Part shown: piece after piece, positions 1 to 64,000 of the stretch
Numbering within the stretch: the first letter of the stretch is position 1
How the letters are laid out: each line of letters starts with the position of its first letter
From: Pestalotiopsis fici W106-1
Taxonomy: Eukaryota; Ascomycota; Sordariomycetes; Amphisphaeriales; Sporocadaceae
Reading direction: 5' to 3'
DNA: 64,000 nucleotides
Assembly: GCF_000516985.1 (NCBI RefSeq)
Contig: NW_006917102.1
Location: 496,001 to 560,000 of the forward strand
The notes under the pieces: model-generated
The model's database searches: none
What the model saw: the letters and a program-made list of their open reading frames with translations, nothing else
What the model was told of the DNA's origin: nothing
Program-made: the position numbers and the translations under genes

Positions 1-881
1 GTCGAACAAAAAGTCTTGTAGAAATACTATAGGCAGAAAGTGATCAAAAGTGAAAAGGGACTGTCTGTTTCAATGTCTCCTGAGAGATCGTGTTGATTTG
101 GACTCGTTCTCGAATTTGACACCTGGGCAACTTTCCTAATTTTGTGGGGAAAGCTCCAAGGCTGGACTGGAGGAGGCGCTTCTTTGCCGCTTCCGGGCCA
201 CTTACAGATCGCCAGGGTTCTTGTTCTTAGCGAGGGGCGGGGGACGGAATAGGAGACAGGCCAGACAGTAAGGGGTCCGTCCTTTGCCTGCTACATTACC
301 TAGGTATGCACTACCACTGCGCAAATGATGGCGGGGCACAGCAGCTGCACATGGAAGGAGGGGTCACACTAATCTGTTCTCTGCACATTCATGAAGGCAC
401 CTCATTATAAAGCAATCTGTGATCAATCTCTTTTGCAACATGAACATCCAAAATCCTACAGTTGTTCATACATTGCACATATCCATGTATGCATATGCAT
501 TCTTGTGCTTTGTACTATGTAGCTTGATAATAGACCACTAACATGATAAATGCGTCGAGCTAAGCCAGAGCTCTAGAATGAGCTATGGAGCTATGATGGC
601 GACATGGAAGCTCTTTTGCTATCAGAGCTCTTGCGACAAGCCCCGCCGGAGGTTACGAGCTTGAAACACCAGGCTTCATTACTGTGCAAGACCAGCAGAC
701 AATCATAATTCAATCATGATGTGACAATCAATATGGGAATCAATACATGTTCTGAACACTTTTATTTTTGTATAACTACTTTAATAGTATATGCTCAGGC
801 AGCCAATTAGAGCCTAGGCGACAGCTTTTCAAGACTCAATCATCAACTTGTTATCTAATCAGTGATCCGTTGAGAATTGAC
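1..881. other. Gene-free left edge, downstream of SOD1
   Basis: No coding region could be supported here. The stretch holds the 3' flank of the superoxide dismutase gene, which is transcribed leftwards into it. The sequence is moderately AT-rich with no clear repeats. Confidence 0.5.
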
Positions 882-1833
882 TTAGTTGGAGATACCAATG
901 ACACCTGTTAAGTTGTTAGTACACTCTGGCAATATCAGGCGTAAAGAAGTTGTGAAGGTCAACATACCGCAAGCAGGGCGGGCACCAGCGTTACCAGTCT
1001 TGAGAGACTCCTCGTTGTCACCCTTGCCGAGATCGTCGGTGCCAGCGTGGACGACGACAGTTCGCTGTTATATGTTAGATTGTATATAGACATGTGTAGC
1101 AAGAGTACTTACGCCAATGACGCTCTCGGGTCCGATTAGCTTAACGAGCTTGTCCTCGGTAGAGCCCTTGGAGTTACCCTGGCCATCGAAGTCGAAGTTG
1201 CCGAGGTCACCAACGTGGCGCTTCTCGTCAGTGGGAGCACCGTGAGTGGAGTTGTGAGGGTTGACTGTAGATACGGCATCAGTCAGACGACTATTCTTCT
1301 TTAATGTATGTGTGTTGTCATCGGTGCAACGTACAGTGAGGTCCGGCAGAGGTGCAGCCGTTGGTGTTGTCACCGAAAGTGTGGATGTGCATGCCACGCT
1401 TGGCGTTGGCATCGTGGCCCGAGATGTCCCATGAGATGGTCGTAGGGGTAGACTCGGAGGTCTGCTCGAAGGTGATGGTTCCGGTGATCTTGGAGTCACC
1501 ACGGACAACAGCAACTATAGTGGCGGAAGCGCCGGTTAGTTAGCAAATGACTCGGATAGATGTTATAGTCCTTGAGACTCTTCTTGGTAACAGCTGGGGG
1601 TTCCACAAAGTAGAGCAACTCGAGCTTGAGTCTCATCGAATCGCTTCGTTCAGAGGTTGCCCATCAAGGTACAACAGTCCATCAAGGTCGTTGTCGGGCT
1701 TCTGAAAAAACAGCCTCAATTCTGCTCAGAGAAGCTTCCCCCTCCACCAAACAAGCGGGGAATGTCCGTACAGGAATAGTATTTGGGGGTAAGAGTGCGT
1801 GGATATATAAAAGTACATACCGGCCTTAACCAT
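882..1833 (-). CDS. sod1: Cu/Zn superoxide dismutase, five exons
   Basis: Cytosolic Cu/Zn superoxide dismutase, which converts superoxide to hydrogen peroxide and oxygen. Five exons on the minus strand (1833-1821, 1514-1335, 1264-1113, 1064-968, 904-882) join in frame to 154 residues, the usual length of the family. All four introns are GT-AG. The protein starts [13 protein letters not shown]. It holds the copper-ligand motif [14 protein letters not shown], the metal-loop segment [20 protein letters not shown], the active-site lid region [10 protein letters not shown] with RTVVVH before it, and the C-terminal Cys of GARPACGVIGISN. No signal peptide is present, so it is the intracellular form. 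The very short first exon (13 bases) is easily missed; it is supported by the splice donor GTATGT and by the conserved N-terminus. In fungi this enzyme protects against oxidative stress, including host-generated superoxide in pathogens. Confidence 0.96.
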
Positions 1834-4800
1834 TTTGACTGATTTTTGGGTTGTTTGGGGCGGATTGATTTTTCTTGTTTAGAATACAGAATATTTTCGT
1901 TCAGACGACGACAGTTCACAAAGTAAGAGAAAGAAGACGTCAGGCTTCTACGCGCAGGACATGAGGGGTTTCATTTCCACTTAGTACTCCATATCTCCTC
2001 CCCATTCCAACCGCCGACGATTCGGACTTTGAAGCAAGCTGGCTGGTGCCGAAATGCTACCAGAGTGGGGGTAAGTGTCCCAAAGGTAAGACCTTTGCCC
2101 CGCTCGCAGCAAAGAGGTCATCGCTGCCGTCATTTTTTCGCAAGAGGGAGCTTACAAATGGCACAAAAAGCTACGAGGTACCTACGGAATCCTACCGTGC
2201 ACGCAGTTTCCTGTGCAATGATATCCACCTGCAGATGGTGAAGGCTCCGAACAAGGAAGCGCTCCCCGTTCCTTTCGGCACTGTTTCGGCTAGCACCAGC
2301 TGGCGGATGGTTCTCCTACGTTGCCGTCGGGAGATGGTTATTGGATGTCGACATGGCCGATACTCGGTGCCGTATATGATTCCAAATCCTCTGTCTGAGG
2401 AGGGCGCGAGTATATATTCGTTATAGCAGGTGGAAATCGTCACATGTGTACGATTTCAATTGTTTGCACTAGACGACCAACCGCACTTTGGAAAGACAAA
2501 AGCAGATGACCTTGCGCTTGACTTCATGAATCGCATTCGCTCTTTGGCTCCGCATCAGCCTGGCAGTTGTATGTAGAAGAGCTTGAACTGAGTACAAGCA
2601 AAGGAAACATCGGAATGGCTTTGCTGCAAAGCGGAACAAATTTGCGTGTCCGGTCTTAACTTTTGTGATACCTCTCGTGGCAAAGATCTGGCGTTGAAAG
2701 GGTAGCTTGTGGTATCTCCCCGGGTGCAAAAGTTGTTTACCTAATATATCGATACAGTGACATCGAGAATATGCGCCCGGTTGATCCGAGCTTCATGCCA
2801 TATGCTGACGGTCCGTGGAGAGATTCCATGAGGTCGAGCTGAAAGTCTGATCACGTCGCGGAAACACAAGTGACTGATCGGATACCAAAACTTGTGCGTA
2901 TAGTCCTAGCCATCAACGGATCTACTTCTGCTACTTGGATGGAACAATGAGTTGAGGCGACGGGTTATGACCACTCCTAGACTACACGAAATTATCTGCA
3001 TCTAACATTACCCAAATTCGTCTATGAAGATGGTAAGTCCAGAAAGCTCCCTGGTAACTAGCTCAGCCCTATGACTTTATGATCCAAAAAAAGAACACCT
3101 ACCTAAGATAGGGTTTTCCAGGTGGCCTCGACTCATCTGTGGAAGTTCGTTCGTATGCAGTGCCTACAAAGTGATGACCTACTTCACGTCCCACGGAAAC
3201 TACTATGAGGTCTTGACCGTGATAGTCAAGACCTGTCTGACCCTACCTTGCTGCCAAGCTCGAGTAGAAAGGACGTGGCCCGTTATCCCATCAAAGCATA
3301 CTACCTACGTATTGTCAAAGTAGTTCCACAACAGAGATGTTGACAAGCGATGCTCCTGGGAGAACCGACTGCCAACGTTGTAATTGCACGGAAATGCCGG
3401 GTGTAGTAAGTGAACAATGCCAACCGGCACGCCCTGGGGGCCCAGATCCTCCTCGAAACTTGTCACCAAAAGCAGTAAGCGTACAGGATTCGGATCAAAT
3501 ACACGTGTCTGTCAATTGTTGAGGCTTGCAGAAATTACGGCCCGGCATGTAAACACAGAGCCTACAGGGTAAACACATTCACAATAGGATTCCATCAATA
3601 CAACTGATGGGACTATGATATTTGGATCACGATGGCAAGCACTACCTACATGTAATTGACATGTGCAATTTGCAGCTTTGCAACAAAAGTTCCATGTTTT
3701 TGAACTACTGCCCATTTGTGACGTGTGATTATGTTGTTCAGAGTTATGATCAGCAGGGATTCTTGAATAAGCCCCCAAACGAGACAATGACGCCCAATTC
3801 TTCGTCACCCGCGCAACGACGAACATCTTTTAGCATGGGAGCTAGCGGCGACATCATCGTCACCAATTTAAATGGGCCAGCAATAGGACAATGAGAGATA
3901 TTAATGAGGGATCAGTACATTGGCAGGCACTTTCTCCGACAATTGAAGCTCGCGGCGCGAGCATCAGTACGATAAGGAGAAGAATCTTGGATTTTGGTCA
4001 ATAAACATATCCGCATTCTGCCCTATGAGGATGTTGGAGGGTTCCCCCAGAGCCCCAGACCTCAGCACATGCACACCCGACGGGAGACCCTGAAATCCCG
4101 GTTGGCCTAACTTGCCAGTGGGTGCACAGCGCACAGTCTGGACTCTCGACTAGGTACCCAGGTACTAGGCGAGCTGGTCGCAAAGGGTCCAATGCTTGGA
4201 CTTGAATTGCAGCCACGGTCTCAACATGTTGTAAGATATGTCTTATCAGGCCAGGTCTTTCTTTTCATGACTTGCTTCAGGACTCATGTAGACGCATGTC
4301 AGATGCTAGGAATTGTTATCATGTCGTGGAAACTGCAGGTGCGACGAGAATTGCTAAAATTGGTGCTGATGCGACGAGATCATCTTGGCTCAATCAAATT
4401 TTCAACTCTTGCTGTCTTGTGCCAAGTAAACCTTAGGTGGTAAAATGAATTTGAGGATCACGGTTGGGCCCTCCCAAGCTCCCTCCCTCTCAACTCGAAG
4501 CGGGCCTAGTAGGTAGGTACCTAACCTAGCCCGTCCAATCCCCCATGCCGGACGGCGGACAAGCGGACACAGCTCGCCGCTTTGCCTGCCAACCTACAGA
4601 GTACACTAGAGCCACAACGGCAGCACATCATCATCCTACGTATTTCCAGTTCTTTCGCAACTGCAGCATCAACGGACAAATCATGACGATGCCAACCTGA
4701 TCAGTTCACCCCTCTTTTGTTGATCTGGTCAGATTGCTGTGATAGTCCACTTATCTTCGAAACGGGCCTTCAAGACACTACCTGTCGCCCCATTTGGATA

Positions 4801-5521
4801 TACTACCATAGACAGGCAGCTCTCAAGTGTTTCGTGCGCATGCCTACCAGGGCCCAACCACACAAGCATCAGGGAGTCAATCAGTTCAGTCAGTCAGCCT
4901 AATTACCATACCTACTAGGCTGTGGGCGGCCGCAGTTCGCTCTACTTTGTTCACCGACAACGACAACGCCCGACTACTCTTCCTGTTCCCGGACGAGGCG
5001 ATTGCGACGCGGCACCAATCGAATCATTAGATACCTACGTTGGAAGTTCTGCTGCGGCTCTCCCCAGGCACCTCCCGTGTTTCAAGCATCGATAGCAAAG
5101 ATCGTTTCGCGGTCACTGCCTCCCCCGATAGCCAGTCATCCACCCAGGCCCTCGGGAAAAATTGTGTTTCTAAGTCATATCTTGTGCTCGCATCCAAGTC
5201 GAGAAGAAGAAGAAAAAATAGCCTAAACGCTCGAATCGGCCGGGCGCAATTGTCGAGTCCACCGAATGGTGGTGCACATCGCTGACAACAGCGGGGCGAA
5301 TGGGTACTCATTCCCGTAGTTTGGTCAAATCGCAATCGGCACACGGCACCGGCGACGGTATCGACTGATGCGACAGCTGGTCAGCTGCTGCATTGGATTT
5401 TGAAAGACAGCGACGACCCAGGTTTTCTGCTTCCACCCCATTTTGCTGCTTGTGCTTGTACCCTCGATCGCGCCAAACCGCCTCTTTGTCTTTATTGTCT
5501 GCGCCCAAATTGCAAGCAGCC
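1834..5521. other. 3.7-kb divergent intergenic region between SOD1 and the RhoGEF gene
   Basis: No gene could be supported. Several short open frames exist (up to 126 codons near 2046-2426), but none shows a recognisable domain, a signal peptide or convincing splice signals. The region must contain the promoters of both divergent genes. The right third (about 4450-5521) is pyrimidine- and polypurine-rich and probably includes a long 5' leader of the RhoGEF gene. Confidence 0.45.
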
Positions 5522-8500
5522 ATGTCGTTCCGAGGCGACGAGCAACGCCGATACGGTCATGTCCCGCCGGTCCAATACCCTGTCGCCAACGACGGCAATC
5601 AAGACATCCCCAACAGGAGGCTGAGTTTCAACAGTGGCGACGACGGCGCTGCAACATCATATAGTGCGGGAGGCAACCGCCAGCCTTACCATCCAACCAT
5701 CAATACCAGGGGTCTAGGACATGAAGAAGAGCTATTCATTGCAAGTAGCGCAGAAACCGCACGACCAAGCTATGGCTCGACAAATCCAGCAATGTCCGGC
5801 TACCAACACCAATACGCTGCTCAAACGCCCTCGTCGCCGTCAACGTATAATCCCCAGGCCTTTATCGGTCGTGCTCAATCACAGTCGCTCCCATATTCTC
5901 CACATCCGACGTCGAATCGTTATGGGGCGCAGAGCACTGCTGCTCCATACAGTCCCACGACCTCAACGCCAAACTACACGCCCGCCCCATACAATCCTGC
6001 AGCGTATTCAAATACCACCAGCCCGGCAGTCCCGCAGCGGCAGTCGACTTACGCAGGTGCCCAGTACAGTGGCTACAATAGTCAGAGTTATTCGCCAACT
6101 CCAGCCATGAATCCATCAAACTACTGGCAAACGCAGCCGTCGTACGCTTCATCAGCTCAGACGGCACAAACGTCACCGCCCCCTACTGCCTACGGTGCTT
6201 ACGATCAACCATCACCGGGTCACCCGCCCTACGACACGTCTCAATACCCTTCCCAGAATATATATGCCGCAAGCACGACAAGCCCACCGTCGACCTCGTA
6301 CTCGACGACAACATCAGCTCAAGCGCCGTACCCGACGTATTCAAACATACCCGTCGGGCCGAATTACTCTGCCAACGATCCTCACTCGTTTCTGACGAAC
6401 AGAGCCTCGAGGTCCAGCTCTCAGGTGTCGCCACTGCCTTCTCCCCCCATCCAGCGTCATTCAGCCTCGCCCGGACTAGCAAGACACCCGACAAATGCCC
6501 CTTTGCCGAGCCGGCCCGCAGCAGATGAGTCCTGGGGCGACTCGAACGGCGGATACGGTGGCGGTCTTTCAGAACATGTCATGCAGGACAATATCATGAA
6601 AGATATCGAGGCCGAGCTACATGGCAGTCCAGGCTCTCAAAGAAACAGACCACGGCCATTCGACCAGCGAAATGGAGGTGTCAGGGATAACGACTTGCAG
6701 AATCTTCGCCGGCTTACATCTACTGCGAGTTACCATTCCACGGCGACGACCGTAAACGCGCAGGACGACGGAGCTGGTGTGGAACGTTACTCTTCAAATG
6801 CATCCACTGTCAACCGCAATCATTCACAGAATCCATATCCTTATCCAGACGACGACGGTGACGAGAGCGATCCAGAAGCGGCGGCCGGACTACTTGCCAT
6901 GCAGCAAGCGGATGAAGACGACCGTCGGCATAGTTCAGGAATGTCGTTCCCTCTCTTCAGCCAACCAGAAGTGAGTCTTCATCCTTCTATGCCAAACTTG
7001 CCAGAGGAGCCCAGTAGCGATAGTGATTATGCTGCAATGGACTTGGGCCTCTTCAGTGGCGGTTATGCAGGCAACTTGAACTATGACAACAATCTGGCAT
7101 CGCCTCCCGAGGACGACATCTACTCGCAAGACACCCAAACCATGCCAACCCCACGAAGCCGTCATGCGTCACAACGAAGTCACGAAAGCAACCGCTTTCC
7201 CGCTTTCGAAGAGGCTGGCCTCGACTATGGCGACACTGGTGGCTTGCAAGCCCCCACCGCTCACCGATTGAGTTTCGATGAAGGCGATGAGCGGGTATCA
7301 CTGCACTCAAGACAAAGCGGCAGTGAATCTCCATACAAGGAAGATTACCCAGACATGTTTTACCACCCGGGCTTGTCCAGCAGACCACTTCCAGCAATTC
7401 CTGCAAATCCCAACTCTGACAGCAGTTCCTTCTTGTCGGTACAGTCCCCTAACCGTGGTGGAGCACAACAAAATTATTCATTCAGCACCGACCCGCGGCC
7501 GTACAGCGGACCTGATGCATCCTATGGCCAAAACGCTCAACAATTACAAGTCGAGAGGTCCATATCATTATCTGGCCACAGCACAGCGCCACAGGTTCAG
7601 ATTCCCAACAGGTCAAGGACTGATGCAGAGGCCAACCGCATGAAGCACATGCGGCAACAGCAACAGTTAGCAGCACAGCAGGGTCTGCCCTACGAAGGTT
7701 ACGATGCTGGTACTCCATCATCGGGTATCGACTACGATGTCATCACGTTGCCTAGTGGAAGGAAGAAGAAGTTCATCCCCGAGAAACTGACCATTGTTGA
7801 CACACGGACATGCATTGAACCCTGGGCCTTGAGCGGCATCTCTCAGTGGCTGCGAGAAATGGCCGAGGGCGAACCAGATCTCAAGCGAAAGACGGTCGAG
7901 GATGGGCTTGTACGCCTGTTTTGCATCAAGGTGCCAACGATGAACGTCGCCGATGCCGAGGGCCTCAGCTCTACCGTTGTGGATGTGATGATGTCAGCCG
8001 GCATTCTCGTTCCAGAGGAAGAGTGGCTGAAGTTTGGCCCTGGTACGGTTACCGGTGTGCTGTGGCAGCTAACAGGAAGTGGCTGTTATGCGCAACGACT
8101 ACATGAAGTTGATGACGATGTCAGCGCGCATGAATTGTCGACGAGATGCTACTCCCATTACTGCGGCCGGACACTGAAGAAGGCCAACATTGATGACATT
8201 CTTGCCGATGGGGTCAAGAAGGTCGACTGGGCTACATATTATAGCTTGAAACCCGATGATCTAGAGGGTAAGCACAAGAAAGAGATCGAACGCCAAAACA
8301 ATCTTCACGAAGTCATCACGAGTGAGGAGGACTTTATGGACCAGCTTGATGTTCTCGCTGTGCTATACCGAAATCGTCTTCTCGGTTCCCAGCCGCGTAT
8401 TGTCGCTGAGAACAGGATTGAGAAATTCGTCAATGCTGTCTTTGGCAAGATTGATGCAATTCAGCAGATTAACAAGGACCATCTACTTGCGCAGCTAAAG

Positions 8501-10911
8501 TATCGCCAAAAGGAGCAAGGTCCTTGGATTATCGGTTTCAGTGACCTTTTCCGAGAATGGATTCGAAAAGCCAAGGTGGCGTATATCGAGTACGCTTCAT
8601 CCTACCCATACGCCACATACCTAGTGAGAAAAGAAAAGGATCGAAACTACATGTTCAAGCAGTTCCTTGAGGAAAATCGAGCACATCCACGGTCTCAGAA
8701 GTTGGACTGGACAACCTTTCTCAAAGCCCCCATCACGCGTCTACAACGATACAATTTGCTACTAGGCACTAGCATGAAGAACATGCTTGATGATAGCGAG
8801 GAGAAGGTTAACCTGATGAAAGCCATGGAGGAAATCAAACAAGTCGCTTTGGAAGCAGATGCCAAAGTGGACGAGATGACAAAGAAGGTCACCATGATTG
8901 AGCTTGGGCAAATGCTTGTTCTGCGCCCAGGATTCCACGCGGATCTCAATCTCGATCATCTTGGCCGTGAGCTGATCATCCAGGGCGATTTGCAAAGAAT
9001 GGGTTCAAAAGGTGTACGATGGGTCGATACGCATGCATTGCTGTTTGATCATTATCTTATCTTGTCCAAACTTGTTCCGTCAAAGGACGGTAGACTGGAC
9101 AAGAAGTATGATGTATCAAAAGAGGTGAGTTGACACATATATGCATACTATATATCATCTGTACTAATTGTATTAGCCGATTCCTATGCCGCTACTCTTC
9201 CTTGAGAGCAGCCAGGACGAGGCGGTTTCGAAGCAAAAGGGTATCGGTACACCCTTGACAAGGGCAGCAAACTCCACCACAGATGTCAGAAAGGGCGTAG
9301 ATCCGAGACTCAACAAGCCTGGAACACCCTATTCCAACGGAGGTGACAGGCCTGGCCTCGAGCATGCAGCAACAAACTCATCCATTGGTTCCGTGGGAGT
9401 CACTCGGCTTGCTCCAACAAACTCTAACGAAGCCGAGGGCAAGATTCTGTACCCTTTCCGTATCAAGCATCTGGGCCATGAGGTGTATACTCTCTTTGCC
9501 TCGTCCGCGCAGGCACGACAGGAGTGGTGTGACAGGATCATTGAAGCCAAAACCCGTCATGCCAAGGCACTCCATGCACAAAATGCCGAGCCATTCCGTT
9601 TGCGTGTCGTTGCTGACAGCGCGTTTGGCTATGACTCGATTGCTGGCATGGGTAAGTATGTCAGTGGCGTCCATATTCGCGGCACACCTCTTGATCGGGC
9701 TATCCGCGATCTTGAAAAGACGTTTGGACCAGGGCGCGGGCCACCGCCCGTGTCGCGTGCATCTGTGAATTGTGCAACAGGATTCTCGGCTTATGGAAAG
9801 AATATGATCGCGGTCGGCACCGACGCTGGTGTTTGTGTGGCTGACGCCAGTGACCAGCGAGGCTGGGCAAAGGTAGGTTTTTCTTGTCCCTTCCAACACG
9901 AGCCAGAATCATGGTATACTAATCATGAGGCAGACAATTTCTATTGCGCGCGTCACGCAGATAGCAGTACTGGAAGAGTTTTCTGTTGTCCTCGTCTTGT
10001 CAGACAGGAATCTGATTTCATACCCACTCGATGTCCTTGCTCCGTCATCAAACTTCCCGGCTCCGCCAAACGACAATGTGCGCCGGTCGCCACAGAGACT
10101 TGCAAAAGACGTCTCATTCTTTGCGACAGCTCGTATGAAGGAACGCATGCTAGTCTTTTACAGAAAGAAAGAAGGTATGCACAGCACATTCAAGGTCCTG
10201 GAGCCCGTGTTCCAAAAGTCGACGGAAAGAAAGACGCGCTTCTTCAAGACCGGGAAGGGTTCTGGGTCCACCGAGACTTTCCGCGACTTTGACGACTTTT
10301 ACCTGCCAACAGAATGCTACTCGATCAACCTCTTCAACATGTACATTGCGATTGCAACCGCGAGGGGCTTTGAACTCATGACGCTGGACAAGAAGATTCC
10401 AATGAGTATTCCTGATGTGAAGCAGCCTGCCATTGCCAATATTGCGAGCCGCATCAGAGACCAGAAACCCCTGGGCATGTTCCGCCTCAATACCCAAGAG
10501 TTCCTGCTCGCGTACGAGGACTGTGCGGTCTATATCGACAAGCACAGCGATGTCAGCCGTTCCGTCATCATGGAATACAGTGGAAAGTTGAAAAAGGCCA
10601 AGGGTGCGACGATGTATGGTCAGTACCTTTTACTGTTCAACGAGGACTATGTGGAAGTTCGCAATGCCGAAAACGGGCGTTTGAGGCAGATCATCGCTGG
10701 ACGAGACGTGAGAGTGCTTGATTATGGTGTTAGAGGCCCAACAGGTGGCTTCTATCAGCAGGGCAATGGTTTTGACCCTCTAGCGAATGGAGGAGAGATA
10801 GGGGTGGCGTCCAAAGGCACAGTCAAGATTTGCATGGCACATCCCGAGGTGGCTGGACAGCAGATTGTGCTCGAAATGCTCCTTAATAATGGGCATTCAG
10901 AGAAAGCATGA
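5522..10911 (+). CDS. Rho1 guanine-nucleotide exchange factor (Rom2/RGF1 type)
   Basis: Multi-domain exchange factor that activates the Rho1 GTPase in the cell-wall integrity pathway at sites of polar growth. Three exons (5522-9124, 9177-9872, 9934-10911) give about 1752 residues, long for the Rom2 family because of a large N-terminal low-complexity region. Residues 1-750 are Ser/Pro/Gln/Tyr-rich and probably disordered. A DEP-like module follows (about 790-890, around the segment KVPTMNVADAEGLSS). Next come the DH (RhoGEF) domain (about 920-1125, from NNLHEVITSEEDFMDQL through RLQRYNLLL), a PH domain (about 1140-1320) and a C-terminal CNH (citron homology) domain (about 1395-1745). Both introns are GT-AG and leave the frame intact. 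The start is the first ATG (MSFRGDEQRRYG), preceded by in-frame sequence without another ATG. The domain order is that of fungal Rom2, S. pombe Rgf and Neurospora RGF-1; I infer the substrate Rho1 from that family. Confidence 0.93.
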
Positions 10912-11821
10912 TCTCTACACCAAACCGACTGAAAGAGGATGGGGTTTGAACACTTAGAAGAACAGGGTCGGGGACGTGATGTACTGTTTGGTTAGAAGCA
11001 ACACATGTACCTGCGTGTACTTTGTGGACGTGGTGTTTGGCGACATGGCAAGTCGCTGCTTTGTTCTTTGTTCTTTTTTTTCTTTCTTGAATATCCGGCC
11101 GTTACTGGCCAAATTGTTTACTCTATTTTTGAATTCACGATGGATGGCTCCACGAGACTCTTTACGAAGAAGTACCGGAAATCACGATAGGAATGGTTTA
11201 AGGAGTAATAGGGGAGTTTCCTTTCAAAGCATAGCTCGTCCATTGAGCACTGGCGATTCGCATTTGACTGTACAGGCAAATCCTGTAAGGATTCATTCTT
11301 TCCATGATCCATTGTATTCGTAACGTTCAATACACAGGTCCAACTTGTTACTGTTGGAAAATACTTTTGCTAGGATTCTTCAAGCTTGTGTTTAATAATG
11401 ACCACACTTGATCAATTTCTGGACACATGTCAAAAGTACTCAATGTGTTTGAGCGTCTTGGACACGGCTCGCATCATGTTAAAACAGACGTAATTTGAAT
11501 CGAGTACTTTGTGTTATGGAGCAGGGAAATAATCACTTTAAATCATTGCAAAGCTCTACTTCTAACCTATATCTATCTACCTTGTCCAGCTATGCATCCT
11601 GTGCAGTTGAGCTGTATATTCTCAGTTGTCTTTGCTGTAGTCGGGGTATCGTTTCATATAATCTTGACCTCCTGCATGCGTGTATCTGTCCTTCAGGGGC
11701 TCTGGATCGTGGTATACAACAGCCTGCCACCTTGGATGTGACTTGTTGACAGACATCCATGTAAAATGGTAGCGTCTTCTCCTTTCTCTAGGTTCTCTTC
11801 TATCAGTGCATTGATGGAAAT
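10912..11821. other. Convergent 3' spacer between RhoGEF and Het-C genes
   Basis: Holds the 3' untranslated regions of two convergent genes. No coding sequence is supported. One minus-strand frame reads on past the Het-C stop codon, but it is out of frame with Het-C and no good intron joins them. Confidence 0.5.
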
Positions 11822-13867
11822 CTACTCTGCTGTATCTTTCCGTCCGCCAAAAGGCCACAGCATACCCACCCTGGTCGCCAGCCACCGCGGCGCGCTCGCC
11901 ACGGCCCTGGTGCCCCGCGAGAGGACGCCACCGGTATGCTTGACCACGTCCCCAATGGCGCCGACGGGATCCGACAGACTCTTGCGGGCCGTGACAAAGA
12001 AAAAGTTGAGGTCGCGGCCCATTTCGTTGACGGCCCAGGTGAGCGGGAAGCTGACCTTTTTGGGCGGCTGCCGGACCTCGGGGGCGGACCCGGGAAACGA
12101 TGCCGGGCCCCGGGGCTTGCCGGCCGACACCAGGTCTCGCAGCGTGAGGTGCTCCTCCTCGTGACCGCGGTTGCGGACGCTTTCCTTGGTCAGCTTGGAG
12201 CGCAGGCGCTCCTGCTCCTCGGGCGGGTTGCCCTCCCACCACGTCTTGACCGTGTCAAACATGTACTGCTGAATCTTGGTCTTTTTGCTGGGAAACGCGG
12301 GGTGGTGCAAAATGGTTAGGATCTCGTCAATCGTCTTGTTGGCATCAATTTTGGGGTCGTCCCAGCACCTGACCACTTGCTGCACCGTCCAGTTGGTCGT
12401 GACGGTGGCGACGAGGCCGGATGGCTGGTTGAGCACGTTGCTGAAGTGGTCCTTGGACAGGTCCGAGTGACTTGGATCTGAAGCGTCTGACCCGTCCTCG
12501 TAGACGGCCGCCGAGGCTGCCTTTGCGGCTTCCGCATCAACTCGGTCCTTGGCTGCCTTGACGGCACCACGGAGCTCCTTGACAGAAGACTCGATCATGA
12601 CGGCAAGAAAACGAAAAACGAGCTGATTGGTGTAGTCGCTTAGTTGACTGGCCTCCATATCAGATGTCGAGTCTTCTTTTTCTTCCGTGCCCTCCTGCAA
12701 CCACTTGGACATGCGGTCGTGTAGGTAAAAGACGGGTTCAATTGTCTGCCACAAAAAATTTGGGTTGGTTACCCCGGCTGCATTGTCCTCGGAGTCCGAA
12801 TCGGGCGGTGACACGGATGCCGAGGCCTTTTTGAAAATGGTTGCCACAGTGTTGAGTTCGTCTTGCAGAGGGATCTTTTCGGGCGACACCTTGTTGATAG
12901 CCTCGATGCCCTTTTTGATGAGTTCAAACAGCTGCTCGAAAGCTGGTCCGCCGAATCCCAGCTTATCCTCGAGTGAGCCCAGTGTTCCCCTCGACTGCAA
13001 AATCGCCATGTCGTCGGCCTCTCCAAGCAAGCTGTGGAAAATGTCCAGCATGCCAAACGTGCCAGTCACAATGGGCGGGACCTTTTTGCCCCGGAGACCC
13101 GGTGTCTTGACGAAGCAGGCATCCCCGACAAAGGGAAAGACATTGTCTTCCCCGAGCTCGCGCAAGCAGAGCTCGGTGTAGTTGCTGTGCGCAGAAAAGT
13201 CCTCGAGCGTGTGCAAGGCGGCACCGAGGTGAATGAGGGATTCCTTCTTGGCGCCCGAAGACCTCTTCCTCCGGCCCTCTCGGCCGAGCGCAATACACTT
13301 TTCCAGCTGCTCCCGTACATAGTCGGCCGAGGTTCTCCAGCCGTGCCCGCTGTTGGCAATGTAATTTTTCATGCCCGTGTCTGGGTCGAACTCGAGCTCC
13401 TCGGGCTGCACGGGGCCCCGCAGGCGCTTGTCAATGTCTTGGGCATTGTCCGCGTAGCCCTGGGGGTTATCAATGTGCTCGACGTGGGTATAACAACCCA
13501 GCCGCTCTCTTGTCACGTCAAACTCGTCGGTGGCGAATCCAAACTCCATAAAGGCCAAGACGGAAACAATGGCGCGCAGAATGGGCTCGGGTATGTTCTC
13601 CAGGCAGGTGGTGTCAATGACCTGGGAGAAATCGCGCAGCCAGTTGCCAAAGTAGATTTGCTTGCGCTGGAGCTGGGTGAAGCGGTAGTGCGTCAGAAAC
13701 GACGCCGGTAAGAACTTGAGCACCTCGGTGATGTCGCCATGTCGCCAGACGTAGCCCTTGAAGTCGCTGCTGGGCGGTACCTCGCCTGCGCCAAAAGCAG
13801 CGGCGGGCGTGGCCAGCACCAGGATGGCGACGAACAAGACGAGGAACAGCGTCCTTGAGGAAGACAT
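11822..13867 (-). CDS. het-C: Het-C family heterokaryon incompatibility protein
   Basis: A single-exon gene of 681 residues matching the Het-C family known from Neurospora crassa, where allelic differences at het-c cause incompatibility after hyphal fusion. Residues 1-25 are a hydrophobic signal peptide ending in ATPAAA. The conserved body begins with the family hallmark WRHGDITEVLKFLP and continues with YFGNWLRDFSQVIDTT, the FATDEFDVT and HVEHIDNPQGYAD stretch, and HLGAALHTLEDFSAHSNYTE. The last of these resembles a phospholipase C/P1-nuclease-like His/Asp cluster. The C-terminal third is charged and ends WPFGGRKDTAE. The glycine-rich repeats known in the Neurospora protein are not seen, so this one is shorter. 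The gene is convergent with the RhoGEF gene. Whether it acts in self/non-self recognition in this species cannot be told from sequence; Het-C is also present in species without a het-c incompatibility system. Confidence 0.9.
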   Translation of the reverse strand: MSSSRTLFLVLFVAILVLATPAAAFGAGEVPPSSDFKGYVWRHGDITEVLKFLPASFLTHYRFTQLQRKQIYFGNWLRDFSQVIDTTCLENIPEPILRAIVSVLAFMEFGFATDEFDVTRERLGCYTHVEHIDNPQGYADNAQDIDKRLRGPVQPEELEFDPDTGMKNYIANSGHGWRTSADYVREQLEKCIALGREGRRKRSSGAKKESLIHLGAALHTLEDFSAHSNYTELCLRELGEDNVFPFVGDACFVKTPGLRGKKVPPIVTGTFGMLDIFHSLLGEADDMAILQSRGTLGSLEDKLGFGGPAFEQLFELIKKGIEAINKVSPEKIPLQDELNTVATIFKKASASVSPPDSDSEDNAAGVTNPNFLWQTIEPVFYLHDRMSKWLQEGTEEKEDSTSDMEASQLSDYTNQLVFRFLAVMIESSVKELRGAVKAAKDRVDAEAAKAASAAVYEDGSDASDPSHSDLSKDHFSNVLNQPSGLVATVTTNWTVQQVVRCWDDPKIDANKTIDEILTILHHPAFPSKKTKIQQYMFDTVKTWWEGNPPEEQERLRSKLTKESVRNRGHEEEHLTLRDLVSAGKPRGPASFPGSAPEVRQPPKKVSFPLTWAVNEMGRDLNFFFVTARKSLSDPVGAIGDVVKHTGGVLSRGTRAVASAPRWLATRVGMLWPFGGRKDTAE

Positions 13868-16032
13868 TTTTGTTGCCCCGGATCTGCTTGTTATGCGCCC
13901 GACCGTTTCTAACAGACAAGGTAGAAGAAATATTGACCAAACATAAAGTTTGAGTAAAAGGCAAGAAAACTCTCGATGTTGGGCTTTTCTTGACTCGACA
14001 AACGGATGTTGGAGCTTTCACTCCGGCGCAAACAGGGTTCCACTTTGGTGGTACCTCGCCTACTTTAATGCACTTTGACCACGCCGGATCTACTCTGTAT
14101 GCACGTCGTGAACGCGATCAGAGGACAAGAAAAATCAAAGTCAAATAAAAGTTCAGGAAATGCATCTTGTGATTTGTTTTCACCAAGTGTCCATCATGTT
14201 GCTGCCTCGTGATTTATTGCTGACACGGGGACATTTGTTTTGGATTTCAGCTTACGTAGGTACCTGGTACTGTACCTGACCAGTGTTTGCCTAGGTGAGC
14301 TGCAGCCCGATCCAACATCGAATGTCCGGGTCTGCGCAGATGAATGACGTAATTCATCCAAGGACAAAAAGTCAATTCACAAAAAAACGCGCCCGGAGCC
14401 TCGGGAATCAAGAATCTGCTACTAACTCGGCCGGTGAAAAAAAGCATGTGGATAACAAACAGCCTTTTCTGATTTTGTAAAAGCTACTCTAGCCAGGTAC
14501 CATACGTACCGTGTGTTTGTTGTTCATGACCTTTGGGTCTCCTACTACAGATTTTTTTGTCAAGGCTTGCAAAGTGATCAACATGCCCAGATCTCGCTAT
14601 ACTAAAGGCCAATCATGTGCCCCATTGGCTCTAGAACATTGAGATGGCGCGAGATGCCCTCCCTAATTAGCGTCTCTTCTTTTTCATACATAAATGAGGG
14701 ACAAACTTCAGCCAGCAACGTGCAGTCCATGTTGAACAAGGTTATCATTCTGCCCTAGGTGCCATCAACCCGCGATTAAAAGGACCCCCAACATTCTGTA
14801 GCCGGATACCACCTGCAGCTGCGATGCAAGGCCGTTTTGCACGAGAGTCGATAACATGACTTGGAATTTGCATAAATTAAATGTCCTACGGCTCTTCCCA
14901 TGCCGTTGCGGGACGGACATTTGCATGGTGTTCGGATAACGCTGTAGGGCCACAAGGCAAGTACCTATCTGTGAATAAGGTATAATAAATGTAGCGGTAC
15001 GTTCACTGATCCCCGTGTGTATGTAGTTTGAACTCATAAAAACCCATGGACACCCTTTCTTCTATAAAATGACTTGTCCCAGGGGAAGTATCAACTAAAT
15101 ATCTAAATTCAATTGAATTCTTTCCCTTTTTTCTCCCCTCTGCTTCATACCTCTTTAATCACACTCTCGTAGATTGGCCTCAAGCGTGGCCCCATGTCCC
15201 TTTGCATAATCATCAATAATAAAGCCACGACAAGGCTAATTCTCAAGTGCTGACACATGCACGAACTTGCGACAGGACGCCCGTGTGAAAGATAAAGTGT
15301 CTATGACAGTCTTGAGCAAAAGAGGTCTTGAAGGATATTGCAACGCTAGACCCATCCGACTGGTCATGACCAGCTTTCCACGTGTACTGTCACACACATG
15401 TGCTATCCATCAATGTAGCATTAGTTTCATATCTATAGCGAGTAAAAGTCTGGAATTACTTCTTTCCCCCTTTCTACGTGGCTTCCCTGCAGACTGCCGG
15501 CAGTGCCACGATTGTCCAGATCAACAGACGGCCGAACAGCCGTCCACTAAAGAAGCACTTGGACGAACCCCACCAACGGTACTAGGATATGGAACTAAAA
15601 CCCCGTATTTGAGCTCGTGTTTATTTATACGCAAGAGAATCATTGGCCAAGAGCCGTCTCCTGGCGGGTATTCGTCTGACAACCGAATAGACTTTACAAG
15701 TACACGCGACGGTCCCAAGAGCCACTTGTTGGCCCCGACGTCCAACTTACGAGTTTGGATGGAGCTGGACAGGCTGGACAAGCTGGGGTTTATGGGCTGA
15801 GCTCACTTCCTGGTACGAAGAGAAAAAAGTACGAAGGTTATTATTCACTTCTTGCCCCGGTGCTTGTGTCTCAGGAGAAAAAGGGCCGCCATGCCACCTC
15901 GAATTGTAACTTCTAATCTATTCCTTTTCTTCTCCTTCTCTATTGTATGATACTCGATCGTTAAAAACTTGGGCCAACCAAATCATTCACTATAAAACTT
16001 TCGTTTGAAGGCACTCACAAACCATAACCATC
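13868..16032. other. 2.2-kb intergenic region
   Basis: Divergent spacer between Het-C and the small 8-cysteine gene. No open frame has recognisable features. The right end contains the promoter of the downstream gene, with a TATA box at 15991. Confidence 0.45.
15991..15997 (+). promoter_or_regulatory. TATA box of the 8-cysteine surface-protein gene
   Basis: TATAAAA lies 42 bases upstream of the ATG at 16033. With the usual 30-40 base spacing, transcription would start only a few bases before that ATG. This makes an upstream exon encoding a signal peptide unlikely. Confidence 0.55.
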
Positions 16033-16545
16033 ATGTCGACCACCACTACATCTGCCTCGGCCTCGGCGACCTGCGGCGCCCGCCTATACGACATCCCCGT
16101 CCAAGACGCCGCGTGCGCCCTCCCCTACGGCGGCAACCACACCGACATCATGTCGGCCTGCTGCAAATCGGCCGACGTCATCTCCTACTACGGCGACTGC
16201 GGCGTCTACTGCCTGGCCCTGGACCAGAGCGTCGCCGACCTGACGAGCTGCCTGTTTGACCAGGGCGCCGCCGACCAGGACGTCTTTTGCCGCGGCAACA
16301 CGACGGCCACGGCCACGGGCTCGGGCGACTCGGTCCCCACCAGCGCGAGCGCCAGCGTTGTTGCCAGCGCCACTGGCGATAGCAGCAGCGGGTCCGGCAC
16401 CTCGACTGGCTCCGGCAGTGCCTCTGAAACCTCCAAGAGTGCTGCTGCCCCTCGATCGCAGGCTGCCGTCGGCGTCACCACTCTCGGTCTCACAATTGGT
16501 GCTCTGCTCTTTTCGGCCACGACCCTTGGTGCCTTTGCCTTGTAA
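16033..16545 (+). CDS. Small 8-cysteine protein with C-terminal GPI-like tail
   Basis: Single-exon gene for 170 residues. Residues 14-86 form a compact cysteine domain with eight Cys (14, 28, 43, 44, 56, 60, 73, 86), including a CC pair and the stretch SYYGDCGVYCLALDQS. A Ser/Thr/Gly-rich linker follows (about 87-148), then a hydrophobic C-terminus preceded by small residues, as in GPI-anchored cell-wall proteins. The start is supported by the TATA box 42 bases upstream and the CATC-ATG context. The N-terminus (MSTTTTSASASATCG) is polar, so no classical signal peptide is present, which conflicts with a GPI anchor. I recognise the layout as one found in many fungi but know no function. Base composition is very GC-rich in the coding part, as in neighbouring genes. 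Confidence 0.8.
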   Translation: MSTTTTSASASATCGARLYDIPVQDAACALPYGGNHTDIMSACCKSADVISYYGDCGVYCLALDQSVADLTSCLFDQGAADQDVFCRGNTTATATGSGDSVPTSASASVVASATGDSSSGSGTSTGSGSASETSKSAAAPRSQAAVGVTTLGLTIGALLFSATTLGAFAL

Positions 16546-17340
16546 AAAAGGAATAGTTGGCGGTGTTTGGAACAAATTAAGAAAGAGATACCCTAGACAT
16601 GTTTGAGAGCTTACTCACATGTTATAATATTGAGGCTCGAGGATCGTTTACCTTGTATATTTGTGGAGGAACGAGTTACATAATCATGGCCGTTGAGCCG
16701 ATTGCAGATTGGCATTATTGAGTTGTTATGTAATGCAAAGAAAGACAAAAGTCGTGCCAATGGCATTCTCTAGTATGGTGCTTGTACATGATATCGCATC
16801 AGGAGACATGGTAGAATAGGTGCCGGTTCAAGAGCATTTGATTGCATTTCTACTATACAATTGAAAACAATTCGACAAAATATAATTGCAGCCATGACTT
16901 GGTTGACCTTTCCCCTTTACCATCTTGACTCGGGATTCATTAAATTAAATGCATTCGTTATTCCAGGTATCAGAAATTAAGAGACAGCAACTCTACTTAT
17001 ATAACATGATCAAAGTCGTAGCCAAGACTTTATCTGTACTACCGATGCGGCTCGTGGCTAGGGGGGTGGGGCACGGCACTTAAAGCCAGCCAGCCCCTCT
17101 TGGGGAAATCGTGAAGCTTCCAATCTTGGTAAGTTGCATCGGCCGATACAGGCGCGCGATGGGACATTGGAGATCCGATAGATATCCCAAAGGGAACGTA
17201 ACAGATAATGATGCGCACGATAACTTTTGTTCCAATCTTAACGATACCCATATCTTTTCATAATAGAGGTCGGGGTTTGATGACTTGAATTTCACAAGCA
17301 CTGAAAAATACGAGGTCATCAGACGTCTAATTTACACAAG
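16546..17340. other. Spacer upstream of the glycosylasparaginase gene
   Basis: Carries the 3' flank of the 8-cysteine gene and the promoter region of the next gene on the same strand. No coding sequence or repeat was seen. Confidence 0.45.
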
Positions 17341-18557
17341 ATGGCCATTGCACGGAATCTCCTACTCTTGATTTCGGCGCTCTCATCATCATCGGTGACG
17401 AGCGCCGCATCGTCGTCATCGGGTCTGCCCTTTGTGATCAACACGTGGGGAGGACCCTTTACAGCCGCCACCGACGCGGCGTACCTCGCGCTGGTCAACG
17501 GCACGGCCGCGACGGCCCTCGACGCCGTCGAGGTCGGCTGCACCACGTGCGAGGCCAACCAGTGCGACGGCAGCGTGGGCTACGGCGGGTCCCCCGACGA
17601 GAGCTGCGAGACGACGCTGGACGCGCTCATCATGGACGGCGCCACGTTTGCCGCGGGCGCCGTGGCCAACCTGCGCCGGGTCCGCAGCGCCGTGGGCGTC
17701 GCCCGCGCCGTCATGGAGCACACGGCGCACACTTTGCTGGCCGGCGACCAGGCCACGGCGTTTGCGGTGCAGAACGGCTTCGTCGAGGAGGACATTTCGA
17801 CCCCCGACTCGCGCGCCGCCTGCGCCGAGTGGCGGGCCGCCGCGTGCCAGCCCAACTACCGCGTGGCCGTGTCGCCCGACGCGTCCGTGTCGTGTGGACC
17901 GTATACGCCGCTGCAAGTGGACAACACCACCAGCGCCCAGACCCAGGCGTCCCACGATACCATTTCCATGATTGCCATTGACGCCTCGGGGGCCATGGCG
18001 GCGGCCACGTCGACCAACGGCGCGTCGCACAAGGTTCCCGGCCGCGTGGGCGACGGACCCATCGTCGGTAGCGGCTCGTACGTCGATGGCGAGGTCGGTG
18101 GCTGTGGTGCCACGGGCGATGGAGATATCATGATGCGGTTCCTGCCGTGCTACCAAGCGGTCGAGAGTTTGCGACGGTATGTACCCTACTGATCTTTTGT
18201 TCTTGTGATTTGTCGAACCGATAGTCTCGAGAGATGCCGTGAACTCTCATGAAAATATCCTTCAGATTTCAACACCAGGCCAAGAAAATCTACAAGTGCT
18301 AACGGTTTTCATGCAGCGGACTCACACCTCAAGAAGCCGCCGACGACGCCGTCGCTCGCATGGTCCGCAAGTTTCCGACCATTTCCAGCGGCATCGTCGT
18401 GGTCGACAACCAAGGGCGTCACGGCGGCGCGGGCTCGGGCTGGACCTTTACGTATGCGTACCGCGGCGGCGTCATGAACGAGACGGTCGTGGTCTCGGTG
18501 CCGCCGATTGATACGGCGGACTCTAGTCTCGCGTATAGGGGACAGATTCAGCTTTAG
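17341..18557 (+). CDS. N4-(beta-N-acetylglucosaminyl)-L-asparaginase (glycosylasparaginase)
   Basis: Ntn-hydrolase of peptidase family T2 that cleaves the GlcNAc-Asn bond of N-linked glycopeptides. Two exons (17341-18176 and 18317-18557) separated by a GT-AG intron of 140 bases give 358 residues, the normal length. Residues 1-22 form a signal peptide. The expected autoprocessing site is in HDTISMIAID: Thr207 would become the N-terminal nucleophile of the beta subunit. Downstream blocks STNG and GRVGDGPIVGSG, then GDGDIMMRFLPCYQAVE, match the lysosomal enzymes of animals closely. Exon 2 supplies the C-terminus (PQEAADDAVARMVRK, then GIVVVDNQGRHGGA). The signal peptide suggests vacuolar or secreted location. 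Coding GC content is high. An internal possible disulfide pair CTTCEANQC is also typical of the family. Confidence 0.93.
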
Positions 18558-19293
18558 AGAAAATGTCTACGCGGAATGTGATTGTAAAGTCATGATGAAT
18601 GCATCTCACGTCTTAACCAGAATACATGCTGTGACTCAAAAGTCTTGGTGATTGACCCTACATGCATATGGCTGTTCTATATGATTGGACTAGGCAAATG
18701 ACCTTCTACCGGGTAGAGTTGATTTGGTTAGTATTTTAACCACAAAGGAAATCGTGACTATTCAATAGATTCATGGATGGCGTACAGGAGCGATGGCTAT
18801 GCTGGTGAACCATTGCAAAGGGGTAACTTTGGTGTCAATAGTAGACTTTACGCTCTAATGCGCTGCTTATTTGTAGACACTGATTAATTTATAAAGTTAT
18901 CACTTGGAAACTTAAGAAGAAGCAAGATTTTGAAAAAGCTCTTTGGCTATATATATTGTCCTTTGGGTATATTAAGTATTACAATTTCTCCTCTTTTTGT
19001 TTCCAGGCCTATGTATGTTTTTTTCTCGGGACTGTTTGGCTAAACCCAGTCCCTTCCTCTGCTTTTCTTTTCTCTTCTATTGAGATGGAAAATAAGAAAC
19101 AAAAAATGCTGTCGAGTTCCTGTGAGAGAGAGACTCCTTGGTATAATGTAGCGCTATTGGGTCGCCCAAGACCTATGCCCACCAGATAAATAATGCGTTC
19201 GTAAGGATCGTAAGAATGATACAGTTGAATGTTCCCTTAAATGCAATGCGAGGGATGAAAAACAGATTGGAATTTCAAAGTCCCAAAGCTGCT
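18558..19293. other. Convergent 3' spacer between glycosylasparaginase and adhesin genes
   Basis: AT-rich compared with the flanking genes and without a supported gene. It holds the two convergent 3' untranslated regions. Confidence 0.5.
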
Positions 19294-21514
19294 TTACAGA
19301 GCAAAGGCCAGAGCGACAAAACCCAGGAAGCCGAGGCCGGAGCCAATGTGAGTGGCGCCGGCAGTGGCGATGGGGGCAGTGGTGGCCGAGGCAGTCTTGC
19401 TGGTCGAGTAGGCACCAGTGCCGGTGGGCTGGGCAGTGATGAGAGTGCTGCCGATGCCAGTACCGGTAGGGTAGGGAGCAGTAGCACCAGTCTTGGTGGC
19501 AGTGGCAGCAGCGGTAGTAGGGACAACAGCAGAGTCTGGGAGCAATGTTAGCAAATGGCATGCAGAGGGCGGAATAGATGCAAGACTTACAAGTGCCGGG
19601 CACAACACCGACGTCAGTGGCACCAGCGCTAGCGGTGGTGAGGACGACCTGGGGAACGGTGACGGCAGTGCTGATGACAACAGTCGAGCTGGAGCTGGCA
19701 ATGGTCGAGATGGTCGAGCCAAGGTCAGTGGTGCAAGGAACGACGGTGGTAACATCAACGACAATGGTGGTGTAGACAGCCGAGGCAGGGACGGTGGCGG
19801 TGGCGGTCAGGTAGGTGGTGATGGTCTCGGCACCAGTGGCAATGCCAGGGTTCTGGCCAACGTAGGCACCGCAGATACCCTGGAAGTAGGAGACAGCCTC
19901 GGAGACAACCTCATCGCTCTCACCGTGGGCGTACAGGCAGCTGAAGACGTTCTCGACAAAGGCAGCATCGGGGCAGTAGCAGCTGGCGTCGGAGTTGTCC
20001 TTGCAGCCAACGCTGAACATCCAGGTGTTCAGGCAAGAAGGAACAACATCGGGGCAAGGCAGGGTCTCGACGGGGACGGCAGGAGAAGTGCCAGAGGAGA
20101 CGGCAACGGTGGAAGAAGTGGCAACCACGGAGCTGGGCTGAGTGACAGCAGCGTTGGAGGAAGACTCAACAGCGGAGCCGGGCTGGGTAGCAACGGGCTG
20201 GCTGGAAGTCAGAGTCAGAGTCTCAGTGACCGGGCAGACGGTGGTGGTGACAGGGACAATGGCAGTGGTAAGGACAGTCGAGTGAGCCGGGCAGTTGGTG
20301 ACAGTCTCGGCGCAAGAGGTGACGGTGGAGACGACAGTGGTCAGGACAGTCGAAGTGGTCAGGTACGAAGTGACCGAGGTGAAGGTGGTGACTTCAGTGG
20401 CCGAAGTGGTGGGAACAGTCACGGAGTAGGTGGCCTCGTTGGAAGAAGCAGTAGTCTCAACCTTGGAGGAGGTGGTCTCGACGGCAGAGGAAGTAGTCTC
20501 GACGGCGGAGGAGGTGGTCTCAACTGCGGAGGAAGTAGTCTCGACCTTGGAAGTGGTCTCAACCTTGGAAGAAGTGGTCTCGACCTTGGATGAGGTGGTC
20601 TCCTGCTGGTAGGTAGAGGCAGTGGACGAAGACTCGGCAACGTTGCTGCTGGTAGTCTTGGCAGAGCTGCTGCTGCTTGGGACCGTGGCAGGGTAAGAAG
20701 AGGATCCAGGGGTCTGGACGGGAATGGTCACAGAGTAGGTCGAGGAGCCAGGAGCCGACGAAGGCTTGGAGGCCGAGTAGGTGCTGACGGTCTCGGAGTG
20801 GCTCTTGGTGGTGGTGGTCTCAACCTTGCTGGTCGAGGTGGTGGCGTGAGTGCTGTAAGTCTTGGTGCTGCTGGCGCTGCCACAGCTGAAGGAGATGGAG
20901 GGAACGGCGAAAGAGCAGGTAGGCTTGGGCTTGCTGGGCTGCGAAGGGTAGACAATGGTGACGTTCTTGGCACCACCGCACTGGGTGTTCTTGACAATGC
21001 TACCAGACGAGGAGCAGGCAGATCGGTGCTTGCAAGTCGAGCCGTCGGGCATGTCGTAGTGGAACTCTAGGTCACAGTCGAACTCGGGGTAGACGTGGAA
21101 CTCGCCGACACTGGTCTTGTCGACACCGGAGGAGGCATCGCAACCGAAAGAGGGCGAGGAGCCCTTGGAGCTCGAGGCGCTTCCGGAAATGCACTTGCTG
21201 GAGACCTTGGTGCGGGCACCGAGCTCGTCACGCTTGTTGAAGCCAGACTGGCAAGTGAAACCAGACCAGGTGAAACCACCATAGCTGCCAACTACACCAT
21301 CAACGAGGTCGGAGAAGTCGAGACCAGCAGCCTGCTTGTCGGTACACTGATTGTCGGTGTTGCCGGGGCAAGAGAAGGAGGGAGCACCAATGAACTATAT
21401 ATGATGTTAGTATACTGAGCAGCATATAGATTGTTTATCTAGAGTTTGACTTACGGTGGCCGAGACCTGGCTGAGGCCAGCAGCAGCCAGGGCCAATGCC
21501 AGAGTGTTCTTCAT
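19294..21514 (-). CDS. mad1: MAD1-like GPI-anchored adhesin with CFEM-like domain
   Basis: Cell-surface adhesin of the Metarhizium MAD1 type; in Metarhizium MAD1 mediates conidial attachment to insect cuticle. Three exons (21514-21455, 21394-19591, 19535-19294) give 701 residues. Residues 1-19 are the signal peptide (MKNTLALALAAAGLSQVSA). A Cys-containing N-terminal domain follows (about 20-165, with FTWSGFTCQSGFNKRDELG). Then comes a long Ser/Thr-rich stalk containing a run of TTSSxVE-type heptad repeats (about 20455-20605 in the DNA). A CFEM-like domain with seven visible cysteines lies at about residues 465-525 (CPDVVPSC, then ASCYCPDAAFVENVFSC). Another Ser/Thr region precedes a C-terminal hydrophobic GPI signal (GLGFLGFVALAFAL). 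Both introns are GT-AG, and the first separates the signal peptide from the mature protein. The gene has an exceptionally long upstream gene-free region. Naming relies on overall architecture and remembered N-terminal similarity, and the host range of this species is unknown. Confidence 0.88.
20455..20605 (-). repeat. Tandem 21-bp repeats encoding (TTSSxVE)n in the adhesin stalk
   Basis: About seven in-frame copies of a heptapeptide of the form VETTSSx, with Lys or Ala at the variable position (SKVETT versus SAVETT). The antisense reading produces long artefactual open frames. Such stalk repeats are O-glycosylation-rich and prone to length variation between strains. Confidence 0.8.
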
Positions 21515-21747
21515 GTTGGAATTATGGAGTTGTTTGTAGTACAGACTATAGTGAGTGTAGGTTTGACGATAGAAAGAAAGATTGTCGGTTTAACAAGGAG
21601 AATTGGTTGATTTTGGAAACAGGTAAAGCGAATGACCCTGATTTCCGAAGAAGAAAAAAGAATAGTTTACTGGTAATACCCAAAGGAAACGAAAGGCTTG
21701 GAGAGAAGGACCAGAAGCAGAACCAAGACGAGGAGGCTCAATGAAGC

Positions 21748-21754
21748 ATATATA
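21748..21754 (-). promoter_or_regulatory. TATA-like box of the adhesin gene
   Basis: TATATAT on the minus strand lies 234 bases upstream of the adhesin ATG. The distance implies a leader of about 200 bases. Confidence 0.35.
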
Positions 21755-23685
21755 CTTCCTGCCGACTGTACGATCTCGTAGCCGGGGAGGCTGTCGACCT
21801 AGTCGTCAGGTCGGTGACCTTGCCCCCCCATGAGGTTGCATTGACAGAGACTACCAGCACTAGGTACCTACGGTAGGTATCTAGGTAGCTGAGCCTTGTC
21901 CAGGATTGGTCATGTCCTCCATAGACCCATGCTGGCCTCTGCCCTCGGTTCGTCTCTTCGTCCCAATTCGAGTGGGCTTGGACGAACAGACTTGGGGAAC
22001 CGGCGTTACGGCAACTTGCCAGTAGGAGGTCGAGGCCAGGGAAGAGATGGCTGAATCCGGCAAGCCTTGGGCTCCACGAGGCGTGCCAGGGGCACCTAAG
22101 CAGTCGAGGACCCGCTATATTGAGCCGGTCGAGCGCGCGGCTGCCGGGGGGCGTCTATGGTATGGAGCAGGGATACCCGGATAGTCGCAAGGGTAGCAGC
22201 ACCAGCACAGATCCACCTCTGATGGACGGACAGCAGTAAAGGAACCGAGTCTTTACAACCAGTCAAGGCCGGGCCAGCGAGGCCTCGATGGGCAGACCAC
22301 CGCCAATGGAAAGAAAATGCTTTGGCCTCTCTGCATTAGACCATGCTCGCGAGATGCAGAACGAATTTCCACCTGAGATCCGTTTGCTCAGGTTATTAGG
22401 AGCAATTGACACGGGACCGAAAAAACAGAGTGACATTGCATGCTATTGTTGGCTTTTTCTCGTCCACTAGAAATGAGACAGAAATAACACATACCGTGAA
22501 AACCTGACGAGAAGGATTGGCGATCGCAGGACCTGAGAAAACGCCAATTGAGTAAGTATTCTTTGTTTCCATGAGGAGCTTGTCATCAATCACCGAGTCA
22601 ATCTGTGTAAACTGCCGTGGTCTCTTCTTGCGGCCTGATCGTTGAAGAAAAAAAGCAAAGGCCTCCACCCTATCGAGCCCTCCCTTTCCTTCTGGGGGGC
22701 TTCTTGAAACACGCATAGCCACTGATGGGTGGTGGTGGCACTTTCTGAGCTAATGCAGGTACGGTGATGCCCCCTCAAAATTGCATTTAACGTTGTTGTA
22801 GTGTAATAGTGGTAAATGGGCCAAAACGTCAGTGCTCAAGGATTGAGGATTTTGCTTCCTCAGAGACTTGCTGTACCTGAGATGGCTTGGATCGACCAAT
22901 TCGCAGTCATCACAAGGAGCTGTCACTCATCTTGGTTCAAATGATACTGTGTAGTAGGTAGACTTCTAGGGGTTCTACTCCTCCTCCCGTTCAAATTCCT
23001 TCAGCCACGAGATCCTAGCCGGAGATCTTTGACTCCGGAGGGGGGATCTCTCATAACGCCTCCCCCATGGAGCTTTTACAACTTTGGACTGACCTGCGGA
23101 TCCGAGTTCCGCTGCAAAATGAACGCTCATAAAGTTGTGTAGGTAGGCCATCATGTTACTTACTACCGTTACCTGAAATCGGTAGCAAGCTAAAGTCAAT
23201 AGCTCTAGCACGTACACTTTTGTGGTATTGGCCCATGGCATGGAATGATTTCATGAAAGCAGAGCAGCAGTGCAGTCAGTGTAGGCGCTGTTGCACTCTA
23301 CCAACAGGGGGGGGAGAGCCAATTCTCGCGCGCTAAGGCCTAAAAGACGAAGGATGCCAAGGAGCCAAAAGGCATCGACTCACCGTCAACAGAACATCGG
23401 TGTTACTGTTCCTGGCCCAGACTTTCTCCACAACAGGACCCGCGATGGGTCGATCCGGTCGATGACCCGAAGAGGAGAAAAAAAGAAGAGATGGTCCAGA
23501 CAAAGACCAGGGGACCCTCCGATAGTAGCAGTGGTCATTTGTGTGCAAAGAGACCATCTACCCACGGAAGAGATTATCATGTCAATGTCAATACATTTTG
23601 ACGGTGGGATTCACTCGCAACTGTCCAAATGTAAGATGAATTGTCATTTCGGCGCTTCATGAGCGGCAGTCAAGCTGGTCAGGTA

Positions 23686-23717
23686 GGCAGGCAGGCAGGC
23701 AGGCAGGCAAGCAAGCA
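23686..23717 (+). repeat. (GGCA)n tetranucleotide microsatellite
   Basis: Seven to eight copies of GGCA, degenerating to AGCA at the right end. Non-coding. Confidence 0.85.
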
Positions 23718-26700
23718 ATCCCAGATTAGCCTACAAGCGCGCTGTATCCCGTAGGCCATGTATAATTCAATATTCGGATTATTTTTAAGCTATGACGGCG
23801 GCTCCTGCGTTGATTGGCCCATCTACATCTGTGTAGAGCCTTGCTTTTTTAACGCCCACCTACCACCCTACCTCCAAGACTCTCCAACCGCGGACGTCTT
23901 TCCTCTTCCCCCCCTTTTGGCTACTCGGGCGCCAGCAAAAAAAGACTCGATATGCAGACCCTGTCTCCTTGGCGCTTCAGCGTGTTTCAGTCCTCAGCCA
24001 TTCACATCTACAACCATCCTAGATTCGTTTCAAGTTTCTTTCTTTCTCCTGTCAGCTCTGGCTGCTGCGCCTTCTTTGGGGTACCGGGGGTATGCATTGA
24101 AAAAGGCCAGCACAGAAAAGTGTACACACATGATGCGGTGTGTTTGTCTGTGTAGTTTTTGACGGGTTCACTAATCCTAACGACAAGCTTAATTGTAGCT
24201 CTATTCTAGCGCTGGGATAACTGCCCCAAATCATCAGACGACAGCCCGCAAAAAAAAAGCTGCGGCACCACCGGAGTAAGGTAGATATCCTCCTATACGT
24301 AGCTCGAGGCATCCAGTCGCCCATTCGTGCGGAGTTTTAATTGCATGCTTCTTCCGCATCTGCCCACACTTGGTGCATGTACCCAAGGCCCTCAACTCAC
24401 TGTCAATTAACCCGAGTTGCTCGTATATGATCGGCAAGACTATCACGGAGAATATGAACTTAGCTCGCAACTTCGGAGAAAGACATTGGCGTGCACTACT
24501 ATCCAAGACTCTATTTTGAGGTGAATGATCTGCCATGTCTGGGCGACCAAGACACTTGTCTACCCAAGGGGACGGATCTACCAGTGTGTCGGATGATTCT
24601 TTTCTTTTTAATCCAACTTTTTTTTTTGTCTTGGGTGCTCAGACATGAAGCCATCGCTGTTGGGTATCCCTTTGGGACGGCGCCAACACGGACCCCCGGA
24701 CGCCCTCCCCTAAAAATGACAGCCGCCACAGCGCCTGGAGTCACTGCGCTCCAATCTCCTACGCGCGAGCTATACGGGCGCCGTCGCCCATGACAATATC
24801 GTCATAGGACGCAATTAGAACAAGCCAGACGAGACGGTGAGTGTACACCCACAGTAGGTAGCTGGCGGCAGTTTAGTGACTTCTAGCCAGTTTCTTCCAC
24901 TTTTAACCTATAATTTAGATTGCGGACTAGAATGGGCCCATCTCTACTACATTAGATCCGACGCTTACTTACCAGGTGTGCGGTTCACCGTTCCTGACTA
25001 AGGTAGTCCTGGAGACTCTGTTGCAGGTTTGCGCACCCCATTCATTCGTGGTGTGGCTCCTTGCCCGGAGAAGAGAGATTCGACTCGTATCTCGAGACGT
25101 TTGGATTTTGAGATCATCTTAATACAACATTCAATAATGTCGTGGCAGACTTTTCGACAGGATGCGTCGTAAGTGAGTCTGCAGGTCAACTATTACAAGC
25201 AACCACAAATCAAGGTAATTATAGCAGCAAGTCATGAAAACATTTCAACGATAATACCGGCATGATCCGAGCAAAATCAGATGGCGGCTGTGGGACTAAC
25301 ACATGATCATTGCTTTCACGAGCCTAGATCTAGGTTTACGGTGCACACAACCGTAGGAGTAGTAGTCAACTCCGGAATTTCCACTTATTCAATTAATATG
25401 CTAACCGACGCTCTGGTCAACTGATTTCCTGATCGATCAACCAAGTCCCCGTTCTGTCGTGTTTGATTCTATTAGCTGGGTCTACCGTTCACCTCAAGCC
25501 GGGTTCCCACGAGGCACTGGCACTGGAGTCAAAGAAGGGGGGGTCCCCGGCGAGACCCGCCCTCACTGTGCCATTGGCCCATGGGAATATCATCACACCC
25601 AGCAAAAATGTGCTTGAATACGGCAGTCTGTTCGTTCAGCACTGCCACGCATCAACTTCATGCAATATAGCAGAGCATCGTATTGCCATATTTCACCTCA
25701 CCCGAGCCCCCTATTTTCACCATTGACCAATTGACCAATTGACCAGCAGCACTTGCTTGAATTGCTCAAGTATACAAGAAAAGCCAGACGTCGCTCTTCT
25801 TGTTTCTCATTGATCAACCTTATGCAATTTTCTGTTTACAGCCTCTTTGCATGACTTATGCGTTTCCTTTGGTGGTTCCCCGGCGCGCGGTGAGCCAGGT
25901 TTAAAGAAACATGACCCGTTGTGAAAATCGACAGTACATGGCTCACGTCACCATCTCTATATCTCCAGGTGCCAAGCTCGGCCTCGCATATCAATTCGTC
26001 TTTCTATCCGTGACAGGTCCCTATTCGCATGCCCTCCTGTCTGGATCTCTGGATCTCTTTGGCCCTTGGGTGCCTCATCTTTTTTCCTCTTCCCTTCGGA
26101 AGTTTTTTTGCCGTCATAATTTTTTCTCACTCTCACTCTGACCCCGTTATGGGCAACATGTGGTGGTATTTCAGGAAGACCTGGTTGGTTTTTCTCTCCC
26201 AAAAGGGGACCCCTGGAGCTCCTCCCCATCTCCACGTCGGGGGAATACATCGTAGAGGGGGTTGATCGTTGACAAGGATCCTTGGGTTTCAGGTGCTCGT
26301 GCGCGCTTCTGCAGGAACAGGACTTGGCCAGCCAGCCAGCCAAATCGAAGAAAAAAAGGCTCGGTTGTCGGGAACGGCATCGCTTTCTCGGTCTTTTTTT
26401 CTCACTTCTTCTTTGTCGCTTTCCGTTGGCTACACCGGAACGCCCCATGTTGAGTTTTCTTTCTACTTGTTATTCTTTGTGCCTTGGCAATGATGCATTC
26501 GGCAAATGGAACAACTTGAACCAGTTGTCCCTGTGATTTCTATGAAACTTGCTTCGCCTTCTTTGTGATAACACTCTGCCACCCTGGTTAGGGACCAAAA
26601 CGTAATTGAAGAGTCCTGAGGGACATTGGTGGCCTGATGAGCATATTTTCTTATTCCCCCCATCGCCGTGCCGTCGAATTCTCCTTCTCGGCAGACGTTG

Positions 26701-27003
26701 CAAAACATTCGACATGCTGTCAGATCCCGCCATGTGCTTACTGCTAGAATTGAACAAAAGGACGGATTTGGGAACATTATGTATGCATGTCTTGCTCTAG
26801 TCCCGGATCCTCCTGCAATATTGTACATTTGGTGGAAAAAAGAAAGAACATGCAAATAGTAGTGGCGCGAATACTCCGAGACATCCGATCATTCATGCTC
26901 CTCTAGGGATATTTTCGTCCAAATAACAACGAGCAGAGTCATGGGAAGAGTTTTCAAAGCAAATGGATTTTCCATCTTGTTCCAAAGATCTAGATCAAAG
27001 GTA

Positions 27004-29050
27004 TTAGCCACCAGCCTGCATCCTACGTAACCGTTCTTCAGCCGCCCGAGCTCTCCGTTCTCGATCCAATCGCATCCTCTGTTCCGGCGTGAGCCCTCTG
27101 GCCTCTTCCTCGCGCTTCTCCTGAGCCGTCTTGGGAAGACTGCTGCCCAGCGCCCCCTTGCGAGGCGTCTTGGACGGGATCTTGGGTCCCTCAGTCTTGA
27201 GACGTGCCTCTTCAGCTTTCCTGCGCTCAGCTTCCTTCTTCTCTTCTTCGTTTCGCTCCCGCTCGTCACGCTTCTCTGCCTCGGCGCGCTTCATGGGCGG
27301 TGCTACTTTGGCACTTTCCCAATCCCACTTGTCCTCGCCCAGTTCATCGCGTGCGACCCTAAAGGCATCCCTGGTCGACCGGTCTCCCGCAAGTTCAAAG
27401 GCTGTCTTGCCTTCCCGATTCTTGATGGTTGGATCTGCGGCTGCTTTTGTGAGCAGTCCCAGCACCAAAGGCCCCGAGTTTTGGCTCGCAGATAGATGAA
27501 GGCAGGTCGGGGCATGGTAGTTTTGTTGCGAATCCACCGGCTGAAACAGAAAGTCTGCCGCAACGTCGTTATTCTTGAGGTATGACAAGAGTGCTGGTAA
27601 TTTCGACCTTCGTACAAATGCTTGCAACTGTGATGTGTGAAGCAGCGCCGTTTCTTCCTCCTCTGTCAACTTTGGCGCCGCCGGTTTGGCGGGTTTGGGC
27701 GTAGATGGCTTTGCTGGCGCCTCGGTCTGTGCCTTTTCTTGAACTGGATCGACTTCGCGAACCTTTAAGCGCGTGAGCTCGATAAACGAGCGCATAAGCT
27801 CATTCTGAGTCGCTCTCTTGGTACTGAATGGGAATCCTCGTATCCTCGGGTCGTTTGCACGCAGCACCTGTCCCTCATATGGCCCAAACAGGGTTCTCCT
27901 GTTGGTCGAACCTGTAGCCCTGATGAACAGCAGCTCAGAAGTGTCGAGCAACCCTTTCCAGTCCTGGAGCAGCTGCCGGACCTCGTCCACCAAAGCCTGC
28001 TCATTGTATCGACGAATACTTGAACCGGCCGAGTGCGCATTTCCTTTTGCATTATCGTTTGCTGATTGTGAACCACCTTGTTTCCTCCTCGTGGTGTATC
28101 TGTGGAATGTCTTGTGTGCTAGCACTGTTGCTTCCCTGTTCAGCGGTCCTGAAGTCGCGCCGTGTTTGGTCTGTCTAGGTGCAAGCGAGACGACCATAGC
28201 TGCAAAGTGGCCGCCTCCAATCATGCACAGGAAAATGTGTGGTCCCTTGTAGGCGGCTGGTGCAATACCACCATCGGCATTGGGTTTGGGTGCTGCAATC
28301 GGCTCAAGCTGTTTCTTCCTTATGACTTCGACCAGCTCTGTCTCCTTGTTTGCCTCTTCGGGTTGGAATATCGCGCGGTAGATTCCGAAAAATGTGTTGG
28401 CTGGCAGTACTGGCGAGCTGAACCACAACAATGGTGGCTTTCCGCTGCCCCTCTGCCTCCTCGTCGTAGACTCGTCATCATCGTTGCCGGCGTCACCGTT
28501 GCTATTTCTCTCTGCCAGGGTGGCTTGTTTCTTCAAAAGTGCTGTAAGAGTGCTCTCCTTCTTGTCATCATCGTCGTCTGACTCGGACGAGTCTGATCCC
28601 GACAAGCTCTCGTCGAGATCTCCCACGAGCTTTTCGAACTCGGTCTCGGTTACAGGTGGCCGACCGCGCAGCTTTTGTTTGAGGTTGTAGTGGTGCAAAT
28701 CCGACTTTTGGTGCCCGCGCTGGTCGAGCACATTGTCAAAGGTGAGGCTGCACAGCGAGCAGGCCTGGGAGCCCACGGACAGGTTCTCGGACGAGGACGG
28801 CGAGGACAGGGGCAATGATTCGTCTGCTTTGGAAGATGGTATAGCCTCGGGAGCTGCGACTTCAGAGGTTGACGTGGCAAAGGTCAAGGTAGTCAAGACC
28901 TCGGGCGGCAGGTCGTAGACTGTTTGGGCGCATTCGCGGTTAGCGGGGTGGAATCAAGGGCGGGCAGGAGACGGATGCGAACGAACCATAGAGGGGCCGC
29001 TTGAGGAGGTCATCTCCTTGCTTCTTGTCCTTGTCCATGGCGACAGGCAT
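27004..29050 (-). CDS. vms1: Vms1/ANKZF1 peptidyl-tRNA hydrolase (ribosome quality control)
   Basis: Release enzyme of the ribosome-associated quality control pathway: it cuts nascent chains from tRNA on stalled 60S subunits and also recruits Cdc48. Two exons (29050-28987, 28919-27004) give 659 residues. The small first exon, with intron GTTCGT...ACAG of 67 bases, restores the N-terminal segment RPLYVYDLPPEVL expected in fungal orthologues. A C2H2 zinc finger follows (Cys75, Cys78, His about 91 and 97; CSLCSLTF), then the VLRF1 domain (about 230-400). That domain includes GGGHFAAMVVSL and the catalytic-Gln segment RYTTRRKQGGSQ (Gln about 302). Ankyrin-like sequence follows (HLSASQNSGPLVLGLL, with KNREGKTAFELA). 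The C-terminus is a charged coiled coil ending RRMQAGG, in the position of the VCP-interacting motif. An in-frame second Met (29038, in a strong GCCATGG context) is an alternative start. Confidence 0.94.
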
Positions 29051-29878
29051 TGCAAGGTCAAGCTCTCTTGGCCGTTGTCGTCGTCGTCGTCGTCGTGGTT
29101 GATCAAGGCAGAAATGACGCCAAGGAAATGTTTGCGCTAAACTGATGGTCGCAATGAGGTCACTGAAGCCGTACGTATTTACTGAACGAACCATGGAGGG
29201 GCAAGCTCTCTTTTATCGCCCTCTGATAAGACCCGCTCTTATAGCCGCAGTACAAACGACAAAATAAGACGAATGACTCAACCGGACAAGAAGAATATGA
29301 ATAAGCATACTGCTGTAATTGTTTTGGTAGTTTTTAATTTCATCAGACAAGTAATTATACCCTTTAAATTGAAACGAAATTCGACACGCAAAGTCATTTA
29401 CCTCGTATCACATAATTCTTGACATATGCAATTGAATATCCACAATCCGCCTTTTTGGTTCTGCTCTCGCAATGAGTCCTCAAGCTTGGGGATCGAAAAT
29501 GTCCAGATGCATATGGAGGCAAGAAAAAAAGAAACAAAAAGACAAGACTTTTTCTACAATCTTTGTGCATCAACGTGATCTCATTATCTAGACAATGGCC
29601 GATTATCTTGTCTTGGACAACACTCAAGACAAGTGTTTTGATCTCCAGACCGTCATACTCTGCAAAACAAAGACTCTGTTTTCGCGACCTATAAATCAAA
29701 CCCCATGCCTCGCATCTTGTCAAGTAATCTGTGGTATCCCAGCATTGTATATAATTAGCTGACCGGTTCAGCTTTCAAGTTTCGATTCTTGTACTCGTTT
29801 CTTGCCTGTTTCCCTTCCGGCCGCTCAACCTCTTGTCTTTGAGTACCTATTTTCGTATTGATATATACAGGCATCAGG
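29051..29878. other. Divergent spacer between Vms1 and the Cys-rich unknown gene
   Basis: Shared promoter region. The frame of Vms1 exon 1 stays open upstream to 29194, but this part looks like leader sequence. No other gene was seen. Confidence 0.45.
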
Positions 29879-31147
29879 ATGGTTTGTCAGTGCGTCAAGA
29901 AGAGAGTCACCTACTCCTGCCTCCATCAGGAGTCGAAGCTCGAGAAATGCTGGCGTGACAATTGGAGACACGAGTTTCCATGCCTAGAGGTCTTGGTACC
30001 GCGCTGCGACTCGCCGGTCCAGTCCAAGCGCAAGAAGAGGTTCGGCTTCTGCCCCAAATGTGCGGCGCATTTTGGTCTGCCGGAGCGGCCTTCCCGTTAT
30101 GACAAAAAATACGTCGAGAGGTATCTAGACTACAAAAAGGACATGCGACTGGCAGAGGAGAGGATCAAGGCAACGGATATACCCCTCAGTGCTGTGTTTG
30201 GCAAGGCACATGTCGAGCGTGAGCCTGGTGGACAACAAAGCCCGATGCGAGTGAGACGGAGTAGCAACCCTACACAGGCATCAAACAAGACCAGGACTGT
30301 TAATACCACTGGTAGACATGTCTCAAGTGAGGATAGTCCCCATACTCGTTTCTTGGTATCGAGAGCCGCTCCAAAAGTCTTGAGCGCCTTTTCCCTCCAT
30401 GACGGCGAAAGTGAGGATGAGTCGGACGGCGAGGCCCACGAGTCTGACGCCGAGGTATATGAGTTAGAGTACATGTCAACAAGCCAGAATAGCACGCCAC
30501 AAAACCGAGCAAGGACTTCCACTAACTACCCCAGCTATTCCATGGATGTGACGGATGCTGCAAGAGCATCTACACTGCTGAGTCTCTGCCACGACTCGGA
30601 CTCGGATTCGGATGTAGTGACGACCGAATTCGACATTGAGCTCGACGAGTTCGAGTCCGTCGTCATACACCGGGCCGTGCCCAAACTGGAAATGCCCTCG
30701 AGGCCTCGCGGCAAAGGTAGAAAGTTCTACCAGAGCGGCCTGCGCTCTGTCCAATCGCCCAGCGGCTTCGCCACGCGCGTCAAGACGGCACGCAGCCACA
30801 GCCTGAGCATCCCGTGCCCGCCACCGCCCGTGGTCGGCAGGGTATTTACGGGCCGCTGCCGCGAGCACCAAGGCGTGCCTCCTCCTCTTACTCCCCGCGA
30901 CGGCGGCTGCTGCTCGACGTGTGAGCGGGGCGGCGTCTACCTCGAGGCCGGCATCCCGACCGTGGAGGATGAGCTCCGCCGAAACGCGCGCTCGGCCCCG
31001 CCCATCTTGATTCGGTGCCAGGTGCCCGCGTCCCGGTTCGAGTGCGCCGTGCAGACGTGCTTTTGTGATCTCGTAAGTGACGACAAGTGTCTCACGTGCC
31101 GAGAGCGGGAGAAGCAGGCCGAGATTTTGGGAGCCGCTTTTTTCTAG
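29879..31147 (+). CDS. Unrecognised protein with Cys-rich N- and C-terminal zinc-finger-like ends
   Basis: Single exon, 422 residues, beginning with the ATG in AGGATGGTTTGTCAG. I do not recognise a family. The N-terminal 65 residues contain eight cysteines (3, 5, 14, 24, 35, 43, 59, 62) with many basic residues, including a CPKC pair (KRFGFCPKCAAHFGLPERP), suggestive of a metal-binding fold. The middle (about 75-290) is polar, with acidic Ser/Asp runs (HDSDSDSDVV) and likely disordered. The C-terminal 110 residues contain further Cys motifs (CREH, CCSTC, CAVQTCFCDL, CLTC). No signal peptide or membrane segment is present. Codon use matches the neighbours and the frame is long and uninterrupted, so I consider it a real gene. 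It diverges from Vms1. Confidence 0.75.
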   Translation: MVCQCVKKRVTYSCLHQESKLEKCWRDNWRHEFPCLEVLVPRCDSPVQSKRKKRFGFCPKCAAHFGLPERPSRYDKKYVERYLDYKKDMRLAEERIKATDIPLSAVFGKAHVEREPGGQQSPMRVRRSSNPTQASNKTRTVNTTGRHVSSEDSPHTRFLVSRAAPKVLSAFSLHDGESEDESDGEAHESDAEVYELEYMSTSQNSTPQNRARTSTNYPSYSMDVTDAARASTLLSLCHDSDSDSDVVTTEFDIELDEFESVVIHRAVPKLEMPSRPRGKGRKFYQSGLRSVQSPSGFATRVKTARSHSLSIPCPPPPVVGRVFTGRCREHQGVPPPLTPRDGGCCSTCERGGVYLEAGIPTVEDELRRNARSAPPILIRCQVPASRFECAVQTCFCDLVSDDKCLTCREREKQAEILGAAFF

Positions 31148-32558
31148 GGTGAGTAGTAATCAGGACAATACTGAAAGTGATATATAGTACTAAATGGGAA
31201 TTTTACCGAGTCTCAAAGGTAACACCTAATATCGGCCCTCGAAAAATGCTCTTGAGCATGTGGGATGCTGCTTCGTTATCTTACTGTGAACGTAGACCAT
31301 ACCATCTGGAATTTAGCGTCTAGAGCCTTCGGCCATTGTTGATTCACAGTTTCGTACCATGTGCAGTACTTATATATTAATCATAATTTCTCATACTTAT
31401 CACAAGGCTATCTTTCTGCCATGTTCAAGGCCGTAATGCTTGGCTCCGTCAGTAAAGATCCAAGGACCTTGCCAAATGCCTAGTCTTCAAATCGTTGTGT
31501 ACATGCCACCAACGCTCTGACAATCTGGATCGAATACTCATGGCGAGGCCCATGATGCACGATTCTTTCGAGCGAGGCAGTACTTTAATATGCCGGTCTG
31601 TTCATCCAGTCCTTGACCCTGTCCCCAAAACTATTGCTCATCCGTCGACTCGGCGCGTGGTCAACATGGCCAACCATGCCAGTGGACCCAGAGGATGGGG
31701 AACGGCCGACAATGGTGCGGTTCTTGTAGCCTTTTACATCGCAAGCAAATATTTTTCAGTACAGTATTCTCATCATGGACAAGATATCAGTCGGGAACAT
31801 GACGTACTAGTAGAGTCTCGCCGGCCGGGATTGGAGATGATGGCGTCGTACTTTTCCTTTGCCGCTAGATATTGCTTTGACATTTTGGCTGATGTTTCCT
31901 ACTTTCTGTGGTTGTATGCTGAATTGTCCATACAAAAATAATAGAAGAAATCGAAGGAACCAGAAACGTGCTGATATTAGCGTATTCAAGCTCTTATATG
32001 TGCTGGCATGGGGAGATTAAGGTTGTACAAGAGTTGGAGTCACCCCTCAATATGATATCAGACAACCGCTTAGGGGCTCTTGCTGAGGAAGGTTATTGGT
32101 AGATTTGATTACTGGCACGCAAGCTCATTGGATGCTCCGCACAAAACAATGAATTGGGTGCAACTCTAATGGGAGCTTCGCGAGACGGATTGGCTGGTTT
32201 GAATAAAGGTGTTGTCGGGTCATGAGACGTGGAGGGAGCTTGTGCTCAAGGCAGACAAGTCCAAATGGACAATTGCCTGGTCCGTGTATGTATAGTGTTT
32301 TGCAACGTCCACTGCATTGAAATCGTACTATTTCATCCTCGGCAGTTGGCTGCAAATCAGAAAGCATGATATCGAAACTTTGATTCTACTTTATCTTTAA
32401 ATATATCTCTGATACAACAAGACTCTATACAAAACGTTGGTCTAGGTCAAGCAAGAGCCCTTCGAGGGCAAGAAGACAAAAACAAATTCCTGGAACTCCG
32501 CGGCACCTCTACAACAAAGATCGCTCGCTTGCAAAGGAGGAAACAAGAAAATGCCATA
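31148..32558. other. Convergent spacer between the Cys-rich unknown gene and the P-type ATPase gene
   Basis: 1.4 kb of 3' flanks, AT-rich in parts. A 148-codon frame near 31495-31941 has no ATG-supported protein features and is not called. Confidence 0.45.
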
Positions 32559-35500
32559 CTACCAAGCAAACTTGGCAACAGTTCCGTTAGGATACTTGCG
32601 GACCAGGTACTTGCGACCCTCATCAAACAACAAAATAAACATGCCAAAGGCAAATGGCAAAAAGTAGTGCTCGACGGGCACCTCGGTAGTGCCGAGAACG
32701 GCCTGAAAGACGGGCACGTAGAGCCAAAAGATGGCCATGAGCAGGGCAAAGATGATGGCCGGGAACAGCCAGAGATTCTGCGTTAGCTTGTTGAAGGCCG
32801 GGGGGTGTTGGAAGATGCTCCAGCGGCGGGTACGGATAGCCATGAGGTTAAACCATTGCCTAATTTCCAAGAAATTGATTAGTATACAGAAGGGGTGAGT
32901 AAAGGAGACGCTGAGTAATATTGCGACTTACATGACAACCAGGTTGATGAAATACACCGAAGAGGCTTCATTGAGCTTCTGGGTGTAGTAGGCGGAATCG
33001 ACACCATCCGGCACTGCGCCGAAACCGAACCAAAGGGTGCCAAAGGGGATGCCGCTGCGCTCGAGGTACCAGTAGGCCATGGCAAAGGAAGCGACCGTCT
33101 CCAAGACACCGAGGACACCGTATGCGTGAAGGATGAGCTGCCAGTCGACCAGGCGATCCTTCTTGACATCTCGGGGCTTGCGGAGGAGGACATCGGCTTC
33201 GGGCTTTTCGTACGACAAGGCAGTGGCGGCAGCGCAGTCGGTGAAACAGCTATCAATGTGTCAGTCTACGTTTCGCCATAATGTTTGTGGAGTGGGAATA
33301 GTGTGAGGACATACCAGATGATAATCATGAGGAAAGATGACAGGATCTGCGGCAGACCAAAGCAGACATTGGTCATGACGGGCCAGAACTCGGCAAACGA
33401 ACCAGCGGGGAGCAAGTAGCAAATGACCTTCTTGAGGTTGTCAAAGACGACACGACCATACTGAACAGCCTCGACGACCGAGGCAAACGAGTCGAGGAGA
33501 ACCATGTCGGCAGCTTCAATGGCAATGTCGGAACCGCTGCCCATGGCGATACCAACGTCGGCGGCCTTGAGCGAGGGGGCGTCATTGACACCGTCACCCG
33601 TCATGGCGACGACGCCACTGTTTTGGAACTCCTTGACGATGCGCAGCTTCTGCTCGGGCGTGGTGCGCGCAAAGACGACCTCTTCGTACTGTGTCAGAAT
33701 CTTCCACTGGTGCGCGCTCATGCCCATCAGATCTGGGCCGCTGAGGACAATGGACTGGCGAGAGACCATGGATTTTTCATCGTCCGCGACCTCCTCACGA
33801 GGTAGGTTCTCCAGGCCGTGGACTGCCGGGGTGGGAAGCGTGACAATACCGGCATCTTGTGCAATGGCGAGAGCAGTGAGGGCAAAGTCACCAGTAACCT
33901 AAATACGTCAGCATTTTCATATTGTATCACCCCGTTGGCATGACTACTCACCATGAAGAAGCGGATACCAGCACCACGGAGAGTCGAGACGACCGATTTG
34001 ATCTCGGGGCGAAGGGGATCGACAATGGCGACGAGACCAACAAGCGTAAGACCAGTCTTGGCCTGCTCGGCCATCTCGTCTTCAAACTGGGTAGTGCCGG
34101 CCTGGTTTCTGACGTCTGCGCGACGAATGGTCTTGCGGGCGAGGAGGATGCATCGCTTTCCCTGACTGCTGTAGATGTTCTTGACGCCCTCGATGGTGGC
34201 TCGCATGTCGGCGTCAAAGGGCTGAGCTTCTCCGGAGCTGGTAATGTAGTAGGAGCAGCGACCGACGAGAACATCAGGGGCACCCTTGATTGTGAGTAGA
34301 CTGGGGAAAAAAGGTCAGCGTTGGCACGGCACCTATGGGCAAGGGGAGGTGTATAGCAGGATGTGACTTACGTATCGCCTTGCTTGAAGATTTCGGCTTC
34401 GGATTGAGGTAGAGTTGCGGCGAGACAGTCATTCTTGAAGAGAGAAAAGGCCCGGATCATGTACTTGTTCTTGGAGTTGAAGGCGAGGTCAAAGGTCTTT
34501 TGCCAGCACTGGCGCATGTGACTGACGGAGCCGAGCTTCTCAGAGAATCGCAGAATGGCCTGATCAGTTGCATCACCATAGACGCGTCTCTGCTCAATGG
34601 GCAAGTTGTTGGTGGCAGCATCAAATTCAGCGGCATTACACAAGGCGGAAAGGGCGCGCATCTGGCTAATGCCACTGGCGGCCGCCGGCGCCGAGTCGGG
34701 AGTAACCTTTCTGCCAAGCTGCTCTTCGGCATCCTCGGTAGTGACTGTGCTGGTCCCGATTGTGCATTCCGTTACAGTCATGAGGTTCTGTTGAGAGTTA
34801 GCCAGTGTGATATTTGAAAAGTACAGCACTTGAAGGTCACCTGAGTAAGTGTTCCAGTCTTGTCAGAGCAGATAACCGAGACCGATCCCAGAGTCTCTAC
34901 AGTCTTGAGCGATTTACACAGGACCTTGTTCTTCTGCATGATACCGGCGGTGATGGTGAGACCGGCCGTGACGGCAATGGGTAGACCTTCGGGGATAAAG
35001 GCAATGGCGACACTGACACAGCTGACAATGAGCATGGGCACACTGATCCAACCAGGATGCTCAGTGCGAAGCCACGCGCCCCAGACAATCAGTACAATGG
35101 CAATCATGGTAATCATGATGGAGCAAATGATTATGACAAAGTAGAGAACCTCGCGCTCGAGGGTGGTCATCTTGGCCTTGGGTTCATTGGTCAAGTTTGC
35201 GATCCGGCCAAAGACGGTACGGTCACCAGTGCCGACAACGATACCAGTACAGGTACCTGAAGTACAGTGAGTTCCCTGCAGACCAATGTTCTTGGTTTCC
35301 AGGTAGTTATCATCAGTCGAGTCGACAGTGGCGGCGAGCGGCACAGATTCACCAGTCAGGATGGACCGGTCAAATCTGGCATCACCCGAGACCTGGAGGA
35401 AGCGAATGTCGGCAGGAAGTTTGTTGCCAGCCTTGACGGTAACAATGTCTCCGGGAACCAGGTCAATGGCCGACATGGATGATTGCTTGCCATCGCGAAT

Positions 35501-36355
35501 GACGAGACAGTCCTCGGGCAACATGTTCTTGATGCTCTTCATGACCCGAGACGAGCTAAAGTCTTGCCACATGTTGAAAGCAGCTTGAATGAAGAAGACG
35601 GCAACGAGGACAATGGCCAGAGCCTTGAAGAATTGTTAATTATACATTCGTCCACATCATCTTGAGCTGAGGCTTACCAAGTTTGCAATGGCCGGGTTTG
35701 GTTCACCGAGGGGTTTCCATGATACAAAGACGAGGACGGCACCGATGAGCAGGACAGGTCCGAAACCCTTGAACAGGTAGCCGAGATATTTGGAAAGAGT
35801 GTTGGACTTGGGAGGGGAGGGAGCATTGCGACCGAATTCCTTGAACTTGCGGGACACTTGTTCTGGGGAGAGACCGTGGGCAATCGACGAGCTCAGGCGG
35901 CGAAGAACCTCGTCGGTGGGGAGAGTGTGCCATTCGAGGGAGGACAGTTCTATTCAAACAAAGTCAACAACAATCATCAAAAACTTGAAACCATGAAATA
36001 AAGAGAAAAGAATAGTGTTACCTTTGGTAGCTGCGTCCTTTGCCTTTGCAGCTTCGACAGCATCCTTCGCCTTGGACTCTTCAATGTTGAACGACCTAGT
36101 GAGTTGATGGCGTGTAAGTGAGAGACCATCCATACTCGGTGTCGAACCAACACCAAGGGGCACAACTTACACAGTTCGGTACTGAATAGGGAGAGCAATG
36201 GAAGGGTCAACTTCACGACGGGATCGTACGCTGTGAATCGACATGGACCCTCTGGAGTTAGTACGACGCAGCTCGCGAGCAGGAAGGCCATTTTCGGCGT
36301 CATCCCCCCAGCGAATGCGCTCTGCAGCGCTCTGCTTCAGATCCGGCTCGTCCAT
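32559..36355 (-). CDS. Na,K-ATPase alpha-like P-type (type IIC) cation ATPase
   Basis: Fungal P-type ATPase related to the animal Na,K/H,K-ATPase catalytic subunit; expected to pump Na+ and/or K+ across the plasma membrane. Nine exons (36355-36171, 36095-36022, 35949-35678, 35623-34841, 34787-34372, 34300-33952, 33898-33315, 33249-32932, 32859-32559) splice in frame to 1093 residues. The N-terminal cytoplasmic region is charged. The actuator loop carries LTGESVPL. The M4 motif is PEGLP (about 394), the phosphorylation site CSDKTGTLT (Asp about 432), the nucleotide-binding motif KGAP, and the hinge TGDGVNDAPSLKAADVGIAMG (about 793). C-terminal transmembrane helices end in FDEGRKYLVRKYPNG, close to the animal FVYDEVRK segment. 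No beta-subunit gene is visible nearby. The start Met (MDEPDLKQSAAERIRWG) is the first ATG. Ion specificity is inferred from the family; an H+ or K+ uptake role is possible. Confidence 0.93.
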
Positions 36356-39300
36356 TGCGTCTTGAACAAAACCAGGAGCTATACTCTGTGGAATTTTGTG
36401 CAAGAAAATACCCAGTTCACCCGGTCACGTTGAAGAAGCAAGTCACGAGTCGTGAAAGAAAAGGGATGATCGTCAGGGACAAGAAATTCAAAAAAGGAAC
36501 GCGCTCTTTTTGTAAACAATATGCCCAGATATATATATAGTCTATATACAAAAAGCCCTCTCATGCAGCCCTGCATCCGGTCACGGTGCTGCAGCGAGCT
36601 CCTGGGAACCAACCTGAGAAACAGGATGCCATACTGTTAGATGTCTGGACTATCTGGCTCAAGACACAGTGCGCAGCCAGTGCAGTTTACGCAATCTTAT
36701 GGGCAGTGAGTGAGAGCGAGACCATGCTTGGGATAGCCTAGGCGACTTACAAGGGATTGTGCGGTGAGCACCAGACAAGACCAGTCGAGCTTGAGGGATG
36801 ATGACTGGGAGTGGGCATTGCCATTGAACCCATCGACGACTCCTCTATACGTGCAGAGTACAATGGCGAAACAGCGGCGAGGCAGCGTACAAAGTCTATG
36901 TGAGTCGAGTAGCCATCAAGTCTCGAGCTCCCCTAGGTTAGCTCGGTCCTCTACCGACTTCCATGTGCCTGTCTGCGTGCTGCCCGCCCCCGACTCATCA
37001 CTCGCCTTGAGAGTCAAAAAATCCTGTCCAAGGCTCAGTCTTGTGCCAAGAAATCGCGCATCCAGGCTAGGGAAGCTCCGTCATATTGCTATAGGGAGGC
37101 TCTGGGAGTGCCCAGCCTGCATTAGTTATTAGTCGGAGTGATCTGAGGGGATAAAAATTCTTACCCACGGCGGGTGTTTTGTGCTGGGCGGGCGGAAAAC
37201 ACAGGCCCGCTGGGGGTGGGAAAATAGCTCCTTGTAGGTTGTACCTAGCCACTGCTCAGTGCTGCTGCTGCCCTGGCCCTAGGGGGGTTCGACAGCTGCT
37301 GGGTGTGGGCGTCGGTTGCTGTGCGAGTGGGAAATTTTGTTTTCTTTTGTGAGGCCTCCCTCTAGCCCCTCTTCCTACTCCTCCTCCCTTTTTCGCTCAC
37401 TCAATCCCCCATCCCATCCCCCCATACATACTAGGTTAGCAGCATCACGCCTCGGCTCTCCTGCATTCAGGGTCCTTTTTCCCATGTTGTTTGTTTTGGG
37501 GTAGCTAAGAACTGGGGGAATCTCTTCCGGTTGGTCATGGCTTTCTTCGGTAACTGCCAATGGACCCATTCTTATTGGCTCCATTGTGCACGTTTCTACA
37601 CACGGTTTACCCAATCCGGCAATATTCCAATGGCATGGCCAAAAGTTCGCTTCCGACAACCTGGCGGAGCTGCTCAAAGAAACATCAAGTCTCGCGTGCC
37701 AGCTCCATGCATGCATTGATGCTCCTAGCTGTTCTACTGCTTTTTATCATCATCATAATGTAATGGACCAAATATTCCGTCGTGCATTGCATTTGCATTG
37801 CATAACGCATCCTAGTTGGCTTGGATCTGGTGTCGTCACATCACATAGCATACGAAGCCAACAAACACTCTCCCAAGCCTACATCATCAAAATGAAACAA
37901 ACGTGTACTGTACTCGATTAATGATGGTGGAGTTCGCTGTCTCTCTTTTCTTTGACCCTCTAGTGCCAGGGACAAGCAGGAAACTTGTTCTTTTTTCTTC
38001 AAAATATTGTGGCCATCCGCTTTTTGACCTAGCTAGATATAAGCTTTGCTCTAGAAAGATCGTGACATCTGGAAATCTCTAGTCAGATAGCCCTAACATG
38101 GCCACGGCACGGATGAGGTCTTTTGCCTGCCAATGCATGTGCCCTAATAAACACAATTAAACTCCTTCCTGTCCCCTCGCTAAGCGCTCAGGGCGCTGCC
38201 GGCTCTAATATCTGCAGTCCCCGGCTGGCACCTGGCTCGTGATTCTCCTTGCAGAACAAATGTACCAGTTTGGTCATAAGATGGCAATCCTTTATTCAGC
38301 TTCAAGTAAGACAAATCCTCCAATGTTTCCACCCACTCGATGAATTCGGAAGTTTGCTCCATGGCTGGCTGGGACCTGCAAATTCTGCCACGGTGGCGCC
38401 GAGAGTATAATATCTCTTAACCGGCATACCGAATATGGTCAAGCTGCGAGTATCTTTTTTAAAAAAAATTATTGAAATTGACGAGACCAAAAAGAAAAGG
38501 AGTCGGCCACGATTGCCGCTAGTATACTACAGGATAGGTCTATGAACTTACGCGGAACCAGGAAACCGGACTCGGGACTCTTCAAACAAACTAATAATAG
38601 TAGCTGTAACGTTGATGAATTAAACGTCCCCAAGAAACGTGGCAAGAACTAATAATGCCTTGGACACTCGGAGTCTGATGTCGCCGGAACCCTTTCTATT
38701 TACATCTACCATCCATAATCCCTTATCGTGTAGGGTCGATTGAGCGTCGAAGTTCTTTACGATATCACTCCTACACAGCCTGCTAACCCGGCGTAGCGAA
38801 AGCTGAGGCTTCTGGCCAGCTTTCTATTCAGCTCCTGAACATTCACTAATGAGTCCTCGTGCCCGAAGTCTCTGCATTCGTTACCGCATGCGCAGACCAT
38901 CCTTGTCTGCGGCGTGAGCCATGTCGCCCAGGATCCCAAGCTTTGCTGAGAATGACAAGTCAATTATACCATCTATCACATGCATCGTTGATCAATTATG
39001 ATGCGAGAGGAAGAAAGAAAATACATGGAAAAAGTTCAGTGGCAGAATGAAATAACCAATAAATTTGCTCCAGGGCATTACTACAGCAAGGAGAGTACAT
39101 TGTCACTATCACAGCGACATACCAGCTTCCCATGGATGCAAATTTGATGGTTTGCACGGGACTGGCCCAACTCAAATTGCTCAGAAACAGTCAAGTAAGA
39201 TTATAATATTGCGCTATCCAATGCCGCGTTTCACTAACTAGAGACTTAGGTTCAGTTGAGCATATGTTGGCCCATGGGCGTGAGTCATATTTCTTCGTCT

Positions 39301-39467
39301 GCGAACACACTGTTCCTTTATAGACCAAACATGAGTACAAAAAGCAAGACAACTTTCCCTCGACTTGATAGTTACTCAAAGAAAATAGGTCCCACCATAC
39401 CAAGGCCACCGTTTTGCTACAAGTACACCTCATCCCACGACACGAAGCCTCATTCCCAAGATTCCAC
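36356..39467. other. 3.1-kb gene-free region upstream of the ATPase
   Basis: Promoter of the P-type ATPase plus spacer. It has pyrimidine-rich tracts (about 37360-37430) and short T-runs. Minus-strand frames at 38180-38490 give protein-like fragments but lack a coherent gene structure. Confidence 0.4.
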
Positions 39468-40096
39468 CTATGCCAATACAAAATCAACACAGCTCTCATA
39501 CGTCTGCTGCGCCGACGTCCCGAACCAAAACCACTGCAAGACGCAATCACCGGCTTGCGCACACTGACCGGCCTCGAGCTGCGGGATAGTGACGGAAAAG
39601 TCGGTATTGTTGGCCGGCAGCGACGCCAGGGACTCGTCGGCGTAGCTGTCAAACTCAATCAGAGGGTCACCAATGACGGCGTTGGTCGCCGCGTCCACAA
39701 TGGACACATTCATGGGCCCCTCGTGCGGAATGGGCAGAATCGCCGTCATGGCCACGACTTGGCCCGGGGTGAATGTCTGCACCAGGTCGACATTGTCTTC
39801 AAACGTGGCGCCACGGCAAAAGTCCAGTTGACCTAAGGGGACATGTCAGCGAATAGGGTTTCTTCGAGTGAGAGCAACAAATAGATGAGAGAGATCAACT
39901 TACAGGTAGCAGATGCCCCAGAGACGCTCTCCAACGGAATCGTTCCATCTGCTTCCACCGAAGCGACCGCCTGAGCACCACAAGCCGCCGCCATGGCCGG
40001 GCCCGGGAGACGTGCAGGCGGCGATGTAATGTTGCCGTGGGCCGATGCGCCCATCACAAGCAGCGCTGCCGCGCAAATAATCGAAGTCGACTGCAT
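39468..40096 (-). CDS. Small secreted LPMO-like (histidine-brace) protein
   Basis: Two exons (40096-39904, 39832-39468; GT-AG intron of 71 bases) give 185 residues. Residues 1-19 are a signal peptide ending GASA; cleavage exposes His20 (HGNITSPPARLPGPAMAAAC). An N-terminal His after cleavage is the key feature of copper lytic polysaccharide monooxygenases and related copper-binding proteins. A second candidate brace His is in ILPIPHEGPMNVSIVD. The C-terminus CVLQWFWFGTSAQQTYESCVDF resembles the aromatic/Cys end of chitin-binding type-4 and LPMO folds. Several Cys suggest disulfides. No cellulose- or chitin-binding module is attached. The size (166 mature residues) is within LPMO range. I cannot assign an AA family, and a non-catalytic copper-binding relative is possible. 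Confidence 0.75.
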
Positions 40097-40735
40097 TTTT
40101 GAATAAGGCTTGAATACTAAGAACGAGTGACCAGCACAAGAAAGAAAAGGCAAAATTATATGTGCGAAATGAATGACAACAGATGACACAAAATCGCCGA
40201 GACGGACAAGACGGGACGAAAAACTTATCGACTCTCATCATATATATCAATTCCAAGAGATCGACCGGCAACCGGAACAGAACCTTGGATGACTTTTGAC
40301 ATTTTGAAACGGCGATCAATCTCAGTGGTTGGCATTTTTGCCGCTTCTGCGGATTGCCAAGATGTTTTCCCCAGCGGTTATGACCCCTGTGAGTTAGAAG
40401 ATCGCTTCAGGCTTAATGCTGTGCCGCGGATTTCTGACACTACAAAAAAAACAAAAGAGTCGGGAAGAAGGAACTCACAGTCGTTTATTATTGCCATGAT
40501 TTCCACGACTGATATAATTCGTATCTACTGCGATATACAAAGTTGTGCAATACGCACAAGCAAACAAATGAAGCCAAGACTCCAACTGCCGAAAGGGGCC
40601 ACTTGCCGCACCACTGTTGGTCTGCCGCCCAGACGCTATAAATCACCGAGACCCGGCAGTTGACTTGAGGCTATCCTGCAATTAGCCTAGTGGTCGCTTA
40701 TACCTGGCAGTACCTGTGCGTAGTATAACCCAAGG

Positions 40736-40737
<2 letters not shown>

Positions 40738-40774
<37 letters not shown>
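40738..40774. repeat. (GA)n microsatellite, left of the gap
   Basis: About 18 GA units immediately before a block of Ns. The same motif continues on the other side of the gap (40877-40893), so the gap probably lies inside one long GA tract. Confidence 0.9.
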
Positions 40775-40776
<2 letters not shown>

Positions 40777-40876
40777 NNNNNNNNNNNNNNNNNNNNNNNN
40801 NNNNNNNNNNNNNNNNNNNNNNNNNNNNNNNNNNNNNNNNNNNNNNNNNNNNNNNNNNNNNNNNNNNNNNNNNNNN
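40777..40876. other. Assembly gap of 100 Ns
   Basis: Exactly 100 N characters, the conventional filler for a gap of unknown size, flanked by GA repeats on both sides. Confidence 0.98.
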
Positions 40877-41065
40877 GAGAGAGAGAGAGAGAGTATGTCC
40901 TTCTCATCTGCCTACCAATGACGAACCTCGTGCCCATTATCTTCACCAGCATGAATTAGTCTGAATCATGTTCAAGGAATATCATCAGATCACGAGAGGA
41001 AATTTTCATAGTACCAAACGCTGCCCACGCCCACCTCTCCTTATGAAGGCGCCACGATAGGATAT

Positions 41066-41243
41066 AGGCTTTGAGCAAGGATGTCACTGAAAACGTATGG
41101 CGACTGAATTGGTTTTAGGTTTGTTTTTCTTTCTCCGATCTTTTATAGAACACTGTTCATTATCTCTCTCCCTCTCTCTCGAGATCTAAACCTTCCAGTG
41201 AAGAGAAGACCAAAGGTACACCGCGAATGAAAACCACAAGCCA
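41066..41243 (+). repeat. 178-bp dispersed direct repeat, left copy
   Basis: Closely similar to 59253-59431 in the same orientation. Shared long words include GATGTCACTGAAAA, ACCTTCCAGTGAAGAG and the exact block GGTACACCGCGAATGAAAAC followed by CACAAGCCA. Differences include several G/A and C/T substitutions (for example GCAAGG versus GCGAGG and GGCGAC versus GGCGGC) and small indels in the CT-rich middle. Function unknown; a fragment of a larger repeated element is possible. Confidence 0.85.
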
Positions 41244-41524
41244 GTTTTGTTTTGCATCACCGGTGGGTAGATAATTAGATATTCGGTCTTTAAAGCTCAA
41301 GTTTACCCTGTCTTTATATTTCTACTTTTGTCTCCTGATTTCTTTCCTTTTTCCTTAATTCACATATTAGCTTTTGACTTCGAAGAGGACGAAAGATTTC
41401 GTGATAATGTTGATTGAATAAAATTAAATCGATTAAACCATTGTATAAATCATCATTAAACCTTCCATCAAGATTTCGGTTCAACAAGCGCCAAACTACC
41501 TCCCTAAACAACAAATCCATCAGG

Positions 41525-41912
41525 ATGCATCCAAAAAGCTCTGTCACTCGTCCAGTTTTGCTCGTCGCCATATCAGTTCTGCCTATCGTCCAAGGCGCCA
41601 TATCCATCGGCGAACAAAAGAGAGAAGGTAGCCTCAACTACATCGTCGCCTGGCATGAGGGACTAACCCCATGTGTCGGTGATACTCCCATCATTTCGGG
41701 GGGTTAGCGATGCCTGTGGTCACGACTTCATTCTTGATGGAATCACCTACTTTCTCGAAGGCTGTGACCCACAGAACGGGCTGAATAAGAATCCGAAGAT
41801 TGTCAGACGGCGCATCGACAAGTTCGTGTATGGGAATTGCAGACCAGTGAATGCGAAGCTCATTATGTGCGTGGGTGCTCCACATGATGTTTGGAAGCAC
41901 TACATCTGTGGA
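41525..41912 (+). pseudogene. Frameshifted small secreted cysteine-containing protein
   Basis: An open frame from the ATG at 41525 encodes a clear signal peptide (MHPKSSVTRPVLLVAISVLP) and a mature start, then stops at 41706 just after a run of six G (41698-41703 region). The next frame (-1 relative) continues immediately with coherent, Cys-containing sequence (DACGHDFILDG, then FLEGCDPQNG and YGNCRPVNAKLIMCVG) to a stop at about 41912. A one-base change in the G run would join the two parts into roughly 125 residues. No intron fits because the frames abut. Either a recent inactivating frameshift or an assembly error in the homopolymer is likely, and the nearby gap warns that local sequence quality is limited. 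Family not recognised. Confidence 0.6.
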
Positions 41913-41915
41913 TAG

Positions 41916-42344
41916 GGAACTGCGTCAATGAATGGTCGTCTTGGGATACTCGATGAAGGATTAAGTTCGTTTTCTTGGGGCATTTCGGCGCAGACATTTG
42001 TGACTAGAGCAAGTCAGGAGAAATTCTGATCCATCACGATTGAAGTACTTCGAAGGATGATTTCGAGATTACGAGTGATTTTGAGCGATGGCCTTCATCA
42101 GCTGTTTGAAAGAATATTTATAGTTTATGTGTCTGAGCGAGATCTGTTATTCACGTGGCTCATTTTGGTCCTTGCAATTATTGCTCGAGCTCATGGAACA
42201 GAGGATATGTGAACTAGAAGGCTTCTCGGAGAAGCTTGAGTTGATTCTTTCGAGCCACTCAAGAAACCCGAACCGGTTAACTGTGATGTATATTATACAA
42301 GTCCAAACGATAACCCAATACAATATTCGCTGTCATGGCTTAGT
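41916..42344. other. Convergent spacer next to the S41 peptidase gene
   Basis: No gene supported. Holds the 3' flank of the peptidase gene. Confidence 0.45.
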
Positions 42345-44696
42345 TCAAAAGTCCAAATCGGCGCTATTGATTTGATGGTAACCCTTACAATCATCCTCTG
42401 GAACAGATGGAGATTTCCGTAGGGAGTGAAATGCCCCGACAATGAATGTAAACACTATCATACACGTGATTGAAAAGCGGAAAAACCCTATGAATTTCAG
42501 ATTTTCGCTTGTATTGAAAGGCTCCCCACGCATGGATCCAATGGCCGTCGCATGGCTCATACTCCCTTCAACACAGCTCGAATCGCCCCATTTAGCATCC
42601 GCTGCCATTTCCCACAGCCGTGTGGGGTTAATATACGATTTGGCCGTGTAAAATAAGCGACAATCGGCTGCCTCATATACGAACTCTAGAGGGACGAGCT
42701 TATCATCTACTCGTCCCATATTATCAAGTGAGTTGACTGCTCCATTGGCGTGCCCATCTCCACTGAACCGCGCGGAACGGAGGCGTATCTGAGAAGCATT
42801 CAGCAGGCTTCCAACGGGCGTCGTCTGCAGGAGCCTTCGTTCCCCGTCCTTACCGTGTAAGACTGAGGTGATGCGCAGAGTTGTTTGCATGTGTTTAATG
42901 ATAGAGTCAAACGTTAATAGCTGCGCGCCTTTGGTCCCGCCTACGCCTTGCATTGGCTCCTTCCGAGGCCGGCCGCCAATAGCTATTGTCTGAACGTGGC
43001 CCTGCTCTCTCATAAGCTGCGAAAATATAGCGCAAGCAGATTGGCAGATTCCATCATGTAGTATAACCATGTTCTCAGGTAGAAATGGTTGAGTGGGTGA
43101 TGCGAGCAGGGCGAAATTGTAGCCGGTAATATTGACATATGGCGCTAATGTGTGTCCTCCCAAATGATTCGAGAAGTTGTATCGTCTGATGGCGGTGAAA
43201 GCATCACCGTCTTCTCTGTATGGTCCGTAATATGTAGTGAAATTTGCGAATGGCATCCCTTCAATGTTCAGAAGATTTTGGAAGTTCGCGGTGCTCCTTG
43301 CCACTTCACTAAACAACCCGTCGTTCATCACCATGGCTGTATCGCTTTCGATTAGATCCGCTACTGACTTGCTGTACATATAAAAAGCATCATGAGCCCG
43401 AAACCTAGATGCCCCAAACGGTTCCACACTTGGGAATAGTTGCTTGAAGAACTCAAATGCCATGTCAATGGTTCCGCCGCTATTGCCGCGAAGATCGATA
43501 ATAAGCTTTTTCAATCCTTTCTGTTTCGATTGCATTATGAAATCCTGGAGAACTGCTTGGGCTTCGAGGAATCCCGCGACCGTTTCATCCGTGTCTTGTC
43601 TGGGTTCCGCAATCGGTTTGAAATTTGGAAGAGCGAGGACAGCAACGTCATAATGTCGACGAGATTCGAGTTGATAACCTTGGACTGAGAGCCCACTTTG
43701 AGTAATAACGGGTTCTGGATATTCTTCGGGCAGCATGTAAGTGTCTGAACGTAAGAAGATGGGTTCGATCGATTCTGCCGACGTCTGAGTCGGGGAATTG
43801 GCTTCAACCTCATTCGTGTCTCCCTGACAAAATTTTGCAAAGAAGGAGGAGCCGTCATTGATGTTGGAGAAGTTGTAAAACTCGCGAATCATGGCAATGT
43901 TCTCATTCACTACCCTCGAGCCGTTCATGAATCCAAACGTTGTGACTGGTCCATCGTACAGACCTTGCGTGAGGTGAAACTGTCCACCACTATCCATCCC
44001 CACCACCTCAGCAGCAGGGTTGGGGAAAAAGCTGTTATACTGCGCATCTTCGTCGTGGTAGGTACCGTGAGTCCATAAGCTTTGCAGATATTCGGTAGCA
44101 TTTTTGCCATTGATAGTCTCAACGCATGATGGCACAAAATTGCCTGAGGCGCTTGCAAGATGTAGGTCTGAGAGTAGATATAGCCGAGGCAAATCCAGGC
44201 CATCTTCTGAAATTGAGACGAGCTTCGTCTCAGGCCGGACAAATAAGAAAACTTCGAGCATATCTGGGAAGATCCGCAGATGAGAGTCTTTGGCACGCCG
44301 GAATAAGGAGTGTAGGGCAAGCTGTACTTCGAAGTCGCTATGGTATGCCCGGTCTTTAATCGATTGCGCAGTGTAATCGAGCTCGGCTAGTAGATTGAGA
44401 GGCTTGTTGTGAATAGCACTTTCGATATTGATGTAGTGACCAGTATTTAGGCAGTTGAGTGTAGATTGAAATTCCAAGAAATGTTTCGGCTCTTCAATTT
44501 GTTTGATGTCACCTTCTATGTCGACCGGCACTGACATGAGACATTCGAATGCAAGTTGAGCTGGGACTTGAGCTCGGCGGGTTCGCGTGAAAGCTGCAGT
44601 GGCTTGTGCCGCCCATGATGATGAGACCTCCGCGCACGGTGTATTCCATGCCTGGGCAGCCGCATTAAAAATTGACAGGATGAGGAATGAGTGCAT
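42345..44696 (-). CDS. S41-family peptidase of the RiPP cluster, membrane-anchored
   Basis: Single exon, 783 residues. The N-terminus is a signal peptide (MHSFLILSIFNAAAQA). The central and C-terminal parts match fungal S41 (tail-specific/CPAF-like) serine peptidases: KLIIDLRGNSGGTIDMAFEF is the core strand-turn, and HDGICQSACAIFSQLM holds the candidate nucleophile Ser (about residue 552). A hydrophobic segment near residues 732-755 (GFFRFSITCMIVFTFIVGAF) would anchor the protein in a membrane. S41 peptidases of this kind occur in the phomopsin-type dikaritin clusters, where they are proposed to process precursors. Its position directly downstream of the repeat-containing precursor on the same strand supports that role. 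A TATA box lies 78 bases upstream. Unlike most cluster genes it has no introns. Confidence 0.88.
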   Translation of the reverse strand: MHSFLILSIFNAAAQAWNTPCAEVSSSWAAQATAAFTRTRRAQVPAQLAFECLMSVPVDIEGDIKQIEEPKHFLEFQSTLNCLNTGHYINIESAIHNKPLNLLAELDYTAQSIKDRAYHSDFEVQLALHSLFRRAKDSHLRIFPDMLEVFLFVRPETKLVSISEDGLDLPRLYLLSDLHLASASGNFVPSCVETINGKNATEYLQSLWTHGTYHDEDAQYNSFFPNPAAEVVGMDSGGQFHLTQGLYDGPVTTFGFMNGSRVVNENIAMIREFYNFSNINDGSSFFAKFCQGDTNEVEANSPTQTSAESIEPIFLRSDTYMLPEEYPEPVITQSGLSVQGYQLESRRHYDVAVLALPNFKPIAEPRQDTDETVAGFLEAQAVLQDFIMQSKQKGLKKLIIDLRGNSGGTIDMAFEFFKQLFPSVEPFGASRFRAHDAFYMYSKSVADLIESDTAMVMNDGLFSEVARSTANFQNLLNIEGMPFANFTTYYGPYREDGDAFTAIRRYNFSNHLGGHTLAPYVNITGYNFALLASPTQPFLPENMVILHDGICQSACAIFSQLMREQGHVQTIAIGGRPRKEPMQGVGGTKGAQLLTFDSIIKHMQTTLRITSVLHGKDGERRLLQTTPVGSLLNASQIRLRSARFSGDGHANGAVNSLDNMGRVDDKLVPLEFVYEAADCRLFYTAKSYINPTRLWEMAADAKWGDSSCVEGSMSHATAIGSMRGEPFNTSENLKFIGFFRFSITCMIVFTFIVGAFHSLRKSPSVPEDDCKGYHQINSADLDF

Positions 44697-45155
44697 GATG
44701 TTTGTCAGCTTGTGTTTTTGGAATGAAATTTAAGGACATAGTACACTTGGGCGAAGAGGAGCGAAAGCCAGAATTATATACCGCTCGTGCACTGGATAAC
44801 AAGAAGGACCCACTTGCGAAAGTAAACTAGCTAATTCGGGAATCCAGTATAAAAATGAGATATTGGGATTTCGCGCGGCATCTCGCATTTGATCGTGTCC
44901 GAGAAATTTGTCACAAGAAGTTTGTATAGAGACTCAGACCTGCAGGGAATAGAGAAGTTTATTCATTTGCCTGCTTTTTATATGTAACGACTCTCCCCAT
45001 GTAGAGAAAACACACGAACAAACAGAAAGATGTCGTATATATGATAAAAGAGCGAGTGAAGTTAAGCGTATTCCATGGGGTAAGGTCAGATCTTAGCCAT
45101 ACTAGGATGATCAAGACACTCATTGGTCATAATGATCAAGAAGTGACAGGACTAT
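44697..45155. other. Spacer between precursor and peptidase genes
   Basis: Contains the 3' flank of the precursor gene and the promoter of the peptidase gene (TATA at 44774). No coding sequence seen. Confidence 0.5.
44774..44780 (-). promoter_or_regulatory. TATA box of the S41 peptidase gene
   Basis: TATATAA on the minus strand, 78 bases upstream of the peptidase ATG. Confidence 0.5.
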
Positions 45156-45558
45156 TTAATCCTTGGAAACCTCCTCGCGCGGCCAGTACGATCGCAAGTC
45201 AGCAGCGTCGACATCGTTGTCAGGAGCCGCCTTTCGAGGCCAGTAAGATCTCAGGTTGGCAGCATCGACATCATTGTCGGGAGCTGCGTCTCGGGGCCAG
45301 TAAGAACGAAGGTCGGCGGCATCGACATCATTGTCAGGAGCTGCTTTACGAGGCCAGTATGATCTCAGGTTGGCACCATCGACGTCGTTGTCGGGTGATG
45401 GTTCCTGTCGGTCAGGTCAGTCCAATGTCAGAATAGAGTGAGAGTCTCATCGTTTTTCATACCCGTGCCTGGATCCCGCCAACAGTCTGTACAGTTGGTG
45501 CAGCCAAAATAGGTTGGGCGACGGTAAGAAGGATCAGGATTTTGCAAAGGGAAGCCAT
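45156..45558 (-). CDS. Dikaritin-type RiPP precursor with four SYWPR repeats
   Basis: Two exons (45558-45463, 45404-45156; intron GTATGA...GACAG of 58 bases with CTGACC branch sites) encode 114 residues. Residues 1-19 are a signal peptide (MASLCKILILLTVAQPILA). After a short pro-segment, exon 2 holds four tandem units with a 19-residue (57-base) period. Each has the acidic spacer PDNDVD, then A-N/D-L-R and the invariant block SYWPR, followed by K-A, D-A, K-A or E. The protein ends EEVSKD. A secreted precursor with multiple near-identical, aromatic-containing cores is the signature of UstA, PhomA and related dikaritin precursors, whose Tyr-containing cores are crosslinked by UstYa enzymes. Three UstYa genes and an S41 peptidase are adjacent. 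The core is most likely SYWPR or a part of it; exact termini are unknown. Pro-Arg and dibasic-like RK ends are compatible with Kex2-like cleavage, but the usual KR sites are absent. No known product matches this core as far as I recall. Confidence 0.9.
45163..45404 (-). repeat. Four 57-bp tandem repeats in the RiPP precursor
   Basis: Units 1 and 3 resemble each other (ANLRSYWPRKA, with AGA for Arg) and units 2 and 4 resemble each other (ADLRSYWPR followed by D or E, with CGN for Arg). This indicates growth by duplication of a two-unit, 114-bp block. Confidence 0.85.
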
Positions 45559-45599
45559 GTTGATGATTGAGAAACACAGAATAAGATGGGCTTGAGTTG

Positions 45600-45690
45600 A
45601 GATGGAGACTTGAGATGGAGACTTGCGATGGAGACTTGAGATGGAGACTTGAGATGGAGACTTGCGATGGAGACTTGCGATGGAGACTTG
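45600..45690. repeat. 13-bp minisatellite (7 copies) upstream of the precursor ATG
   Basis: Seven head-to-tail copies of (A/C)GATGGAGACTTG with a partial copy on each side. It sits 42 bases upstream of the precursor start codon and downstream of the TATA-like box, so it is probably transcribed as part of the 5' leader. On the sense strand it reads CAAGTCTCCATC(T/G). Confidence 0.92.
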
Positions 45691-45740
45691 AGATTGGATT
45701 CCTGCTTTTCAGAGACCATCTCGAGTGACGAAAGGTGGAA

Positions 45741-45752
45741 TATATACATATA
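45741..45752 (-). promoter_or_regulatory. TATA-like box of the RiPP precursor gene
   Basis: TATATGTATATA on the minus strand, about 185 bases upstream of the ATG and just upstream of the minisatellite. Confidence 0.4.
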
Positions 45753-46137
45753 CCACTTCGGGAAGAGCATAGTTAGTTACTAGAAATATTGTAGATGAGA
45801 AATACACCGAAATACGAGCCGATGTGTCAGGGGTTCGATTCGGTCCGTAGTGGTCGCTAAGCATGTCCACCCCGGAGGCGCTACGAACTGGATGTATGTG
45901 CATCACCATATCCTCGTCTATCACATTCTCGCATGTCCCGAGAGCCCTCCTAGCGAGTACCAACATCTCGAAAAAGGGGCAAGTATCCGAAGCAAAGAGA
46001 TTCACTTGAGTCTGGTCATTCTCTATCTATACGGCATAATCCCACGCTGAGATCCGCGGTTTCCTTTCCTAGCACAACGTCCACGCCGGACTTCATTTGT
46101 CTACAGGATACAGTTAAAGCCAGTATTCCTCGGCCCG

Positions 46138-46428
46138 TCAAGATTGGTAGATCTTGGCGTGCACACAGTAGCGTAAGCGCTCACCAGATTGACGAGCGCA
46201 GTACTCAGTACAAGATTCGCGCCTTGCTACCTTGTAAATCCCAAAATAGAGCAACCGTTCGTTAAAAGCCTCTTTGGTAGGTTTCCGTAATGGATAAGCG
46301 AGGCACGCCAGTTCTTGCTTAAGAGGGTTGACTGAGTCCGTTGGTACAGAATCGCCTACGATAGATAGCATAACGAATGCATTCTGACCACAGGTGAAGC
46401 AAGCATCGCTGGGCACATGTGCAAACAT
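46138..46428 (-). pseudogene. Possible relic or small gene of unknown identity
   Basis: A 96-codon ATG-initiated frame with protein-like stretches (LKQELACLAYPLRKPTKEAF, then ERLLYFGIYKVARR) and several Cys (ACFTCGQ, CTEYCARQ, RYC). I do not recognise it. It lies between the precursor and the first UstYa gene in the same orientation. It may be a fragment of a decayed gene or chance; no splicing partner was found in the adjacent sequence up to 46588. Confidence 0.2.
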
Positions 46429-46749
46429 TCAGAACGTATACCGAGGCCGCATTTTCCAACCACGCCCATGGCCGCTGGGCTGTGAAAAAACCATTCGCAT
46501 TTTGAACATGATTTTCCTCGACGTGGTTAGGTACGTACTGTGACGTAGAGTCCAACATTATCCCATTATTATCGAGGTTGGTCATCAATTGGCGTGCAGA
46601 TGATTTTTCTGTTCAGGCGCTACTAGTGTGCTTATTTGCGGAGCCCCTCCTTCTCAAGAACTATCAGATCGAGAATCTCACTAGATGAGGAAACCTTTGT
46701 CTTGGTACTGCCAGCATGTTTGGCGACCATAGCGCTAAATATGTACCAA

Positions 46750-47753
46750 TTATCCAAGAATGCCCGTCAAATTATGATTCGCCTTGTGCTCCAGTGTCCA
46801 TCCCACCATAGCGTTCCAGTCTTTGCACTGGTGCTCAACACCCCAGCCATCAGTATCAGTACGCTTCTCTCCAAGAGGGGGTTCTCTCGAATGCTCGAGG
46901 GTCATATCGCCAGAACACATGAGGGATTGCCGGATATAATCGAAACAATGGTTGACGTGATCAGGGAACGGGGTGGGATCATGAGTATCCTTGTCCGTGC
47001 CGTGATAAAATCGGTGGGGATCGGTGTTGTTGGCAACTGCTACCATCTCGTAGAATAAAATCCGGATCATTCCCTATATTTGAAACAAATGAGCCATGGT
47101 AAATTGTACAATGTGTCACGCGAGAGTGTATACATACTAGGCAGTGAAGTTGGTGAAACACAGTCACGGAGTAGCGATCTATTCCTTTGTCAGTCGGAAT
47201 ACCGGGCTGGAGACCATATCGATCAGCAGCTTCAGGAACAAGGACGTAGCCATGACCTTCTGCCGAGTGGTTCAGCAAAAAGACTTTCGAGAACGAAGAT
47301 AAGGACGTGAACTCATACCGGGAATCAAGCTGTCCCAGGCTGCATTACTATCCTTCTCTGGCGGTCTTGCAAACAGCTCTTGAAGATCAAATTTAACACC
47401 GTGGGTCTCGACTAGAAACCTGTCAGTTAGCATGTGCCCTGAAAGTCCCATGGAAACTTGAACTCGCTATGTGACCCACAAGTTGGAATAAATGACTCCT
47501 TTTTCCCCGTGTTAGTCTTGACCAGATATGTTGCCCCAAGTACAGTGGCTGGTAGAACGACAATGATCAAAAGGCAGAGTAACCAAAATCTGCGTCGCTG
47601 GTTTTGCGACTCTGGTAGCCTCCCAAACTCTTTCGTAGTTCGAGGGAGTTGATCATCGGAATCACTAGCTACCACCGGCCGATAGAATGGTTTCGGCCAC
47701 AAGAACGAGCGAGACGTTGCTCCTCGAATGAAGTTTGCAATCATGTTCATCAT
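46750..47753 (-). CDS. UstYa-family oxidase (DUF3328), cluster member 1
   Basis: UstYa-type enzyme expected to oxidatively cyclise the RiPP core. Four exons (47753-47480, 47411-47319, 47259-47138, 47073-46750) give 270 residues. A cytoplasmic N-terminus precedes one membrane helix (RRRFWLLCLLIIVVLPATVL). The lumenal domain follows with WDSLIPEGHGYVLVPE and the two hallmark motifs: HxxHC in VTVFHQLHCL and HxxHC in DHVNHCFDYIRQSLMC. Both are intact. The split of the first motif from the rest by an intron right after HCL is shared with the other two UstYa genes, arguing for common descent. The start is the first of three nearby ATGs (MMNM). The donor of intron 1 (GTGGGT) is less typical, so residues at that junction are slightly uncertain. 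It lies head-to-head with the second UstYa gene. Confidence 0.87.
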
Positions 47754-48604
47754 AGAGGAAAAAGAGCTGAAAATGGTTTCTCTTGAACGACACAAAACTT
47801 TCAGCAGAGTAGCAAAGTTTGGTGCTGTGGGTAGTGAAGGTTGTTCGAAATAAGTCTCTTGAAGTGTGTGTGGCAAAGACCATAGGTATTGAGGACTCCC
47901 AAGTGTGTTGCCATATGTTGAGAAAATTATTATTCATTCACCTAAATCTACTGTCCCTCTTTTTGAGCTTCAGGGCTCCACTTGTGGATGACATGATACC
48001 ATAATTGCATCCATGGATATCATGCTCCTTCGCTTATGCAGTACCATTTGACTCTAACCAACATTTGCGCAGAAGTGCCATCCTGTACGTTATACTACCC
48101 GTTGGCGAGGACTCTTACGCTTCTGAAAAGGGGCCTGGAATCTTTGATGCAAGGTTCACGTCGTGAATCAATCCCCGGAAGTAGAAGCTGAGGTATCCTA
48201 TTGGTCACAACTGCGCTTGCGGCGCAGAAGTTCACAATGCACTCTTCGGACCTGTCATGTAACGGTGGCAACTAGCGTCACTTGATGTTGGGCTTTGCCA
48301 TGAATTCAAGAGGAACAGGGATACCATGGAGGGTCTTACTCGAATGCACTAGGACTCCTAAAAGATTGTCATGACATGTGTCTCTACATGATGAGCGAGA
48401 TGTATCCACTGACAGAAAATTTGAAAGCACACTTCATCCAATAGCATAACGTGATCATCGGATGCAAGGATATGCTGAAAATACATACCTTCTGGTGGAG
48501 TCCTCATCATCACGTTATTTCTTGCCTATATTCAACGAGGTTCCTTATTCTAGCACACTCATCTTGGTCTGGGGACTTTCATCGTTCTATCATTTTCACG
48601 CATC
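47754..48604. other. Bidirectional promoter region between two UstYa genes
   Basis: 851 bases between head-to-head UstYa genes, suitable for co-regulation. No coding sequence seen. No transcription factor gene was found in the cluster to name a binding site. Confidence 0.5.
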
Positions 48605-49623
48605 ATGGCGCTCAACATGGCTGAAAAGGACCAAGAGAAAGATCAGTTGCTTGATTCCTCTCTCCCATCGGATCGGGCGAGATGGAATCGTGCACAATCA
48701 AATCAATGGTCGAGTACTGCTCAAATGTGTCACATTGTATGCTTGTACATCACAAACATTCTGTTCTTGACTGGGATTGTCGTGCTGTGCATTAGCAAAG
48801 ACAATTGTCGTGATCCAAGTCTTCAAACATATTGTGAGTCATGTTCTGCGATAGGAGAGCGGAAATTGTTACTGACGGTATGTTGAGCCCCTGCAATTGA
48901 GGCTGTTGAATATGAAGAAGTTGTCTTCCATGATCTGCCGGGAGAGTGGTCTCCATATTTTGGAAAACCAACCGATGAGAAGGATAAGCTTTGGGATGAA
49001 CTATACGCTGGTCAGTCGAGCTTTATCCATCTAATCACCATGACACTGATGTGTGACTCAGGGACTGGATTCTTGTTATATACGCCAAAAGAAACGAAAA
49101 AGATGCCGAATCAGACTGTGGCACTTTCCGGTCCTGACGGTGACAGTGGTATCTACAACCTCGAGGTGTTTCATGCGCTTCACTGCCTGGTAGCCAGCCC
49201 TTCCTTCGTCTTCGAAACGTGTTGTGAGGCTAACTCTCAAAGAATGCCATGAGGAAGTCTTTATTCCCAGAACGCTTTCCCGACTATAACATTTGGCGTC
49301 CAAACGGCACGCGAGACGACTTTTGGGAGATCCATCACAGTGCGTGATTCTTCGCTCTTCTTACTCATACAGAGAACATGGGCTTCTGGCTAAACTGAAC
49401 AGGTCACTGTATTGATCGTCTGAGACAAAACATTCAGTGCGCAGGGAATATAGGCGCGAATTACTACTACTGGAACGGTGACATTGAAGACAAAAGATGG
49501 ATGATGGACTTGCGTTCTACACAGACATGCCGTAAATTTGAGAGTTTACAGGAATGGGCAAGGTCTCGAGATTACGTGGGGTGGAATGTAAGAGAAAGGA
49601 GTCACTTCACCAATAGTGGTTAA
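48605..49623 (+). CDS. UstYa-family oxidase (DUF3328), cluster member 2
   Basis: Five exons (48605-48833, 48888-49010, 49062-49189, 49243-49339, 49403-49623) join in frame to 265 residues. After a polar N-terminus comes one membrane helix (CHIVCLYITNILFLTGIVVL). The next exon gives the family signature YSPAIEAVEYEEVVF and the LWDEL segment. Motif 1 is VFHALHCL, with an intron directly after it; motif 2 is HHSHCIDRLRQNIQC. Both HxxHC boxes are complete. The C-terminal tail contains TQTCRKFESLQEWARSRD, a conserved end of many UstYa proteins (the C-R-x-F/W tail). All introns are GT-AG with CTAAC or CTGAC branch sites. Presumed role: copper-dependent oxidative crosslinking of the aromatic core residues, as proposed for UstYa, AprY and PhomY proteins. 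Confidence 0.9.
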
Positions 49624-50541
49624 AGTGACATCTTCGTTTTCTGAACTGAAGCTTGGGTGGTCGAAAACCCCGTTACAACATTTGGACCGTAGACACCTGC
49701 ACAAAGGAACAATGATCTCTCCTTATCACAAGCCACTTCCGCGGCCTTTTCCCTCTCAATGACAAAACTCCTCCGGTATCAAAATAAATAAGTTCTGGCA
49801 CTTGCTATCGACCCTAGCTCTGTTGATCAGATTTCTTCCTTGTGAAAGTCATTGTATCTTTGGTGGCGCAACGGGGAGAATGCATTCCTCTTCTGCCGAG
49901 TCGCAGTCGCATATCATGTGAGCACTCTCGCCGTGTTCGGCACTTGTTACACGTTATATTCGCGCCAAGATAAAAAGGATTCGGACCTTGTACGATGTTC
50001 CAGCGTGGCTGGGTTCACGCGGGGAAGACCCGTCGGATCTCGTATTTCGTATTCCACTCAATTATAGAAACTTTATTGTCATGCCCGCTCGGCCTACCAA
50101 TCTTGACGGGCCGAGTCGGCCTACATGCGCCGGGCAAGGTTACATCGGGAATGCCAAGGACTCTGGCCAATTGTCAGCGCATCAAATAAATCTCTCGCTG
50201 CCACAGTATCTGTCAATCACAGGGGTTGACTCTTGGCGACATTTGACCAACACTGAGATGGCAAGAAAAACCATCCGGGCATTTCCGGACATTCCTCCTT
50301 CTGTGCCTATGCGACTAGACCCGGTTTAGGAGTTCATCCGGCCTACTACAGCCTACAACATATCGCCCTGTGAAAGATGGCCAAAGATGCTTGCAGGACC
50401 ATCGGACCGATGGTAATCCAGGTTTGTGGGCACGTAAGCTGAGCAATCGTATTGGCATCTACTTGTACAACAATCTAGAGTTGGCACCATTGAGGGACAA
50501 CGGCTGTTGATGCCATAACATTGTCTTCAGAAATCTCTATA
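49624..50541. other. Spacer between UstYa genes 2 and 3
   Basis: A non-ATG frame at 49988-50329 is open for 113 codons but has no family features. No gene called. Confidence 0.45.
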
Positions 50542-51449
50542 ATGCGAGAAATTTTAGACGCAGAGGAGAGAAGTGGTGATGGCGATATTGCTGAAGGAGA
50601 GTCCTTTCTGCCTCAATCACATGCACGAAAACGCCAAGGTTTATCACTACACCGTGGATGGATGGTCTTGATCGTAACACTGAATCTCGTTGCCCTTCTC
50701 TCCATTTACCTGTTATCGAACTCAAAGAAACCCATATCGACATTTCCAAACCCCTTCCCTTCCCGTGAGTACCCAAAAAAAAAATAAAGGAAAATGTAAG
50801 GAATTTGGATGGACTTCACTTGCTAACTGTATTAGTGGAATACGAGATTAGGTCGTTTGCTGAGGAGTACGAGAGAGACTCTTCGAAAATAGAGAAATGG
50901 GACACAAAATCGGACTATCCACCTGGAGATGGCTACATGTTGATTGAAAATGCTGAAGTGTATGGACTTCCTCCCGGTGTGCTAATGAATGGGAAAGCCA
51001 ATCTATACGGTACTGCTTGGACCCATCAGTATCACTGTCTGGTATGAACACGCACAACAAATTCACGAGTACCATTGTTCTGCGATACTAATCCAATCCT
51101 CGTAAAGGACTATCTGCACAATATGTTCGAAGCTACTCTCCACAACCTCACACTAGAAACACCGAGTCCGCATGGCGATGAGAACGACTCGGGGGCCGGC
51201 GCAGAAATCCATCACGTCAGGCACTGCTTCGACTACCTACGGCAGCACATCCTTTGTAATATGGATATGAGACTAGAGTATCCTACCACAAATCCGAAGG
51301 GGATCAACGGATATGCAATCCCGAGGAAGTGCGTGAGAAGGGTAAGTAATGTCTTGTTCAAACCGCTACATTCAAGAAGTTGGAACTGATTGTGGGAACA
51401 GGAGCCGCTGGATAGATATATGGGGCAAGCTGCGGCGACTCTGGAATAG
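50542..51449 (+). CDS. UstYa-family oxidase (DUF3328), cluster member 3
   Basis: Four exons (50542-50764, 50836-51041, 51108-51341, 51402-51449) give 236 residues. One membrane helix (GWMVLIVTLNLVALLSIYLL) precedes the lumenal domain (LEYEIRSFAEEYERDSSK, then GYMLIENAEVYGLPPGV). Motif 1 is WTHQYHCL, again followed at once by an intron; motif 2 is HHVRHCFDYLRQHILC. The protein lacks the longer tail of member 2 and ends EPLDRYMGQAAATLE from a tiny last exon. Sequence is clearly different from the other two, so the three are not recent duplicates. The ATG at 50542 is the first in frame; upstream codons are not ATG. Confidence 0.88.
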
Positions 51450-53132
51450 TCGAGCTGTTCAGACTTTCACTGGTATGAACGTTGCCAAAGAATGAGATTA
51501 TAGTATTTCTCTACACCACCTAATTCAGCAGTGTCAGGTCAGCGATCAATGCTTGAGTTTGCTCTTACAATCACATCAATAACAAACTAGCCTCGAAGAA
51601 CAGTCAGCAAGTTGTTTTTTTTTTTGAAACCCCTTTTGTGTTAAGGAAGAGGTTGTTAAGTCTGTCCCACAGGCATTTTCAAACTACGTTCTTCAGCAGT
51701 CTATAATATTTTATTACCATACCGCCTTGTCGTGTGTGAACGACAAGTCGACCTAATTTCAGAATCTGATCGAGTCCCGACCCGCCGGTGCAAACAGACC
51801 ATAGAAATGGCTGTAATCAGCTTCAAATTTGTCGCAATCATTTCAATTCAGAAAGCAATTTTTGACACCCTGATGACTTGAGCTTATCGCCAAGGATGTA
51901 GAGTCCTGTTCAGGAAATGGCCCGCGATTAGGACACTCGCTTGGTCGATATACCACCGTTTCGTATCGAGTCAATCACCTTTGCCGAGCCCCACGAACAA
52001 ATCACAGTGTTGTGGTTTAGTTCCCCGCAATCTTGACAGTGCATAAGGTTGGTTCTGTGGGAAATTGATGGGGACTTAGTGTATTCAGTACAAGTGAACG
52101 GATCTGGCTACATGGGTTTAGTTAAATAAAGTGCACAAGACCTAATTGCCTCCTATGGCCTACCGGAAATAGCCGTTAAGCCGGAGGGTCCGGGGTCTGA
52201 TGCTTTTATCCGTTAAAATAAGAGTTGTACCCATTACTTTAGTTAAAGTCAACTTTCCACGGGTTCAGCTGTCACGCAATCTTATCTGCGGAAACCGATT
52301 GGGCAGGCCCTACGTCTGGTTCACTCCGCTGACTAGAAGGTGCGAACCCAGTACAAGGAGGGGGGGGGTGTGTGAAAGTGGAAACAATCATCCTGGTAGC
52401 TCGGCCTGCACCCCCGTCTCTCTCCAGCATCAAGAATTTCACGAATATTTGTTTCTGGATTCGTTCCACCGTATCTGCGCCAAATGTACATATCTATCTG
52501 GCGGTCGCGCTATGTGGCAGGATGTAACAGTAAATCCTTTCAAGTCGCGCACGCCGCGACATTTGGGTAAACAACACGGAACTGCACGTACCATGGATTA
52601 GGTTTACATCCCTGCCAAAGTTGGAACTTCACCATATCTTCGGCCGGAAAAAATACATTCATTCAGCGAGGACTTCAGGTCCAATGGGTGGAACGCCATT
52701 GTGAATGCCCCCCCCGGTCCGTGTTCTAGGGACCTCATTGCGGGCCGATCCTTGACTTTCCAGGCTCTGTCTGACAAGGTCCCTTTTGCCGAATCTTTGT
52801 CTTGGAGCATAACGCCTAGCGATGATTCAGGATGGGGGAATAAAAAACAAAGACCTGCCTGTTCTGGATGCAAACATTTATGCAGATCATCAGGGACTGT
52901 GCCAATCATCTGCCGCTCCAAAAGATGATACCAATGCTACCAGGCTAGCCCTCGACCGACGCGTCTTCCAGCTACACGCGTTCCAGCATACAACTTGACA
53001 TAATGATAAAAAGAAGACTACATACAGCATGTGAGATTCTGTAGCACGACCATCAGACGTTTTTGTGTTTGACAGCATCCTCTTTCTTGACCTCAGTATC
53101 CTTCGTTGTCATTGTGGGATAATCCACTCAGG
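51450..53132. other. 1.7-kb spacer upstream of the ABC transporter gene
   Basis: No gene supported on either strand. Contains a T-run (about 51617), a nine-G run (about 52361) and the transporter promoter. Confidence 0.45.
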
Positions 53133-56100
53133 ATGAACGCGACCGACGATGCCTTCGGGCCTCGCCTCGAGGGCGCGTTCGACTTTACCTTGCTATTCGA
53201 GCAAAGCATTTTTTCAATTTTGCCTTCTGCGGTGCTGATTTGCGTTGCTGCCGCGCGCATTGGCTGGCTACGTCGCAAAGATGTCAAAGTTCGTGCTGGT
53301 ATGCTTTTGGGAGCAAAACTGGTATGCGCATCCCTACCGCAGTAGAGGGCGAAAACTGATACTGACAAAACTCGCCAGGGTACTGCGGGCATCCAGTGTT
53401 GCTTGCAACTTGTTACTCTAGTTCTCTGGTCTGTACCCAACAGCTTACCGACACGTGCCTCTATCCCCGCCTCCGCATTGTCCTTGATTGCGTCCGGTGC
53501 TGTTGGAGCTCTGTTCTACATCGAGCACAGACGGTCAACTGCACCCTCCAAGATTCTTTCCGGTTACCTTTTCCTCACCATATTACTTGATGTCGCCCAA
53601 GCTCGAACATTGTTCCAACGCGCAGGGCTTCGGTCTCTTGCAGCGATCTTTGTGACCAGTTTGTCGATCAAACTTGTGTTGCTGTTGCTGGAAGAAGTCC
53701 CCAAGAGATCATTGTTGGCACCTGGGCTCAAAGAAACTACATCCGTGGAGAAAACAAGTGGCCCACTGAGCCGAACCGTATTTTGGTGGCTGAACAGCCT
53801 TTTCCGTAAAGGATTCGGGGACATACTCTCCCTTGGAGACCTGTCTATCATTCAGGCCAAGTTCACATCACGGCAGCTGCAAGACTGCCTTGGCGCGGTG
53901 TGGGATAAATGTAGAGATCTCAAAATCACATCCTTGGAGTTCAAGGCACTGATTGTCCCCCTCTAGGCAACAAGCAGCGAAAACACTGTCTCACACTCGC
54001 CACTTTCCGTGCTTTCAGCTCGACCTGTGCAATAACTGTCCTGCCGCGATTATGTCTTTCAGCCTTGCGATTTGCCCAACCGTTCCTCATCCAAAGAATC
54101 ATTACTTTCGTCGGCGAACCGCCTACCACAAATTCAAGTGAGATAGCTAGTGGACTCATTGGAGCCACAGCTCTAGTATATATTGGCATGGCAGTAAGAT
54201 ATTTGTCCCTCATTCACCACTCAAAGACCCCATACTCAGTCTCTGCTAGGTCACGCGTGCCTACTATCAACATCTCAATTTTCAACTCACGACAATGATC
54301 CGAGGAGGCCTAGTTGCCCTTATATTTCAGAAGACATTGGAGCTTGATAGCACAAAGGCTAGCGAAGGCGACGCCATCAGTCTTATAAGTGCCGACATTG
54401 AAGGCATTGAACCAGGAATCAGTCTTATTCACGAAGTATGGGCCAGCATCATTGAACTTGGCATTGCCTTGTACTTGTTGGAAAGGCAAGTTGGGGCTGC
54501 CTGTTTCTTCGTGATAATTCCTGCTGCCGGTAACTTATTGTCCCGCGACTCAAAATTATCAAATCATCTTGCTAACATCACAAAGGTGCGAGCATGTTGA
54601 CTTCCCAATTAATGAAGGCAATGCGCCCTGCAAGGATGAGTTGGGGCAAAGCCATCAAAGAGCGAGTGTCTGCTTCGTCGAACATGCTAGCACAGATAAA
54701 GTCACTCAAGACCATGGGTTTGACCAGCTACATGTCTACGTCTATTCAGAATCTCCGTGTCGCCGAGTTGGACGTGTCGAGGAAGTTTCGTCTAGCACTG
54801 ATACGCATTCTGACTACGGGTAAGAGCTAGAAGACTGTGATGAACGTCTCGTACCGGCTAACGTTCCATTCAGGCCGTCTTGCCGACCAAATGACCCCGG
54901 TCGTCATTATTGCTGGTGCAGTTTTCTGGACGAAACGCACCGAGGATCAAGAGCTCTCTGTAGCTGAAGTTTTCTCTGCCCTCGCGATCATCTCCTTGGT
55001 CTCGTCGCCAATCTCACAGCTCATTTCCTGCCTTCCAAATGCCATGGCATCCATAGCCTGCTTTGACCGAATCCAAGAGTATCTATTGGAGGAGGAAATT
55101 GGAAGCTCTTGCCTTAAGCCATCGAAATCTCACGATAACACCGACTTCGAAGAACGAGAGGGAGGAGCGTCTGGTCTCCCGTTGTCTGCATCCATCGAAT
55201 TGACCGGCATGATACCGCATCAGTCACGTTCGCCCTCGAGTCCGGCTGCGGTCATTGTGAAAGATGGATTTTACACGCCAGCTGATTCTGGCAGTCCTAT
55301 ACTACAGGGTATCAACCTTTCGGTCAGTTGGTCTTCGTGTGTGATGATTGCTGGTCCGATTGGCTCAGGCAAAACAACTCTACTGAAAATTATACTTGGT
55401 GAAAAACCTCTATCCAAGGGCTCTATTCAAGTCGACCGCAACCAGATTGCATACTGTAACCAGACGCCGTGGCTTCGAAATATATCTGTTCGGGATAACA
55501 TCGTCAGTCCGAATCTTTGGGATGACTTGTGGTTTGCCACCGTTGTCCGAGCTTGTGCTCTAGACAAGGATTTATCCCTACTGCCAAATGGCGATCAAAC
55601 TCTTGTCGGTAGTGGGGGCGTGGCTCTGAGCGGTGGTCAAAAACAGCGCGTTGTAAGTGCAGATACCAGCCCTAACCGACATCCAGATGCTAAACTCAGT
55701 AGGCTTTAGCTCGTGCAGTGTACTCACACAAGAGCATTCTCATTCTTGACGATGTCTTGAGTGCCCTCGATAATGCGACTGGCTCAATAGTCTTTGAGAG
55801 GCTACTGGGTAAAGAAGGAATTCTCAGGTCAAGGGATATTACGGTTGTGCTTGCAACACACTCTGGTAATTTTCGAACTCCGTCATGTTTCGTATGAGTG
55901 GCCACTGAACTTTTCCCACGCAGTTCACTATTTACCTGCGTCCGACGCAATTATTGTCCTAGCCAAGGATGGCCAGATTGCTCAACAAGGCACCTTTGGC
56001 GACTTGAAAAATACAGATGGATATGTTAGAGATCTGGCTCTAGAGCAAATTGCGCGCGCTAAAGCCATGGAAGACGAAGATACCACAGATGGCGCGGAAT

Positions 56101-58278
56101 CCAAACCGAAAGTTGAGGCCGCCAACGAAAACTCTGAGGCGTTGGACCTCAAGCGACAGACAGGCGATATAAGCCTGTATACATTCTACTTTAAGTCTGT
56201 CAGTTGGTTTCTGGCGGTTTTCTGGCTAGCCCTTGCGATCCTTTACACCGGTCTTTCCAAGATACCAGGTAAGTGCTTCCATTCATACGTGAATACATTC
56301 ACCTGCGTCAAGGCCTTTGAGGACGCTGATCGAGTCGGTAGATGTCTGGATCCGAATATGGGCCGAACAGGGAATGAACAACAATTCTGGTTATTACTTC
56401 GGATCATATTTTGCACTGTCATTCTCGAGCGTCTTAGCATCAGCATTTAGTGTCAGGTAAGTCCTAACACATTTCCCAGCGACTAGAATGAGCCACTAAT
56501 GAGTGAACTCAAGTTTCTTTATGCTGGTCATTGTGCCTAAATCAGCTCAACATCTCCATTGGCTCTTCCTCGAGTCTGTGATGAAGTAAGTGACCTGGGC
56601 TGTCGCTATTCGAGCCTGCAGCTGACGCATCCTACTAGGGCACCTTTGTGGTTCTTCACTACTACCGATAGCGGTGTAACCCTTAACAGGTTCGCCCAAG
56701 ACATGACTCTACTGGACAATCGACTGCCCGTGGCCGTATATCACACAATCTACGGTAAGTCACCCCACCACAACTGAGATTCCTTGAGTGGTGGCGCTGA
56801 TTCGGCGACTACTTTAGACGTCCTCTTTGTCCTGCTGAGTACCGCCCTGATTGCTGCTGGTGCACAATACGTGGCAGCAGTGATTCCGTTCAGCGTTATC
56901 GCCCTGTACCTTCTTGCGAAGTATTATCTGCGAACATCACGCCAGATACGTTACCTCGATCTCGAAGCCAAAACGCCCTTGTTCACCCTTTTGACTGAAA
57001 CAATTGATGGCCTAAGTACTATCCGGGCGTTCGGTTGGAGGCGATCGATTCTCGAGGAAAGCTTCAGACTTCTTGATGGATCTCAGAAGCCTTATTATTT
57101 GCTCTTCTGTATTCAGCGCTGGTTGACAGTCGTTCTCGATCTGTTCATAGCTGCGATTGCTGTTATACTAGTTGCCTTTGCTGTGAAATTCCGCAATACC
57201 ACGACGCAAGGTGCCATTGGCGTTGCCATGGTCAATATTCTCGGTCTCAATACAGAGCTTTCCGAGCTTGTCAACAACTGGGCTGATCTGGAGACTTCAT
57301 TGGGCGCTATTGCGAGGTTACGCTCGTTCTTGCAAGATACTCCAAAGGAAGATGACCCTGGGAGAGTCGCACCAGCAGATGCGACCTGGCCCTCCCAAGG
57401 TCGTGTAGATCTCAAGGGCCTGTCGGCTGCATATAGGTTTGCAACCAATTCTCGAGTCTCTACCACATATATCGACACTAATTCACAATACTAGGGCAAA
57501 TGATAATCCCGTGCTTCGCAACGTGTCCCTTAGTGTACTGCCCGGCCAGAAGATTGGAATTTGTGGTCGCACTGGAAGGTAAGTCCGCACAGACCGGTTA
57601 GGGATCGGGACTCCGTGAAGTATTATATAGATATTGACCATTCATCGCAGTGGGAAAAGCTCTCTAATCTTGACTATTCTGCGTCTCCTTGAGATCGAAT
57701 CGGGGGCAATCAGTATCGATGGTGTGGACCTTTCCACAGTATCAAGGGAGTCGGTTCGGACCCGCATTATTACCCTGCCTCAAGACCCCGTTAAGCTATC
57801 TGGCACTGTGCGTCAAAACCTTATTCCCGGCGAAGCTGCTTCCTCCCTTGCTACCGCCGGTGGCAACGAAGACGAGCGCCTGGAGTCGGCCCTGACCAGA
57901 GTCGACATGTGGGACTTGATACGGGAGCGCGGCGGGCTTGATGCTGATTTTGGCGACATGGAACTGTCTCAAGGCCAGCGACAGCTCTTCTGTCTCGCCC
58001 GCGCGATCCTGCGTCGCAATGACAGTACGATCGTGCTTTTAGATGAGCCAACAAGCAGCATCGATCGGGAGACGGACGAGCGGGTGATGAAGGTCATTCG
58101 CGAGGATTTCAAGCACTGCACTGTTATTGCGGTGGCGCACAGGCTTGAGACCATTCTGGATAGCGACGTGATCGCTGTTATGGATGCGGGCAAGATCCAG
58201 GAGATTGGTGAACCGAAGGCTCTGCTGGGACAGGCTGACTCAAGGTTCAAGGCGTTGTGGGACAGCAGAAATGGCTGA
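53133..58278 (+). CDS. Full-length ABCC (MRP-type) transporter of the RiPP cluster
   Basis: Fourteen exons (53133-53321, 53379-53910, 53967-54193, 54250-54529, 54586-54819, 54874-55652, 55703-55865, 55924-56268, 56342-56456, 56514-56585, 56639-56754, 56818-57436, 57495-57578, 57651-58278) join without any frame break to 1460 residues, the normal length for TMD0-TMD1-NBD1-TMD2-NBD2 ABCC pumps. The N-terminal hydrophobic TMD0 begins in exon 1. NBD1 has Walker A GPIGSGKTT, signature LSGGQKQRV and Walker B ILILDDVLSALD (Asp in place of the catalytic Glu, usual for NBD1 of ABCC). NBD2 has GRTGSGKSS, signature LSQGQRQ and Walker B STIVLLDEPTSSID (canonical Glu). Expected role: ATP-driven export of the cluster product or self-protection. 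The exporter is intact, suggesting the cluster is functional. Substrate is inferred only from location. Confidence 0.9.
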
Positions 58279-58941
58279 ATGTGATCAGTTCGAGATAGGA
58301 GGCCCGGACTTTCGTAAGCTATCGTGTATCATACGGCAGGCCTTTGCAGTCAAGGCGACAGTACCGGAAGTTTTGGATGAAAAAAAAAATAAAAGAGGAG
58401 GAAATTGGACAAACGGGTACACCATTCGTATGGCAAGGACACTATACTTTTGATATGAGCCACAGGGGCATGCTTCCTGAGGACTTTATGCAGTGGTTAC
58501 GGGCCTTTAGTGGATGCAATAAATAAAGAATGTGATGAGCTCAGAAATGACTGCAAAGCCACAGTCTTCGTTTTGAAAGATTTCATTCCCGCGTTATGAC
58601 CTAACTGCAACACGAGCCCATGGCTTACGACTTCGCTTGTGTGTTTTCTGGCATCTTGATCAAAAGTTGCGAGCTTGGTCACAACAATGTCTAAATAGCT
58701 TTCATCTAATAATGCATGCGGTGCTGGGCGCCAAGAATCTCGGAGGGCACTGGCCCGTGCCTCGGATCGCCGAGAAGAGGAAGACTTATACTCGGAGCTT
58801 TTTTCAATAATCTTGTTACGAACATACACCCTTGCATACGGCAAACAGAGGATGTTGGCGCTTAAAAAGACAGTATACGGGGCTAAGGACCGAAGCCCGC
58901 AAGTATTCCAGATAAGGACCAGCCCAACACACCCGCCAGCT
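58279..58941. other. Spacer downstream of the ABC transporter
   Basis: 3' flank of the transporter gene. No coding sequence seen. AT content rises towards the right. Confidence 0.45.
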
Positions 58942-59252
58942 GTTAATAAATATTAAGAGGCTCACTAATAAATCAGTAATCCAGGAGTAAGACTCATAAC
59001 GGGATTAATAAGCCAAATATAAGCATTACCACCACGATAATAATTTAAAAAAAATTAATAAAAGAATAAATAAATATATATTATACAAGGATTTTTTATA
59101 TAAATAATTATTACCTTAATAATTAATTCAAGCATTTATTTTACTCATAAATAAAGCATTTAATACGCTTTTACGATTGTATTTATAAATTAATTTAATT
59201 TAGTTAACTTAAATTTACTTTTTGCTTTTAATATATTTATTTAGCACTCTTT
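58942..59252. other. AT-rich block, likely RIP-degraded repeat relic
   Basis: About 310 bases composed mostly of A and T with many TTAATAA/TATTTA words, sharply different from flanking sequence and ending exactly where the right copy of the 178-bp repeat begins. This is the look of transposon remnants mutated by repeat-induced point mutation in fungi. No element can be identified. Confidence 0.6.
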
Positions 59253-59431
59253 AGGCTGAGCGAGGATGTCACTGAAAATGGATGGCGGCTGAATTATTTT
59301 TAGGTTTGTTTGTTTTTTCCTCCGAATTTTTTATGTAACACTGTTCCTTGCCTCTCTTTCTCTCTCTCTCGATCTAGACCTTCCAGTGAAGAGGAGGCCA
59401 AAGGTACACCGCGAATGAAAACCACAAGCCA
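59253..59431 (+). repeat. 178-bp dispersed direct repeat, right copy
   Basis: Second copy of the element at 41066-41243, same orientation, with the identical closing block GGTACACCGCGAATGAAAAC plus CACAAGCCA. It carries G/C where the left copy has A/T at several sites, so the left copy looks more mutated. Includes a CT microsatellite (TCTCTCTCTC). Confidence 0.85.
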
Positions 59432-59952
59432 CCGCGCAACCAGGCACAAGATCATCCATTTGCGCTGGTCTAGTAAAACACCATCTCCACTCACATACAA
59501 CTCTCCATGATGTACAAACGTTACACCATGCGCGAGAAAAAAAAAATCAAGAGAACTTTAGTCCAACTAGCAACATCGCACTTTACCCAGTGTCGCCCGT
59601 CCTCGAATGTCCAGAAACTTGTAATGATACAAGTTGCCGTGCCGACATATATATTCTGAGGCAGGGATGGGTGTGCTACACCCTACAGTATCCTTAGAAA
59701 GATGCATGACAGTACCAAGAGACATCTGAAAGAGTTAGAGAGCCACTTGTATTTGAGAATCGGTGGCAGAGACTTACCACGACGAGGCCTGATGAGGGAT
59801 CGCGTACTACTACGCAAAGGTTGATGGGACTCGCAAGAGGCGATTGCCATACCCATAAAGGGCTCTGATCCCTCACATTTGGGTGTAAAAGAAGCGGGTT
59901 GAGATAGCAAAGTGGGAATTGGCAAGGATCTGCACTGGATGGGCTCGTCAGA
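59432..59952. other. Spacer downstream of the kinase gene
   Basis: 3' flank of the Gin4/Hsl1-like kinase gene. No coding sequence seen. Confidence 0.45.
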
Positions 59953-62900
59953 CTATCGTGAGTTTAAAGTCTTGATCATCATCTTCGCTTTGTGTTTATC
60001 GACAACAAGCAAGTTGCGAGCACTGAAAACGGCATGCATTGTGTCGACAACTTTATGGAAACTGCTGGCAGCCCCGCGCTCTTGGGTGAATCGGACGATG
60101 CTGAGTGGGCTTCTCTTGCCATGTTCAATCACTGTCATGATCTCGGCAGCAAAAGATACTTCCTTCATCGCGAGATCTGTTTCAAAATTATTAGCTTGTA
60201 TTGATGGATTGCTTCAATGGATGGAGAAATGGCTTACAGTTCTTGGCACCCACGCGCCCGAAGACGATATTTCTGTCCTTGTCAACTTGTACATCTCGAA
60301 TACCGTATCGGCGCCACTCTTTCAATAAGATAGCAATTTCCTGCCGTGTTTGGCGTCGGGAAAGAGTGAAGCAAAGATGTTCTGTGGCAGGCTTCACCCG
60401 GAACAATCGTGCAAGCCAGTTCTGTTGGGGCTCAATATTTCGTTGTGCGACGTTACCTTTCCAGGCGCCGTTATTGGGAGGTCGTGCGGGATGGCTAAAC
60501 ATTCGGACGGGCTCCGGGCTTGGAGGGTCATCGAAATCGACATCTGTGCTCTTGGTTAAATCTAGTCCATCTGAAAGTGCAAGTAAATGCCCACCTGCTA
60601 CCGAAAGCTTCATGTTGTCTGTGGCCTTGGAATTGCGCCAGAAAGCAAAGCTGAAGCTTCTCTTCTTGGCCGGCAGAAGTTCTATTCCAGCCGAGCCTGT
60701 GCTGTTGGTTTGCGGGACACTGGCGGTATGATCACTACGGGAGTGCTCGCTTGAATCGAAAACATCATCCTTGTCCTTGGACCCACGCTTGAACCACGAT
60801 GACTTCTTGCGCGTAGGACTGTGTGTGCTATCTGCTGATGGTGTTGGAGGTTCTTCCGGAATGGTATCTCTGATTTCATCAAAAGCGTATTGCTGACGGA
60901 GGTTCATGTTCTTGCGAGGAGGCGGTTGTGCTGCAGCACTATTGGCAGCTTTCTTACGAATGTTGAGCGGTGCTGGAACTTTGACTGGACTTTGTCCGTC
61001 ACCAGGCGACACGACCATTCTAATTGTGTTCTCCTGACGAGAGAGGTAACTGAGCGCGTCTTGTTCTCTTCCATAATTGTGCGTAGACTGAGCAATGGGA
61101 GTCTTGACGGTTGGTGCGGAAACAGTGCGATGTTTACTGGTGTCGACTGACGAAGTCTCTCGACGACCCTCCGAGATGGATGGCAAAGGAATGGCGTCTC
61201 TGCCCCACTGCGTGCTGTATTGCGAGTATATCGGAGCAGAGACAATTCTCTGGTCATTGTCTGCTTCAAGGTCATCAGAGGTCAACAGATTGTCGAGGTG
61301 TTCCATCATGCGATTCACATGTCCAGGCGACTCATCAATCAAATTCTCCCGTTGAGCAGTTCTCCTCTTTGCCATCCTGATTTCGCGAAGAACGGAGTCT
61401 GTAGGTGGTGGTGCTTGCGGCAGTGGTCGGGCATCCCACTTGTGAGAGATGCGATGGGCTTCATTGCTTCTGAGCTCAACTGGAGTAGGTGTAGATACAG
61501 ACAAGGAACTGGACCCTGTGACATGTGAAAAGTCCAACATACTGGGGCTCAAGGTTGATGGCTCCATGCTTGAGCTTCTATCAGCCGGATCATCTGGTGA
61601 CAGTAGGGAACTGTTGAAAGCTTGGTCACAGTCCTCTGCAATGCTATGACTTAACTGCCGAATCTCGTCATTACCGTGCCGGTGAGGGTGTGCCAGACTG
61701 GGGATGATCAATGACTGAGTATGGGTTCCAGATCGCCCAGCAGCCTGGCCAGAGGCCATTCGAGGCTGTCTACAAGGGCTCGCAGGAGACTTGTGATCCC
61801 TATCATAGGTTGAATCATCACCAGCGATACTTGCTGGTCCCTTCTTCAGGCCTAGTTGCTCTCGAGCCACAGAACTTCCAAGCTGGTGGTTGAAGTTGAC
61901 TCCACGTCGTGTGCGCGACGCCGGCCGTTTGATTGAGCTGCTGCCTCCACTCTTGATAGAAGTCAGAGAGCGCCTAGAAGCTCTCATGGCGGCATTGACG
62001 GCAAGGTGGCCGCCACGACCACCTCGTCTGGAGTATGTAGAATTGCTCCTCATTGAACCAGTTCTCATACGGTCAATATTGGAGGCCCGAGTCGAGCTCC
62101 TTGTCATGCTCCCATTTCGGTGAACAGTGATCTTCGCATGGCTAGCAGCTGGCCCATCTAGGATACGTGAGGCCTTGTAAGGATCGTAGCTACGTATGGT
62201 GGCACCATCAGTCACCGAATCAATACCATTGTCGTCGGTCGCGACGTTTGAAATGACGGTAAAACGCGATGGCGTCCTGCCATGCCGAGCAGGGAATTCG
62301 AGGGTTGTGAACTTCTTGGTCCAATTTGCCGGTCGCAAAAGATGGTAGTCGCTTGCAGAAGAGGTCAAATCGCCAACGTAATTTTCCAGGCGCTTTTCAC
62401 GGTAGTTGAACAGTAACCAGTAGAAAAGCTTCTGGTCGTTGGGTCTTTTACAGTCAGTTGATTGAAAGGCATGGAGGTGGTAGATGAAGTACTTACTCGT
62501 CTTCGATTAACTTCGCCGCCAATTGCTTCTCATTATACGTGTGCCACATTGATTGAAGTTGACGTAGAGTCTGCATGTCAATGTCCTGCGGTGCCAGGCT
62601 AGTCTCTCTTCCATACTTGCGAATGTCATTGAGATTGTCATCGTGGCGTTTTCCATTCAGGTCGTCGAGGTAGTTGTACGAGACAATCAGATCGTGCTTC
62701 CATATCTGTGAGATGGTAATGCGTTGAGACGGGTTTGGCCTGAGGAGTTTTCGGAGCAGATCCTTCGCACCAGGGCTGAGATGTTTGGGTTCGGGATAAA
62801 CAGCTTTCTTGGCCTTGAGAAGAAGCTTGTTCATGTCCGTGTCGTCAAATGGAAGACAGGCGCACAGGCAAGCGTAAAGAATGACGCCCACACTCCAGAT

Positions 62901-63881
62901 GTCGACCGTTGCACCAGAGTATCCGTTGGACTTGCGGTCAACAAGTTCAGGTGCAGCATAGTGTGGGCTTCCACAAGCAGTTCTGAGCTTGTGCGTTGGA
63001 CTTTGCTGTATAGCCGCCATACCAAAGTCGGCAATCTTGACCTGTCCACTCTTGGTGAGCAGAATATTCTCCGGCTTGAGATCTCGATGGCAAATGTTGA
63101 ACGAGTGGCAATAATCGAGTGCGCTGATGATTTGTCGGAAATAGAATATGGTTTCAGGCTCTGGAAGGCTGCCCATTCGATTAATGTAGTCGAAGAGATC
63201 ACCGTTTTCGACAAATTCCAGGACAAGGTAGCTGTAAGCATGTCAGCATTTCGAATAGGAGAGATTGTTGTGGTCTGTATCCTACATTTCGGAGCGGTTC
63301 TCCCAGATATCATAAAGCTTCATGATATTGGGATGGTCAATCAGCTTCAGGATGGCGACTTCTCGCTCGATCGACAAGGGCATGCGCTTCTCCGAATTGA
63401 ACTCGGGCTGTCTGCGATCCCAGTCATCTACCGCTGCCAAGCTACCAGCCTGGGTCATTGCATGGCCATGCTTGGGCATGATTTTGACCGCTACCTGCTC
63501 TCTAGTGAGGTTGTGTCTTGCCAGTCGGACTCTGCCCGCTGAACCCTTTCCAAGAGTTCGACCGAGCTGCCAGGGTCCAATGTGCGTCTTTCTCTTCCCA
63601 CTGGACGTGCCACTCGAGGTCGACGCCTGAGAACCTCGCTTGTCAAGATCATTCTCGTCCTTGGGAACAGGCGCATGCTTCGTGGCCATCTCGTGGGGCT
63701 GGGGCTTGACACTTTGATGAGCAGATCTTGCCGCCGCTTCGGGTCGCGAAGGATTGGGGTAAGTGTTCTCGGACCGACTTGACTTTTTGCCATGTCTCAT
63801 TGATGCATTGACGACGCGGTCATTGGCATCAGCGAGGGGGGCACGCGAGGTCCGAGATTGGGGCGCTGGTCGCGAGGCCAT
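59953..63881 (-). CDS. Gin4/Hsl1/Cdr2-family protein kinase with KA1 domain
   Basis: Ser/Thr kinase of the Nim1-related group that links septins and cell size to mitotic entry (Gin4, Kcc4 and Hsl1 in yeast, Cdr2 in S. pombe). Four exons (63881-63286, 63231-62497, 62444-60238, 60176-59953) join to 1253 residues. The kinase domain starts near residue 104: glycine loop GKGSAGRV (111-118), Lys133, HRDLKPEN (Asp249), DFG (267-269) and activation segment LRTACGSPHYAAPE (Thr283). It is followed by a long Ser/Arg-rich disordered region (about 450-1110). The C-terminus is a KA1 membrane-binding domain (about 1120-1250: NWLARLFRVKPATEHL, then YGIRDVQVDKDRNIVFG, and in exon 4 MKEVSFAAEIMTVIEHGK). The last exon is easily missed because the third exon reads on into a stop after its donor GTAAGC. 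The start ATG is the first in frame. Confidence 0.93.
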
Positions 63882-64000
63882 GACGCAAAACGTCCCGTCG
63901 CGTCAAGGGTGTATCAGAGCCAGAGCGCGCGACCAGAGAAGACTTGAAAGAATGAATGGACTTAGGTGGTTTGAAAGAATCGAGCGATAAATTGGTCAAT
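63882..64000. other. 5' flank of the kinase gene at the right edge
   Basis: Short promoter/leader sequence, with no further features visible before the window ends. Confidence 0.5.

What the first reader, a model, noticed from the sequence alone, without database searches (positions are those of the whole stretch)
45156..45558. New dikaritin-type RiPP precursor with fourfold SYWPR core
Seen: signal peptide, then four 19-residue repeats with invariant SYWPR and PDNDVD spacers, in an intron-containing gene beside UstYa genes. Known: ustiloxin, phomopsin and asperipin precursors share this layout with cores YAIG, YVIPID and FYYTGY. Inferred: the Tyr and Trp are crosslinked to give a cyclic peptide. 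A Tyr-Trp-Pro-Arg core is unlike any I recall, so the product is probably undescribed.
Basis: partly seen in the sequence, partly recalled or inferred. Interest (0 to 1): 0.93.

Follow-up and report, generated by a model that had tools for sequence, protein, structure and literature searches.

The report
SYWPR repeat precursor beside UstYa oxidases
A fungal gene encodes a small, probably secreted protein made of four near-identical 19-residue units ending in Ser-Tyr-Trp-Pro-Arg, sits beside three UstYa-family genes, and is predicted to be the precursor of a likely undescribed, oxidatively modified small peptide of the ustiloxin-like (dikaritin) kind.

Summary
A two-exon gene on the minus strand (45558..45156) encodes 114 residues: a signal-like N-terminus, four 19-residue units ending in SYWPR, then EEVSKD. 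The units differ mostly at synonymous sites (pS 0.65, pN 0.09; SYWPR unchanged). Neoarthrinium moseri has a two-unit ortholog with the same junction. Three UstYa genes with paired HxxHC motifs, an S41/CPAF-like peptidase and an MRP-type transporter flank it. It is most likely a dikaritin-type RiPP precursor. Junctions are mono-basic (WPR, QAR): RK at two of five, no dibasic site in N. moseri, so the published KEP definition is not met. A Tyr-Trp cross-link is unproven: the closest in-genome relative reads DLRSAWAKR, with Trp but not this Tyr, whereas survey data favour Tyr as the usual target. With 1758 UstYa-associated repeat precursors already catalogued, a new core alone is not rare. Verdict: a real new variant of a known kind, product unknown.

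The parts
45463..45558 (-). precursor exon 1: MASLCKILILLTVAQPILAAPTVQTVGGIQAR (signal-like N-terminus, short pro-region ending in QAR)
   Evidence: N. moseri P0001 has MASLSQLLVLLAAIQPILAAPVVQAVGSVQAR
45405..45462 (-). intron, 58 nt, GT...AG with CTGAC branch-like sequence; the unspliced frame reaches a stop at once
   Evidence: junction position agrees with the N. moseri protein
45156..45404 (-). precursor exon 2: four 19-residue units plus EEVSKD and stop
45348..45404 (-). unit 1 EPSPDNDVDGANLRSYWPR
45291..45347 (-). unit 2 KAAPDNDVDAADLRSYWPR
45234..45290 (-). unit 3 DAAPDNDVDAANLRSYWPR
45177..45233 (-). unit 4 KAAPDNDVDAADLRSYWPR
46750..47750 (-). UstYa gene 1 (several exons; HQLHC and HVNHC)
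   Evidence: Pfam PF11807 1.2e-31 on the hand-spliced model; motifs; reading frames
48605..49623 (+). UstYa gene 2 (several exons; HALHC and HHSHC)
   Evidence: PF11807 2.1e-41 on a hand-spliced model that carried X at an unsure junction; motifs; frames
50542..51407 (+). UstYa gene 3 (several exons; HQYHC and HVRHC); first junction, last exon and 3' end uncertain
   Evidence: PF11807 2.3e-13 on the hand-spliced model; motifs; frames
42345..44696 (-). S41 peptidase with CPAF-like PDZ domain, single open frame, 783 aa
   Evidence: PF23658 3.8e-31 and PF03572 5e-9; extent; H139 and S553 invariant in all 15 aligned sequences; model pLDDT 79, best PDB match CPAF 3dor
53133..58278 (+). MRP-type (ABCC) ABC transporter, several exons, not fully modelled
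   Evidence: PF00005 in two separate open frames, PF00664, TIGR00957 best NCBIfam match for both, below its cut-off for these fragments; start codon seen

Best explanation
This gene encodes a four-unit repeat protein that is probably secreted and is likely the precursor of a dikaritin-type RiPP, in which the neighbouring UstYa enzymes are predicted to oxidise the aromatic end (LRSYWP) of each unit. Predicted steps, none shown by experiment: (1) signal peptidase cuts near ILA; (2) in the Golgi a Kex2-type protease cuts after WPR and QAR, giving 19-mers, a Kex1-type carboxypeptidase removes the Arg, and a Ste13-type dipeptidase may trim the XA/XP pairs that open 4 of 4 units (EP-SP, KA-AP, DA-AP, KA-AP); (3) one or more of the three UstYa copper enzymes oxidise or cross-link the Tyr-Trp end, with the acidic PDNDVDAA stretch as recognition sequence; (4) the S41/CPAF-like peptidase or a general protease removes the acidic part; (5) the MRP-type transporter exports the product. 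Shown by sequence: gene structure, repeats, constraint on the peptide, ortholog, neighbouring genes and their HxxHC motifs.
For: Gene structure and constraint on the peptide. Ortholog in another fungus with the same junction and core. Three UstYa genes whose near ends lie about 1.2, 3.0 and 5.0 kb from the precursor start, each with both HxxHC motifs; that motif pair forms the copper site of the family member CctR (PMC12435403, passages). S41/CPAF peptidase with conserved His and Ser and a matching fold. ABC transporter. UstYa-type genes crowd around repeat precursors, on average 3.09 genes away (PMC7329392 abstract and section 7). Kex2 accepts Pro at P2 (PMC8528282, passages).
Against: No transcript, peptide or product data. 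The dibasic Kex2 sites usual for the class are missing; P4 at SYWPR is Tyr, not the aliphatic residue Kex2 prefers. No tyrosinase in the window, the two matches on the same contig lie over 400 kb away, though clusters without one, with asperipin-2a named beside them, are said not to be uncommon (PMC12048977 passage). No hit bearing the name N. moseri appears among homologs of UstYa 3 (3 hits, 2 of them unnamed) or of the S41 peptidase (41 hits, many unnamed), and UstYa 1 and 2 were not searched, so linkage of this precursor to these enzymes outside this genome is not shown.
Confidence: 0.7

Rival explanations
1. The first reader's specific form (a sub-case of the best explanation): Tyr and Trp of SYWPR are cross-linked to each other by UstYa enzymes, giving a small cyclic Tyr-Trp-Pro peptide.
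For: Tyr is kept in 4 of 4 units here and 2 of 2 in N. moseri. Ustiloxin, asperipin and phomopsin are closed through Tyr (PMC7329392 section 3), and Tyr is enriched in repeats with UstYa-type neighbours, 65.6% against 38.2%.
Against: Adjacent Tyr and Trp side chains would need a strained bridge (inference). The DLRSAWAKR relative lacks Tyr at this place, though it has one further upstream with five residues between it and Trp. Victorin is closed between Phe and Leu, so other residues can serve (PMC9233826 passage).
Confidence: 0.25
2. The gene releases a linear signalling peptide (pheromone-like), for example DNDVDAADLRSYWP, and the UstYa genes act on something else.
For: Every unit here opens with XA/XP pairs of the kind Ste13 removes from pheromones (sequence; Ste13 rule in PMC6339444 passages).
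Against: Pheromone-type precursors are, with three exceptions, not accompanied by UstYa-type genes (PMC7329392 abstract) and use KR-type sites. No other repeat-bearing frame was seen next to these UstYa genes, apart from frames over the upstream 13-bp repeat and the other frames of the precursor.
Confidence: 0.15
3. The gene is an ordinary secreted repeat protein that is not cut into units.
For: Non-standard cleavage sites.
Against: If units are taken to end at Arg, the exon boundary falls at a unit start; copy number differs (4 against 2) while the unit is kept, as in multi-core precursors.
Confidence: 0.08

Closest known systems
Dikaritins: ustiloxin, phomopsin, asperipin-2a, victorin precursors (and epichloecyclin GigA)
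   Same: Signal-like N-terminus, tandem cores, UstYa/DUF3328 neighbours with two HxxHC motifs, cluster peptidase and transporter.
   Different: Core LRSYWP with Trp; units separated by WPR/QAR rather than KR-type sites; no tyrosinase in the window.
KEPs, Kex2-processed repeat proteins (PMC6339444, PMC7329392), including Trp-bearing kinds: type P-3, Trp with Pro, 4 of 7 members with DUF3328 neighbours, and the YVW motif
   Same: Repeated units each ending in Arg after a signal-like N-terminus; Trp is not unusual in such repeats (20.5% of those with UstYa-type neighbours).
   Different: Fails the published definition of at least three repeats between KR, KK, RK or RR: RK at 2 of 5 junctions, none in N. 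moseri. Whether type P-3 resembles SYWPR could not be checked; its sequences are in figures and supplements not held.
DLRSAWAKR repeat precursor in the same genome (G000 C2:4922534-4922863)
   Same: Acidic NNEVDADEYDLRSxW block; two UstYa matches about 6 and 9 kb away.
   Different: KR-separated, Ala instead of Tyr before Trp; no S41 match nearby, a prokumamolisin-type peptidase instead.
N. moseri protein JN550_013415 (P0001)
   Same: Ortholog: same N-terminus, junction and SYWPR; PDNDVD in one unit and PENDVD in the other.
   Different: Two units instead of four; uncharacterised; its neighbourhood could not be read here.

Membership tests
Dikaritin RiPP cluster (criteria of Ding et al. and Montalban-Lopez as quoted in PMC12048977) | Precursor with N-terminal leader and repeated core/recognition motifs | tested here: met
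   signal peptide judged by eye
Dikaritin RiPP cluster (criteria of Ding et al. and Montalban-Lopez as quoted in PMC12048977) | UstYa/DUF3328 proteins with two HxxHC motifs (class-defining enzyme) | tested here: met
   3 of 3 genes
Dikaritin RiPP cluster (criteria of Ding et al. and Montalban-Lopez as quoted in PMC12048977) | Transporter or peptidase in the cluster | tested here: met
   S41/CPAF peptidase and ABC transporter
Dikaritin RiPP cluster (criteria of Ding et al. and Montalban-Lopez as quoted in PMC12048977) | Tyrosinase (not present in all known members) | tested here: not met
   0 of the 87 PF00264 matches reported lie in the window
Dikaritin RiPP cluster (criteria of Ding et al. 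and Montalban-Lopez as quoted in PMC12048977) | Methyltransferase (not present in all known members) | tested here: inconclusive
   none among the ORFs scanned, but not every ORF of 42-58 kb was scanned
Dikaritin RiPP cluster (criteria of Ding et al. and Montalban-Lopez as quoted in PMC12048977) | Modified, usually cyclic product | not testable with these tools
   needs mass spectrometry
KEP (PMC7329392 definition) | At least 3 tandem repeats of at least 8 residues between KR, KK, RK or RR | tested here: not met
   RK at residues 51 and 89 only; none in P0001
Ascomycete alpha-type pheromone precursor (PMC6339444, PMC7329392) | KR-type site followed by XA/XP pairs before each unit, as a rule without UstYa neighbours | tested here: not met
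   XA/XP pairs present in 4 of 4 units, but no KR and three UstYa neighbours

The most novel reading that the evidence does not exclude
The locus represents a Trp-directed branch of dikaritins in which UstYa copper enzymes modify the Trp of an LRSxW core and in which units are freed at Pro-Arg instead of dibasic sites, so that the branch has been passed over by surveys that look for KR-type junctions.
Probability: 0.3. Interest if true: 0.68.

Novelty: new variant of a known kind. Interest (0 to 1): 0.5.

Why it matters
Only five dikaritin products had been reported by 2022, against 1758 repeat precursors with UstYa-type neighbours catalogued in 2020 (PMC10512285 and PMC7329392). A Trp-bearing core freed without KR junctions would extend what UstYa enzymes are known to act on, and it warns that surveys requiring dibasic sites miss members. 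The in-genome set of at least six UstYa-adjacent precursors (this one and five others) offers a ready comparison of core and enzyme.

Tried and rejected
Tried without result: the genome search with the SYWPR exon found only itself and one weak match on C5 (E 0.03, 35%); the search with the RSAWA precursor found only itself at E up to 10, so their kinship rests on the alignment and shuffle test, not on a database search. Kinship with the NSWSAR precursor looked plausible by eye but failed the shuffle test (2620 of 5000 shuffles reach its score), as did PLYW (2287), YLVKY (653), EYLNY (2669) and EYHHY (3259); I dropped the idea of a six-member family, which my note still states. A UstYa tree of 14 chained gene fragments (3 of the window, 11 others) is weakly resolved with long branches; UstYa 1 is nearest to a gene of the C1 cluster (41% over 170 residues) and UstYa 2 to one of the RSAWA cluster (31% over 170), and I draw no conclusion from it. 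Solved-structure searches by sequence gave nothing below E 0.3 for the S41 protein or UstYa 1. The paper search on DUF3328 and tryptophan showed no UstYa product with a Trp bridge in the 25 of 279 papers listed (titles and abstract beginnings only). The N. moseri genome paper was searched for six terms and seen in passages only; the gene is not mentioned in those. Rejected: a tyrosinase-dependent ring closure encoded in this cluster.

A further repeat row near a UstYa gene, with two copies of a di-His unit (L019), had also been left out and is now listed under noticed in passing.

Papers: PMC7329392 abstract, outline, sections 3, 6 (part 1), 7 and 13; PMC6339444 section 10 and passages; PMC12048977, PMC8528282, PMC12435403, PMC9233826, PMC10512285 and PMC12369201 passages only. 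The Kex1 step rests and general knowledge.

Full report
What is there. The minus strand from 45558 to 45156 holds a two-exon gene. Exon 1 encodes a signal-like stretch and a short pro-region ending in QAR; a 58-nt GT-AG intron with a CTGAC branch-like sequence follows; exon 2 encodes four 19-residue units, EPSPDNDVDGANLRSYWPR, KAAPDNDVDAADLRSYWPR, DAAPDNDVDAANLRSYWPR and KAAPDNDVDAADLRSYWPR, then EEVSKD and a stop. If units are taken to end at Arg, exon 2 begins at a unit boundary.

More than chance. The units are 57-nt direct repeats, but the DNA has drifted while the peptide has hardly changed. Over the six pairs pS is 0.654 and pN 0.088, and the five SYWPR codons show 15 synonymous and no non-synonymous differences, summed over pairs. 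Of the variable columns 6, 1 and 14 fall on codon positions 1, 2 and 3. The pN/pS ratio is 0.13 in the coding frame; the other two sense frames show 2.1 and 22, from three units each; two antisense frames gave 0.98 and 0.26 and the third ended in a division by zero. Pairs are not independent, so these are descriptions and not test values.

Relatives. A search of about 5.8 billion proteins returned one homolog at E up to 1 among 1750 candidates: P0001 of Neoarthrinium moseri (JN550_013415, 75 residues, E 9.4e-27). It has the same N-terminus, the same splice junction (..VQAR|GLSPDNDVD..) and two SYWPR units. Four units against two with the unit conserved is what multi-core precursors show. In the window's own genome (51.7 Mb, 20 contigs) the gene is single.

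Neighbours. Three UstYa genes lie at 46750-47750 (-), 48605-49623 (+) and 50542-about 51407 (+); Pfam PF11807 matches the hand-spliced models at 1.2e-31, 2.1e-41 and 2.3e-13, and each has two HxxHC motifs. The HxxHC pair is the copper site proposed and tested by mutation in CctR (PMC12435403 passages). At 42345-44696 (-) is an S41 peptidase with a CPAF-like PDZ domain; His139 and Ser553 are invariant among the 15 sequences aligned, the window's own and 14 of the other 40 hits, and the AlphaFold model (mean pLDDT 79) matches CPAF best in the PDB (E 1e-10, TM 0.58 by target length, but rmsd 10.2 and 11% identity). At 53133-58278 (+) is an MRP-type ABC transporter. No tyrosinase lies in the window: 0 of the 87 matches reported.

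Where it differs. Known dikaritin precursors are cut at Kex2 sites, and the survey definition of KEPs asks for at least three repeats between KR, KK, RK or RR (PMC7329392). Here Arg follows Pro or Ala; RK occurs at two of five junctions, and the N. moseri protein has no dibasic pair at all. Kex2 tolerates Pro at P2 but prefers an aliphatic P4 (PMC8528282); Tyr stands at P4. So Kex2 cleavage is plausible but unproven, and the gene fails the KEP test. Each of the four units opens with XA or XP pairs (EP-SP, KA-AP, DA-AP, KA-AP); in N. moseri one of two does fully (NA-AP) and the other only in the second pair (GL-SP). Such pairs follow Kex2 sites in pheromones (PMC6339444), which fits cleavage after WPR and also feeds the linear-peptide rival.

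The same genome as a yardstick. UstYa pieces number 48. I fetched 20 stretches that hold 37 of them and scanned these and the window for tandem peptide repeats. Five further precursors were picked by eye from the rows and read in full: NNEVDADEYDLRSAWAKR (three units, L017), NSWSAR (three, L020), ATPLYW..KR (two, L021), YLVKYEGDEEAAKDKR (L014) and EYLNYAKR/EYHHYNNKR (L011). A sixth row, in L019, was not examined. Four of the five use KR at the junctions, NSWSAR does not. Only the DLRSAWAKR unit is alignable with the window unit beyond shuffles (12 of 5000; about 0.014 after correction for six comparisons), while the N. moseri control gave 0 of 5000 and the other five comparisons failed. In that relative the Trp and the LRS block are kept and the Tyr before Trp is Ala.

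Tyr or Trp. That one relative is why I keep open a target on Trp or on the LRSxW block. Against it, the published survey finds Tyr in 65.6% of repeats with UstYa-type neighbours and 38.2% of those without, while Trp is no more frequent with such neighbours (20.5%) than without (24.5%); Trp-bearing repeats beside UstYa-type genes are thus not new as such, and one surveyed type (P-3) has Trp with Pro (PMC7329392). The residue that is modified cannot be told from sequence.

Mechanism and confidence. Most likely this is a dikaritin-type precursor: entry into the secretory path, cutting after WPR, Arg removal, oxidative change of the aromatic end by UstYa enzymes, trimming by the S41 peptidase or others, export by the transporter. 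Sequence shows the parts; every step is inferred. I give 0.7 to this, 0.25 to the specific Tyr-Trp bridge (a sub-case), 0.15 to a linear signal and 0.08 to an uncut protein.

Against. There are no expression or product data. No hit named N. moseri appears among UstYa 3 homologs (3 hits, 2 unnamed) or S41 homologs (41 hits, many unnamed); UstYa 1 and 2 were not searched. Conservation of the whole cluster is therefore not shown. P0001 stands for one sequence only, although three N. moseri strains have been sequenced.

Known or new. SYWPR and six further strings, RSAWAKR among them, occur in no paper of the held open library; most subscription papers and all supplements were out of reach, so an entry in a supplementary list of precursors cannot be excluded. 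With 1758 UstYa-associated repeat precursors catalogued and few products known, I file it as a new variant of a known kind, with interest about 0.5.

Noticed in passing
window 45594-45707: Head-to-tail 13-bp repeat (GAGATGGAGACTT-like, about eight copies) directly upstream of the precursor start, in its promoter or 5' untranslated region; could vary in number between strains and affect expression.
   Followed up: no
L017 5534-5866 (G000 C2:4922534-4922863): Second precursor, three NNEVDADEYDLRSAWAKR units, near two UstYa matches and a prokumamolisin-type peptidase with a weak S8-like piece.
   Followed up: partly
L020 7040-7380: Intron-containing repeat precursor with three NSWSAR units separated without KR, next to UstYa genes and about 4.5 kb from a methyltransferase gene.
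   Followed up: partly
L014 2650-3078: Repeat precursor YLVKYEGDEEAAKDKR in a UstYa cluster.
   Followed up: partly
L011 4814-5401: Repeat precursor alternating EYLNY and EYHHYNN cores with KR junctions, in a cluster with several UstYa matches.
   Followed up: partly
L021 8034-8382: Repeat precursor with two PLYW units and KR junctions.
   Followed up: partly
L019 7420-7965: Open frame with two copies of a REPHHKGRGKKAGAKR-type unit about 3 kb from a UstYa match; a possible further precursor of the di-His kind.
   Followed up: no
window 19154-21394: Long Ser/Thr-rich protein with ETTSSKV/ETTSSAV repeats, wall-protein-like by eye.
   Followed up: no
window 40777-40876: 100-base run of N next to a simple GA-type repeat.
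   Followed up: no
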